A stretch of 64,000 bases of DNA from Rosa chinensis (lineage: Eukaryota; Streptophyta; Magnoliopsida; Rosales; Rosaceae), in contig NC_037090.1 of NCBI RefSeq assembly GCF_002994745.2, positions 8,677,501 through 8,741,500 on the forward strand. The letters run 5' to 3'. Below are positions 1 to 64,000 of the stretch, piece by piece. Made by a program: the position numbers and the translations under genes. The notes beneath the pieces were generated by a model, which was given only the letters and a program-made list of their open reading frames with translations, was not told the DNA's origin and did not search any database. Numbering within the stretch: the first letter of the stretch is position 1; each line of letters starts with the position of its first letter.

Positions 1-499
1 TGGGTAATAGGGAAATAATCCCTTAGAGTGTTTTGGGTAAATGGGGTTAAAAAACTGTTGGTGAAGCAAGTGGGCAATTTTTAAGCTGAAATTGGGTAAA
101 TGATCATTTCCCCAAAAAATTATTTCATATTAATTTTTTTCTTGTGGTGTTGTATCGGCATATATGACAAACAATGAAATTATTGACATGATATTTTGGC
201 CATGTGTATAGATATAGTTTCTTATCTCGAATTTGAATGTGATTTTGTCGCCACTTGTCAAACTATAAGTGGCTGTCCAAATTACGGTTGATATTTTATC
301 TACCACGTAAATTACGGTTGATATTTTATCTACCACGTGTTATATCTTATCTGTTGATATTATTTCAAACCACCCATAAATATGAAGTCATTGTCACTCT
401 CATCTCTCACAAATTCACAAGCACTTCTCATATCTAAATCCTACAAATCCCCAAATTTGTTTTCTTTTGATTTTGTTGAACCGTTTCTGTAATGAATCG
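1..499. other. Intergenic DNA with a 30-bp tandem duplication
   Basis: AT-rich DNA without a convincing gene. Two head-to-tail copies of a 30-bp unit beginning aaattacggttgatatttta lie at 279-308 and 309-338. The first 120 bases carry several gggtaa-type motifs that may be the edge of a small transposon, but no paired inverted repeat was found. Confidence 0.6.
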
Positions 500-1823
500 T
501 TTGACAAAACGGTTGATGAAAGACCAAGAAAAGGCTGTCATGAGAAACCTTCGAAGATCCATGATGATGTCTGGCGCTGCCTTACAAATCTAAACTCTGC
601 AAGATGAGTAATCACTATGAGGTGGTTCTTCAGAAGATCCTAAGTATACCGCCAGAACTCGAGAGTTTATGGATCAACGACTTAAAGCTCAAAACTTCAC
701 GGGTCCATGTAGCTATGAACCAAACATATTTCATAGCCGATATAGAATGTAACCTTGGGTCTTTGACAGGATGTTGCGTGACGTGGCCAACTACGACCCA
801 TATTTTATCCAAACAAGAGATGCTACTAGGAGAGTCGGCTTTTTTATTGAACAAAAGCTGACATGGGCTATGAGGATGCTCGTGTATAGCATTATAGTTG
901 ACTTCTGCGATGAGCTCCTGGACATAGAGGAATCCACTGCCATCGAGATTTTAGAGCTCTTCACGAGAGCAATCTAGAATGTGTACCATGACTACCTCCG
1001 TTGACCAACACTGGTAGATTTGGGAAGACTGCTTAACAAAGCTGCAGAAAGGGGGTTCTCGAGGATGGTTGGGAGCCTTGATTGTATGCATTGAAAGTGG
1101 AAAAGTTGTCCCACCAGATAGGCACGACAGTATACTAGCTACAAGAGAAAACTGACAAATCATCTTAGAGGCGGTGGCCTCCTATGATACTTGGGTTTAG
1201 CACATCTTCTTTGGACTTCCAGGTTCCCTAGATGATATTTACGTCCTTGGATGTTCACCATTGTTCAATGACGTGTGCCTTGGTTAAGTTCCTTAAGTGA
1301 GCTACCACGTAGATGATAGGAATTATGGCCAATGTTATTATATAATTGATGGTATATACCCTAAATGGGCAGCATTTGTACATGCAATTAGAAACCTGAG
1401 GACGCTGGAGACACAATATTTCACAAGGATGCAGGAAGTGTACAAGAAAGATGTGGATAGACATTTAGTATTCTCCAAGCTCGTTGGGAAATTATAAGAG
1501 GGTCAACTTGTGAGTGGAGTAAGGAGAGCCTTGAATACATCATGATGACATACGTTATCTTGCATAATATGATTATCGGAGATGAAAATGACAAAGATGC
1601 AGCAGAGCCATTTGATCCGAATGATATCCCAACCAGACCAAGGAAAGCAGAGGTATATGCTAGATTGGAAATTCACACCAATATTTATCGCAATCTGCAA
1701 CGACTTAATAAAATCTTGTATTGTTATAAAGAGGTTAGATGTCCAGTGATGTATAAAAACCTTCAAGACGATTTAGTCAATCACCTGTGGACCATGAAGC
1801 TACAAGTTGATCAAAATCACTAG
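500..1823 (+). pseudogene. PIF/Harbinger-type DDE transposase relic
   Basis: This is a decayed transposase of the plant PIF/Harbinger (DDE_Tnp_4, HARBI1/ALP1-like) family. Pieces of the protein appear in order but in different frames. They are an N-terminal part around 604-770, a stretch with NYDPYFIQTRDATRR around 771-975, the GSLDCMHWKW motif near 1075-1105 that normally precedes a catalytic Asp region, a WHIFFGLPGS-like segment near 1195-1230, DGIYPKWAAFVHAI near 1345-1390, and the C-terminal MTYVILHNMIIGDEN at 1545-1590. Each junction needs a frameshift or crosses a stop, so no active enzyme is encoded. The second Harbinger protein (Myb-like) and terminal inverted repeats were not recognised. 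The family call rests on motif order and is fairly sure; the exact ends are not. Confidence 0.8.
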
Positions 1824-2941
1824 TGAGGAGTTTTAAATTTATTGTTTTCAATAAGTGGCCATGTTGTCATGATAAGTGGCTACGGCCTAGTTTGATTGTA
1901 TTGTTCTGTGGTGAGCTTTTACTTTGTGCAATCATGCTTTATTATGAAAATGAAAGTTCAATGCTTTATTATTGATAGAAGTAAAAAAAGCGACGATTAC
2001 ATTGTTTAATCCTTTACATTTTACTTAGCTATTTCCTTCAAAAGTCTATTGTAACTTTGTTATTTTCTTAGGTACTTTGTGAAGCAAGTCGAGAGAAAAA
2101 TGAGCTTTAATGGAGCAATGCAGGCATTAAACATGAAGTATAGATGTCAAGGACGAAGTTTGATCGCTCCTTCGGTCAGAAATCACAAAAGAAGATCATG
2201 AAATTTATTGTGCAAAACAGTTTGCTGCAGAACTGAAAACTGTTCAAAATCAGCTTCTTAGATTGAGTTTTGGAGGGCTTTTTAGGTAACCTTTCGAGGG
2301 GACTCTTGCCGTATGGGTTGGCAACACTTGAAGAAAAAATGTTGTATTACAATAGAAGCCTAAGAGATGGTCAGAAACATCAAAGCAGCAGGAAATCATG
2401 CCCAAAGTACGTAGGCTTTCCGAGAAGCTAGAATTCATCAGCTTTTCAAATTGCATTTTGAGAGACTTTTTTTGTGGCCTTTATTGAAGGTTTTTCACAA
2501 AAATGCTCGGTCATTTTAGGATAGCATTTTATAATTTGATTAATAAGGGAAAGAGCATAATCTTAATTTCAGAAGTATTATTAAGAGTTAATTATATAAA
2601 AGGTGCATTTTAGAATGTTATTTTAGTCGGCCACAAACTATTTTTCTCTCTTTTAAGGCTACTAGATTAAATATTGTATTAAATTTTAGATATAAAAACC
2701 AACATATTTACGTAAATGTCACTAAAGTAAAAAGTCAACAAACCTCTCTCTCCAGCGAGTTTCCGGCCGACCTCCGGCAAACTCCGGTTTTCTATATTAT
2801 TAAATAGACGAGTATTACATCAATCATAAGTTCATAACCTAGTAGATGACATATAAAGTAACTTTTGGTAATAACATCACTGTGGATGTCGCCCACACTT
2901 TATTTAACGCTCGATGCTATCACTTTCCATCAATTTGCTCA
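1824..2941. other. Intergenic DNA
   Basis: No supported gene. AT-rich DNA between the transposase relic and the first nsLTP gene. The part nearest 2942 is expected to hold the nsLTP 3' UTR. Short open frames here show no recognisable domain. Confidence 0.5.
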
Positions 2942-3391
2942 TCACTTCACGCTGCAACATCAACAGAAGAAAACAAAAATTAACTTCAGTTTCCATTTGA
3001 GAAAAACACGTACAAATTGTCAACGATTGAGTAGTATATCTACTTACGTGGCGCAGTTGGTGGAGGTGCTGATCTTGTAGGGAACGCTAACTCCACACTT
3101 GCCGGGAAGCCCAGCTGCAAGGTTAGGGTTGAGTCCTTTGATGCCACCGGTAACCTGTTTGAGGCAATTGCAGACGGCCTGGCGGTCAGCGGTGGTCTTG
3201 GCGATGGCGTTAAGGTTTCTAACTCCGTTGCAGCAAGCGGCAGGGACAACGCCGCCACTCTTCACGTAGGTTGTGCAAGGTGCAACGTTGCTCGCCACTT
3301 GGCCGCATGTGATGGCTTGGGCTATGGGCAAAGCAACCACCACGCACAAGAGAGCAACCAAAGTAAGCTTCATAGCATTAGAGCTAGCCAT
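2942..3391 (-). CDS. Type-1 non-specific lipid-transfer protein, copy 1 (two exons)
   Basis: Encodes a secreted nsLTP1, a small helical protein that binds acyl lipids in the apoplast; this family includes the Rosaceae LTP allergens. Exon 1 is 3048-3391 and exon 2 is 2942-2951, joined across a 96-bp intron with a GTAAGTA donor and a GTTGCAG acceptor. Reading through the donor would give a false stop; splicing gives the canonical C-terminal NCATVK. The product is 117 residues: a signal peptide of about 26 ending AQA, then a 91-residue mature protein starting ITCGQ. The eight cysteines fall at mature positions 3, 13, 27, 28, 48, 50, 73 and 87, exactly the nsLTP1 pattern, with TTADR and the PYKIS segment near the end. 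It is the first of three paralogues in the same orientation. Nothing suggests loss of function. Confidence 0.96.
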
Positions 3392-3482
3392 AATGCACTC
3401 GGAGGATGATGAGCTTGGAATGGGTATGTAATCACTTGTTTTGGGAGAGCTTGAGTGAGTGAAGGGGCAACGCGGATGGGGA

Positions 3483-3489
3483 TTATATA
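3483..3489 (-). promoter_or_regulatory. TATA box of nsLTP copy 1
   Basis: TATATAA on the minus strand lies about 92 bp upstream of the start codon. The two other nsLTP genes have the same motif at nearly the same distance, which supports a real core promoter. Confidence 0.75.
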
Positions 3490-5090
3490 GGGGAGTGGGG
3501 TGAGTTTCTCCAAGTTTCCTTAGCCCTTCGGGTCCATCACATCAGTCATTACTTATTGGTTGTGACATCAATTCTGGTGATGTTTTGATGGTAAAACATA
3601 TAAAATTATATGTGCCATATGTTTTTAAACCATTGGAAACTTCTGGACTACAAGTTTAATTTGGGAGAGAATTACATGCATAAACAAGTCCATGTAGGAA
3701 CTACTTTTCAGCAATATTTTTTTAAGAAACTTGTAAAAATAGTTTTCAAATTATGTGTGCACTTTCACTTGTTATATATCTTTTTTCAAGAAAAGTGAAA
3801 ATACTTTCCAACAGGGAACGTGGTTTCAACTATTTCTGTTAAACCTAAAAATGCATTTTCCTTGATCACTCAAACTATAAGTAATGACTGTTTGGAATTT
3901 TATGACAACTCCACAATCACTCAAACAGTAAGGTCAGTGTTATATCTCTATCAAACTATATATGTCATTACTCAAAGTGTGTACGTGTAGGAGGAGTTGG
4001 GAAGGATTCTGTTGGCAGTTGTGCTCACTTTAATGCTTGGGTACGTACAATATACTTTTTGGTTTTTAAAATGGTAGTTGGGCACGTCCGTTACATCCTA
4101 TCAAAAGAAAACTGAAAACCTCAATCAATATATTTCAACCTACTCTTGAAAAATATACACATGTGCATTAGACATGCAACCGTCCAATTAATTTCAACTA
4201 ATTGATAAATTAAAGAATTTGGACCGAAAATCTATTTGTTTTAGACAATTAAAAGAAATCATAAAGTATGTCGACATTCATCATAAAAAACTGAAAGTTT
4301 TATTCATACATTCAGAATTGACATTTAAATATTTATTTTCTTTCATGTTACATGTTAAATTACCAAAAATGACAGAAAAGAATGAATAAAAAAGAGTCTC
4401 TTCTTATCTCCACGAATAGTACGTAGTCTTTAACTTCGAGAAAACCTTCTTCTCCAACATAAACTCCTTTTTTCGAATTTCAATCTTACATTTCTAGATT
4501 ATACCATAAATTTCTATTTAGATATTCAATATCTGAGAGAGAGAGAGAGGTTTTTTTTATTATTATTTATTATTTAGTTTAATTGTAAATGTAGATGGAG
4601 ATGTCCCTTCTATTCTTGTTGTAAATGTTCAAATGCCTATTCTTTAAGCCTTCTTTTCCCAAGCAAACCTCTTATATTCTTTATCTATTTTAGTTTATTT
4701 CATCTTGTCTGGAAGAAAGATGCTATAAACAATGAAGATTATTGTTTGTTTTGGTAGATAACATATTGCTTATTTTTCAAAGTAAGTTGAAGGTTTATTA
4801 AGTGGGAAGGTTCAAATACAAATTTTGGATGTATGAATAGAAATTTTCTATAAAAAAAATATGTAGAACGCAATAGAAAAAAATATGCAACAATGTATCG
4901 TTGACATAGTTTCTAAGGAGGTTATCATCTGGTCATTAATTGTATATAAAATAAAGCCATGGTATGCGTTAGAGGCTCGGCTCAAAATTATTACCAAAGT
5001 CATTCAAAATTAGCTACCATTTTCAATTTAATTTACTTTCAACATGTCTTTTGGGAAGTAAATCTTGGTCACACAATCCAGGAGTAGCGG
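3490..5090. other. Intergenic DNA upstream of nsLTP copy 1
   Basis: AT-rich DNA with no supported gene. The first few hundred bases upstream of the TATA box are expected to be promoter. A short GA run (4534-4549) is present. I see no transposon ends here. Confidence 0.5.
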
Positions 5091-5143
5091 TATATGTGTG
5101 TGTGTGTGCGCGCGCGCGCACGCGTGCGTGTGTGTGTGTGTGT
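5091..5143. repeat. Alternating purine-pyrimidine microsatellite (TA/TG/CG)
   Basis: About 53 uninterrupted bases alternate pyrimidine and purine: TA, then TG, a CG core, then TG again. Such tracts are the classic Z-DNA-prone sequence, and the CG core strengthens that. It is also a polymorphic marker candidate. Confidence 0.9.
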
Positions 5144-5983
5144 TTACGTACGATACCTGAGTGGGGTACTAGAAATCACCTGAAGGGCGCACCATCTCCA
5201 ATCTCCGTCACCAGTCAATCACAAATAAAGGTCAGAGGGTAGACCGGAGTTGTCGGCCTACGACTCTTCGATAGCTAAGTCAGATACATGTGAGGATGTT
5301 GATAAGGTGGGAGTGGAGAGAATGGTGGCTTAGCATAAATGAGAGGATAAACATGTATTTATAGTGTAGGTTAGGGCTTATCACCCTTCCCTTTTCCATG
5401 AAACTAAATATGGGCTACCAAAGTTGGTAATGTGATTCCCGCCTGGTCTACTACCGAGTACTTGTGGTGTTTCTACTGAGTACTTGTGGTGTTTCTACAC
5501 AGCGCATAGCGGGTTTCAACTATATATATATATATATATTCAACCAGCTGGTTTTTTTTTTTTCCCGAAACCAAAGCGCGCATAGCTAATTTAGCGTGTA
5601 AAAATTCTCAGATTAGATGATTATGAAACTGTCGACCCTCATGCAGCTAAGATAAAGAAATTGTTACAGAAAATTAATAATATAATATTTCAGTCAAAAG
5701 TCGACCGTGAAAGTTTTTGTGAACGCATATTTTTTGCTTGGTAGATGATGATTACAAGACTACAACGATATGTTTTGACCCAAAGAAAAAAATGAAACTC
5801 CAGACAAGGACGCTAAAAAGTATGTAATCGAAGAAAAACAAAATGTGCATATATTAATGCTAAAAGATAAAAGTTCCGGGGAGATGAAGGTGAAAACTAG
5901 GCCATGTCCAGTTGAAAATCCAAGAAGTAGGATGAAAAAAGTAAAAATAAATGATAAATAAAAGGAAAGAAGTATTAAGAGAG
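5144..5983. other. Intergenic DNA, possibly a degraded LTR
   Basis: No gene. The stretch 5150-5510 is richer in G+C than its surroundings and has a TATA-like tatttata at about 5357. It also has a direct repeat of gagtacttgtggtgtttcta around 5456-5497 and resembles a worn LTR, but I could not find paired TG/CA ends or a target duplication. A (TA)n run occupies 5521-5539. Confidence 0.35.
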
Positions 5984-6931
5984 GGGGGTTTAGAGGTGGC
6001 AAACGGGCCGGCCCGGCCCATTTTAAGCTAACCTAGTCGTACTTCGTGCAGTGTTTGGGCAGACCCATTTATTATAGTGTCGGGCTTGTGCTGGCCCATT
6101 TACTTAAACATTAAGCCCGGTCCGGCCCATGGCCCGAACCCATATCGTGCCGGGCCCATAAACGGGCCGTGCTCGTGCCTATCCACTATAAAGCACGATT
6201 TTAAAATCTTAATTTAAATAAATAAAAAATAATTTTATTTAACTATTTAGAAAATTCAAATAAATTAAGTTCTATAATGTTTTTCTCAATCTTAGCTTTT
6301 TAAGATTAGTTTTCTAATAATTTTTTATATTCCACTACAAGAAAGAAAGAAAGAAAAAATAACTCAAAATATATTGTTTTTAGTATATTATTGTGAGATT
6401 AATCTTTATTAATATAATGAAGATTTATATAATGAAGATTTAGTATCATATTATTATTTCCTTCATTCTATAGTTGTATTATTATGAGATTAATCTTTAT
6501 TCATAAACATATATTTAATATTTAGAAAAAATATTTTATGTCAAAACAAGGATATAATGTTTTTTTTTCACTATTTTGACAACATAAAAGAAATAGCATT
6601 GGTGGAATTGTCATGAGATTTTAAATAAGGAGGTCTAATATTCAAATCTCATCATTGTGGTTTTTTAATATTTTTAAAAACAAAATGAAATTTTGTGTTT
6701 GAAACGGGCCGGCCCAAATATGTCGTGCTCAGGCCCGGCCCGAGCCCGTAACCGTGCCAGGTCCATTACGGGTTCAGGCCGGGCCGGGCCAATGGGCTAA
6801 TATTCCTAGACCCAACCCGGCCCGTTATTCTAACGTACTCAGGTCGTGTCGGACCGCTTTTAAGCTTGCCAGGCCCGTGCCATGCTCGTGCAGCAGTGCT
6901 TAGTGGCCCGTTTGCCACCTCTTGGGGGTTT
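5984..6931. mobile_element. Non-autonomous hAT-type element with 8-bp target duplication
   Basis: The element (5992-6923) starts agaggtggcaaacgggcc and ends with the inverse ggcccgtttgccacctct, an 18-bp terminal inverted repeat. It is flanked on both sides by the identical 8 bases gggggttt (5984-5991 and 6924-6931), the target duplication length typical of hAT transposons. The subterminal 150-200 bp at each end are packed with GGCCCG/CGGGCC motifs, expected transposase-binding-type repeats, while the core is AT-rich and non-coding. It lies between nsLTP copies 1 and 2. Movement would need a transposase from elsewhere. Confidence 0.88.
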
Positions 6932-9098
6932 GGATAAAATGGTCGATGAGTTTGGAAATTAATTTGGACTAATTGAATGACCAAGTTTATTAACGAAAGT
7001 TCTCTCTGATAAAATTAAAATAGAAAAAGGGTGGTGTTATTTACACACAATTTTTCTCTATTCACACACACCCTCTATATTTTTATTACTTTAAATTAAT
7101 TTTTTTTCACAAATTCCCCTCTCTTGCAATTAACTTTTTTTTTTCTTATTTATTTTTCTATTTGGCAATTTAATCATTCCCAAATCCTGAACCCTTATTT
7201 TCTCTCAGGCACAGAGGACTTCAAAACTCTTTTCAATCCTTTTTTTTTTTCCATCAAAACTTCTCTAGCATATTCATTTTATCTCTCTAATGTGATGCTC
7301 TGAAGTTCAATCAAAGCAGAACAAACAACTTTAGACCCATCTTTGGAGCAAATTTTACACTTGATTGGCAATGGAGATAAGTGAGAAAAATATGAGTTCA
7401 ATGATCATTCGAGTCCATTTGAATTCATCATTCTTGGTAAGATTCTAACAAAAAATATTTGGTGTATATTTGAATCCATTGAGCAACTATATAGCTTTAC
7501 AACATCCTAATTATGATAGCTTTATGATTATAAACATGATTTGTTCTATTATATTATGCTAGAATACTAAAGATTTTGCAGTAGGAAAATTATACAAATA
7601 TGAGTTGAGGGGAGTTTCAGAGATAAGGAGTGGTTGTTTGTGGGGGTGGGGGTGAATTTCAACAAGGGTTTGTGTTTTTTATTGAGGGTTGATTGGTTTT
7701 GATGCTTCTAGTTACTCTTGTTTATTATCTTTTCTTTTTATGAAGCAATGTTGTGGACTAGTACATTGGTTTTTGTTATTTTCTACCAAATTATTTGGGT
7801 AATTCATGCTCCAATATACATTATTGAAGTATTTGTGCTGACAATTTTATCATTGCTTCCAGTTGAAAGGAATTAAATGTTTTGAGATAAGAATAACTTG
7901 CTCTTTGCTACTGTAGGTTCATATGCAACTTTTTACTCTCTGGTTTTGTAGCCCCAACTATGGTTTATGCATTTCATTTTTATATACATACCAACTTTTT
8001 ACCATCTATACATTTCAGTTCAATAACTATAACTACTACTCTAAATAACAAATTAGTTATTGTATTGACATTATCTTCGCAATGTTGAATTAGGTCCGAT
8101 ATCTTTTTACCTAACAATGTGGAGAGCAAAACCATATTTATTATTAAAAATTCGTGTTACTTGGAAGATCTTAGTATCATAATATCTTAGTAGCAAAAAA
8201 AATTTGATTTATTGTATAATGATGGTTGATTCATGATTGACTTGCTAAATAGAATAAATAAATAAGAAAAAAACATAATTGCAAAGAAGGATGGTTAGGA
8301 TAATTTGTTGACAAAATGAGATATATATATACATATTTTTTTGAAAAGGGGTTTGGAAATTCATTCATTTCCAAAATGATCTTTGAATTCTTGAAAATTC
8401 TTCTATGCCGCCTTGAATTCTTTATGTATCCTAGTTTTAAATGAAATGCTTTGCTCATAACATTCAAATTCCAAATACATTTATACTCTAATCACGTGTC
8501 ACAGACCCACCTGTGCACCAACCACTTCTTCACCGAAACTTGTTCAATTTATAGCAGAAATGCAGAATATATGCAATAACTTTTTGCATTGCAGCCTTGC
8601 AGGTCTAAATGTCTTCTTCAATAATTAATAAAAATCTTTCATCTTTTACGCAAGCCTATATTTAGGTATATTTATATTTCATATGGTTAACCACTGTTAA
8701 TCATATCGTGATGGACCACTTAGATGGCGAGGGATTTTCTTGGCAAGAAGCAAGATATTCTATACAGTTCAATTTTTTTAATTTATTTAATTTTAATAAT
8801 TTTTTCCCCAAGGCTGCTCAATATGAGAGAGAAGAGGGCCTGGACGGTTGTAGGTGATGAAGAAAACATAAGAGAAGAAAGAGACCAGATGCAGCATTAA
8901 TTTGAAATATAGGTACTATAATCAATCCTAGATAGACCAGCTACATAGGTTGTGACCTAGCAGATGACATACAGAACGATAACTTAAGGATTCCCACATG
9001 AGGAATCCCAAGTGGATCTCATAAACACCCACAACTTTATTCTCACGTTAATAATAATATGATCTCTGCGGCCGAAAATTGAGTATCCATCAACCTCT
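6932..9098. other. Intergenic DNA between nsLTP copies 1 and 2
   Basis: AT-rich with no supported gene. A low-complexity stretch with tttacacacaatttttctct near 7035 resembles the ends of small plant MITEs, but no partner end was found. Short open frames show no known domain. The last 300 bases before 9098 are probably the 3' region of nsLTP copy 2. Confidence 0.5.
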
Positions 9099-9567
9099 TC
9101 ACTTCACACTGCAGCATAAAACAACAAGAAATCAGCTTCATCAATCCCCATCAGATGATATTGACAAAATAAATAAATAAACAGGAAAAACTGAAAACAA
9201 TTGATATTCTGCAGTACTATGCTTACTTGTTGCAGTTGGTGGACGTGCTGATCTTGTAGGGAACGCTGACACCACATTTGCCGGGAAGACCAGAGGCGAG
9301 GTTAGGGTTAACTCCGGGAATGGATCCAGCTGCGTTCTTTAGGCAAGTACAAGTTTGCTTGCGGTCGGCTGTGGTCTTGGCCTGGCTGTTAAGGCTGCGG
9401 ATTCCGTTGCAGCAAGCGGGAGGGACAGAGCCACCGGTCTTGACGTAGTTGATGCACGCTGCCAAGCTTTGGGTCACTTGGCCGCAAGTGATGGCCTGGG
9501 CGACGGGGACAGCCACCACAATGCACATGAGAGCCACCAAAGTAAGCTTCACCACTGCAGATGCCAT
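9099..9567 (-). CDS. Type-1 non-specific lipid-transfer protein, copy 2 (two exons)
   Basis: Secreted nsLTP1, paralogous to the genes at 2942 and 13899. Exon 1 is 9227-9567, and exon 2 (9099-9108) supplies the last codons plus the stop. The intron starts GTAAGC and ends GCTGCAG, and splicing replaces the false NK-stop by the normal NVK ending. The product is 116 residues with a signal peptide of about 25 ending AQA and a 91-residue mature domain starting ITCGQV. All eight cysteines are at the canonical positions 3, 13, 27, 28, 48, 50, 73 and 87. The C-terminal third ([19 protein letters not shown]) is almost identical to copy 1, pointing to fairly recent duplication or gene conversion, while the N-terminal half is more diverged. 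Confidence 0.96.
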
Positions 9568-9667
9568 AATGCACTATGGAGAAGATAAGGAAATATGTGT
9601 AGGAATGGGTTTTGTGATCACTAGAGTTGGGAGCTTGAGTGAGTTGGAACCATGCTATGGACTGTGG

Positions 9668-9675
9668 TTTATATA
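9668..9675 (-). promoter_or_regulatory. TATA box of nsLTP copy 2
   Basis: TATATAAA on the minus strand about 100 bp upstream of the ATG, matching the position in the sister genes. Confidence 0.75.
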
Positions 9676-9679
9676 GAGG

Positions 9680-10330
9680 GGAGTTGGGTGAGTTTTACTA
9701 GCTTAGCATGTGTGAGTGATTAATTCTGCAGAGATTAATTTTCTCACGCCATACTGACCGGTCACATCATCTATATGATGACGGTAAGAAGACAAATACT
9801 GTATATTTCATTGAGGTGAAACTCAGTAGGATAGATTGCAAACATATCTTCTGTATATTTATGTTTCGTATTCACGTTCTTGGGTCTCCAATATAATTTG
9901 TTCTTCAATGACAAAACAAATTAATTACCGATGCGGTAATGAAAATAAAATCTATTGTTCGATCATACAAATAGGATTTTGCACGGATTAAGACTGGCAT
10001 GGATTTTGATCAAGTAATAACCAACTCAATTTCGCAATCGCATTTATTTCCTATATGTACATATATCCATGTTACATTAGAAAATTCCTACATGACCAAT
10101 TTTAGTAGAGAATTGATATATCCTGTAAATAAGCTTCATTGTTAGTGCTTTGCAAATTAATCAATCATAAATTCTTTGACTTGCTTCGTTGAACTTTTAC
10201 AAAAAAAAATAAAAAACGTTCTTAACATGTGTTTAATGATTGTTTAGCATTGAAGCAAACTCTTGTCCTTTGAAACTAAAGCCGAAAGAGCATGTCGCAC
10301 ATGATTTGAGAACATGGGTGTTTGACGTAA
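9680..10330. other. Intergenic DNA upstream of nsLTP copy 2
   Basis: No gene. The part nearest 9680 is presumed promoter of nsLTP copy 2. No mobile-element ends were recognised. Confidence 0.45.
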
Positions 10331-10990
10331 TGAACTCGTTTTAGGGGCTGATTTGTGTGACTATCTTTTCATGGCCCTTTGGTTATTATGGAGTGAGAGA
10401 AATAATCTTGTCTGGAAGGGTGGCAATTTCCAACCCATGCATATGATTGAGTGGTGTAAACAGAGGTTGGAAGATTTCCAACAATATCACCCAAAAGCAA
10501 CGAGAAAAAAGAAGAGGGTTCTGACTGAGTGGGAATGTCCTCCGGTCGTCCCACAGGACGGCTGAAAATTAATATTGATGGTGCTTTTAGATTGGATTGT
10601 GGAGTTGGAGCATTGGGATGGTGGTCATAGATGATTTGGATACGGGAGTTGTAGCTATTGCGAGGCATTTTCTGCATGCAAATTCGGTTATTAATATGAA
10701 AGCTAAAGCGTGTAGAGCTCGTTTTCTTTTTTGTATACATCAAGATTGGACGAAAATTGACATTGAGAGTGACTCTGCCCTTCTGATTGTTGCGCTCAAG
10801 AGTTCTGAGGTGAATTATTCGGAGATAAGTCGAATTTTAAATGATTGTAAATATTATTTATCTGTTTTCAATCAGTTAGAATTTGGCATATTTACTGTGA
10901 ACAAATGGTGTTGCACATAGGCTTGCACATCATCTTAGTGTTGCTTGATTAAATGATGTTTGGTTAGAGGAGACTCCTGCTATTCTATTG
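10331..10990 (+). pseudogene. Retroelement-derived RNase H-like fragment
   Basis: This resembles the C-terminal part of plant non-LTR retrotransposon polyproteins and the related RNase H-like (RVT_3) genes. The first frame reads LWLLWSERNNLVWKGG and then RLKINIDGAF, the usual start of the RNase H fold with its first acidic residue. After a frameshift near 10600 another frame continues with GMVVIDDL and later DIESDSALLIVALKSSE, containing the family's second conserved acidic region. It ends in a degenerate form of the usual VNKVAHRLA segment. At least two frame changes make it non-functional. A short AT-rich 3' tail follows, as in LINE copies, but no target duplication was identified. Confidence 0.7.
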
Positions 10991-12420
10991 TAGCACAGAG
11001 TTCAGGTTTTATTTTCCCCCCAATTGCAAAACTTTAATATTAATATAATAAATAAAACCGAGCGTAGGACTGATCCTCCCAATTAGGCTGGATTCCAAAC
11101 CTCTTTTTAAAAAACGAATAGCTTCTCCACAAAACATAATGAAGTAGTTGTATAATTCATAGAACATTTAGGCTAATTCCGTCAAGTAGTGCTAGAAACA
11201 CTTTTGAATATATGAAAGCACTTCTAAACACTTCTTAATACAGAATTAAGTATGGCCTATAATATAATTCTCAATCAATCTCTAATCAAAATTCAACTGT
11301 GACGTTTCATTATGAGAAAGTTAGCTTGGTATGACTAGCCATATCATTGCTCGATAATGAAGAAGGATACAGGTCAAAAACGTATGTACGAGTTGGGAAG
11401 GAGTCGGTTGGCAGTTGTATTCAATTGAATGCTTTTGCACTATCCTCTAACCTCTAATTTTAAGCGATTAAATCCGAAGAGCCATTAATTATCTCACCAT
11501 GCAGTTGGCACGTACACCTTAAACGCTCTCAAGGACAAATTCAGACTCGTACACTGATCGAATGAATGACAAAGAGACGGGGTACTGAGACAATATTAAA
11601 TTTTCGAAATAGAAAGCCAGTAGATTAGTTCAAAACACATCTCAACTAGTGTCTAGTGAATATTGAGTTGTGACTAATCTAAGAGTTCACACCTCTAAGC
11701 TGACTAAGCACCTCTAAGGTTTCAGTACTTTGAATTATTATAGAACTTTTTCGAATGCAACGCAACTACAAATTGTACCATGTATAGGTGGAATTTATAA
11801 CCCTTCTTGCCATAAGGATGTAAAATGAGAATTCCCCTAGATCTAGATCGTGTTCAGGTTCTATAAAAGGCCAAAATCAAGTAGTCGGTGAAGGATTGAA
11901 ATTAGGGTCATTTTGTAATTTCATCATGATTCATTTAGTGCCAAAACTTCATCAATGTCGTCGTACCAGAAGCTTCCAATCCCGACACCACATTTCGTGT
12001 CCAAATTGCGTTTACATACACCGACTCACTTTCATTGTTGTCAAAGCTAAAGCCAAGACGTACATTACCATATACATTAACCCCAGATCTGGGTTTTAGT
12101 TGGCTAAATAAGTTTGTGACATCTCAAAGACTCCAACAACGGAGCAAGTCTTTGTCCAAACTTGTGAGCATTGCCAAATAGTTGGGTAAATAATTAAGGT
12201 TGCGGACCCATGAAATTAAAGAATGAAAACTTGGTCTGCCTACTATCGCGGCATCGCCTTGCAGATCTGGTCATGCACGTTGCGCGCCAGAAATCCCTAG
12301 CTACTAGTGCCGTAGTGCGTAACAGTCTCCATGGATCACGTGACTCGAAGAGTATGGATCTGCCTCCCTCTCTCGAGATACATATTTATGATGATGGAGG
12401 CCTAATCAATTTTCTCAACG
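10991..12420. other. Intergenic DNA
   Basis: No supported gene. Moderate AT content with scattered short frames and no domain. No clear transposon ends before the element that starts at about 12431. Confidence 0.5.
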
Positions 12421-13156
12421 ATATACCCATGAGAAGTTTTATATACACGTTCCTATTTACTAGATACACACCCATAATTTTTTTTTTTCTCATCATATTC
12501 CTTAAACTTCCTCTTCTGCCCTTCTTTCTTAATAAAAATTTTTATTTACACTAAAAAATTTTATTTACACATATCTATTTACTTACGTTTTTATCCAAAA
12601 CTTTATCTTTTAAAAGAGTTAAAAGCACCACATCAATTCATTAAATTTGAACCACATATAAACAGAGAATAATACAACATTAATTGAATTAATATGTTTG
12701 ATAGATTATTAAACAAATGCTGACAACAAGTACCTCCTCAATTCCTCACTCTATTAATTGTGTTTGTATGATAATTACATCACTCTATTAATTGTGTTTG
12801 TATGATAATTTGATTATAGTTGTGAAAGTCAATTATATATTTACTCCTTTGACCTTACTCCATAAACTTTTATGTTCTCACCTTTTTTGAAACTAGAAGA
12901 ATATGAATTGAGTGTATATTTTCTCCTTTGACCTTACTCCATAACTTTTATGTTCTCACCTTTTTTGAAACTAGAAGAATATGAATTGAGTGGTGGTCGT
13001 ACATGGAATGTCATATAATAGATATATGTAAATAATTTTTTCTTAATTAAAAAATAATAGAAGAGGAAGTTCAAAGAAGAATATGAAAAGGAAAAAAATT
13101 AGGGATGTGTATCTAATAAATAGAGATGTGTATATAAAACTTCTCTATATACACAT
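12421..13156. mobile_element. MITE with about 45-bp inverted repeats (Mutator-like)
   Basis: The left end at 12431 (gagaagttttatatacac and onward through tagatacaca) is mirrored at 13100-13145, giving terminal inverted repeats of about 45-55 bp with a few mismatches. The flanks are near-identical 10-mers, atatacccat (12421-12430) and atatacacat (13147-13156), consistent with the 9-11-bp target duplications of Mutator-like elements. Inside there are two tandem duplications: a unit containing ctctattaattgtgtttgta (about 12751 and 12783), and a unit of about 75 bp containing ttttttgaaactagaagaat (about 12882 and 12960). It is non-coding. Confidence 0.7.
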
Positions 13157-13898
13157 AAGTAAAAAACAATAACTTCTTATATAAATGATGGGTTCCTGTA
13201 ATACATGCCCTAGGGTTCACGTATCCTTGCACTACTATAGCCCTTGAGGGCAGGGCTCTATGACCTTGACATTTCATCTGATTTCGTTAGTTTAATTTTG
13301 TTTCACCAATCACCATATGTTATACTACGGTTGATTGGTTAGTGTTGAAATGTTCTTTTGACGTATGAGTAGTGTTCATCTACTACACTTCTAATTGGAT
13401 TAAAATAAAAAAGATATATTAAAATTTGAATAAACTCATTTTCGATCATCTCAATCTAAATCAAAACATGTACCATGTACTGACCAAGAGAATACTACTG
13501 GCCATAAATATGTCGGCAAACATTAAATGATCAAAATATGCCCGTATGTGTGTAGTCTTTGAATTATTTTTTGTAGTGAATAACAAAAATATTTAAAAAG
13601 CCTAAGCACGAGCAAAATAAAGATACACACCCGAAAGCAGAGTAAGGTCAGGTTAATCAAAAGATAGATGCATGCATATGCCTAAAAAATAGCAGGATAT
13701 AAATTCCCTGAAGATAATAGACATACATCTGAAACTAACATGAAAGTAAAAAACAGAGTACTTAAACGACAGTCGCTGAAGTAGTGCATGAACTCGCCCT
13801 ATCTGGACCCACTCAATCCCTTATTATTCTGAACTTAATAAAGCCGACTAAACTAGCTAGTTTCATATCCTGCTCTGCTCCATCATCCGACTCGATCT
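13157..13898. other. Intergenic DNA downstream of nsLTP copy 3
   Basis: No gene. AT-rich; the end nearest 13898 should contain the nsLTP copy 3 3' UTR. Confidence 0.45.
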
Positions 13899-14320
13899 TC
13901 ATTTCACGCTGCAAGGCATAACAAGATAATTAGAAAGACGAGCAGCTAGGGTTTACAGGCATGAATGTGAAATTAGGAATACGGGTACCTGGCGCAATTA
14001 GTGGAGACGCTGATCTTGTAAGGAATGTTGACCTTGCAGTTGGAAGGGAGCTTAGCAGCGTTGGTTGGGTTGATCCCTTGGAATTTAGCAGCAGCTGCTT
14101 TCAAGCACTTGCAAGCATTCTTGCGGTCAGCGGTGGTTCTCGCCGAGTTGACCATGTTTCTTAGGTTGGTGCAACACCCCGCACTGGGGATCCCACCTTT
14201 GGTGAGGTAGCCCAGGCACGGTGCCATCCCGCCCTGGATCTGGTTGCATGTCATGGCCGCTTCGGCGACCACCATGCACATCACGAGCACACAAGCCAGC
14301 TTAGCTAGGGTTCCGGCCAT
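13899..14320 (-). CDS. Type-1 non-specific lipid-transfer protein, copy 3, divergent (two exons)
   Basis: Secreted nsLTP1. Exon 1 is 13989-14320 (donor GTACCC, a weaker match than in the sisters) and exon 2 is 13899-13908 (acceptor CCTTGCAG), giving a C-terminal ASVK. The product is 113 residues: a signal peptide of about 22 and a 91-residue mature domain starting MTCNQIQ. The eight cysteines keep exact nsLTP1 spacing (3, 13, 27, 28, 48, 50, 73, 87) and the PYKIS segment is intact. Compared with copies 1 and 2 the sequence is clearly diverged: the first residues are MTCNQ instead of ITCGQ, the CC is followed by TNLRN, and the loop before Cys73 reads LPSNC. So this is an older duplicate or a different subfamily member. 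Nothing indicates that it is broken. Confidence 0.95.
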
Positions 14321-14409
14321 TTTGATCGATCTGTTTCTTAGTTAAAAATTTAAAATGCTCTGAGTATTGCTACAGTGATCTGTATGCTCGGAAAAGAAGG
14401 TGGTGGTGC

Positions 14410-14416
14410 TTATATA
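14410..14416 (-). promoter_or_regulatory. TATA box of nsLTP copy 3
   Basis: TATATAA on the minus strand, about 90 bp upstream of the ATG, equivalent to the TATA boxes of the other two nsLTP genes. Confidence 0.75.
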
Positions 14417-14654
14417 GGGGGAATGGTGGTGGCAAGTGGCAGCGTTGTGCTATTCGGTGCGTCAAAATCAGTGGTGGACGTGCAGACCTGGTTTGAATGC
14501 TCTGAGCGCATGCAGAAGAAGATCGAGACACGATGACCGGCGATAAAAACGACGAGCCAGAACCCATTGAAAGATGTGTTAGGGTTACCAATTGTCAAAA
14601 CCCTAATAATGTTCATACAGTATCGATGAACGAAACAGAAAAAGTAGAAAATTA

Positions 14655-14884
14655 GTTAGGAAAAACGATTGGGACAAAGTAAATTACGAGTTACTACCTG
14701 TAGTGATTTACTTGGGATATAAAATTGTCTGATTTAAAATTAAACATGAGAGTTAAACTGGTCCTCTAGCTTGCTACTCAATACGAGTTAGGAAAAACGA
14801 TTGGGACAAAGTAAATTACGAGTTACTACCTGTAGTAATTTACTTGTGATAGAAAATTGTCTGATTTAAAATTAAACATGAGAG
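14655..14884. repeat. Direct duplication of about 98 bp, 129 bp apart
   Basis: A unit running from gttaggaaaaacgattggga to attaaacatgagag occurs at about 14655-14753 and again at about 14785-14884, with only a few mismatches. The two copies are separated by about 30 bp. Non-coding. Confidence 0.85.
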
Positions 14885-16810
14885 GACTCTCTAGCTTGTG
14901 GCAGCTGAAGAAGGTTTGTGGTGTTTCTTGTTTCTGGGCTTTGTTATTTTATTTCCTTCTTTTTTTCATTTGCTTTCTGTTTTCGGCTGTTCTTTCTTTC
15001 CTTTTGATTTCTCTAATCTTGCTTGTTTTGACAATTGATTATGTGAATCATGCTTTGCAGACTTTGTCTGTATTATGCTGTGTCCCTTGTAATGTTGTTT
15101 GGCCATGTCACCATGTGCCTTGTTAATTGATGCTACCTTTCGACCAAAAAACAAAAAATACTTGTTACTCAATACTGGCTAGTGACCACACCTGCAGCAA
15201 TAGATACCAGAACTGAGTAGTTGAGCTCATTACTGCATTAACCGGCAGACTGGACATCTCTTTATGAGGTAATATACCTCTTTTATGAATCTCCAATCTT
15301 ATTTTGAAGTATTGAAATTTTAAAGTCAGTTAGATTAATTCATTATACAGAAATACTGTAAATTGTGACTGAACTATAGAATTCTGTAATTTTTATAGAA
15401 TTTTAGCTCTCACATTGCCTCCTTGTTGGATTTTAACCTCGAGAACTTTGTAATATCTGATTTTTACTGTCATCGATCAAATTACCAGCATTGAACGGTT
15501 TCTTGAATAGTCATCTCTCACAACTATCAACCTTTAACTCTCTCCCGTATTGTGTGGTATGGGTTAGTGCGCTACTGTCTCTGGTAGTGAGCCAACCACC
15601 ATTGACATTTTACCCATACTATGCCACCACCGAAATGCAATGCAATGAATGGGTTGTGGTCCATATGGACCACATATGATCGCTGCATAATTAATCCTAT
15701 TTTGGAAGAACTCGGCCTCTAGTAGCTTCGCCATTTCACATTGGCCCTCAAAGCACCTAATTGGGTTCTGGTTTTACATCTTTGGGGTTGTAGCGCTAGG
15801 CAAGCCTTAGCTACATCTATATATTGATATATCGTCGATATTGGTACTCTTAAGAATAAAAGAAGACTGCCAAAAAAGATAAATAAATAAATTTATAACT
15901 CTTGGATGCACTCATGCATGATTGAGCGTTAGCCCTACAACCCTTAGCTAGCTACATCTGTGTATATTGATGTGTCATCGATATTGGTCCTTGGAGAAGC
16001 ACAAAAGAAGATTGCCCAAAAAAAAAAAAAAAAAGAGAAGGACAAAATAAAGTTATAACTCTTGGATGCACTCATGCATGATTGAGCGTTTATTTTGGTT
16101 TCTCACTTGTTTGGCCACATTTCTCCAAAAATATATATACTATTATTAAGATAAAAATGTTTGTTAGTTAAAATTAAAAATTTTGACGGAAATAACCCTA
16201 AAAAATTAAATTTTTTTGAGAATTAATTAAATCACTAGGACAATTATGACATTCACAAAATCTATTTTTATTATACAAAAAAACCCACAACCAACTTTTC
16301 TCTCTGTAATGACCTTTTTCTTTTCTTTTCTTTTTTTCTGAAGAAAAAAAATACTTGCACATGCAGAACATGTATAGAGAATGACTAGTAGTCTAGTATT
16401 ATTTTTACAAGAGGAGTGTCGTCTCAAAACAAAGGAATAATACAGACAAAGAAAGGTAAACTTAAAAAAAATAATCAATAATAAGACATAAAAAGATAAT
16501 AAGAAAATCAGTATAGAAGGATTACCAAATAAATCTCTACCAAATAGCACTGATTAAAAATTAACAACACTATACCTATATTCTATGTCTTAGCTTGTTC
16601 ATAGTTATAGGCTTTCTTTAATAAGTTAGCGATTAGTTGAAATATAGGTGCTCTATCTCTATATATCACAGTGGTTCTCTTACCACAACTTCTTGATCTG
16701 TCTAGTTTGAAGGCAACAGAACAATATGTAATGACTATCTTAGTATGCGTTTAATCAAATTCACATTTACTTATGTATGTTGTGTTGTTCAAATTATGAA
16801 TGTAATTTTA
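14885..16810. repeat. Intergenic DNA containing a tandem duplication of about 160 bp
   Basis: No gene is supported. Around 15800-15930 and 15945-16090 the same segment is repeated (shared pieces include ttagctacatct, ttggatgcactcatgcatga and attgagcgtt), so this is an imperfect tandem duplication interrupted by an A-run at 16019-16035. The rest is AT-rich with no recognisable element. Confidence 0.6.
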
Positions 16811-17890
16811 AAAAATGAAAATACCTAGCGCTCTACTAAGGTTGGGAGAACGCCATTTTTGGCCTCTCTGTACCTTCCTCCATCATCGATGGAACACATT
16901 TCCAGCGTCGTTACCTTTACGCACGGCTTCTACCATGCGTCCTTACCAGTTGCGGCAAGCATGGTTCCCGGCGACGACTTTCTGGTCCCAGCCTCTATCT
17001 GATAAAGGGTTTGTGGGGAAAAGAAGGGGTTGTGCCGCCTTGCTGGGTTGGAACCGCAGTGGCTATGAACTGACTTCGACTGAGCCGAGCACTTTTGAAT
17101 ATGGGTTTATTGGATAGATCTGGTCCGGTGGTGGAGCGGTGTACAGTGGGTTGTTGTTTGACCATGATAGCTGGTGATTGGAAGATGACATATCGGCGGT
17201 CGGAGTCAGGGATTGGCTTTGGCTATTGCTGTCCTACAAATCTGACTGGCGGGGTTTGGGTTTGGTGTAGAAGCTTTTCGGTCCTCTGTGGGCACCCCCC
17301 CCCCCCCAAGACTGGTGGGGCAGGCGACGACATCTTGATTCGTGTGAACAGGGGCGGGACAGGGTTCCTCCAGCGAGGATTGGTGGCGTAGCTGCTGGGG
17401 TTGAGGACAAGGCAGGTCTGGGTGCCCAACTGTGAACCTAGGCTGCTTTTTGTTTGGGCTACTCAAGATGGCCTTTGATTGGGCTCTGTCTTCTATTTGG
17501 ATTTGCATCTCGGATCTAGGAGATTTTTTACGGACTCTTTTTTTTGCTATACTCTGGAATTGGAATTTTTGCTACTTAGGTAGAAGATTGCTCTCTACTC
17601 GACGTATTAATTTTTGTGGAGTGGGTAAGGTCAGCGCCAGTTATCTTGATAGAAGGTCACCCTCTATTAGACGCATTTTTTTGTGTGGAATTATGGTTGA
17701 CCATACTATTGCTACCATTTTACATAGCCCAGGGTCTGCCTAATGCTTCATAAAATGCTTTTTATACCTTATTGCATCTAGTATTTTTTCTGCTATTTTT
17801 CATTTTGATGTAATCTCTACATCTATAATTTGTAATTTTTCTTTTTATTATTAATAGAAAGGTTGAGTATTATTCTCAAAAAAATTAAAG
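16811..17890 (+). other. GC-richer block with a poly(A)-like tail, possible retroposon 3' end
   Basis: This block is noticeably richer in G+C than its flanks up to about 17440. It then grades into a T-rich trailer that ends in a run of A at 17878-17884, after ttattattaatagaaaggtt. That layout, ending in an A-tail, resembles the 3' part of a non-LTR retrotransposon or a retroposed transcript. Open frames show no domain I recognise, and I could not find a target duplication. A run of twelve C at 17287-17298 is also present. The identity stays open. Confidence 0.35.
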
Positions 17891-18670
17891 AGAAGCAACA
17901 CAATTTAAAAACAGAAACAAAAAAATGACCGGATGACTACTAGCCCCATTGCCATTATTTTAAAGCACCTCCTAGGTGATTGCCAATACCATAATAATCC
18001 AGCTAGGAAAAATTGGGCAATAAATTATACATTTAGCTTATCAAATAAGTTTGGGTTTCAAATATATGCCTCTTCTACGGATCACCGAGATGGCCGGCAA
18101 CGTCATAGGCCTTAACTAGGCATTAAGGCCCACCCAAGCCTCAACCCAGCTTCAATGACTCAAAGACACTCACTCTCACTCTCACTCTCACTCTTCACTA
18201 TTTACCATTTCGAGGAGAAGATTCAAGATTGGCGTAGGCGCGTAGCAACCAACACTACTACAGTAGTTCCTGTTTTTCCTGAGCAACCACACACTATCCC
18301 GGAACCCTAAACCCAGAACCGACTCGACCATTCAGGTATTTTCCCAATGCTAAAGTTTCCTTGTCTGCCAATTCCTCAAGTTTGCATGTCCTCTGTTTTT
18401 CTTTAGTGCGGTTTTGTATACATTCTGGACACCAAGAAAGTAAGAAACCCAGAAAAAGAACAAGTACAGTGCCAAAGGTTTATAAGTTATGCTGTCTAGT
18501 GCCAAAGGTTTATAATTTATACCGCTAAATGGAAAACCACTAGATCTTTAATAGGGAAAAATCTTTGTGCAAATATTGAGGATTTCGCTGAATGTTGTGT
18601 TTAGATTAACTCTCTCTCCCTGGGAGACTAGCTTAGAAATTCGTATGGCTTTTACAGAAATTTTATCACA
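17891..18670 (+). other. Presumed 5' region of the F-box/FBD gene
   Basis: Contains a (CACTCT)n-like run at about 18170-18195 and a possible 5' UTR intron: a donor-like CAG|GTATTT near 18335 and a TTTTACAG acceptor-like site near 18650, just upstream of the ATG at 18671. This is inference from splice-site appearance only. Confidence 0.35.
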
Positions 18671-20239
18671 TGAAAAAGGGTTCGAACTCAAAGCGTCGAC
18701 GAAAACGATGCACCGAAGATAGACTCAGTGAATTGCCAGATGCAATTCTTTGCCACATTCTGTCTTTCCTTTCAACAGTTGACGCTGTAAAGACCAGTGT
18801 TTTATCACACAGAGGGAGAATGTGTGGGCTTCTGTGCCCACTATAGACTTATGTGATTATGATCCAAAAGAATTCGACTGCGATAGTTTTTCGATGTTTC
18901 TTGATAATGTACTTTTCGCTCATGACTCCTTGAAAGTTCATCGGTTCCGCATTTGCTGTACTAAGATGGTGGATCCCCTTCTGTTTGATTATTGGACTAG
19001 CACTGCCATTGGCTGTAATGTTGTTGAACTCGATCTTGGTATTATTCCCATGGGTTCTGTGTACTCGTCACTTCCGCCCCAGTATTTCGAGTTGCCAGGA
19101 AGCCTTTTCGTGATGAAAAGTTTGGAGAAGTTGAAGCTGAGCCTGCAATCGTTTATTACCATTACTCCTGAACCAAATTGGTTCCCAAGTCTCAAGTTTC
19201 TCCATGTTTCAGTCTCATTTTCTGGTTCTCATCTGATGGAGAGCCTCTTTTCTTGCTGCCCTGTACTTGAAGAGTTGATTTTTGATGCGGACCCTGAATA
19301 TGATGATGATTCAGTTTCTAACGTTAACATCTCTGCACCGAAGCTGAAAAGACTACAAATAAGCTTGTTCCTGGAAACATATGATCTAGAGGTAGTAGAA
19401 TATGAGCACAAACTTTTTATCAATGCCAATGCTCCAAATCTTGAAAAGTTCACTTTCCACGGCAATCTTTTGGCAATCTATTCCTCGAGCAATGCCAAAT
19501 CCCTGAACGAAGCCAAGATTGATTGCGCGCAGACCTGCATGCAGGTCAAGAGCTTGACTATCACCTTGATGCTGCTGATAATTTGCACAGGCTTTTCACA
19601 GGAATTTTGAATGTTACTTACCTGTCAGTTTCAGCTCCTATTTTTGGGGTAAGTATGCTCTAACTGGTTCCCTTAGTGGATTAAATCCTTTCTAGACACT
19701 CAAGTTTATTAACTGAAATGCTATATTACGCAGAGAAAATGTTTAATTGTGATAGTTTTTGATTGATCTTTACTTCATAATTTCTGAAAGGATCCCCACA
19801 TTGTACATCAGTATCATCTCCCTACATTTGTTAATTTGAAGCACTTGAAGCTACTTCTTCAAGCTTGCTGCTCTTGGCAACCATTGATTAGTTTTCTGAA
19901 TGCATCGCCAAATCTGGAATCTCTTGTCTTGAAAAGGGCAAGTGTACATGGCTTTACACCCTTACCAACTGTATTGATAAATGAGAATTTTGAAATATTT
20001 TAATTTATCCCATCTATGTTAATCTTTAGAGCTGCGATTGCCTATGTCGACACGATCCGGATGAATTACATCATGAATGGAATCCACCAGAGAATGTGCC
20101 TGTTTGTTTGGTGTCACACTTGAAGACTATTTGTATACGTGGGTACAGGGGGAGGCCAGATCATATGAAAGTGGCAGAATACTTGTTGAAGCACGGTGAG
20201 GTTTTGGATAAGGTGACAGTTCATCGGACTTCCAAATGA
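18671..20239 (+). pseudogene. F-box/LRR/FBD-domain gene with two apparent frameshifts
   Basis: F-box/FBD proteins are substrate receptors of SCF ubiquitin ligases. Three exons fit: 18671-19648, 19791-19937 and 20030-20239. Exon 1 starts MKKGSNSKRRRK and carries the F-box (RLSELPDAILCHILSFLST, with SVLSHR at its end). One T appears to be missing between 18813 and 18814: restoring the frame gives the family's HRWENVW, whereas the actual frame stops at a TAG soon after. The LRR-like region then stays open from 18822 until about 19550. There a second single-base loss is needed to reach the clear continuation DYHLDAADNLHRLF, up to the donor at 19649. Exon 2 encodes LRR residues and ends at a GC donor (AGG|GCAAGT). 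Exon 3 encodes the FBD domain (CDCLCRHD, then WNPPENVPVCLVSHLKTI and AEYLLKHGEVL). Exons 2 and 3 are intact and in phase, so the damage is recent or comes from sequencing error. Confidence 0.82.
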
Positions 20240-21009
20240 AGAAGTTGCCAAGGTGTTCGAAGACATGTCAAATTGAATTTCCATGCCTCTCTGTCACAGC
20301 ATAGCCTTCTTAATTATCTGAGTTACATTTCAGAGTTGTGAAATGGATCCTTTTTTTGTTTAGATAAGACCATGAATTGATTCAACTCTTGTGTAATAAC
20401 AACTCTTCTTATCTTCTATTATTAGCTCTCCAACCTCGGAAGAATCTTTTAGACTCCATGTATGGATCTTATCTCAAGAGACATTTATTTGCAATGGGTA
20501 TTCGTTTTCATTTGTTCCACATTTCTCCGGAGCATTGCAACTAAGCCATATGGAATAGCTTATTCTCGGAAACTCACTTTTGTGTTGGCTAGCTATCATT
20601 AGCTTTACAACCTTTACTAAACTGTCATCCATACGTGTGGTTATGTAAAAGAACAAACAATTACAGTGGTCGAAATACCCTGGGAGGGTATCTTGAGCAA
20701 ATCGAGGTAGAGGGCGTCTTCTAAAGATAGAGGGCATATTATAATGATGCACTCAATTTAGAATGAACAAGAACGGATGGCAGCCCAATTTGAAGAGCAG
20801 TTTGATCGTGCAAAAGGAGGAAAACGAATAGTTACTAGTAGCCACGACAGAACTCGGTGTCCGATAGGAGCGCGCCATAGCTTTTCGGAAAGGAAATCGC
20901 GCCAGGAACAAAACTCGTCGCTATGCCACGACGTGTGGGCTTTTTCGGCCTTTCAGGGTCGTTTAGGGCCTCAAAACTGCAATTTACTGTTTTTTTGAAA
21001 TTTCGGTTT
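20240..21009. other. 3' flank of the F-box gene and unassigned DNA
   Basis: Presumed 3' UTR up to about 20450, then unassigned DNA. The 20760-21000 stretch directly precedes a dispersed repeat (21010-21238) and may be part of the same mobile element. Confidence 0.35.
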
Positions 21010-21238
21010 CCTAGTTTATTTTAGGTTTGTTTTATTTTTACCCGTGGGTTTTAGGGTTTCATTGTTAGTCGTCCTAGGGTTTCTTTTCTCATATATAAGC
21101 AACCTTAAACGATTGGAACTATCTTTTATCATATTTTCAATTAAATTGAGATTTATCTCTTTTATCTCTGCTGGACTCCAAAACCTTTTGTTTTAGGTTT
21201 ATTGCTTGTAAACCTAGGTGATCTTTCCGACTGCGTCA
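21010..21238 (+). repeat. LTR-like dispersed repeat, copy 1
   Basis: About 230 bp here are strongly similar to 55812-56043, sharing tttagggtttcattgttagt, a TATA-like catatataagcaacc and a final tccgactgc. A TATA motif followed by a conserved transcript-start-like region suggests the end of an LTR or other promoter-bearing repeat. Its true ends and target duplications were not seen. Confidence 0.55.
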
Positions 21239-22190
21239 GAACCTCAGACTCGCTAATCTCACTAGAACTTGTAGATGTGAATCAACTCGTTCAAGTGAAA
21301 TACCAAAACTGCTGAAAGTGTAAAAGACTATTTCGAGCCATGTTTAGTCATTTCGACCAACCTTCCACCCACGGTTCTACCACATCTCCGTTGCTGTTTG
21401 ATAAATGTGGAGGAAGAATAATCAAAGTTTTTACGTCACAGTTGTCCTTACTCCTCGCAGTATGGTAGGCTTTTAAGCGCATCATCAAAACTAGCTCTAT
21501 CAATTAACTGTCATTTACCAAAAAGCTACACCAGAAGAACTTTTAAGGGACAATTATTCACCACCTAGAAACAGTTATAATCTGTCATAATCCAACCAAC
21601 AATTCAATGAAAATGAATATAACACTATCAAACAGTAGCGGCTCAAACCTTCAGAATGTCCATGGTTGAACTTGACCTATCTGTGTTTGTTCATCGACCT
21701 TATTTTTGGTGTGTGTATTCAATTTAAGTTTGATTGCACTGGCTGATCCACCTCCAATGGAAACTTTCTTGTTTTCTTATTGTAGTAAAATAGTAAAATA
21801 ATGAGTACATCTGCTACATGAGTAATCTGAATTTTATAACTCGGGAAGCCTCTCTAATATGGCCTCTTATGCGTTCATCCAAATTGAACTGCAGGAACTT
21901 GAATTCATTTCTACTCTGTAAACTTTGAAATCAAGGAATACTAGTAATCATGGCTATTCCACTACATCGCATGTCTCATTTATAGATTTTCGATGTCATT
22001 TTTTTTCATCGGAAAAACAATGAAAAACATCCACATGTTCTGCATGCAACTTTGGACGCCTTAGAACATGAATTTTGGAACAGAATAATGTAGAAACTTT
22101 TCTTCCTAAGACCACATAACAATAAGAAGATTGAGTGACTTTTTTGTCTGTCTAGTTCTCTTTGAGACTCACTCGGCACATTTCATCATT
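21239..22190. other. Intergenic DNA
   Basis: No gene supported; AT-rich, with no transposon ends recognised. Confidence 0.45.
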
Positions 22191-22443
22191 CTTACGCCCA
22201 ATTTGGCACATCTCAAAAAGTTGTTTAACTATAAGTTAAGCACCAAGCACCAAGCACCAAGCACCAAGCACCAAGCACCAAAAGGTGTTTAATGAAATTT
22301 GGAAAAAAATTAAAAACAGCTTATTCAAAAGTTGCACCATTAAGTTACTGTTTATAAAAATTGGAAAACAACAACTTTTATAGGCTAAAAGTTATATAGC
22401 TGCTTATAAATTAATCCTAATTTTCCCAAACTGAGCCTTACGC
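22191..22443. mobile_element. Candidate hAT-like MITE with a heptamer expansion inside
   Basis: A segment of about 240 bp is bounded by gcccaatttgg on the left and ccaaactgagc on the right (imperfect inverted repeat). It is flanked by the 7-bp direct repeat cttacgc at 22191-22197 and 22437-22443. Inside, six head-to-tail copies of AAGCACC lie at 22238-22279. The short TIR makes the family call tentative. Confidence 0.5.
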
Positions 22444-23064
22444 TAATTTGATGAGAGGATGATTGTGAGGGAAAACACATCGATCAGCTAGCCTGACATA
22501 TCGATCACTTTTCTATCAACACTTCTAATTGGTCGGCAGTCGGTCAACGAATTAAATTCAAACCTCTCTTTCAATTGACTTAATCTAGTCTATTGTTCTT
22601 ACTCTCTCGTCATCCTTCATACTTAGTTTTCTAAAACTACTCCACCACCTCCAAACTAAAAAGATGATTAGTTTACATTATCATCCGAAATTTGTTTTTT
22701 TTTTTTTTTTTGAGGAGATCATCCGAAATTTGTTGTATTAGCTAGGGGTTTGACATTTGACAATATGATTAATTATGTGGTTAGGGATTTGTGCAAACCT
22801 ACTAGTCGGTTATTAAATATATGATAATCAAATGACAAGTCAAATTCAAAGTGAGCAAATTGAAATTTGAGAATAACAGTATTTGGAGAATGTTACCACC
22901 TCGACATGATGTCATGATTTCATCCGATTTGTTAATCGGGGTTTCAAGTTCTTAAGGTTTAGAACTAACTTGAACGATGGTGAGCTTAGAGTTTAGTTAT
23001 CGTATTCAAAACTTGATAGTGAATTTCAAAATCATAAGCAAGGGAAGAGAATATATATGGTGCA
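22444..23064. other. Intergenic DNA
   Basis: No gene. A duplicated tcatccgaaatttgtt occurs at 22681-22696 and about 22718-22733, on either side of a T-run. Confidence 0.4.
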
Positions 23065-23450
23065 TTAAAAGTATCTTTAGCAACACTAGCCATTTTTAGT
23101 CAAATTTTAGCAAAATAGCTAAAAAGTTATTTTGATTAGCCACTTTAGAAATACATATGTATCAGTGCTTTCTATTTTAGATAGTTTTGAATTTATATTA
23201 TTTTTTTAAATAAAGATTAAATAGTTTAAATGTATTTATAAATTACATAAAATAACTCAAAATAATGTTTTAAATTATAGAGAGTCTCATCTCGCTCTCT
23301 ATATTTAGGAGCGAGATAGCTAAAGCCTAAATGTTATAATGGAGAGTCACTTAGGTATCTGATGCATTTGTTAAAATAGATAGAAAGCTAAATATGCTCT
23401 TTAAAATAATTAAGGGGCTAAAATAGAGAGTTTACCAAAAATGCTCTTAA
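23065..23450. mobile_element. MITE with imperfect inverted repeats
   Basis: The left end reads ttaaaagtatctttagcaac and then actagcc. The inverse of the right end reads ttaagagcatttttggtaaa and then a gctaaaat-type match, a degraded terminal inverted repeat of about 35 bp. The core is AT-rich and non-coding. The gagcat-type ends resemble Tourist-like plant MITEs, but a target duplication is not clear. Confidence 0.5.
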
Positions 23451-23854
23451 GAGAGCATATGTCATCTCCCCCATATTATTAATTATAGAGTTGATAATCA
23501 AATGTTTATTAGCTTGAATGAGAATCAGAGTTGAGCTCAATATATATATTACATTAATTTTGTCCTTTGGATACTTAACCGATTAGAGGGTTTGTAATTT
23601 TTCAGTGTTTCTTATTGGAAACTTTACCAATAAATATGTACTCTTTCAAATTTTATACTTTTTTATGATAAATTTTTACAAACAAATTATTTCGTTCGGT
23701 AATTCAAAATTTCGGATAATATATTTATTGGTGAGTTAAATGATATTCAATTAAGATCATTTAGTATGGCAGTTGGGCCAACTCAAACGTGACAACCGCA
23801 AAGGCCCTCAAACTACTAATTTCATTTCCATGCTCCAAGTCCCTTCGTTACTAA
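23451..23854. other. Upstream region of the expansin gene
   Basis: AT-rich presumed promoter DNA of the expansin gene at 23949. No other element recognised. Confidence 0.45.
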
Positions 23855-23864
23855 TATATATATA
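23855..23864 (+). promoter_or_regulatory. TATA box of the expansin gene
   Basis: TATATATATA lies about 90 bp upstream of the expansin ATG. It is followed at 23876-23902 by a (CA)n microsatellite that would sit in the 5' UTR. Confidence 0.65.
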
Positions 23865-23872
23865 GCATCTCT

Positions 23873-23909
<37 letters not shown>

Positions 23910-23948
23910 AGTCATCACTCACACATAACTGAATATAAGACCAACACA

Positions 23949-25136
23949 ATGGCTAAGAAAGCAATGCAGATCCTGCAATTGCTCTTCTTTATGCTGATCC
24001 CCTTGACTGGTTGTCAGGGAAGTCGTGGAGAATACGGAGAATGGCAAACTGCACATGCAACATTCTATGGGGGAAGTGATGCTACTGGCACAATGGGTAA
24101 GCTACAAACTAATCAACTCGATCTATATGTATTTCCATATGTACATACTGAGATGGTCTGATGGAGGTAGAAATATTGATGTAGGAGGTGCATGTGGTTA
24201 TGGAAACTTGTACAGCCAAGGGTACGGGACTCGCACCGCAGCTCTAAGCACTGCTCTCTTCAACAGTGGTTTGAGCTGCGGAGCATGTTACCAATTGCGA
24301 TGCAACGACGACCCCAAATGGTGCCTCCATGGTGACATCATTGTCACTGCCACCAACCTCTGCCCACCTAATCAAGCTTTGTCCAACGACAATGGTGGGT
24401 GGTGCAATCCTCCTCTTGAACATTTCGATTTGGCTCAGCCTGCTTTCTTGCAGATTGCTGAGTATCGTGCTGGGATTGTCCCTGTACTATTCCGAAGGTA
24501 ATTGTATTTTAGTTCTTCAATAGAAGTGCATTCCCTCATAGAAGAGAAAACTATAACGCATTTAGTTTGGGGCGTTTTGTCAATATGAAGTTTACGGTTT
24601 TTATATGAGATGCTAGACATCCTTACGGTGAAATGAATCTATTTGCCTGATAGTGGATCTAGCATTAGTATCGATCATAATATGATAACATAGCGTATTA
24701 GACCGTTGATATAAGTCATTATTTATTCAATGATGAGCTATTGTTTTCGTGTTTACTTACTGGTTGATAACCGAAAATAACATTGTTGCTTAGTTAAGAG
24801 ACTTTGAATTCTTTTGTGTTTGTTTTGGACAGGGTTCCATGTGAGAAGAAAGGAGGCATAAGGTTCACCATCAATGGTCACTCATACTTCAACTTGGTGT
24901 TGATAACAAACGTTGGGGGTGCAGGGGATGTTAAAACAGTGTCCATCAAGGGATCTAGGACAGGGTGGCTACCAATGTCAAGAAACTGGGGGCAGAATTG
25001 GCAGAGCAATTCCTACCTCAATGGCCAAACCCTCTCCTTCAAAATCACAACCAGTGATGGAGCCACACTCACCCACAATAATGTCGTTCCTGCTGGTTGG
25101 CAATTTGGACAGACCTTTGAAGGTGGTCAATTCTAG
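23949..25136 (+). CDS. Alpha-expansin (EXPA family, three exons)
   Basis: Expansins loosen plant cell walls non-enzymatically during growth and fruit softening. Exons are 23949-24096, 24185-24497 and 24833-25136, with GT-AG introns and phases that join exactly; the product is 254 residues, normal for the family. An N-terminal signal peptide of about 24 residues ends near CQG. Domain 1 (GH45-like double-psi barrel) has [18 protein letters not shown] created across the first splice, the cysteine-rich [10 protein letters not shown] segment and the HFD motif. The WCNPP before HFD is the alpha-expansin insertion. Domain 2 (CBM63) starts around [11 protein letters not shown] and carries the surface aromatic residues in [12 protein letters not shown]. 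It ends FEGGQF. No anomaly is visible. The exact EXPA number cannot be assigned without a tree. Confidence 0.96.
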
Positions 25137-25295
25137 ATAAATCTTGGAGAGCAGTGATTTATATATATCTTTACACATCCCTTTTTATAAATTATGAATA
25201 AAATGGTTCTGCATCATTGATACTGTAAGATAAAGTTACAAATGTGACATCAGTGAGATAAATGCAAGTTTTGTACATCCCAACTAACTAACTTA

Positions 25296-25616
25296 GAGCA
25301 TCTCCAACAATTGAGTCAAAAGTCAAAGTCATTTGCAAAATTTGGTTCTCCTAGTGTCATCCCTATTCATTCATATTTTGCATCTCCAACCATCTTTAGT
25401 CAAAAGCTAAAGTCATTTCATAAATTCATCACATGCTGCTGGAGCCCACCTCAATTCATGTCTCACCACATATGGCTTTCGTTCTACAATGTGTAGTCAT
25501 TTTGACTCCCTTTTTAGCTCAAAAGCCAAAATGACTCTACCTTGGCTATTGTTGGAGATGGTGGATTTTGATTGGGAGAGCCATTTTGGCTTTTGACTCC
25601 ATGATTTGAGTTGCTC
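25296..25616. mobile_element. MITE of the gagcatctccaac type
   Basis: The left end gagcatctccaacaattgag continues into tcaaaag. The right end, inverted, reads gagcaactcaaatcatggag and tcaaaag, giving terminal inverted repeats of about 27 bp with several mismatches. Flanking TTA (left) and TAA (right) are compatible with a TA or TWA target. The body contains internal inverted copies of catctccaac. It sits about 160 bp downstream of the expansin stop, in or near its 3' UTR. Non-coding. Confidence 0.65.
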
Positions 25617-27399
25617 TAAAGTTTGGCTATAACATGGGCAGACATAAACCGCGTCAAATTTTGAAAAGAGCAGAACTCTTTTTTTATTGAAGTAAGACTA
25701 ACCTAAGACAAACCCAAAGCTAATCATACTTTTCTATAAAATATCAGTCATAGCATGGAAATTCTTCTTATTGCCTAGTTCCTTTGAGAAAATGTTGCTT
25801 AAAGCATTCTCCGAATAAGTACGTCAATAGAGTATTACAACACGGAATACACTGGTTACAAGAGCCATGTTCAAGGCTCCTACTAAATATAAACAAAAAC
25901 GTGTTGCAAGGGCGGGGATCCGCAAGCCTTCCTTGTATTTAGCATTGCGGTATATCGTATATCATTTGCATTGCAGGTGCATGGGTGGGGAGTTTAAAGT
26001 ACAACATTTATTCTGGGATCGGTGCGGGACTCCACATCACCCTAATGGGGTCTCCGGTTTCAAATCACGCAAATTAAGACCTAGCGCTGCCAAGTCAGAT
26101 GAGAATGCACCTGGGGCGCCAGAAATATACCAAAAACTAAGCATTTCAACTAGTATCGGAAAACCATCTAAATCCCTCAACAACACGAGCAACCAAGTTC
26201 CAAACATAAGTTGAAGTTCAAAAAGATTGACTTAAGTTTCAGATTTCAGTTAAAAGGGCTTTCCGTAGACATAGATACTGTTTACAAATGGATTTCAATT
26301 CCGTAAGTGACTAAATAGATCCTTGATATAACACCCCACTTAGGAAGTCAACCAAACATCACGAGTGTCTGGCAAGACTAGGCAACACTAAACTTCTAAA
26401 AGAAAAACCAACCTTATTACAGTTAGGATTGAGTTCCTATTAGACTGTAACAGTACATTGCAAAGTAACTACATGTTCTCTGTTCTATGAATATGCTTAA
26501 TGGTGGCTTTGCTGACCTTTCTGATAAACTAAGCACCACTTCTGATAGCATCCTTGAAGTGAGTTAATTTTCTTGGTATATGGAGGGAATGGAGACAGTA
26601 ACGGAATTTCAAGGAACAGTCAACACCAACTTTTCAACTTACTGCACTATCGTGTTGGCTCATCCAAAGCTCCCTCCACACGATTTCCTGAGAAGCTACA
26701 CAGGCTAGCTCCGCAGTCACTTCAACATCTAGAAGTCCACTTTCACAAGGAATAGATTGGCATTGCGAATTTGACTACATCTCTGAACCATTGTGTTTGG
26801 TTAGTGTTCACTCGGGAGGACTGTTACTGTTACTAGGCGCACCCCAAACCTTGATCTAAGGAGTTGGAAACTTGGAATCACAGGTAATTTCATCGCTTTC
26901 TATATCAGTTATTTCAGCATTATTAGTATTTATTACAATGATCTTCAACCTGTTTCCAGTTCGAGAGATAACGGTGAGCCGATACACCCGTCATTGTTCC
27001 TCTTTAGTCTTTACTAGATGTTGTCCTAAACTATTCTCCTAAAAAAACAGAAAATGGGAGGCAACAGAAGCATATATATATATATATATAATTCACTTAA
27101 TTATGATCTACAGTGTTGTTTCATCAAATTACTAGAAATTACTTACAAACACATTACAAGACGCAGCATCTACTCTACTCGCTCTAATAGAGAACTTGGT
27201 AGTTTTCTTGGACTAGGAAACTCGACCAACTTTGCCATCAAGTTAGCAAAAGCCCTGATATGTCCAATACCATAGCCAAATACATCCTCTTCTCAAGTCT
27301 ACTACACAGCCAATGTATGCTAGATGAACCTGAAAAGACGCTGCCTCTTTACCTAACAAAAAGCCGCAACTGCACATCATCATGCAAATGTATACACAA
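25617..27399. other. Intergenic DNA between expansin and MACPF genes
   Basis: No supported gene. The 25860-26110 part is richer in G+C than the rest, but its open frame shows no recognised domain. A (TA)n run lies at 27073-27090. The last 300 bases probably hold the 3' UTR of the minus-strand MACPF gene. Confidence 0.45.
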
Positions 27400-30300
27400 T
27401 CAATAGTTTAGCAGCGAATATTTCACTCTTAAGACAATTTTTCCTTTTTCCACACCAAGCTTTCCACCAGTAACCAACCAATGACCTGGATGATCTTGTG
27501 GCCCCTTGCTCATCTCGGACATATCCAAAAATTTCATCAACTTGTTACCCGCAACATGTGAACCGGAACTTGAGTCACTGGCATTGACATTTAAACTAGC
27601 AGACGTCCCTTTCTTTGACTTTTCATTTGGGGAATGGTCCCACAAGGATCTTCGTATAGTGCAGCCAGGCAGCCTGGAATATAATAGCTTCATGTACAAA
27701 ACATTTTTTGATCCGAAATCCCACACTCCAAGCTGAGCTCCTGTGACGATGTAGACACCAGAGAGATCGCCTATAAAGGTTTCAGGGTTCTCAATAGGTG
27801 TTGTGCTCACATGAGAGAAGTTTTTCCACTTCACTGGCTCGAACCATCGGCTATCCTGCTCCTCAGGTCCTTGCCACTTTGGAGCACCAATTGCTACATG
27901 GGAATCCCAATATGGTAGAAGGATCTTTGGAAGAGATGCCAAGTGTTGAAGATGGATACAAAGACGATTCTGCTTGCTTCCTTCGAGACATAACCGCAAG
28001 CCTGTCACTGGCTTCCGTCCAACTGTTATCTGCATGCAAAAAAATTTGCTGAAAACGAATACATGAAATAAACTAGAATAACAAGTAATCTTTATACCTA
28101 CTGTTCATGCCATTGAACGATGTATTAAACGCACAATGAGAAATTATGAAATGCATAGCTCATCTTCTGAGGTATTACTCATTTGGTGCTGAAGAGTCAT
28201 TTAGACATCTCAAGGACATGTATGTCTTAGCATTTGTGCATTACATATAATGTATGTCTCATTCCGTCCATACATGATATAAATCCATCTTCTACGGGTA
28301 TGAACCCTCCCAAAAGTTGGAAGAGCTCTGTAGACAAAGTAGTCATTGCCACAAAAAGGGTCTTACCTGCTCTTGGCTGACATAGAGTTTTTGCCCCATT
28401 ATGCTGAATTGCAAAGATGGGCAAACAGGTTCCTTTCTTTGGTGGGTAGGATTTCTGTCATATACAGGAGCCCATATTCGAGAAATTTGAAACTCTAGGA
28501 AGTATCTCAGTTCTTCTATTGGAGGTTTATCTGAAAGAAGCATTTCAATGCAGTTAGCACAACTAGTTTGTTACTAATGATAGAGCACATAGTTTAAGCC
28601 ATCTATGATTTAACTTAGTTTAAGCCATCTATGATTTAACTTTGGTTATCTTACATTCAAGGTAAAGGCAAATAGCTCGAGTAAGGTGCTCCCTTCCAAT
28701 TACCCCTTCAAGGAGAGCTGTTATTGGAAAAAATGTCATCTCGATAACATCTGGAGAGGACCGGACAGTTCTTGCCCACTGGGTGTGGTTTTGTTCCAGA
28801 TCATCTCCTCCCCTTCTTCGGAAAATGACAGTCACATCCTGCATCAATAATAAATTAATAATCAAGGTAAACTAATTCTGAGTTTAAGGTGTTATAGTCA
28901 TTCCGGCAAAGTAACAGTCACATACAGAAGTAAAGTAACTTGGGATCAAAAATAAAATAAATGCACATAGCATAATTGATCAAGTGCAATAAAGATAATA
29001 CATATATATGCTCAGTAGTTGTTACATACTTCTTTCCCAGCAAGATGTGGTGCAGTGGTGGGTTGAGGGTATATCCCCTGACTGTTGAATAAACCGGAAT
29101 CAGACCCCTGAAATTTTGAAAAGCATAATCATATAATCAGAATCTTAAAAAAAAGAAAAAAAATAAAGAAAGAAAGAAAGAATCAAACAAGCCAAAACAC
29201 AAAACAAAAAGGGAATGTAACAAAGTGGAACTAGCCTTATCCTTGAAATTCATTTGAACTGAACTTGTATTGCTTTCTGTGTTTGAGAACCTCTGATTTC
29301 CAATGTCTTGGATGTAGTTCTTGATCTCCATGGTTGACAAAGGAGAAGACTGGTGTTGTTTAACGTAAATTACATCTTTGCCACCAATAGTTACAGATGT
29401 TATGACATGAGTACCAAAATTTTCAATAAAGCTGGGAAGTAAGAGTAACCAATAGTTAGGATTTGAAACTCTTTCATCATTAATTTCCTACAAAAGTTCC
29501 AAATATTCATACCTTGCCAAGGATTTGGGATCCCAACAAGTTGGGACAGCCTGTTTCACATTTTGTTGTAACATTAGTGGGGATTTTAAAAGATGGATCT
29601 TAGCAAGTGGAACATAGAGGCCATCCATAGAAAGTGTCTTTGTTCCTGCCATATCAACATGCTTTGAACCGCTGAAGCTAAATGCAAAATTGAAACTCCC
29701 CACAGGATAGCCTCCAGATATATTAGACTTTTGATTAAAATACTCAACCATCTGCAATCATTCACCATGAGGATTATGTAAAATAATTTCAAAATATTGA
29801 TAGTATTTATGCGGTTGATGCACACATCATTCTGGATGCTAAGAGAATTTGTTAAGGAGTTCTCTGTTGAAGATTGTAATAATTTGGAGAATAATTCCAA
29901 TACATACATCTGAAATTGGAAGATTGTTAAAGATTTCAAATATATGTTTAAAAATATACTGATATATTGATAAATTATATAAACACACACACACACACGT
30001 ATCAGGATAGATGATATGTATTGACAAGTTCAGAGTGGGATGTAAAGGATCAGTAATGAACTTGCAACTTTTCAACAGTTGGATACTTTTGAAGCATATT
30101 AACATACGCAATGAATATTGGACTTGCATGTTTTCCAACAGCAGCAAGCATTGGTCACAGACAACTCTGTACCATTTCTCCAATATCAAATGGGAGCATT
30201 GGCACCCATTAATCTCTATATGAGCAGCCCACAGCATGGAACTTACAACAATCAACAGAAACCAGATTCTTTCTTTGGATTCTTCTCAGAAAGTCAGACA

Positions 30301-31768
30301 TGTCAGTTTTTGCTAAACTTAAAATCTATTCTTTGTTGTATGCCGGAAGTGATTTGTCATAAACCTGTTACTAAACTCATCAAAAGTGGGGACAAAAAGC
30401 ACTGAGAAAAACAAATTAATGTACTTCAAAGTCAAAATTTGTAAATTCTCAATCAAGTTCTAACAGTCCCTCTCTGTCTCTCACTTTAACACAAAAAGTT
30501 AAAGGTAGCCTCAGCTCCTCAAATACCAGTGCACACCAATGTTCTTCCAAATGTTCTTCTTCATCATGAGTGATGCCTGAGTACTATTCAAATATTAAAG
30601 CTTCTGGTGATCCTTTCACTTGTTAACTCTTGCTCAAGCTATAACTTTTCATTAAAACTTAAATACTGATCCTTGAGTTTGGCTGGTAAACTAGCTCAGA
30701 CAAGTGCATAACAAGCGGAACTTGAAAGTTGATGAATAGCTTGTCTATTTCTACTCCATTAAAAATGGGTTCAATAATGGAATTATAAGATTTATTTTAC
30801 CTATTGGCTATTAGGGGAGCAATGTTGTAAGATATTCTTTTCAGATATGAACCAACAAAGACGGAAAAAGATGGAGCCACTTGGAGCAGAATTCCATGCC
30901 TTTAAACCAGACCAATAATCTTAACTACAAACGTACCTCAGAAGTTCCAATAATTCAGCGTAGCTCCAAACTGCTAATTTATTCCATTTCAAGATGTATA
31001 TTTCCATCTAAATATCAATTTCCTTGGTTCAAACACGTATCTTGAGGTCTTAACCACTGCACTTACTCCAGCTATATTTTCATTGTAACTCGAAACTTGA
31101 GTTTGAGTTGGAAACCAGCTCAAACAAGTGCCCAACTAGCTGAGCTTAAAACTGATGACTGGCTTGTCAGTTTTCTACTCCTTCCTCAAGATTTATTCTA
31201 CCTATTGGGCACCAATGTGGTAATATATTTTTTTTGGATAATTGGGCCACTTGGAGCAGAATTACATGCCTTTAACTACTCCAATAAATATATGTAGGAA
31301 GTTCCAATCAATTCGGGCTAGCTCCTCATTGCTAATTGTTCCATTTCATGACATACTTTCTATCTGAACATCAATTACCTTAGTCCATAGCAACATACAG
31401 AAACCTAATGTATCTACAACATGCAGACATCCACCACCTCAAAACAAATACAATAAGTGAGGCATAAAATTACACAAGCATAAAAAGAGAAGCAAAGTTA
31501 CAAGCATTACCTCATTGAAGCTGCAGACTCCAGAACTGCGCCGCCCACTGGACTCCTGAGAGCGCTTAATATCCTTGGAAACATTGGGCACAACTACATC
31601 ATCATAAAGGCAGAGGTCCCTGGTGTGCTCCTCATCAACCTCTAGTACCCTAGACCCTGCCACACCCTTACAATAAAGCAGCCTCGTATCAAAGTTCACG
31701 TCAAACCCTCTTCCCAGTGCCTGTACAGAGTTAACAGCAGTGTGCAAAGCTGCTACATTTTCCCCCAT
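27400..31768 (-). CDS. MACPF-domain protein of the CAD1/NSL1 family (seven exons)
   Basis: Plant MACPF proteins (CAD1, NSL1 and relatives) restrain salicylic-acid-dependent cell death and immunity. Exons in transcript order are 31511-31768, 29513-29751, 29236-29431, 29030-29107, 28655-28838, 28367-28530 and 27400-28029. All phases join and give 582 residues, the usual length. The start MGENVAALHTAV and the GRGFDVNFDTRLLYCKG segment are typical of the family N-terminus. The MACPF signature is FGTHVITSVTIGG in exon 3, followed by KDVIYVKQHQSS. Exon 6 has YKPPIEELRYFLEFQ made across the splice. Exon 7 carries the C-terminal region with YIVTGAQLGV, LKFLD-like and GHWLVTGGKLGVEKGKI. Intron 3 begins with GC (AAG|GCTAGT) instead of GT, the only position that keeps phase. 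Intron 1 is 1759 bp and holds a diverged internal duplication. It resembles the At1g14780/NSL1 side of the family more than CAD1. Confidence 0.93.
30657..31386. repeat. Diverged tandem duplication inside MACPF intron 1
   Basis: Two copies of a unit of about 370-430 bp lie at about 30657-31033 and 31086-31386. Shared landmarks in order are a cttgagttt-type start, ccagctcaaacaagtgc (tagctcagacaagtgc in the other copy), gcttgtc plus tctactcc, cacttggagcagaatt, ctttaa, gaagttccaat and a tagctcc / ccatttca block. Divergence is considerable, so the duplication is old. It does not touch the exons. Confidence 0.7.
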
Positions 31769-33270
31769 TTCTCATCACAGTACCTTCAAACCCCTAACTC
31801 TTTCTCTGCCCGGAACCAGACCCAGTTTGGTAATCTCAACCAAATCCAAAACCCAGTTCCCTGTTCTCCTTATAGAGCTCAATTACCAGAACCCAATTGG
31901 CAACTTTCCCGGAAACCCACAAGAAACTGAACAATCATAACGTTTCCAGTATTGGGTTCTTTTTTAAGACTCCTCTTTTCAACCATTTTCTAAGCTCAAA
32001 GCTTGGTTCTTGACCAGTCTCCTCTCTCTCTCTCTCTCTCTGTGACTAAATCCTCCTTGGTAAGTTGACCAAAAGAAAAATCTTCAAAAAAGATTCGAAC
32101 TTTGATACATGAACCACTCAATCTGTATCTTTTACTCCTCTAGATCTCAAATCCATGAAAAAGATTATCTAATCTCTCTCTCTCTCTCTCTCAGCAGCTT
32201 CTCCTCTCCACAATTTTCCTGTAAAAACTTTCTCTGTACCATGTACCAGTGCATAGACTTCAAGTGTGTTTACTTTAACGTATACTTGGCCATCATGATC
32301 TTGACACGTGTGTCTCTGTTTTAATTAGGTCTGTGATTAGACTTTGACTAGGTCTTATAGCACTGAGAGTTATGGGGATTGAAGCTACACGTCAGCTTTG
32401 GGTTTTTTTCTTTTCTTTTGTAGTCGACGTCCTCCTCACGAAAATTCTGTTCAATGCTCATATATGTCGATTTTGATCGATCAGAACCTTGGACTGACCG
32501 ACTAGAATTTTGGTTTTCCCATGAATCCATGATGAAAATAAGAAAGAAGGATGCTTTTTTGTTCTTTAGAAATGAGTAGTTAGAAAAAGTTCTTTGGACC
32601 CTTGAATATTTCTGCATTCCTAGCTTGCTTATAAAGTTAAAGGTCTTGGAGCTTCATTTATCGGATAGCCAGATTGTGCTAGAATTCATACACCCTTTTA
32701 ACCCTTAACTCATGTATGTACAAATTTAGTGGTACATGATTGAGATGACTCCTGTATTAAATTCTTACCCAGAAAACTACAAAAGAACCATGTACGTGCA
32801 CTGTGAAGTGTGAACTGTCCCTATATGAGTTTGGCCAAGCTGAAAATGTCGTGGATGTATCAAGGGAATCTTTGGATATGGCCAAACTATTAGGATAGTG
32901 ACACGTCTGAGAGCACAGGGTATTTATACAACGTCCAACTTTCAAGAGAAATTATGGTCCTTTTTGGACCACCATTTACCAGAGAGTAAAAAGTTCATTA
33001 CTGAACTGAATTTCTAGGCTGTCAGTCAAATTCTCTTTAGTTCAGACCCCGATATGCACGCATCAATAATTGACTATTATTGCCTTCTAATAATGACATT
33101 CTATAAATGTAAGTTACAAGTTACAACATCTAGTAATGACAGTTTTCTTCTGTTTTGTTGATGAACAATCAACCGTCTGAAACTTGCAAACCAAATTAAG
33201 CTTATAAATTTAAGTTTAGCTTGTTTGCGCGAGAGTAGTATTAAGGCACATGACCTTGCACCGCCCATCT
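31769..33270. other. Region between the MACPF and PPR genes
   Basis: The 31769-32200 part is the presumed 5' UTR and promoter of the MACPF gene and holds two (CT)n runs at about 32021-32041 and 32174-32193, common in plant 5' leaders. The remainder is AT-rich with no gene. The end near 33270 is presumed 3' UTR of the PPR gene. Confidence 0.5.
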
Positions 33271-34878
33271 TTATTTCATCTCTACATGGCTGAAGCCGAG
33301 GCTTTTGGGAACACCCTTACAAACCATCTCATTCCTCAACCGCTCGACATCGTGCCATTTCTCGGCTTCGGCGTAGATGTTTGACAACAAAACATAATCT
33401 GCATCCTTAAGAGGTTCCAATTTGGCTAGCTGCTCAAAGCATTGCTCAGCCAATTCAACGTTTCCATGTACCTTACAAGCACCCAACAAGGTTCTCCACA
33501 ACAAGGAGCTTGATAGGGAAGGCACAGCTTTGATCATCTGGTAGGCTTCATCTAACAATCCCCACCTACTAAGAAGATCAACCATGCAACCATAATGCTT
33601 AGTATCAGGCACGATTTTGCATTTTTGAATCATGTAACTGAAATACCGGCGCCCTTCTTCCACCAAACCCTTGTGACTACAAGCAATGAGCACCCCAACA
33701 AAGGTGATCCGATTCGGCTTCACTTCACCAACCTGCATTTCCATATCTGCAAACAACTCCAAAGCTTCCTCGCAGTGACCATGGACAGCGAAACCCATAA
33801 TCATTGCATTCCAGCAACCAACCGGTCTCATTTTCATCCCACTAAACACCTCCCAAGCTGAACTCAACTTGCCACATTTAGAATACATATCCACAAGGGC
33901 AGTCCCCAAGTACCCTTCAATCTTATGCTGCTTTCCTTTCAACGACTCATGAATCTTCCTTCCAATCTCCAACTCCCCGGTTTCAGCACAAGCACCCAAA
34001 ACCGATATAAGCGTCACTTCCGTAGCTTCCACTTCAGCAACTTGCATTTCCCGGAACAGCTCCAATGCTCCACCATAATCTCTAACCTGAACATAACCAG
34101 CAATCATCGAATTCCACGAAACCGCATCCCTCTCCACCATCTCTTCAAACACCATCTTCGCAGCCTCAACGTTGCCCAATCTAACATGCCGCCCTAATAA
34201 CGTATTCCAAGACACCACATTCTTCTGAGGCATCAACTGGAACAGCCAGTCCGCCGATTCGAAATCCGTTATCTGATCATAAGCTGATATCATGATGTTC
34301 CACGACGAAACGCTTCTCTCAGACATTTCATCGAACACCTGGCGCGCGAGTCCCACAGACCCAGCTTGAGCATATACGAACAGCAACGAATTCTGAACAT
34401 ACAAATCGGAATCAAACCCCAGCTTCAAAACCCGGCCATGAATCTCACCTCCCTTCAAATCAATCCCCAAGCCAAAAACCTTCGCATCATCTTTCTTCAT
34501 ACCTTTCATGACTCTCGCACAGGCCTTGAGTGCGAAATTGTAAGTGAAATGATCACACCCAACTTGGGTCACGATCATATGATTATAGATATGAATCCCT
34601 TTGATGGGGAAATCGCTGTTGGTGTAAGCTCTGATCATGGTGCTACAGGTGAAAGGGTCGTCCATGGCGGTTTCTTGGAACAGCGATTGAGCGTGGGAGA
34701 GGCAGCCCAGTGGTGAAAGAGATGCGAAAGCTATGAGCTTTGCAAGGAGAGGTGTCTGGGTGAAGAAGAGGCCTGTTTTGGTCAGGAAAGCTTGGGCTGC
34801 TTCGACTTGTTTGATGGAGGAGAGAGGTTGAAGATGACGACGAAGGTCTGAAAGTATGTGAGGAATGGTGCGGTTCAT
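33271..34878 (-). CDS. PLS-class pentatricopeptide repeat protein with E domain
   Basis: PPR proteins of the PLS class bind organellar RNA and most act in C-to-U editing or RNA processing in mitochondria or plastids. The gene is intronless, as most of this family are. I start at the ATG at 34878 (MNRTIPHILSDLRRHL), giving 535 residues; a longer open frame begins only with non-ATG codons. P, L and S motifs run from about residue 40 to 450, with typical VSSWNIMISAYD, NVVSWNTLLGRHV, DAVSWNSMIAGYV and YLGTALVDMYSKCGKL cores. The C-terminus is an E-type extension (LLWRTLLGACKVHGNVELAE, DYVLLSNIYAEAEKWHDVERLR) ending GFSHVEMK. There is no DYW deaminase domain, so editing would need a DYW partner. 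One unusually long spacer (VMKGMKKDDAKVFGLG) interrupts an early repeat. Confidence 0.95.
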   Translation of the reverse strand: MNRTIPHILSDLRRHLQPLSSIKQVEAAQAFLTKTGLFFTQTPLLAKLIAFASLSPLGCLSHAQSLFQETAMDDPFTCSTMIRAYTNSDFPIKGIHIYNHMIVTQVGCDHFTYNFALKACARVMKGMKKDDAKVFGLGIDLKGGEIHGRVLKLGFDSDLYVQNSLLFVYAQAGSVGLARQVFDEMSERSVSSWNIMISAYDQITDFESADWLFQLMPQKNVVSWNTLLGRHVRLGNVEAAKMVFEEMVERDAVSWNSMIAGYVQVRDYGGALELFREMQVAEVEATEVTLISVLGACAETGELEIGRKIHESLKGKQHKIEGYLGTALVDMYSKCGKLSSAWEVFSGMKMRPVGCWNAMIMGFAVHGHCEEALELFADMEMQVGEVKPNRITFVGVLIACSHKGLVEEGRRYFSYMIQKCKIVPDTKHYGCMVDLLSRWGLLDEAYQMIKAVPSLSSSLLWRTLLGACKVHGNVELAEQCFEQLAKLEPLKDADYVLLSNIYAEAEKWHDVERLRNEMVCKGVPKSLGFSHVEMK

Positions 34879-35585
34879 ACTCAGCAACTTCCATTTCCTA
34901 AATGAAAGCTTTTGGTTATGGCGAGCTTCAGCTAGCGTGGCTCTATTTAAATTGGAATTCCCACCAAAACGACGTCACATGGGGTTCATGGAAAGTGGGA
35001 AGCTTTGTCATGAAATGACGACGGAAGATTAAAAATTGGATTAGGATTAGGCTAGATTACTAGGGTCCTCCCTGTTTGGATGGCAGGAAATCATATTATG
35101 GATATGAATTAATTTCATTTTTCATTTAGAGGTGTTGTTTGGTTGTAATTAGAGATTGGAAAGAGAATTACCTAATTTCAAGTGGTATTCTAATTCCATT
35201 TCTCATTGTCTATCGGTCTGAAAAAGATAATAATTTTTTTTTCCTATTTCGACATTCCTACTAACCAAACGGGACCTAAGTGTTTATTAAACTATTTCTT
35301 GACCTAGAATAAATGAATTTGCGAAAATGCACGATGCTTATTGAAAGGGAGGTTCCATTGATATGAAGAGAAATTTCCAAAACCATGTGGTTTTCTTTAC
35401 AATCAAATCACGTACACAATGTGAACCGTGCTGAATCCATCCTTTTCACTTTCAGTGTTTTCTCATCATTTGAATTTCATCGTTGTTTGGGTAGTTAAAA
35501 TCATAAAGTTACTAAACATTGTTTCTACCATCGATCTCGAGGTGTTCCTTCAGTTGAAACAACGGGATGGTTTCCAAAATTTTGG
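34879..35585. other. Intergenic DNA with a candidate MITE
   Basis: Between the PPR gene and the 3' end of the kinase gene. At about 35062-35277 a segment starts agggtcctccctgtttggat and ends ctaaccaaacgggacct, an imperfect inverted repeat of hAT-MITE appearance, but I saw no target duplication. The rest is presumed promoter of the PPR gene and 3' UTR of the kinase gene. Confidence 0.4.
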
Positions 35586-38500
35586 TCAGCTTGATTGTGT
35601 GTTCTTGTTCTTCTTAGCATTGAAGAGTTGCCTAATGAAAGAAAACTTGCCTCTTGCCCGGACAGATAGTTCACTCATGGTACCGTTACTTGCTTCTGCT
35701 TCGTTGCTGTCACTGTCCGGTAGGGGTGGTGAGGGGGGTGAGAGTTTGAAGCGGAAAGAGTTGAGCATGCGGATGATCTGGCTGAACGTAGGCCTTAGAT
35801 TGGGGTCCTCAACCCAACATGACTGGATGATGAAGGCAAGATCAGGGGAGACATCCTCTGGAAGTCGAGGCCTCTCTTGCTGCATTCTCAGATGGAAACA
35901 ATACAAGAGTAAGCAACCAACAAGGATAGCAGTCTTCTATTCTTTACAGATGAAAGAAAGATTATGCTCTAAAGCATAGCGGCAGACTGCACATAACACA
36001 CTAATATTGACATCCGGAAGAACAGAAATAACATAATCAGTCTCACCTTGAAAGCAGCAGCATAGGCAGCCTGCAAATTAGACATGCCTTCAAAGGGCAT
36101 GCGGTTGGTCAACAATTCCCATAAGACGATCCCAAAGCTATACACATCAACTTTGTTATTGTAATGCTTCTTCTCTCCTTGCCGTAATGTGACAGTGCTA
36201 TATAGCTGTAAATGCTAATAGTTGGTCAAAGGGAACTACCAATTGTGCAAACATAGTAGGAAACTAGGAACATATTAGCAATCACGATATATAACATACA
36301 CATTCAGTAACAAAACCGCAAGTTAACCCAATGGGAACTAACACTTTATCACATCAGTGAATAGGGGCTGTAAGATTGACACCCAATTTGTGTTTTAATT
36401 TTGTGCTAAATGATATCAAGATTGTCAGTAACCAGTTCAACCTACCATTCATCTCTAACTCACTCCACTTCAAGCCCTAGAAAAGAAAGAAACTGCTCAC
36501 TGTAAAAATTTGGATCCATATACTAGTTATATATTACCAGGAAGGCCAGAGCAGTCTTCACCCCAAGAGCAGTCGAGGTTTCAGAATGCAGGCACCACCA
36601 AGTGAAATGTAGAGAGGAAAAATGAATCAAAAGAGATATCCATGTGCAAAATGAAAAAAAATATCATTATCCCTGACCTATTATAGATGAAAGATTCAAG
36701 TGCACACTATAAAAACATTCAAAAGCCAAAAAGAGAGTAATAACTTTGTCATTCTGTACTCAATCAAATACACATGCAGCTTTTCCAAAAGAGAAAAAAA
36801 TTAAAATTAAGTCCACTTCCAAGAACCTCAGAGATACCCAATAGACCTGAAAGGCTTCACAAATTAAAAGTCCGTGCTAGAGAAGATTGGAGAAGCATTT
36901 GCATTCACCCACACTAGTTTGTTGAACTAAATGAAAGATCTTGATTAAGACATAAAAAAGTCGTGCAAAAAGATCAAGGTAAACATGTTTACAAACCTCA
37001 GGAGCCATCCAACGGTAAGTCCCAGTTTCTGCAGTCATCATCTCAGTCACAGTTTCTTCTCTTGCAAGACCAAAATCTGCAAGCTTTACAGATTTCTGAT
37101 TTGCCGTAAGCAACAGATTGTCTGCAATCAGACAGTTCATATGTATCGTTAAACTAGAAAGAAATGAATCATACTCATTGAGCCATACAAAAAAATGCTC
37201 TATAAAATGAAACCTACTAATCAGCAGCAGCAAACATAATATTAAAGTTAACCACATAAAAAGCCCCAGCTAATACATAAAAGGCAAGCATCAAAGACTG
37301 AGTGTACGGTCTTGTTACCAATATTTATATCTACAATGTTAATCCTAAGATAACATGAAGTGATCATGTGAGTAAAATTTTCTGAATTAAGAGAAGAATC
37401 CAACAGAATCAATAATTTGACAAGGGAGAATTCAGAACCATCTGCAGCCTACTGGATAAGCATAACCAAGAAAGAAAATAAGAGATACAAATAACATTAA
37501 GCTATGGAAACTTATGGCTAAAGCAGTGCTGCAATTTCTACTAACTTCATGAACAGAGAATCAGAACTAGAGCAGAAAGTTAACGTTAGAAGTATTGGAT
37601 GTCATTCAAAATAAACTATGTCAATAAATTCAATAAGTGTTAACAAACAAATTGTTACAGTACATAACCCAGAATATAAAATACAGTAGTGAAGTACAAC
37701 TCAAACTAGCCATATGGTACCAGGTTTTAGATCTCTATGTATAATGCCATTGGCATGTAAACATTCCATTGCATGAGCGATGTCAAGAGCATATTTAATG
37801 GCCACATGAAGTTCTAATTGATTGGGACGAATACTAATCAGGTACTTCCGGAGTGACATTCCAGGTAATAGCTCAGTAACTATCACCATTAGAGGATCCT
37901 TACAAGCTCCAATAAACTGAAGAGATGAAAAAAAAAAGAGGTATTACATCCAGTGAAACTAACACAAAAGACAAAAGGTTTTCAACAGTTGAGGCAGCCA
38001 GGAATACATATATATTAAACTCGCAGCTTAAATTTTTGATACAAAATGAACATGTGTAAGGACATGCTTAAGCATCCACTGACCTTCACAAGATTTTCAT
38101 GCTTCACTCGAGTCATCATATTAACTTCACGGGTAAATCGATTCTCAAGTTGAGCTCTTTCTTCAGAAGTGCTCCCACGATTGAGAACTTTGATAGCCAC
38201 AATTCGACTACCGTACCTGGTAAAATAATTAGACAACAAACTACTCATGAACACTCTGTGCAAAGCAAAGCAAAGCGAAACAGAACAATTCATCTGCTGA
38301 CATCAGAACTAGTAACTCCCGCTAGTTGACAAACAAAAACAACTTGTAATCTAATAATGAAGGCTTGAATTCACACAAGTACAGTGTCAAATAGATTCCC
38401 CCTGAAAAATGTACGAATATAAAGTCACAACTCACAAGAATGTTATATCACATATCCAACGCCCCACATTGGCAAAAGCATATCCTCAACATAATCAACA

Positions 38501-38768
38501 AACAAAGCAACAAATTAAACTGGAATCAGCGAACACTTTGATTTCATCACACCAAGCAAGAAGTAACACAATGATTTGACTAACAAACAACTGAGCATTA
38601 CCTTCCTTCATAAACTTTCCCATGAGCTCCCTCACCAATTTTCGCCCCAATAAACAACAACTTGGGATCAACCAGCAGGCTGTCGTCGATTGCCAGCTGC
38701 TGCGCCGTAATTGAGACCGAAGCCGAATTCCTCTGCTGTCTTCCTCCACTGTTCACACTACAACTCAT
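35586..38768 (-). CDS. ATN1-like Raf-type (group C) serine/threonine/tyrosine kinase (six exons)
   Basis: A cytosolic plant Raf-like MAP3K-related kinase most like Arabidopsis ATN1. Exons in transcript order are 38602-38768, 38084-38216, 37721-37916, 36997-37121, 36047-36205 and 35586-35879. All introns are GT-AG and all phases join, giving 357 residues, close to ATN1. The start is the ATG at 38768 (MSCSVNSGG). Kinase landmarks are [11 protein letters not shown] (glycine loop, residues ~46-56), VAIKVL (ATP-binding Lys), HRDLKPDN created across exons 3 and 4 (catalytic loop), [10 protein letters not shown] (DFG) and [11 protein letters not shown] (activation segment to APE). The subfamily tag [20 protein letters not shown] follows. 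The C-terminal tail after LRPTFSQII is low-complexity Ser/Pro and ends [12 protein letters not shown]. All catalytic residues are present. Confidence 0.95.
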
Positions 38769-41619
38769 ATTGCCACCCCTCAAATTACCCCTGAATTCCT
38801 CATCTCAATATGATCCTCCACAATAATTGGCATTATTAAACAAACGCTACCTATCCAGTTTCAGTAAACATTTGGCTCAATTTCCATATCATCCTCAATC
38901 CACCATAAGACCAAAACCCAACTCCTGTAAAAATCAAAACTCTCTTTTCCACACTAAACATTCAGAGCAAACTCCACTATTACTATAAAAAAAAAAAAAC
39001 CCAGCACAAAAGAACACAGCTTTCTCACCGCTAAACTAGCTCAAATTAAACCACACACTTTGCTTGAGGTTGAAGAAGCCTCCGCTTCCGCGCACTTGAT
39101 ACACACAACAAAAGGTAAAGAGATAAACACAAACCCACAAAAGGCCTAAAAGGAAAACAGACAACCTTACAATCGACGCGACATTCACCGGAGAAGAAAA
39201 ATTGACCCCAAAAAACAAAAACAAAAAGAATTAAAAGCTAAAGAATCCCGCAACCTCTAGCTTCCAATAATCAAGCTCCCCGTCCTTCTTTTGCTTCCTT
39301 TTTAACTTGTACTCACTAAAAAAATAACTGCTGAAGGAAGCCTAACCCTAGAAAGAGCACTAATAAGAGTCTTTTTCTTTTCTTTTCTTGAGTCTCAGAG
39401 TTTCTCTCTCTAGAAATCTCTCGCACTTTCTCTCTCTCTCTCTCTCTCTACCCACTCGAGAGGCCCGCGCTTCCGATGATGATAGATATTCCGAGTATCT
39501 GTTCCGACGACGAGGGTTGTATTAAAAGTTGGAGAGAGCGAATTTCTTTTCTTTTCTTTTTTTTTTTTTTTTCAATTTTCAAAAGGGAAAGCGAAGTGGC
39601 CAATGGGAGAGCCCCACGTGGAGAGCACATATTGGACTTTTTGATAGTAGCATCAGCGACTTTGACGTTCTTGGTTGAGAATGAATTGCCTCGCCTCGGC
39701 TTGGGTTATTTTTCTGCCTCGTGTTTATTGCCTATTGTTTTATTACTTTTTTTTTATAATAAAAAGTCAGGCCAGTCTTTTTCTATTATTTTCAGTTCTT
39801 TTTTTGTTTTTGTTTTTGGGTTGCTGTTCATTAATAAAAAAAATATGAGAGAAAGAGACAATCTTGAAGTTTCATTTGAGATTAGTGGGAATACTTGTGT
39901 ATCTGATGTGGATGTTGATATTGATATTTCTCCAAAACTGTCATCTACGCTAATTATGTGTTCATTTTTCAAAGAAATGTGCATCTTCTCATCTAGATAG
40001 GAGCCATGCTAGAAATTGTGATGTTTCTCTTTGACATTTGACTTTATTTTTACTATTGTTAGATAGAACCTTCCCTTTTGATTAGGTAATATATATTGAC
40101 ATTTGGTTCATTGATTTGCCTATATATTGAGGTGAATATAATACAATATGTAATGAGTTGACTTTGCAGTTTGCATTGTGATCTGAAAACTAAAACCAAT
40201 TCTCATCTCCTCCCCACTAGATTCTCAAAATGAATACATTTGTAATTTTAAATTTTTCTAGTACGTTAGATTATAAAAAAAAAAAAAAGTGAAATGATTG
40301 TACAGCGTTTCTAATCTCATCTTGAATGCTTCTTTAACACAATTATGTTATTTTGGACTTGAACTAGAGATATTTGTTCGTGAAAAATTATTGCAATTTC
40401 TAACCATTGGCTACTAATCAATGGATTTTCTCCAAAAGTGATTAATCCTTTTTAAATGCAACATACAACTCTCTCTGAGTGGATATTCAATAAGTTTGGC
40501 ACTGAAGTATGAGTCATAGTAACACTTTGTTTTTTTATTAATTCTTAGGGTAGTACCAAAATGTCGGGTATTATACCTTGCTAATTCTAAAATTTGAAAA
40601 ATTACGACGAATGAGGACGAATATGAACATATCACGAGCATAATTGGATTTTGGAAGGAAAGAGTTGTGCAAATGAAATTACTTAAACACCAATATATCT
40701 GATGCTCTCTATTTTGGGTGCTGGTGCTACTTACATCAACTATCTTTGTTCTTTTAAATTGAATTTATTATACCTGTCAATTAATTTAAAAAATGTCTCT
40801 AACGGGATGTCGTTATGGAGGAATTTTCAGATATTATTGGGTTATCTTTCAGGGGTATCATATCCTTATTGCTTCTAATATTCTCATAGTCGTTGTCGAA
40901 ACAATTAGAAGATAACATGAGATAATGATGGGAAAATTATCTAGTTAAAGAGATTCACTCGTTCTCCTAGATTATCTTCATTTGTATTCTGTTGTTTATT
41001 AGAATCTTCTCATCCGTTCAATAAATTAGTACTCGATAAAATTTTTAAAATAACTCTCTCATCATCCCCCTCTCATATTCACCATTCTTTTTCACTTCCA
41101 AACAAATAAGTCGATGGCTCTAGCCGACGAGGGAAAGATACACATAACTTGGCCATATTCTTCAACATGTAGTACATAGTCTAATTTGTTCGAACCCAAA
41201 GTATTAGATGATTTGATGGAACTAAGTTTGATTCTTAGACTTGTCCATGTTGTTATAAATAGGGTAAGGCTCCACTTGAGAATACCAGCCACTCCTTTTA
41301 ATATTTTCAAAATGAACGTCCGCTTTCAATTAATACACGACACGTGTGAGTGAGACGTGGGTGATACGTTTATCGCATGGGGTATAGGTAGCATTCATTG
41401 TGTACGCATTGGCCAATCACATTTCTTGTTTACTTTTACATGTTAGTGAAATGGTGGAGATGTGATCCCACATGTTCCATCACCATCCTGATTGAAACAA
41501 GTGTCTGGAGACTTCTAACCTTGAGAGGATTTGATTGACTCAAAGTAGCTAGGTATTATTTTATTTTATTTTTTTAAGTAGCTTAGTTAGTTCTCAGTTG
41601 CTGTACTCGTAACCATTCA
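38769..41619. other. Kinase 5' region and AT-rich intergenic DNA
   Basis: The 38769-39480 part is the likely 5' UTR and promoter of the kinase gene, with a (CT)n tract at 39426-39449. An open frame of 174 codons at 39476-40000 (+) is rich in Phe from T-runs and is not believed to be a gene. The 40000-41619 stretch is AT-rich with no recognised gene or element. Confidence 0.5.
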
Positions 41620-42290
41620 TCAGGACATGAAATTCATAAGGTAGATTTGATGACAAATTGGAATTCCCAATCTGCAAATAATTCACTTGTAACAAAAAAA
41701 AAAACAAAAAAAAATATTCACCTAAAAACTAATTGAGGAAGACTCGTGATCTAACTAACATTGTGTGAAGTCATGAATTAAAAAAATTTAGCTAATATAG
41801 ACATACGAGTTGTAGTGTCGTCCAAAAAGTTTTATTGTAATGTTGGTAAAAATGCAAGTTAGAAAGAAAATATATTTATCTTCAACATAATGGATTGGCA
41901 TTGAACTCTATGAGAACTCTATGAACGCTAACTATTTACATATAATTTCAACTTGTATCTTATTTCATTTAGTATCACTAAATGATTACGTAGACGTGGT
42001 CTTTGATCTCGAGGAGCTATTGGCCTTCATTATAGCGAGCATGCCTGCGTCGCTTCGTCTTTTCGTCGAGTTGGAATTCAGGAACTTCTTCTACCTCAGC
42101 ATGCCTTGATTTATTGATCAAAGTAGATAATGTGGCATGGATATCAAAACAGAACAGAGCATGATGGTCGACACAATAACATGTATTGCCCTTAGGTCCA
42201 GAATCAACATAAGCATGCAACACCAAGTCTCTCTGTCTCGTAGCAGCGAGATAGATGCCCAAGCTTTTATTCAAAAGCCTTAGCTAAACA
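41620..42290 (-). pseudogene. Degenerate RKD-derived unit 1 (tandem)
   Basis: On the minus strand around 42030-42105 a frame encodes EEVPEFQLDEKTKRRRHA, clearly related to the last exon of the RKD gene at 56444-57867 (EQVPDLQLEEKTKRLRHA). Nucleotide identity is high over about 50 bp. No RWP-RK core remains. The unit is repeated, with moderate divergence, at 42315-43100 (shared stretches include gtagatttgatgacaaattg, ccaaaaagttttattgtaa and ggattggcattgaactctat), so unit 1 is the 3' part of a lost RKD paralogue that was itself tandemly copied. It ends at GQ-stop shortly after RRHA. Confidence 0.7.
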
Positions 42291-42314
42291 GCCCAGAAGA
42301 TCCAATCAATCCTC

Positions 42315-43404
42315 AACTAATTAGAATTCATATGGTAGATTTGATGACAAATTGGAATTCCCAATCTGCAAATTATTTACTTGGAAACTAAAAACAAAAA
42401 GAAAATCAAATATTCACTTTAAAACCAGCTAAGGAAGACTCGTGATCTAACTAACATCATGGGAGGTCATGAATTCAAAAAAAAAAAAGCTAATATAGAC
42501 GTACAAGCTCTAATGTGGTCCAAAAAGTTTTATTGTAAAGTTTGTGTAAATGCAAGTTGGTGCTCTGAATCCTCCATCCTCAATCATTATGAATCACACT
42601 AAATTAGATCATAGCTAAATAATCAACGTACTTATTTGGAAGTTAGCTGATGCGAACATAACACGTTAAAAATGTACAAACGACATTGAATCCCCACATT
42701 CGACGGGACTCATGAGATCAATTAAAGCTAATTATTATGTGGAAATGACACACCTTATGGAAAGAAAATTTATCTAGCTTCAACGTGATGGATTGGCATT
42801 GAACTCTATGAACGCTAACTATCTACATATATATAATTTCGACTTGTATCTTATTTCATGTAGTGATACACTGATACTCAAATCGAGTAGACGCGTGGTC
42901 TTTGATCTCCAGGAGCTATTGGCCTTCATTATAGCGAGCATGCCTGAGTCGCTTCGTCTTTTCGTCGAGTTGGAAATCAGGAACTTCTTCTATCTCATCA
43001 TGCCTTGATTTATTGATCAAAGTAGATAAAGTGGATATCAAAACAGAACACAGCTAGAGGGTCGACACAATAATAGTACTGCCCTTAGGTCCAGAATCAG
43101 CATAAGCAACAGCTGCAACGAGTCTGGCACCTAGAATCTAACAACGAGTCGCTAGCTAGTTCATAACTTCATATTAGAAGCGAATTGCAAGACTCACTAA
43201 TGGAGCTTGGTCAACAGTTGTCTTCATATATAAAAGATAAAAAGAATGCATGCAGTGATGATTGAAGAAAGTATTTCATTCGTAATATTTTTGCTGTACG
43301 TATTTTGTCATATAGTAGAATCTTTTCGGAAACTTAATGGAGGGGGCAAGTCCCATAACGTACTGGAATAGCCCTAAAAGAATGCAAGATGGAAGAGGAA
43401 ATTG
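42315..43404 (-). pseudogene. Degenerate RKD-derived unit 2 with promoter-like remnant
   Basis: This tandem copy of unit 1 has the RKD last-exon remnant at about 42931-43005 on the minus strand. At 43310-43395 it also has a stretch (tagtagaa, then ggaaacttaatgga, gggcaagtcccataa, gccctaaaag) matching 58380-58465, which lies about 0.55 kb upstream of the intact RKD start codon. So the unit retains both the 3' end and part of the upstream region of an RKD gene while the body has been deleted. It is cut at 43405-43409 by the insertion of the LTR retrotransposon that follows. Confidence 0.65.
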
Positions 43405-43409
43405 AATGG

Positions 43410-43837
43410 TGTTATCCGCATGAGCGGGAGACTACGTCCACTTGAATGTTTAATTATGTGTGTTGAGCCTTGCGACCTAACAAGATTACAAAGTGTGTAA
43501 TGGAGTTGAGATGGAATGAATGAATGGTGTTTAAGTGGGAGGAGAGTTCCTTTTATAGGTGAAGGAAGCCATCTCCTTTACATGGTTTTCGATGTGGGAC
43601 AAGCAAACAACTATTCTAGTGTAGAAAGCCTAGTTTGTGAGGGCAACTTTGCAAGGCCGGAAAGGTGGCTTCCCGGCGACGGATTTGCGACTTCCGGATA
43701 CCATAGCGTAGCTTGAACATAGGGCTACAAGATGCAAGTAGCGGTTGGGCCTCACCATGGCTTGTGGGTGTCCCAAAGAGGGTGTTAATTATGCGTGGTG
43801 AGATAGCAAACTAGTCATGCTAGTAGAGGTATCTACA
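43410..43837 (-). repeat. 3' LTR of the 4.0-kb element, 81 bp internally shortened
   Basis: 428 bp, matching the partner LTR except that tgtta is joined directly to the tccgcatgagcgg segment. About 81 bp present in the 509-bp partner are missing. On the minus strand it carries the TATA box TATAAAA at 43551-43557. Confidence 0.85.
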
Positions 43838-45539
43838 AGTCCCCGAAGTCCGCAAGCAAGAGGAGCTTCTTGGTTGGGGAGTTATACACATGATGTCACC
43901 AAGCATAAGTAACCGGGCGGTACGGAGCCCCTACAAGTCCCCGAGCTCCGTAAGCAAGAATGGACTCTTTTAACCTACACAATGAAAAAACCCATTAATG
44001 TGTATGAACATGTAAAATATTGGTAGTTGTATATGTGGATCTTATGGCCATATAACACGCACAATAGATAGTGGCAAGTGTAATGGGTGTCCATATAAAT
44101 TTGTGGGAGTAGTCCCGGTGACATCGTATGAAGCGTTTGTGAACTTGGGGCTTAAGTAAAGCATGTTGGACATGATCGAGCAAGTCGGGTTGTTCGAGCA
44201 AGTTGGGTGTAGTTGAGTGTGTAGGCGTTGTGCGAGCATGCGAGGCGTGGCCCAAGCGCAAGTCGTGGCCATACTCGATACCCAAGCGAGTCGAAACCCG
44301 AACAAGTCGTTTATCCGAGCTTGTTTAATTAAGTCATAAGTGTCACAAGCTTCTAGATGCATGTCACAAGTAATTGAATTTAAGCATGTATGTGTGTAGT
44401 AAAGTTGCTAATAACATTTTATAGGCATGCTTAAGGGTCATGGAGACATGTATAGTCATGGCATCGGCGGTAGCTCAAATTGTAAGAGCGAAAAGATAAG
44501 AGGAAGGCACTTATCTTATGCCGATTTGAGGTTCATTGCTTGTGGCGGATAAAGTACTCCGATAATGTCCGTCGACTCGTAGTTGAGGTTGGATGCTTGA
44601 TAGAAATAATTGAATTTCCTTGCCACAAAATAGATGATTAGTATGTAGATTTGTAAAATCAACATCAATAATTTGCATATGTACTTTGATAAAACAGTAA
44701 TCAGAGTGTAAAAGCAAATGTAGTGGTTGAAAATAACTTGCATATACATCCATTTTTGCTAATTTCGACAGCTGGTTTACATGATGCATATTTGTGTACG
44801 AGCAAGCATATCATGGGCCAATAGTGACGAAAATAACATGCTTGCCTGTCAACATTGTGTTGGGAAGACATTTGAAGGCACACGATGCCCATGAATCACA
44901 AGCCATTAAATATGAGAGAGCATGAAATAATCTGTGAGTTGACGTTTAATCAATTATCAATGACAAGTAGAAGCCCAGATCACGTGTGTAGAGATATGCA
45001 CCTGATGCTTAATTGTAACTATAATAGAATAGTTGGAGCAAGCAAATAAGTAGTGTGCCGCTGAAGTAAAATTCAATATGACCCAAAGTTTGTTGCCATG
45101 TTGGAGTCAAAACATGCACTTCTAGTGGGAGTATATGCATAATTGAGTCCACTGATATACCAATTTATTGATGCTTTATAAGGTAGAGAAACCAAGGTAT
45201 ATATAATTTGTACTGACAGTGAGCCCCCCCAAAACATGCATGTGTCCATGATGTAATATATCCTGCGAGTGAGAATGCAAAACCAACATCTAGCACATGG
45301 AGAAGTGAATTGATTGGCGGCATGGATAGTATACTATTGTTTTGATAAATGGCATGAATGAATTGACCCATATAGAGTCAATATATACTATCAATTCTTA
45401 ACAACACCCTGGGAGAATAGCAAACCATAAATTGTTTAAATATAGTTGAGTGGATATGATACCGCCAGCATGCTTAACCGTGTGTACCAAATAAAATAAA
45501 GAGAGAGGCTTATCTTATTTTGCAGAGTTTGACAGCCAT

Positions 45540-46680
45540 AAAAGCTCGGGGCCTGTTTGGGTTGCTGTTGCATATCAGATCAAGATGCATATCAATTCTT
45601 AACCAGCTAGCGGAGCTGGTTACCGCCTGATGGTGCAAGCAGATCTGTTTCCAGTTGGTGGTGCCTAGCGGAGGCTGCCCAGCGGAGTGCGAAGGCTTAG
45701 GTGCTAGGCGGTGAACTGGAACTCAGCGGAGATTGTGCAGATGAGATCTTGCCGGCGGAGCTATGCTAGTGGGGTGTGGCTAGCGGTCCGATAGCCGCTG
45801 ACAGTTGGCGGAGGAGGCCGGTTCCGCTGGCTGCAGCTAGCGGTGGTGTTGTCAGTTGCAGCTTCTATGCTTTGTCCTGCGGCACACCGACGGGGCCGTT
45901 GAGGATAGCTAGCGGAAGGCCGTTTGGTGGACTAGGTTGTCGCTGATGGAGCACTGGGCTTTGCTCGCCGGCGGAAGTTGACTTGGGAGTGTAGTTCGGC
46001 TAGCGGAGGTCATGAGATTTACCGCTGCCGCTGACGGAGTTCCGCGGAGGATTTTTGGCGCTGCCGCCGACACAGCTCGGCGGATGAGTTGCTCAGCGAA
46101 TTTTCCGGCGGATCCCTGGGACACCAGCGGAGTTTACTGATGCTCACAGCGGAGAAGCTTGGCGGAGCTTGCCTAGCAGCAGAAGCCTGGCGGAGCGGAG
46201 GTGATGATTAAAGATGGGTTTGGGGAACTCATGGTGCTGAGCGGAGGAAGCCTTGGCTGGCAGAGATTTTTCCGCTGACGGATATGGGCGGAGGAATGTG
46301 CCGCTGATGGATATGGGCGGAAGAATGGAGATTGGCGGGGGTTTCGTCCGCCACAAAATTTCAAAGCCGGAAGTCAAAATTAAGGTCTGGTGCTTGGAAG
46401 TTTGCTAGCGGGGTTGGCTAGCGGCGGTTGGTAGAGCATGACCACAGGTGTGGTCAGCGGTGTACAGTCCGGCGGAGGAGCAGTTTGGCTAGCGGAAGTT
46501 TTGCTCGACGGAAGAGCTCGGCGGTGACCTGGAGGTTGGCGGAGGAAGAGTTCGGCGGAGAGGAGCCTGATGGAGACCACGAGTTCCAGGTCGAAGGTGG
46601 ACGGAGCTGCAATTGGTAGTGACTGGCGGGCAATTTGAAATTTGGAAGGGTGCCCAGAGAAGTTTTCTGGGTGTCCAGAG
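45540..46680. repeat. GC-rich degenerate GCGGA array in the retroelement leader
   Basis: Across about 1.1 kb the motif GCGGA or the related TAGCGG recurs every few tens of bases without a fixed period, in sharp contrast to AT-rich DNA on both sides. Open frames on either strand are low-complexity and show no known domain. Confidence 0.6.
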
Positions 46681-46713
46681 AAATTTTTTTTTTTTTTTTT
46701 TTGAAGGTTCAGC

Positions 46714-46801
46714 GTTGACCAAGCCTTGATGGGCGTTGACCAGCCATGTTGGGCGTTGACCGACTCCGCCGGTCGTTGACCAAGCTAGCCCGGCGTTGAC
46801 C
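46714..46801 (+). promoter_or_regulatory. Five GTTGACC W-box cores at 20-21-bp period
   Basis: GTTGACC starts at 46714, 46735, 46755, 46775 and 46795, within a degenerate 20-bp tandem unit of gcgttgacc followed by variable bases. TTGACC is the W-box core recognised by WRKY factors. A further inverted TTGACC (ggtcaa) lies near 46846. The array is in the retroelement leader, just downstream of its 5' LTR. Confidence 0.7.
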
Positions 46802-46903
46802 GGCCCCAATTTGATGTTGAATGAGCGTCGACTCGACATTTTTGGGTCAAAGTTCGTGGTAGGTGACGAAGCCTTTGTGTTGGCTTCCCACAGACGGCGC
46901 CAA

Positions 46904-47412
46904 TGTTAATGCTTGTATCCGTGGGGATCTAATTAACGATAAGTAAAAGAGAGGGAGAGAGTGACACAAGCGAAGTATAGTGGTTCGCCTCCGCATGAGC
47001 GGGAGACTACGTCCACTTGAATGTTTAATTATGTGTGTTGAGCCTTGCGACCTAACAAGATTACAAAGTGTGTAATGGAGTTGAGATGGAATGAATGAAT
47101 GGTGTTTAAGTGGGAGGAGAGTTCCTTTTATAGGTGAAGGAAGTCATCTCCTTTACATGGTTTTCGATGTGGGACAAGCAAACAACTATTCTAGTGTAGA
47201 AAGCCTAGTTTGTGAGGGCAACTTTGCAAGGCCGGAAAGGTGGCTTCCCGGCGACGGATTTGCGACTTCCGGATACCGTAGCGTAGCTTGAACATAGGGC
47301 TACAAGATGCAAGTAGCGGTTGGGCCTCACCATGGTTTGTGGGTGTCCCAAAGAGGGTGTTAATTATGCTTGGTGAGATAGCAAACTAGTCATGCTAGTA
47401 GAGGTATCTACA
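46904..47412 (-). repeat. 5' LTR of the 4.0-kb element
   Basis: 509 bp, TG...CA, full length. Minus-strand TATAAAA at 47126-47132 gives the likely transcription start. It adjoins the primer-binding site at about 46886-46903. Confidence 0.88.
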
Positions 47413-47527
47413 AATGGAAATTTTTTTCAGGTGAACAAAAATTAAAGAACCCATAACAACTTCGTAGTGTCTGACCACGTTGTAGTCCTACAACTAACTG
47501 GAAGTAGGGTAGTGCGATTTTGCACTC

Positions 47528-47794
47528 TGTTAGGATCCCCAGGATAACGCCAATGGTATGACATTGCGAAATGAAACAAAGAGAAATTCTAGAGAAAACT
47601 AAGAAAATAGAAATGCATATTTTTCATTCATAGATCTGTTGTACAAGAAAGTTAGTAGATAAAGAACAGTTTAGGACACGTGTCGACCAACTAGTGAAGA
47701 CCCCTACCTAACATACTCCCAGCACAAGGACCAAAAGGTGCGCACCAACTAAATAAACGCTGCGTTTTAATTGTAAATAAAATGAATCATAACA
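47528..47794 (-). repeat. 3' LTR of the gene-capturing element
   Basis: 267 bp beginning tgttaggatcccc and ending gaatcataaca in plus orientation, TG...CA. Uninterrupted reference copy for the partner at 54393. Confidence 0.88.
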
Positions 47795-47823
47795 TTTCTT
47801 CCCCCTTAAACAGAAACTTGACC

Positions 47824-48294
47824 TCAAGTTTCACTTTTAGAATCAACTTCTAGCATGCTGAAGATTGTCCTCAGTTCGGATATGAGATACATAGTAAGCA
47901 CATCAACAATAATAGCTCTAGGCCAAGCAGTAAACACAAAGAGGTAAATCTTCAACACTGCAAGACCAAGAACAACATGATATCCATAACTCCTTTTCCA
48001 ATCATTCAATCCATGAGTTAATAAGCAGAGAATAAGATGAAGCCAACCAACATCACTTGTGTTCAACATCTCAACAACAGTGGTGTCAATGCAATGAAGA
48101 GCAGCAAGGCTATTGTCACCAAGATCATGGGCTAAGGTGTCAAGATTATCATCTAAATAAGTAGAGAAATCATGAACCCGCAAAACGAAATTTAGAAACA
48201 ATTGTTGTTCATCTTCTTCTGAAACTATTGGAATAATTGCAAGTGCAGCACATTTTCCGTAGATCTCTTGCATAAATCTTTTTGTCTTCCCATC
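47824..48294 (-). other. Unidentified coding-like segment inside the gene-capturing element
   Basis: An open frame continuing directly from the MOS14 fragment for about 156 codons (from DGKTKRFMQEIYGK to EVDSKSET). It is not part of MOS14 as I know it and I do not recognise it. It contains a leucine-rich hydrophobic stretch (HVVLGLAVLKIYLFVFTAWP). It ends just before the purine tract. Confidence 0.4.
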
Positions 48295-49217
48295 ATTTCC
48301 CATGTGCTCAGATCTGAAAAGTTTATCTAGCATTGGCCAAAACACTTGCAATAGCAGAAGCATACAACTATCTCCAGAATATACACTCTGCCCTGATGTT
48401 ACAAGATGGTTGAATACAGTTTCCACCTTGTAAAGCTCTCCAGCACCATAATTCAAAATTTGTGTATAGGTGGCAGGTTTTTGTCGGAGGCAATGATTGT
48501 TATCAACAGATTTCCCAATAGCTTCAAAGCTAGAAGAAAGCAATCTAGCCAATAAGTTCCTCATTAACTCTTTGTTATAAATAGAACCACAGATCATACT
48601 AACTGCACTAACAACTTCTTTCTCATCTTCCCAAGGTAAATGAATGTTCTCGAGACACTCTCCTATCCACATCAATATCTCCAAATTTGAAGGTTCATAC
48701 ATCACTATAGAGCATCTTCAAAAAATTTACGCAATGCAGATGCACAAGGACTCAAGGATATGGTTTCTGATATTCCAGCAGCAAGAAAAAACAACAAGGG
48801 TCTAGCAATTGTTTGAAAAACAGAGATCCACATAGAATAGGAGTCAATAACATCTGCAAGATATCTATACAGAGTGCACATACTACCCTTCAGTTCATCC
48901 AGAGGCCTAATGGACCAAACCATCAACTGCATAATGACCGAGAAATCAAAGATTTGACTTTTCTGTAGGATTACCTTTGCGACCACATTAAAAGAAAATA
49001 ACTTGATCTCCACATCCTTCCAAGCTATTAGTGCAATTGCAGAAGCCCAAACACCAAAGAAAAGCTTCTGTACAACTATAACATATATTAAAAGCTGACA
49101 AATATCCACCAATAGTTCAACAAGATTCATTCTAAAATAAACAAGGCCAATAGGCAGCTCCGGTGTTCCTTGGTCGCCATTGAACATAGAATCATCCACC
49201 TGGGCACGTAATAAAAG
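48295..49217 (-). pseudogene. Captured fragment of transportin-SR (MOS14/TNPO3 family)
   Basis: Transportin-SR imports SR splicing factors into the nucleus. About 305 residues of the middle of such a protein are recognisable. They run from [15 protein letters not shown] through [44 protein letters not shown] and [11 protein letters not shown]. After a single-base deletion near 48710 they continue with YEPSNLEILMWIGECLE, NKELMRNLLARLLSSSFEAI, LRQKPATYTQILN and VFWPMLDKLFRSEHM. The native gene has many introns, but none interrupts this stretch, which suggests capture from spliced RNA. It lacks the N-terminal Ran-binding region and the C-terminal HEAT repeats, so it is non-functional as a transportin. 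Confidence 0.85.
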
Positions 49218-49757
49218 TGTATCCAAGGTATATAAAAGATATTGCAAACACTTTTCATTTGGCTTCATATGGTTTTCAAGAGAATTCACATGCAACTCTT
49301 TTGTACAATACTCATTTGCAGTAGTTACTAAATATTTCCATCTTTCCTAATTGTCAGCCAATATCATTTTCATAATTGTATCCATTTCCTTGTATAACTC
49401 AGTAGCTTCAATTAAATGCAATTGAATACTTGCACTTGCAACAACAATCTTGACATCTAATGGATCAAACTGATAATTATGTTGCAGCGAATTTGTAAAT
49501 GCTTCTCCAAACAAAGTATCATAAGGTAAGAATAATTGAAAGCTGATGATCTCCCTTCACAAGTTCTGAAATAAAACAAGGGAAGAGTACTCTTCGACAG
49601 AGCAATAAGGGTCTCTCAATTTCTCCCAACAAAGCAAGCAAAGATTCAACATGGTAATAATCTAGAGCAACATCACACAACTTTTGGAAGCAAAAAATAC
49701 CTGCCTCCAATATCAACAGATCATCTAGGGTAATATCCATGGTGGGTGAGATGTTTG
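49218..49757 (-). other. Unidentified coding-like segment upstream of the MOS14 fragment
   Basis: Broken open frames encode ITLDDLLILEAGIFCFQKLC and ESLLALLGEIERPLLLCRR at 49570-49740, then, after frame changes, a segment ending [20 protein letters not shown] at about 49235-49300. The last piece resembles [20 protein letters not shown] near 52175, so a related module appears twice in the element. I do not recognise the source protein. Confidence 0.4.
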
Positions 49758-52053
49758 TGACGCGCTCTTGGGAGCGCATAATTTAACCCTGAAATATCGT
49801 TAGTAGTATAAGCAAATAGGGATCGTTCTATTCCGGGGATTGAGGGTACACTTGTAATTGTGAAACAAATAAAGAAAAGTATTATTTACAAAAATAAAAT
49901 AAAGAATATAAATATATACAATTGTATAAACAAATAAAGAATTAAAATAATAAAGTATTATTTACAAAAATAAAATAAAGAATAAATATATACAAGTAAA
50001 CACAAATAAGGGGGGGGATTAGGATTCTTAAAATTAAAATTAAAATAAATAAAATAAAGAAAATGTAAAAACATATATACAAGGGTGGAACGCAAGGAAC
50101 AAAGATCAAAATCAATTCCATGTAATCAAATTCGATTCAAACCCTATAATTGTTCTTCCAAGTCATGAGAGAGGAGTTGATCATGTGAAACATTCGAAAG
50201 CAAATTATTTCCCATATTTTACTTTTCAATGCTAATTAACCTAAGCGAAAGCACCTAGATTAATCCTATCAAACATGCAATCAAGCCCTAGAAAGCTAGT
50301 CAATCATGACATGTTCAACGCATTAGACATAGAGAAAGGCTATCAACTCAAGTGTACAACTTAGTTATGGAAAAGTCCACCTAATTGCAATCCTCTTCAA
50401 TTAAATTCGATTCTTGTCCAGAACCTTTACTACTTTTGATTCAAGTTACACAAAACGAAAAGTCGATTTCATGTTCTTAAACCTAGCACCAATTACATGC
50501 AAATCCTATAAGTGTCGACCCAAATAAGATAAGCATATAAAAGTTTTCTGTAAAGCAAATTTAATCGAACAAACTCACATAAGCGACTTAGAATCACAAT
50601 TATAGAATTCGAAAACTTTATTTAAACATAGAAGTTGGGTTTAAACTTTACCCTAAACATTATTGTTAACTAGAAACAAGTTCATATGAATTCAAACAAG
50701 GAAAACAAAAGATCATTACAAGGAAAAAGAATGAATTACACCGTGAGGGGAGATGGAGATGGAGAGCTAGATGGTTGGATCTTGAATCTTGGAAGCAAGC
50801 CTTCAAGTTGGATGATGGAGGATGTGATCTTCACGGCTCCTTCTTCTTCTTCCTCTCCTTGCTTGAAAACGCAGAACTTTGCAACTAGAGAATGGAGAAG
50901 GAAAATGGAAAGGAAATGGAGAGACAAAGAAGATGAGATGGATGAAGGAATATTTGGGAAAATGGAAAGGAAATGGTGAGACAAGGAGATGAAATGGATG
51001 AAGGAATTGGTGGGAAAATGGAAAGGAAATGGAGAGACAAAGAAGATGGAATGGATGAAGGAATGTGTGACTAAGAAAAATGGAGAGGAAATGGTGAGAC
51101 AAGAAGATGAAATGGATGAAGGAATATGTGACTAAGGAAAATGGAGAGGAAATGGTGAGACAAGAAGATGAAATGGATGAAGGAATATGTTTTAGAATGA
51201 GAGGAGAAGGTGTTTATATAGGGAAGAAAAAGAAGAGTGAAATGATGAGTGGAAGAAAAATAATGAAAGTGGAGTATGAAAGTGATTTGTAAAATATGGA
51301 AAAGAAAGAGAAATGATGAAATGAAAGCAAAGCATGAAGGTGCAGCAACATGGAAGTGATGATGATCTATTAAAGAGATTGTAGAAAAAATATATCCAAG
51401 GAAAAAGAGAAAAGCATCTAGCTTTCTTCATGTGGGTGGGAAACATGAATATGTGGTGTTGAGCTGTTTTCAGCTCAGTTTCTTCCCCTTTATTCCTTCA
51501 ATTATTTCTCCAACAAGACTTCATTATATGCCTTCGACTTCTTCATATGAAATGTTCCACTATGAGTGTAGATCATCCTGACAAATTTTCAGAGCTTCAA
51601 TCCATGTGGTTGGGCTGGAAATGCTGCTGGACCTCTTACAGGTCCAGTTTTCCGGTTTTGCTTCTGTAGAAAATTGGGCTGATTGTTTGAAGGCCTTCCA
51701 CTCATATTTTTCTCTGGCACTCTTCATAAGAAATGATCCTTTGGGTGTCTAGAATGGATCTGGAAGGTTTCAGCTCATTTGAAGTTCATTTGGTCAGGCG
51801 GCCGCTCCTTCTTCTTTGCTTGGCTTGGTTTCTCCTAGCCGGAGTAGGAATATGTGTAAAATTGATCTTTTAGTACATTTCCATTTTTCTCCATCATTTC
51901 CAGGTAATTATGGACCTAACGCTCATTTCACCTTCATTTACTCCAATGTACCTAAAAATAGAAATTGAATTAAAAATCGATTCAGTTAAGGAATTAACTA
52001 AGCAAAATGTGAGGAATTAACTATTAAAATATCACATTAAAATGCTCCTATCA
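49758..52053 (-). mobile_element. Nested solo LTR (2.3 kb)
   Basis: The segment begins tgacgcgctcttgggagcgc and ends atgctcctatca, that is TG...CA. It is flanked by the identical 5 bases gtttg (49753-49757 and 52054-52058). No internal coding region, primer site or second LTR is present, so it is read as a solo LTR left after recombination. On the minus strand a TATATAAA lies at 51213-51220. A five-copy minisatellite occupies 50890-51190. Removing it would place the coding-like segments on either side next to each other, confirming it landed in an existing gene-capturing element. A long non-autonomous element is the alternative reading. Confidence 0.75.
50890..51190. repeat. Minisatellite, five units of about 56-61 bp
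   Basis: Units follow the pattern gaaaatgga(a/g)aggaaatgg, then (a/t)gagacaa, then agatgaaatggatgaaggaa. The fourth and fifth units are nearly identical, and the first three carry more differences. Any frame across it gives Lys/Glu/Met/Trp-rich low-complexity peptide. Confidence 0.9.
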
Positions 52054-52110
52054 GTTTGCCGCAAGCTGAAATGATAAATCTCCTTCTAATTTACTCAAAG
52101 AGAATAAAAG

Positions 52111-54444
52111 CTAGTATAAATTCTGATAACTGAATTTGGATCCCAACTTCTGCATTGTATAAGGTGTATACATGGTAGACAGAACATATCCCAAACACTT
52201 CTCATTGAGCTTCATACGGTCTTCAATAAAATTCATATGCATCGCTTTCTTCACATTACATTTAAGTTTTCCAATCATGGTCTCCCAATTTATATCCACC
52301 ATATCCATAAACCACTTCTCTGATACTTCCACCATACCAGTTGGACAATACTTAAGAACTAAAGCAGTGCACACATTAATAATTATCACAAACATATATT
52401 CTTCTTCATTCAAAACAGTAGATGAAACTTTAGGATGACTATCATCATACCTTCTAAGGCTGGACTGCTTATTTATGCATCTCAAGTAGAAAGCAATCAG
52501 CGGTTCAATCAAAATTCTTTGGAAACCACATCTGTGATTATCAACCTTGAAATCATAAGGAGGCATCATGTAGAGATTTGAATTAGGTGGCACCACTCCC
52601 TCTGAAACCATAGCATAATAAACAGGCATTGCCTTTTCCTCCTGACCAATTTGGACCAACGCACTAATCAAAGTATTCCATGAAACAATGTTCCTTTCAG
52701 GCATTTTCAAAAACAACTTTTTAGCATCTTCTAAAGTCTCCAAGCAATTTACAAAATTCACGGCAGGACTATGACTTGAAAACTTCTCATTCTTCTCAAC
52801 AATCTGAACAAAATCAAGCGAAGACAAGCATTCATCAATTCTAAAAACTGATAATGGATGACATTCTAATGGGGCTTGAACACCTGACGCTGGATCAAAT
52901 AGCAGAGAAGCAGTTAGTGAGGAAATGACCTGAGAAACAAGCCTGTTGAGATTGGTATACGTAGGTCGCTCAATGTCAAGCAATCTGCGGCAGATATCAT
53001 AGATGGCTTCATTGTCCAGAAGCACAGCCACATTAGTGTGCTCCCAGAGCGAGCGAGTGGACAAAACATTGTTATAAGGCTCAACAACAGAGGTTGAGAC
53101 CTGAGGAGATGGGTAAACAGTGAATCCAAGCTTAGATTTCTTCCCATAGTCCACAAAGAGCCTCTCCAAGAGTAGAGATCCAAGCCTAGATCCAGTCCCA
53201 CCTCTGACGGCATGGGACACTAGAAACCATTGAAGCCCAGTACAGTTGTCCGCAAGCTTCCGGATCTGATCCACAATCTCCTTCCCAATTGTGTAATGGC
53301 CTCTGGTGAAGTTATTAGCGACGTCCTCTTTGCCGCTGATGAGCTGCTCAGGGTGGAATAGCTGGTAAGTTCCGGTCCTCACCTATTTGATGAAGGTGGG
53401 CTCCAGATCCAGGAACACGGCGCGGGGGATGTGCAATCCGGCTCCGGATTCATTGAAGAAAGTGTTGAAGGCGTCGTCTCCGCCCCCGACTGTCTTGTCA
53501 CTCTGCATTTGGCCAGGCGGAATGTCGTTTTCCTGACGACGTAGCTTCTCGAGCCCGTCCATGATGGCGGAGACGGGGAGCGTGGAATGGAAAACCTCTA
53601 TTTTCTCCGGAACACTTGAAATTGGCGTTGGAGAAGTTGGATTTGTTGCCTTGGAGTTGTGACGTGGGAAGAGGTTGCGCTTGTGGTACATCTTAGACCT
53701 CAAGGACTTACCCACACCATGGAGCATATATGGGTTTCGGGTCTTTTTAGCAACTCTCGCTTTCGCCGCCATGGCGACTCTATGTCTGGAACGCCGAAAC
53801 GACTTGTGATGCAAAGAATTTGGATTTTTTGCCTCTGTAAAGGAGGTTTGTGGGTCAGATGATAAAGAAGAGGAAGATGGTATGGTTTGGATCCAACCCG
53901 CGAATAGAGCTAGGGGCTTACAGTCGCCCACGGAACGAAAAGACGATGAAGGTTTAGGATTTGGAAACTGAGGCTGGGGCATAAAAGTGGGGGCAGCAGG
54001 CGACTGAAAGTTTGGAATTGAAGGATGAATCCAGATATTTGGGGTAGGATGAGGTGAGTGGTAAGGAGGGATTGATGGGGTTTGAGAAGTTATGGTGAGT
54101 GACTGCGGAGCAATGGAAAGAATCGGTTGCAGGTATGGAGGTGGGAAGAACTGTGAGTGAGTCCGAGGAACACATGGAAATTTGTGAGGGAGTAAGTGGC
54201 CATTGATAATGGTTGCAGAAGGGTTGTGTGGCGGAGGTGGGTAAGGGTTTGGTTGTGTCAAATTAGTCACCATCTGAGCTTGGCTATAGGAGTTACCTTG
54301 GAGATGATACGACCCAGCGCAGTAATAGTTGCCGGGTATCCCACCGCCGTAACCGGCCGAAAATAGGCCTAGTTGTGGGCTCTGATACCAGTTGTTAGGA
54401 TCCCCAAGATCCAACCAATGGTATGACATTGCGAAATGAAACAA
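52111..54444 (-). pseudogene. Chimeric ORF of captured host-gene pieces, one in-frame stop
   Basis: A single minus-strand frame of about 777 codons runs from 54444, within the 5' LTR, to 52111, broken only by a TAG at 53383-53385. In order it contains a Pro-rich segment (residues ~60-170, [11 protein letters not shown]), an eL6 ribosomal-protein N-terminal piece (residues 225-267, [11 protein letters not shown]), an unidentified segment, alpha-tubulin from [20 protein letters not shown] through [17 protein letters not shown], an unassigned stretch, a PPR piece ([17 protein letters not shown]) and a further unassigned stretch with NEKCL. Differences from normal tubulin include loss of one Arg in the RTGTY-QLF segment and four residues after EIVD, both in-frame. 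The nucleotide-binding signature has become RGGTGSR, so it cannot be working tubulin. Whether any fused protein is made is unknown. Confidence 0.8.
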
Positions 54445-54650
54445 AGAGAAATTCTAGAGAAAACCAAGAAAATAGAAATGCAAATTTTTCATTCATAGAT
54501 CTGTTGTACAAGAAAGCTAGTAGATAAAGAACTGTTTAGGACACGCGTCGACCAACTAGTGAAGACCCCTACCTAACATACTCCCAGCACAAGGACCAAA
54601 CGGTGCGCACCAACTAAATAAACGCTGCGTTTTAATTGTAAATAAAATTA

Positions 54651-55142
54651 AGGGAAAATTTCGCAAACAGTACATCAAGTAAAGACCACTAATAAATCTT
54701 ATACACAAAGTTTCAAACCAAACATTTCAGTACACGAAATCTGAAACTCAACCCACTATCAGTACACGACGTCAATTTTTGACATCAAAATGTCCATTAT
54801 GCCCTAAGTTCTTTTTTTTTTTTAAATAAATTTTTTTTCCCTTGGTTTATAAATGACACGAGTAATTTTTTTTTCTGTTATGCGAGGTGAGTAAGGCGGC
54901 GTTGGAAGCGAGGAAGTGAGCTCGGAAGAAGGAAGAAGAAAGAGATAAAACGAAGGAAAAAATAATAATTAAAAAAAAAAAGAACTGAGGGCATAATGGA
55001 CATTTTGGTGTCAAAAATTGACATCGTGTACTGATAGTGGGTCGAGTTTCAGATTTCGTGTACCGAAATGTTTGGTTTGAAACTTTGTGTATAAGAATTA
55101 TTAGTGGCCTTTACTTGGTGTACTGTTTGCGAAATTTACCCT
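54651..55142. mobile_element. Foldback-type MITE with TIRs of about 165 bp, inside the 5' LTR
   Basis: The left arm, starting agggaaaatttcgcaaacag, is almost perfectly inverse to the right arm ending gcgaaatttaccct. Pairing extends about 165 bp on each side with roughly 95 percent identity. It interrupts the LTR of the gene-capturing element, duplicating aaaat (54644-54648 and 55143-55147). The short loop is AG-rich and non-coding. Transcribed, it would form a long hairpin. Confidence 0.88.
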
Positions 55143-55169
55143 AAAATGAATCATAACACACTCCCTCCC

Positions 55170-55430
55170 CTCCGCATATGCCTTGCTGTCTACGCTCATC
55201 GATTCAGCATCCTTATTGGAACCCTTATTTAGTTTAGCAAACATGTTGCCATAAAACTTTGCCTCCTTTGTATTGAATCCTTTCATCTTCTCCTTCAAAG
55301 TTTTGTACTCTAACTGCACATTTATGTTGTTAGGGTCTATTTCATGATCTTTCTTGATGTCAAGCTCAGCCAAATCCAAATATGTCAGCTGGATATATGC
55401 CTGAGCGCTTCTGTACAAGGCCTTTACTGA
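55170..55430 (-). pseudogene. Last-exon fragment of an FKBP62/65-type (ROF) peptidyl-prolyl isomerase
   Basis: The frame encodes VKALYRSAQAYIQLTYLDLA, EIDPNNINVQLEYKTLKEKM and AKFYGNMFAKLNKGS, the TPR and C-terminal tail of plant multi-FKBP-domain immunophilins that bind HSP90. It begins right after an intron-acceptor-like ATCAG, so this is a genomic exon fragment, not a cDNA. The FK506-binding domains are absent from the window. It lies immediately beside the target duplication of the 7.6-kb retrotransposon, which inserted next to its end. Confidence 0.75.
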
Positions 55431-55811
55431 TGTAGGACGAGAATGGTCCCGGTTCAACCAGAAAACCATAAAAGTAAAGAAGCAGCATAGAATCAAGAAG
55501 AGTGATTGGAAAATAGGTAACTCACGTGTAATGAGGTTATTAGCCGCTGGAATATTCAAGAAAATTTGGTTTTGGACTTTTCAGATTTCTCGTGCGAAAA
55601 GTCAGGTTTTAATTTTGAATCAGATTTGACTAACTTTTGGCCAGAATGTCCGTTTTGAGACGCATGATACATTTTCAGAAAGGGAACGACGAGATCTTCA
55701 AGACTCACTTTAGTGAGCCCTATCAGATTTAGGCCAAAATGTATGGTGTTAATTATCCGATTCGTGATTTAATATTTTTAGACTCGTTTTACATTCTTTT
55801 TTATTTTAGGT

Positions 55812-56043
55812 TTTCTAGTTTATTTTGGATTTGTTTTGTTTTAATCCGTGGGCTTTAGGGTTTCATTGTTAGTCGCCCTAGGGTTTCTTTTCCCATATAT
55901 AAGCAACCTTAAACGGCTGCAGAACTATCTTTTATCATATTATCAATCAAAATTGAGATTTTTCTCTTTTATCTTTAGTGGACTCCAGAATTATGTCTGT
56001 TAGGGTTTATCACTTGTAAACCCTGTTACTTCCGACTGCATCA
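55812..56043 (+). repeat. LTR-like dispersed repeat, copy 2
   Basis: Second copy of the repeat at 21010-21238, same orientation, including the catatataagcaacc TATA-like motif. Differences are spread evenly. Confidence 0.55.
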
Positions 56044-56316
56044 TTTACATTCTTACCCTCAAGCTCCAACACCTTGTTACGTACACAGCTTTGCAGCCTG
56101 TTTGTACTCGATCTTTCAGCTTCAATTTGGAAGCAGCATCATTACCAGCTAAGACATTTCTTTATATAGCTAGCTATAAAGTATAAACATGTGGCTAAAG
56201 TCCCCATAAACATATGGTTTTGAAATTTTAACAAATTCAAATATTCTCTTTATGTCATTCTCAAAAAAAAAAAATTCTCTTTATGTATATAAATACTAGG
56301 ATCACTAATAAATCAA

Positions 56317-56476
56317 GCAGACGCTGATGAGCATTTGCACTGACATAAATGGATGATTAGATTATATTAAATACACTCTTAAGTTATTAATAAAAATATT
56401 AATTATAAATATCAAGGGTTGAAATCATCTTACAAGTGTTGGGTCATTTGCACCGTCGGTGCATAGAATAATTTCC
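56317..56476. mobile_element. MITE copy A, overlapping the end of the RKD coding region
   Basis: About 160 bp matching 58698-58863, with the shared run tatcaagggttgaaat and the end caccgtcggtgcatagaata. Its right end supplies the final codons and stop of the minus-strand RKD gene. Confidence 0.75.
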
Positions 56477-57867
56477 GCAACTTTTGGCCTTAAAATAAGC
56501 ATGCCTGAGCCGCTTCGTCTTTTCCTCGAGCTGCAAATCGGGAACTTGCTCAATCATTTTCCTCTCTTTCTCCAAAAACTCCAACTCTTCTTCCTTCTTC
56601 CCAAACTCCTGCATGTATGATATCTACACATTAATTTTCAGTTTTTGTTACCAACATACGTAAAGGACTATAGGGTCATTTCACTAAGAAAACTTTTTTT
56701 TTTCTTTTTGTACTTTAAGAGATTGCTTGTTGGACTTACTTTTCAATCATATCTATACTATTATTAAGAGAAGAGAGCTTGCTCTCCAAAACTGAATTTT
56801 TTTACCAATTTAACCTGTATATATATTAAAAAACTATGAAATATAATTAATCAATAGGGATAATATAGAAAATTGTAAAATAAAAAAAAATGTGATAGTT
56901 GTACCATAAGTTTTTCCACTATCTTTGACTTCTCTCCACACACATAGTGGGTGGGCTCTGTGATACAATCCTACCATTCGACTCTTTAAGTGTTAAGTCA
57001 TATATCACTTATGAAAATTTGCAACCAAGTTTGAAATCCTTAAAGTAGTGAATTAGAAATAAATAAATGAATTAACCAAATTTGTCCAACCTTAATCGTT
57101 TATATTCATAAGGCTAAATCATAATTTTAAATGTCTTGATAATGTTCAATTGGCGTGGAAAAGTGATATACTCACGCATATCAACTGGTTTATGAAATTA
57201 TTGAGATATGATCGAAAAATAGGTCTCACACAAAATTCTTTAAAATATAATAAATAAATAAAGAGTATCTGAATGCAAGCCTCGGCTCCCTCAATTGCTA
57301 TACTTAGGTATGTACCTGAATGCTTTCTTCTAGGTTCTTTACACTGTTCAACTTTCGGCAAGGCCAACGATGAATACCCAACTCTCGACACCTTTTCTTA
57401 AGAGTTGTTACAGAGACATTCATTTCTTCAGCTGCTCTAGTTATCGGCATGTAAAAGTATTCGGATATGGTTTCTTGGGACAACATTTTGGCTTTTGATG
57501 GTTTTGAAGAAGAACTAGCAATACCGCTTCTATCTTCAGTATTGCAAGAAGTGGTATTAAGATTGTTGGACATACCCTCATCTCCATCAATCCCAACACC
57601 AAATCCATCTCCAAGGAAAGTATCATCTGTTAAAAGCAATTCATCTTCCCACTCCGATGGAACATACTCACTTCCACTGAGAAACATTGTAAAAGCAAGC
57701 GGGAGTACATACATTAGGTCAAACCAAGACCAAAGAAAGAAGAAAAAAGAAAACTTGAAAACTAATCCCGTTCAACACAAAACCTTAAATTGTTACCTCA
57801 AATCAAGTGGAGACAATTGGCTTGCGAAGGAAAATAGGTCTTCATCATCCTTGGACAACGAAGCCAT
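56444..57867 (-). CDS. RKD-type RWP-RK transcription factor (three exons)
   Basis: RKD proteins are plant nuclear regulators of egg-cell identity and gametophyte development. Exons in transcript order are 57797-57867, 57316-57676 and 56444-56608, with GT-AG introns and joined phases, giving 198 residues. The N-terminus is acidic (MASLSKDDEDLFSF, then SEWEDELLLTDDTF). The RWP-RK domain spans about residues 88-140: ISEYFYMPITRAAEEMNVSV, TTLKKRCRELGIHRWPCRKL and NSVKNLEESIQ. The signature reads RWPCRK where RKDs mostly have His or Tyr at that place. Exon 3 encodes the usual C-terminal coiled-coil-like segment (EELEFLEKERKMIEQ, EEKTKRLRHAYFKA). The last ten residues (GNYSMHRRCK) and the stop lie in MITE copy A. 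Degenerate relatives sit at 41620-43404. Confidence 0.88.
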
Positions 57868-58697
57868 GAATGAATCCCTCTCCAGTAACTATAGATGAAA
57901 GCTGAAGTGATACCGGAAACTATTCTCGCTCAAACTAGCAAACCGAAATTCCAATCGGAACCAACTTTACTTTACCCTTCACAAAGTCCAGACCCACTTT
58001 CGCCTTCTCAAATCTTTCACACCGTTCTAAAGGGTTTTCTCTTATTCACTCTCTGAAGAACAAGGAAGGGCAACAATGGCGAAGGGAAAATTGGAAAATG
58101 AACGAAGAAGAAATTGACTTCAGAATAGATGTGGTCGATCAGAGCAAGTCACGGGAAGAATCGTAGCCTGAGCAGGCTGAAATTCCTTCACGCAAGGCTG
58201 ACCATCTCAGTCCCAATGCTCGAGTAGCTCATTTATATACTTTGATTGACGAGTTTTCATATATATAGGTCAACATCAGTTGTCTCCTGGTATTGGTCAA
58301 GTGGTCAACGGCACAGGATTTGTGTTCCAAGCTTAAATTCCATTCTTACTTTTGCACTTGGCGCGTTCAACTTTGGCATCTAGTAGAACTGTAGAAGCTT
58401 TAGGAAAACTTATTGGATGGGGCAACTCCCATAAACGGAAAAAGGGCAATAAAAGAAGCAAGACGCGTACGTCCATAAATGGAATATGAAAGGAAAATTG
58501 TTTTTTATTTTTTTAGCTAAATGATTAAAGGTAAATTGTTCGTGTAATTTCGTGTATTCTAGCTGATTAAAGCTATAAACCTATAATCTATAGCTGACGT
58601 CGTCAAATTTGACCAATTGATCTTTTCTTTTCTTTTTCTAACGTTTAATTAGTTTTACTATTCATCTAATGTATTTTAATTAGTTTATTTTATGAGA
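57868..58697. other. RKD upstream region
   Basis: Presumed promoter and 5' UTR of the minus-strand RKD gene. The part 58380-58465 matches 43310-43395 next to the degenerate RKD unit, supporting a shared origin. No TATA box could be chosen with confidence. Confidence 0.5.
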
Positions 58698-58863
58698 GAT
58701 TATTCAGAGCACCGCCGTGCACTTGCACCAATATAAATAAATGGTTAGATTGCATTAAATACATTTTTTGTTTATTAAAAATAAAGTTGATAATAAATAT
58801 CAAGGGTTGAAATTATTTTATAAGGGTTGGGTCACTTACACCGTCGGTGCATAGAATAATTTT
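58698..58863. mobile_element. MITE copy B, about 0.85 kb upstream of RKD
   Basis: A 166-bp element with imperfect inverted ends: gattattcagagcaccgccg on the left, and the inverse of caccgtcggtgcatagaata and aatttt on the right. It is the fuller of the two copies. Confidence 0.75.
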
Positions 58864-59676
58864 CATTCTTTTATTTACTATGTTTTGAGGATGGATCGAT
58901 CTCTGGGTTGTTCATCCTTTGTTTCAAGATGTACTCCAAACACCACTAACGTCGATCTCAAGGTGATCACCAGTGAAGGTCGATTGCTCATAGCAGATGC
59001 ACTCATGGAGTCATATAACTGTCAATTGCCAATTTTGTGTAAAATGATCAACACAGCAATTGGTATTGGTATGACTAATGATAAAACCGATTTGCTTCCC
59101 AAGAATGAAGAACACCAATTAGCCTAACCAATTCTACGGTCCGCGCTAGCATGTGGGGCCAGAAAACCAACTCAATTCATGGTCCCCAGATAGATTTATT
59201 AATGTGCACGAGTACCGGAGGAAATATCCGAACAGTTTCATGAAGAATCGATAGGGGTCACTTGGACCTATAATGGTAACAAAAATCGACAAATGCAATA
59301 ACCAAGAACTTTCATCATTTTTATCTTGGGTAATTTTGCTTGGCTTGCATCTTCTATGGACATTCAATAAAACTATAAAGATTTCATCATCACGGCCTTT
59401 GCACAAAATTGATATATAAATCGAGAAATCCACATTACACTATAAAAATTTAACCATCATATAACCAAAAAAACAAAATTACATTAGTTTCATTCATTTT
59501 TGACTTAACATTTGATTTTTTTTTTTTTGTTCTTCGTTATCAATAAACATTTGGCATAGTAGTAAGAAATTTTTTTGGTGGCTCAGATCCAATGAAATTG
59601 AGAAAATAAAGATATTAGTAGTCTCCTTGCCCAAAAATAAATACCAACTCAAGAAATTAATCCACCTTATATCATT
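58864..59676. other. Intergenic DNA
   Basis: An open frame of about 75-80 codons at 58885-59127 (+) shows no domain I recognise. The rest is AT-rich with no element found. Confidence 0.4.
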
Positions 59677-59681
59677 GAAAC

Positions 59682-59867
59682 TGTTAACAGAAAGTAGTAA
59701 AAATTTATAGCCTTCTTACCAAATATACTACTATTGTACACGTGTCCAAAGTTATATAAGCCTATTGCTTGTAACCTTTTACTCTATTCGATCAATACAA
59801 CACCATAGCCTCGCTATTTTCCTCTGCTTCTTTCTTCTTCTTCAAGCTTTTCTTCTTCAAGCTTTCA
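59682..59867 (+). repeat. 5' LTR of the gag-only element
   Basis: 186 bp, TG...CA, with a TATA-like ttatataag at about 59752-59760 and a partly duplicated ttcttcttcaagctttt at its end. Confidence 0.88.
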
Positions 59868-61001
59868 TGACATCAAGAGCCAGGTTCGATCAGGATCTGC
59901 TTTGTTTTTTGGCGACCTAATATTACATTTCCCAGTATTCTATTCTACTTATTGAGTACTTTTTCATCTGCAATTTAGCTGGGTAATCTCATTCACTCTG
60001 TTCATCTAGATCTGGAAATTTTGACATCACATTGTTGAAGATTTGTTCTAGTTTACTGGTGTATCATTTCTCTGAAGCTGTGTCACTATATTTGCTACTT
60101 GATATCTCTGGAAAGTTTGTTACCATGATGATGATGAAGTTAAAACCCCAGATCTGATAGAAATTGTTGATGTTCATGCTCGATACTGATAATTACGGAT
60201 ACTCAGTTTATGATTTATGCTACTCAAGTGGTCTAAGTTGATTATTGCTGCTCTAGTTAATTTGGAGCTCTGTATGTTACTGCTACAAATTTGATTCAAT
60301 TCTCTTGCATCGAAGCCTTGCTTTCACATTTAAGTAGTTGTTCATCAATTTTTTTTGTTTATAAAATTGCTAAATCTGGAAATTATAGTCTCAAACCCTA
60401 AATCTTGCAATCGAAACTCGGTTTTGTGCTGTGATACTAATTGAATTCTCGATATATCCTACTGTGCGAAATTTTTCATCAAAACCTTAAAATTCAAGAT
60501 GTTCAGATTATCATCAAGGACACCAATCAAGGTTTCAACTTGCTCTTCGTGGAAATCAGAATTATGGTTTGATTGAAGACTAACCTTCTTGAAATTTTGG
60601 GATAATTCTCTTTGATTATGCATTTGGGGTTTGTTGGATCAATTGGTTTTCAATGAAGATAATAATGAGAAATCTCCTCTTCTGTGGTTGACAAAGGATG
60701 AAGTTTGCTGATATTTGATTCTTGGGATGCATTTGATTTTTGGAATAGCTAAAGACCGATGCATCACATAGAGCATAGTTTGCGAGCATCATAACCTTCA
60801 CATAAGGATGTTTTTCGCTGCCCATAGTTCTTTGCATGATGGAAAGCCTTTTTTAGTACAGTGTCATCATCCTCTCGTTCCAAAAAAAAGACTGATTATT
60901 GCTTGCTAGCAGAGATCTCTTCAATTATTATCTGAAGTTTGTTGTCTCTCATTGATCTTGTCTTAATCACTTGAAGGAGAGACATTGGTACTTTTCTTAC
61001 C

Positions 61002-62528
61002 CTTTAGTCATGAATTGTTACAATCAACCACTCATCTATATGCTTTCAAGCATTTACAACTTACAGCCTGTGAAACTGGATGATAGCAATTACCTTGTAT
61101 GGTTATTTCAAATGCAAAATATGCTCAAAAGTCTTGGTTTAGAGGGATATATTGATGGTTCATGTTCTTGTCCGCCTCAATTATTAGTATCTGATGATGG
61201 GATAAATGCTGGAGTTACAAGGGAGTTTCAAGAATGGGAAAAGAATGATAAAGCATTGATGACTCTTATCTCTGCCACTTTATCTAGTGAAGCATTATCA
61301 TTTGTGGTTGGAAGCCATAATTCATGTGAAGTTTGGAAAAATTTGAGAGTAAGATATGGTGTCTCTTCTAGATCAGCCGCTATGCAACTCCAAACAAACC
61401 TGTATGTAATTCAGAAAGGTAATGACACAATAGACAAGTATTTTCAGCGTATCAAGGACATTACTGATCAATTAGCTTATGTTGGCCTTCATATTCCCAA
61501 TGAAGAGATTATTATCATTGTTGTCGATCAATGGTCTTCGCTCTGAGTACATGACTATCAAAATCGTGATCAAAGCTCAGATCACAACTATGTCAATGAA
61601 CATATTGCATTCTCTTTTACTTGATGAGGAGTCTACTATAGATCAATCTCTAAAGTCTACGCAGGTTCCTTGCTCAACAACTATTGTTACAGGGAATGAT
61701 GATCAATCTAAAAAGCCTATACATGTTCCTCACTCAACAGAAATTGTTACGGGGAATGATTATTGTCACAATAAAAATGCCGCAATGCCTATACAGGTTC
61801 CTTACACAGTTGCAATGGTTCCTACATACTTGGCTTCTGGTATAACACAATAACATGGTGGTCTTCAATCACAAGTCAATACTGGACTTGCTACCTCTAA
61901 TCGTGAAGTGTAGTATAATAAGAGGTTCTTTCAACCCTACAATGGCTTTCATTCTGAGTTTCTTAATGGTTTACCTAAAAGGGGTGGACAGAGAGATAAG
62001 TTCAATCTAGGTGGTGGCATGTACTCACATAGAAGTTCTCAGGGTTTTGGTACCTATGGTAACTTTGGTATTTTTGCTCCATATCAGTATCATCATAACT
62101 ATGCATACCGGAATTCAAATACTGGTTATGTGAAATCTAGAGGATTTATTAATCGGCGTGGAAACTTACACAATTTTATCATTGATGGTGGATTTCAAAG
62201 CAACAACAGTACTCTTGACAATTCTAGAAATGGTTGCAGTGGTCAATTAGGACAAGCTGGTGGATTTTGCAACTTCAATAACAGATTCACTCAAAGTGTT
62301 TCATCTTCTTGTGAAGTTTGCCAAATATGCTCACAACTTGGACATCTCGCTAAAAGTTGTCCCCAAAGGTCTGCTCCTTGGCAAGTTGTTGCAATTGGTT
62401 TTTCTTTACAATGTCAAATTTGCTTTAAGAGGGGTCACAGTGCAGCAGAATGTTTCCATAGGCATCACTATGTTTTTCAACCCCAAATTTATGCGAAACA
62501 TCAGTCTATGACTACTTACTCCTCTTAA
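61002..62528 (+). pseudogene. Copia-type gag with two zinc knuckles, frameshifted
   Basis: The structural Gag protein packages element RNA. The first frame (to about 61546) holds the Copia gag domain: LDDSNYLVWLFQMQNMLKSL, GYIDGSC, DKALMTLISATLSSEAL, VWKNLRVRYGVSSRSAAMQL and YFQRIKDITDQLAY. A one-base shift near 61530 moves the continuation (NGLRSEYMTIKIVIKAQ) to another frame, open to 61853. Another frame or stop change then leads to 62019-62528, with a Gly/Asn/Tyr-rich linker. Two CCHC zinc knuckles follow, CQICSQLGHLAKSC (62319-62360) and CQICFKRGHSAAEC (62412-62453), both complete. As it stands no full Gag is made. The start within the first frame is uncertain. Confidence 0.85.
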
Positions 62529-62685
62529 CCCAAGTCATTATCCATTGCTGCTCAACCAAGTCCTTGTATGTCCATGCCACTCATTCCTCCTGGTTGAAGC
62601 ATCTGGTCACAAAAGTCTCTGTCCTTCGCATCATCCTTACTCTTTGCAGCAGCTTGATGCTCCAAATCTCCTATCAAGCTGAGGG

Positions 62686-62856
62686 TGTTAACAGAAAATA
62701 GTAAAAATTTATAGCCTTCTTACCAAATATACTGCTATTGTACACGTGTCCAAAGCTATATAATCCTACTGCTTGTAACCTTTTACTATATTCGATCAAT
62801 ACAACAGCATAGCCTCGCTATTTTCCTCTGCTTCTTTCTTCTTCTTCAAGCTTTCA
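62686..62856 (+). repeat. 3' LTR of the gag-only element
   Basis: 171 bp, TG...CA, matching the 5' LTR except for about seven substitutions and the shorter CT-rich end. Confidence 0.88.
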
Positions 62857-62861
62857 GAAAC

Positions 62862-63287
62862 TTCTCTGACATTTGTCTAAATCATCATTTAACACAAATC
62901 ACTTCTCTTTACAAAACCTCGCAAAATGAAATGAAAGATCAATATTTTATTCCTTCATGACTTGAGTTTTGGTCTTTCATGTATGCATTGCTAACGAGTA
63001 CTTAGTCTGCTGATAAGACATTTTTCTGCAACAAATACCCAATCGATATCTCCAATTGTTATGAAAACAAAAATTAGGAAGCTAAACTCTCAATTTTGAA
63101 ATTCACAATTTAAGATCCGTCCATCAAAAAATGAATAGTCAAATAAAAAATTTAAGTTATTAACTAGTTGTTATCAAGCAAACATGAGAACACAATCAAT
63201 CAATAATTAAGCAAATTGTGAAAGGAGTCGGCTTTTTCTCTCTCTGCTAGGGTTTCTCTCTGGCTGAGAATTTGACTGAGTTTTTGT
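62862..63287. other. Intergenic DNA and LINE leader
   Basis: AT-rich; the last 60 bases (ctctctctgctagggtttct) look like the 5' leader of the LINE fragment that follows. Confidence 0.4.
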
Positions 63288-63930
63288 GTGATGACAGCGG
63301 TGTCATCTAGGATGTCGTTACTGGAAGGAGTGGCAGAGGCCGTAAGCTTTCTTGGGGGCTACGAAGCAATCCAGGACCCTTTCTTTTACCTGTGTGGCCA
63401 CTTTCTCTCTCCGAAGAAACCCATTGTGATCTCGTCACTCGCAGTGGTAGTCTCTGGGATATGGGGGCTTAAGGAGCGGATCTTGATCTGGGAGGAGGGA
63501 GATGGAGTCTTTGTCTTCCAATTCAAGGATGAGGAGGTGAAGAACCATGTCCTTAATGGCAGACCATGGTTTTACAATAGCTCGATGTTGGTGCTGGCAG
63601 ATTACGACGGTATCAGTTCGTTGGAGGCGGTGTCTCTCTAGCATCTGGAGGTTTGGGTAGCGGTGAAGGGGCTGTGAATGGCCATGAGGAATGAGCGTGC
63701 TCTAAACCTCCTCAAAAATGATTTGGGGGTTTTGGTTCGGGTGGATATGACGGCAGTGCAGCTCAAGGATTCGGTCCAGAGGGTCCAGGTGATCCACGAT
63801 GTACGCAGGAGAATTTGGGCCCGATGGCTATATAGCTTTTCGTCGGAGGTTTCGGTTCATTTAGAATTCCGGTATCAAAAGTGTCATGGCATATGTTCGG
63901 AGTGCGGGTTTTTTGGCCATGGAGGTGGGG
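63288..63930 (+). pseudogene. LINE (L1-type) ORF1 fragment: DUF4283 plus CCHC zinc finger
   Basis: Plant L1-like retrotransposon ORF1 proteins carry DUF4283 and a zf-CCHC_4 finger. Here MSLLEGVAEAVSFLG, VFQFKDEEVKNHVLNGRPW and HLEVWVAVKGL are followed by MAMRNERALNLLKNDLGV and LEFRYQKCHGICSECGFFGH, one frame interrupted by TAG at about 63639 and TGA near 63675. The finger is cut after GFFGHGG, where the frame runs into unrelated sequence, so this is a truncated, dead copy. Confidence 0.8.
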
Positions 63931-64000
63931 TGTTACGTCCCAAACATAAATTTATTGGTTTACTAATCATTTAGGAGGTAAACATGCTTTACTTTCAGTT

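Follow-up and report, generated by a model that had tools for sequence, protein, structure and literature searches.

The window analysed here, a 64,000-nucleotide stretch of the Rosa chinensis genome, contains an LTR element at 47528-55158 whose sense strand is the minus strand and which is delimited by its LTRs, a 5-bp duplication, a primer site and a purine tract. By sequence inspection, a perfect 5-bp target-site duplication, CACTC, for which no strand applies, flanks it on the left (47523-47527) and on the right (55159-55163). The 3′ LTR (47528-47794, minus strand), delimited by repeat comparison and genome matches, measures 267 bp and runs TG...CA, and the 5′ LTR (54393-55158, minus strand) is interrupted by an inverted-repeat, MITE-like insertion of ~500 bp (~54650-55145) with arms of 189 bp each. 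Both LTRs have the termini TGTTAG...ATAACA and share 95.4% identity across 259 bp; an LTR-sized repeat of this quality lies far beyond chance. On the minus strand, the 5′ LTR is followed by ACTGGTATCAGAGCCC, a motif that we take to be the classical initiator-methionine primer site, and inspection places the primer-binding site, TGGTATCAGAGC, at 54379-54390 (minus strand). A polypurine tract reading AAGGGGGAAGAAA on the minus strand lies just before the 3′ LTR (47795-47807). A first-pass annotation made from the letters of the window had listed the TG...CA LTRs, the cactc duplication, an iMet primer site and the purine tract, and all of these are present. Beyond that annotation, we noted the inverted-repeat element in the 5′ LTR, a reading frame that starts within the LTR and a nested, solo-LTR-like TG...CA insertion of 2,296 bp (49758-52053, no strand assigned) that splits the interior and has its own strandless 5-bp duplication, GTTTG (49753-49757 and 52054-52058).

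The interior carries pieces of host genes. An N-terminal fragment of ribosomal protein eL6 (53653-53763, minus strand), recognised by Pfam, also occurs in L019, L024 and L025; its Ribosomal_L6e_N match in the window (E 3.4e-5, 24.4 bits) is slightly below the cut-off of 25, and the one in L024 reaches 34.5 bits. An alpha-tubulin fragment (52894-53515, minus strand) follows with E-values of 8.7e-29 in Pfam and 5.6e-86 in the PDB, and then a PPR module (52564-52884, minus strand; Pfam E 5.8e-10) with one PPR repeat at 52594-52686, which is common to L035 and, by eye, the Rosa sericea protein P0020. The adjoining module (52114-52560, minus strand; ORF residues 275-423) is a recurrent one, found also in L014, L031, L035, L044 and L045 and, by eye, in P0020. 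The eL6, tubulin and PPR pieces thus all lie in the element's sense on the minus strand, as had been claimed. Their first open frame (53386-54429, minus strand) runs from an ATG inside the LTR through the primer site, a leader, eL6, a linker and tubulin to an in-frame stop; the same frame resumes in 52114-53382, joining eL6, tubulin and PPR with one in-frame stop in total. The 3′ interior (47795-49752, minus strand), which is spread over several frames and parts of which recur in L024, L025, L031 and L033, had been read as a putative MOS14/transportin region; its ORFs (47827-48717 and 48708-49346) gave no significant match in Pfam or the PDB, and the fold predicted for this region has a pLDDT of 38.5.

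Searching the genome with the window LTR returned 41 matches, the window's own two counted, and identified 20 two-LTR elements including that of the window. A perfect 5-bp duplication surrounds 16 of these 20; L016/L017 are without a matching one. Near-identical chimeric interiors occur between different duplications in two cases, L025 and L033 (98% over 4.87 kb; gttac versus aagag) and L011 and L012 (~95%; ctgtg versus caaca), which supports the earlier proposal of a mobile, gene-capturing family. Over most of L021, the match to the L016/L017 pair, which lies on another contig, amounts to 94-100%. Substitutions between the LTRs of a pair number 0 in 268 bp for L021 and 1 in 303 for L024, pointing to recent activity of the family. 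Unsplit elements span ~3.7-7.6 kb (3,652-7,560 bp among the 14 measured) and hold frames of up to 988 aa; in five elements the ORF reaches 824-988 aa. LTR-adjoining primer-binding sites and polypurine tracts are found in the family. In agreement with the claim that gag-pol is gone, Pfam detected no gag, protease, reverse transcriptase or integrase family above cut-off in the three sense frames of 12 interiors, and therefore the elements appear to be non-autonomous; hAT-like_RNase-H gave only weak matches, in L015 and L021, both falling well short of the cut-off. A search for an autonomous partner among the ORFs of 13 loci, including long-span pairs and lone LTR matches, yielded none that could be linked to the family. 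Some of these 13 loci hold nested elements that by eye resemble Gypsy gag-pol.

The family extends to a second rose: a protein of Rosa sericea opens with the leader and eL6 seen in the window and bears a nucleotidyltransferase domain instead. Judged from sequence, the family is thus shown for Rosa, in R. chinensis and in R. sericea proteins. The suggestion of an undescribed Rosaceae family holds for this genus, but its wider scope is unsupported; no description of the Rosa family was found in the portions of the literature available to us, those of a strawberry paper (PMC2890015) included.

The sense frames of the 12 interiors match 16 Pfam families at or above the curated cut-off, all of them from ordinary plant proteins, for example V-ATPase, HMGR, enolase, SPT16, EBP2 and importin, and SF3B1 and WD40 cargo was recognised via PDB matches. 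FKBP, BRR2 and UPL-like fragments are also among the cargo. An antisense control in two elements was empty (0 matches, 6 frames). Fragments of many host genes, in sense orientation, make up these mosaic interiors. What the first-pass annotation had regarded as a rarity, the combination of several captured genes in one element, is indeed seen, but it is ordinary in this family (16 protein families, 12 members). For some modules, such as one of L015, no known family scores above cut-off, leaving a host origin unproven for those. Modules are common to different elements in differing combinations, and the best-matching neighbour switches along the length in the seven elements examined. With unrelated gene pieces, often in one frame, being exchanged between copies, the elements act as natural gene-fragment mixers.

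The earlier annotation had named LTRs that pair with different interiors as an observation speaking against its reading, and this is what we find. It does argue against capture of the window pieces as one block, since fragments were gained serially and reshuffled inside elements; mobility is left standing, because the LTRs, the primer site and the leader travel with the mosaic. One might take the different pieces in different members to mean that unrelated processed pseudogenes arrived separately by successive insertion into an old LTR element, without any gene-capturing family, and nested insertions do occur. Yet the pieces point the same way and mostly keep a common frame, no poly(A) separates the tubulin piece from its neighbour at the one junction examined, and whole chimeras have been copied to new sites (L025/L033, L011/L012), so that this explanation is already largely refuted and we hold it to be very improbable.

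For the alpha-tubulin piece, the sole fragment with a donor found, the origin can be traced further. Donors were sought among 829 candidates, of which 99 were scored, and intron loss was examined for one donor, alpha-tubulin, inferred to be the best-matching gene C2:83113634 (L039). Two introns of this gene, of 97 and 449 nt, are exactly absent from the window element, showing that spliced mRNA was captured. The piece comes from inside the gene and is joined directly to its neighbouring module, with no poly(A) and no clear microhomology at the one junction examined. A processed pseudogene would be a copy of a single gene that ends in poly(A) and has a duplication of its own, which does not fit this direct joining of one internal fragment to another at that junction. 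Nor is a Pack-MULE or Helitron, with terminal inverted repeats or Helitron ends and retained introns, compatible with the LTR ends, the 5-bp duplication and the loss of introns in the one donor tested. DNA transposons are familiar makers of gene-fragment mosaics in plants, according to the available part of one source (PMC13317346), and one could thus imagine capture at the DNA level in the manner of Pack-MULEs or Helitrons, or pieces assembled by a DNA transposon with LTRs added later. Against this scenario, the least probable of those weighed here, stand the exact loss of both tubulin introns, the empty antisense control in two elements and the LTRs, primer site, purine tract and 5-bp duplication around the mosaics in 16 of the 20 elements.

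In our opinion, it is very probable that these elements form a non-autonomous Rosa LTR family that, through template switching, takes up host mRNA again and again and recombines what it has captured. In such a mechanism, the element RNA would be packaged in particles of an autonomous element, and reverse transcription would leave the element RNA for a host mRNA packaged alongside it and then return, so that an internal part of that mRNA would be inserted. Switching between the RNAs of different members could then reshuffle the fragments collected.

The reading frame adds a further layer. With all three sense frames scored in 12 elements, adjacent host domains share one frame in 11 of 16 partly non-independent junctions (eL6-HMGR, for instance, is present twice, in L019 and in L024), compared to an expected one third (binomial p = 0.004). 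This count retains sub-cut-off matches (the window eL6, TPR_12, Enolase_N, PK, the L019 HMGR and FKBP_C at 20.2) and leaves out three weak ones, mRNA_G-N7_MeTrfase (L024), hAT-like_RNase-H (L021) and CFAI_FIMAC_N (L031), with which it becomes 13 of 19; the hAT-like_RNase-H match in L015 contributes no junction. Chimeras with a long open frame may be over-represented because translated RNA perhaps escapes nonsense-mediated decay, or because translation is perhaps needed for packaging. To the notion that in-frame joins and long frames are by-products of the few stops in coding fragments and of a small, non-independent sample, we assign somewhat less than an even chance: there are just 16 junctions, some of them homologous and five out of frame, but the binomial test speaks against it, and later frameshifts should mostly reduce the in-frame count.

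A third possibility, proposed for maize Bs1, is that selection acts on a functional protein, of the element or of the host, for which the long mosaic ORFs code. The 824-988 aa ORFs in five elements and the excess of in-frame junctions would fit, as would uncorrected dN/dS values between copies of 0.39-1.18 (0.39-0.66 in 12 of 15 pairs, and below 1 in 14 of 15). Against a trinucleotide-context-matched null, however, the nonsynonymous/synonymous ratio is 0.71-1.14 (15 runs, 12 pairs); it stays below 1 in 11 of the 15 runs, with p < 0.05 in one run only and no significance in the other 14. As this null erased nearly all of the signal suggested by uncorrected dN/dS, we do not claim purifying selection. 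Moreover, L033 already has a broken frame despite its near-identity to L025, and cargo varies widely among members, so that we consider a functional protein improbable; the amino-acid sequence itself seems to be of little importance. More tentatively, and with doubt prevailing, the template-switching reading might be extended to a standing Rosa lineage in which element genomes are ordinarily built by such capture, gag-pol having been wholly replaced by a changing, recombined library of exon fragments whose frame would be kept because translation protects the genomic RNA, irrespective of amino-acid sequence. If true, this lineage would be a continuously running exon shuffler.

Among known systems, large retrotransposon derivatives (LARDs) combine LTRs with a gag-pol-free interior and are moved in trans, their interior being conserved non-coding sequence. 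The Rosa family resembles them in lacking gag-pol and differs in that its interior consists of host coding mosaics. Its best reading is as an extreme version of known LTR gene capture, with maize Bs1 and soybean GmaRetroS15 as smaller precedents. In the accessible parts of the sources, Bs1 is an LTR element with pieces of three host genes that formed a chimeric gene (PMC13317346) by exon-only capture (PMC4717578). The likeness, one of description, lies in the sense-oriented host fragments, intronless in the one donor tested, and in the hybrid eL6-tubulin-PPR frame. Unlike Bs1, described there as one element with three segments, the Rosa family comprises 20 elements with differing mosaics, a far wider range of donors and module exchange. 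The soybean TRIM GmaRetroS15 captured three genes (Gao et al. 2016, PMC4717578), and the gene-carrying TRIMs of that study measure 1,172-1,449 bp, whereas the Rosa elements, at ~3.7-7.6 kb with frames to 988 aa and recombinant modules, lie outside the TRIM size range. In pepper and other plants, LTR-driven retroduplication of spliced mRNA involves elements most of which are without gag or pol, and two or three genes within single LTR elements were noted (Kim et al. 2017, PMC5664825). As far as the available sections of that study go, it concerns mainly individual captured genes, NLRs foremost (PMC5664825), while in Rosa many genes contribute short internal pieces that are joined together. Published genome-wide work on LTR gene capture, to the extent accessible, deals with annotated genes inside LTR elements and describes no shared multi-gene mosaic family.

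So far, LTR gene capture has mostly been documented as isolated cases or as retrocopies of one gene each. Recent copies, more than twelve different chimeras, a known donor and module exchange in one family make the capture mechanism testable, namely which mRNAs are chosen, at which positions switching takes place and why the frames remain open. Finally, among published gene models of rose, some that bear the names tubulin, V-type ATPase or HMG-CoA reductase are pieces of these elements, and gene family counts are affected accordingly.

The element at 47528-55158 reads in sense on the minus strand and is an LTR retrotransposon in which fragments of host genes are joined in a largely open frame. 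Its LTRs start with TGTTAG and finish with ATAACA, are 95.4% identical over the 259 bp compared, and have CACTC at either flank. Along the minus strand, the 5′ LTR is followed after a two-base gap by the primer site TGGTATCAGAGC, and AAGGGGGAAGAAA directly precedes the 3′ LTR, meaning that the LTRs, cactc duplication, primer site and purine tract claimed in the first-pass annotation are all present. Two later insertions have broken up the element: an inverted-repeat (MITE-like) insertion of ~500 bp inside the 5′ LTR (54650-55145) and a 2,296-bp TG...CA insertion (49758-52053) that splits it and has its own 5-bp duplication, GTTTG. The arms of the former span 189 bp and are 92% complementary, with a TAAAAT repeat nearby; the latter resembles a solo LTR and contains, at 50.9-51.2 kb, tandem repeats of ~56-62 bp.

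The reading frame starts (MSYHW...) within the LTR, and the end of this first stretch is encoded by the primer site. A proline-rich leader is followed by the eL6 N-terminus, a linker, alpha-tubulin, the PPR module and a further module, the frame being broken by one in-frame stop. When the three sense frames were scanned, a single one held all matches (eL6 at residues 230-266, tubulin at 321-487, PPR at 589-619), bearing out the sense orientation proposed for these three pieces. The 3′ part, a putative MOS14/transportin piece in the first-pass annotation, has no significant Pfam or PDB match.

The tubulin piece also points to its source. An intact alpha-tubulin gene on contig 2 near 83,113,634 (locus L039; MRECISIHIGQAG...EDEEY, spread over several exons) is 90-94% identical to it, and the seven further loci from the donor search, in which 99 of 829 candidates were scored, are the window itself or 71-77% identical. 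The element exactly lacks two L039 introns, which measure 97 and 449 nt and have GT...AG ends, so the piece was captured from spliced mRNA. It is an internal part of that mRNA. At its start, 15 of 18 bases resemble the end of the previous exon across the splice, suggesting that a third intron (99 nt) was lost as well, and its 3′ end directly adjoins a module shared with locus L035, by our own reading with an overlap of at most ~1 base.

The LTR has at least 41 matches in the genome (515,083,735 bases), a lower bound given that 40 of 46 candidates were scored. In 27 stretches around such matches, plus loci L044 and L045 reached via a common interior module, 20 two-LTR elements were identified, the window element included; in three of them (L009/L010, L016/L017 and L026/L027), inserts place the LTRs 15-22 kb apart. 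Perfect 5-bp duplications flank 16 of the 20: cactc (window), ttagg, ctgtg, caaca, caata, gaccc (twice), tccaa (twice), gggat, gcccc, gagcc, gttac, aagag, ccttc and ggctt, with that of L045 resting on TCTTATG/TGTTATG being taken as the LTR start. The remaining four are L014 (truncated LTRs), L031 (4/5 match), L016/L017 (mismatch) and L044 (flank data on one side). As L018 and L019 have common flanks, they are a single insertion copied together with its surroundings, and the 16 duplications represent 15 independent insertions. This insertion occurs with matching flanks at three places on contig 3 (L018, L019 and L020; tccaa in the first two), and L018 carries a ~2.9 kb extra stretch relative to L019. 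At the low end of LTR divergence, computed for 15 of the 20 elements, L021 has 0 substitutions over 268 bp, so that some insertions are very recent; at the high end, L014 has a K of 0.062 (169 bp of truncated LTRs).

Chimeric interiors are copied whole. At separate sites (gttac/aagag), L025 and L033 agree to 98% across 4.87 kb; L011 and L012 are ~95% identical (ctgtg/caaca); and most of L021 (contig 7) matches L016/L017, the split pair on contig 4, at 94-100%. Copies with the same chimeric interior and different duplications, as expected of a mobile family, therefore exist.

Across the three sense frames of each of 12 elements, 16 Pfam families reached their curated cut-offs: Tubulin, PPR, Ribosomal_L6e_N, V_ATPase_I, HMG-CoA_red, Ebp2, DUF913, FKBP_C, FACT-Spt16_Nlob, OTU, Helicase_C, Enolase_C, SNRNP200_wHTH, TPR_IMB1, IBN_N and, narrowly, Arm. 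FKBP_C passed in a single-frame scan only (21.2 versus a cut-off of 21.1; 20.2 in the three-frame scan) and was also found by PDB comparison, which additionally detected SF3B1 and WD40 repeats. A GroEL-type NCBIfam stretch stayed under its cut-off, as did, by far, weak hAT-like_RNase-H matches in L015 and L021; L015 has no family above cut-off. In agreement with the proposed absence of retroviral domains, none of the 12 elements had a match in these frames to families of gag, protease, reverse transcriptase or integrase. An antisense control (six frames, two elements) gave zero matches. By eye, L046:671-3705 is another chimera beside a primer-site motif, with OTU, U-box and nucleoredoxin-like pieces.

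An all-against-all comparison of 15 elements showed modules in differing combinations. The first 1.2 kb of L013 corresponds to L011/L012 and is followed by ~1.9 kb of PPR sequence absent from the other fetched members, an SPT16 module sharing 94-95% identity with L011/L012 and a 3′ end with 99% identity to L012. The end of its LTR is instead closest to L024 (98-99%), while its interior and the remainder of its LTR best match L010-L012; judged from this member, the LTRs themselves look recombinant. Similarly, L018 resembles L023 and L024 in its 5′ part and L015, L021 and L016 in its 3′ part. The two-LTR element L045:55-4289 encodes pieces of WD40 and PPR in a frame of 907 aa. Its LTR and first 630 leader bases are matchless among the other members compared, and its interior modules are common to the window element, L014, L018, L030, L031 and L044, which suggests exchange between distinct LTR families.

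Neighbouring domains of different families share a frame in 11 of 16 cases from 12 elements (expected 1/3; p = 0.004), some of these cases being interdependent and three weak matches excluded (13/19 if included). The longest frames reach 988 (L024), 944 (L015), 928 (L025), 907 (L045) and 824 aa (L044). Yet copy-to-copy changes fit a context-matched neutral expectation, with the ratio staying within 0.71-1.14 across 15 runs that covered 12 pairs (below 1 in 11 runs, p < 0.05 in one). Together, these observations are a weak hint that keeping the frame open is important and the amino acids it encodes are not.

LTR anatomy, whole-chimera copying, sense matches, exact intron loss from one donor and module exchange are established. 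In the proposed mechanism, another element would supply the enzymes and host mRNA would be packaged together with element RNA. Reverse transcription could then switch templates onto the host mRNA and back, co-packaged family members might recombine, and a filter would favour open frames.

Gene capture by LTR elements is already known in principle. As far as the accessible text of these sources describes, maize Bs1 has three captured segments (PMC13317346, 2026 review), soybean GmaRetroS15 carries intronless pieces of three genes (Gao et al. 2016, PMC4717578), and single LTR elements in the plants studied hold two or three genes (Kim et al. 2017, PMC5664825). The scale of the rose family, its in-frame mosaics of many genes and their reshuffling across the family are undescribed as far as literature searches show; these searches, with sparse coverage of subscription journals, found no such family in roses.

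Among public Rosa gene models, P0002, P0003 and P0019, with names for tubulin, HMG-CoA reductase or V-type ATPase, are element pieces by identity. P0002 (R. chinensis, named tubulin) matches the window element's second frame at 154 of 156 residues, and P0019 (R. chinensis, bearing the other two names) is 100% identical over 99% to the frame of L024. By similarity, P0001, P0020 and P0055 look like further element-derived models: P0001 (Rosa sericea) combines the family leader and eL6 with a nucleotidyltransferase domain, and P0020 (R. sericea; 1,339 aa) has PPR and V-ATPase domains and, by eye, the window PPR module.
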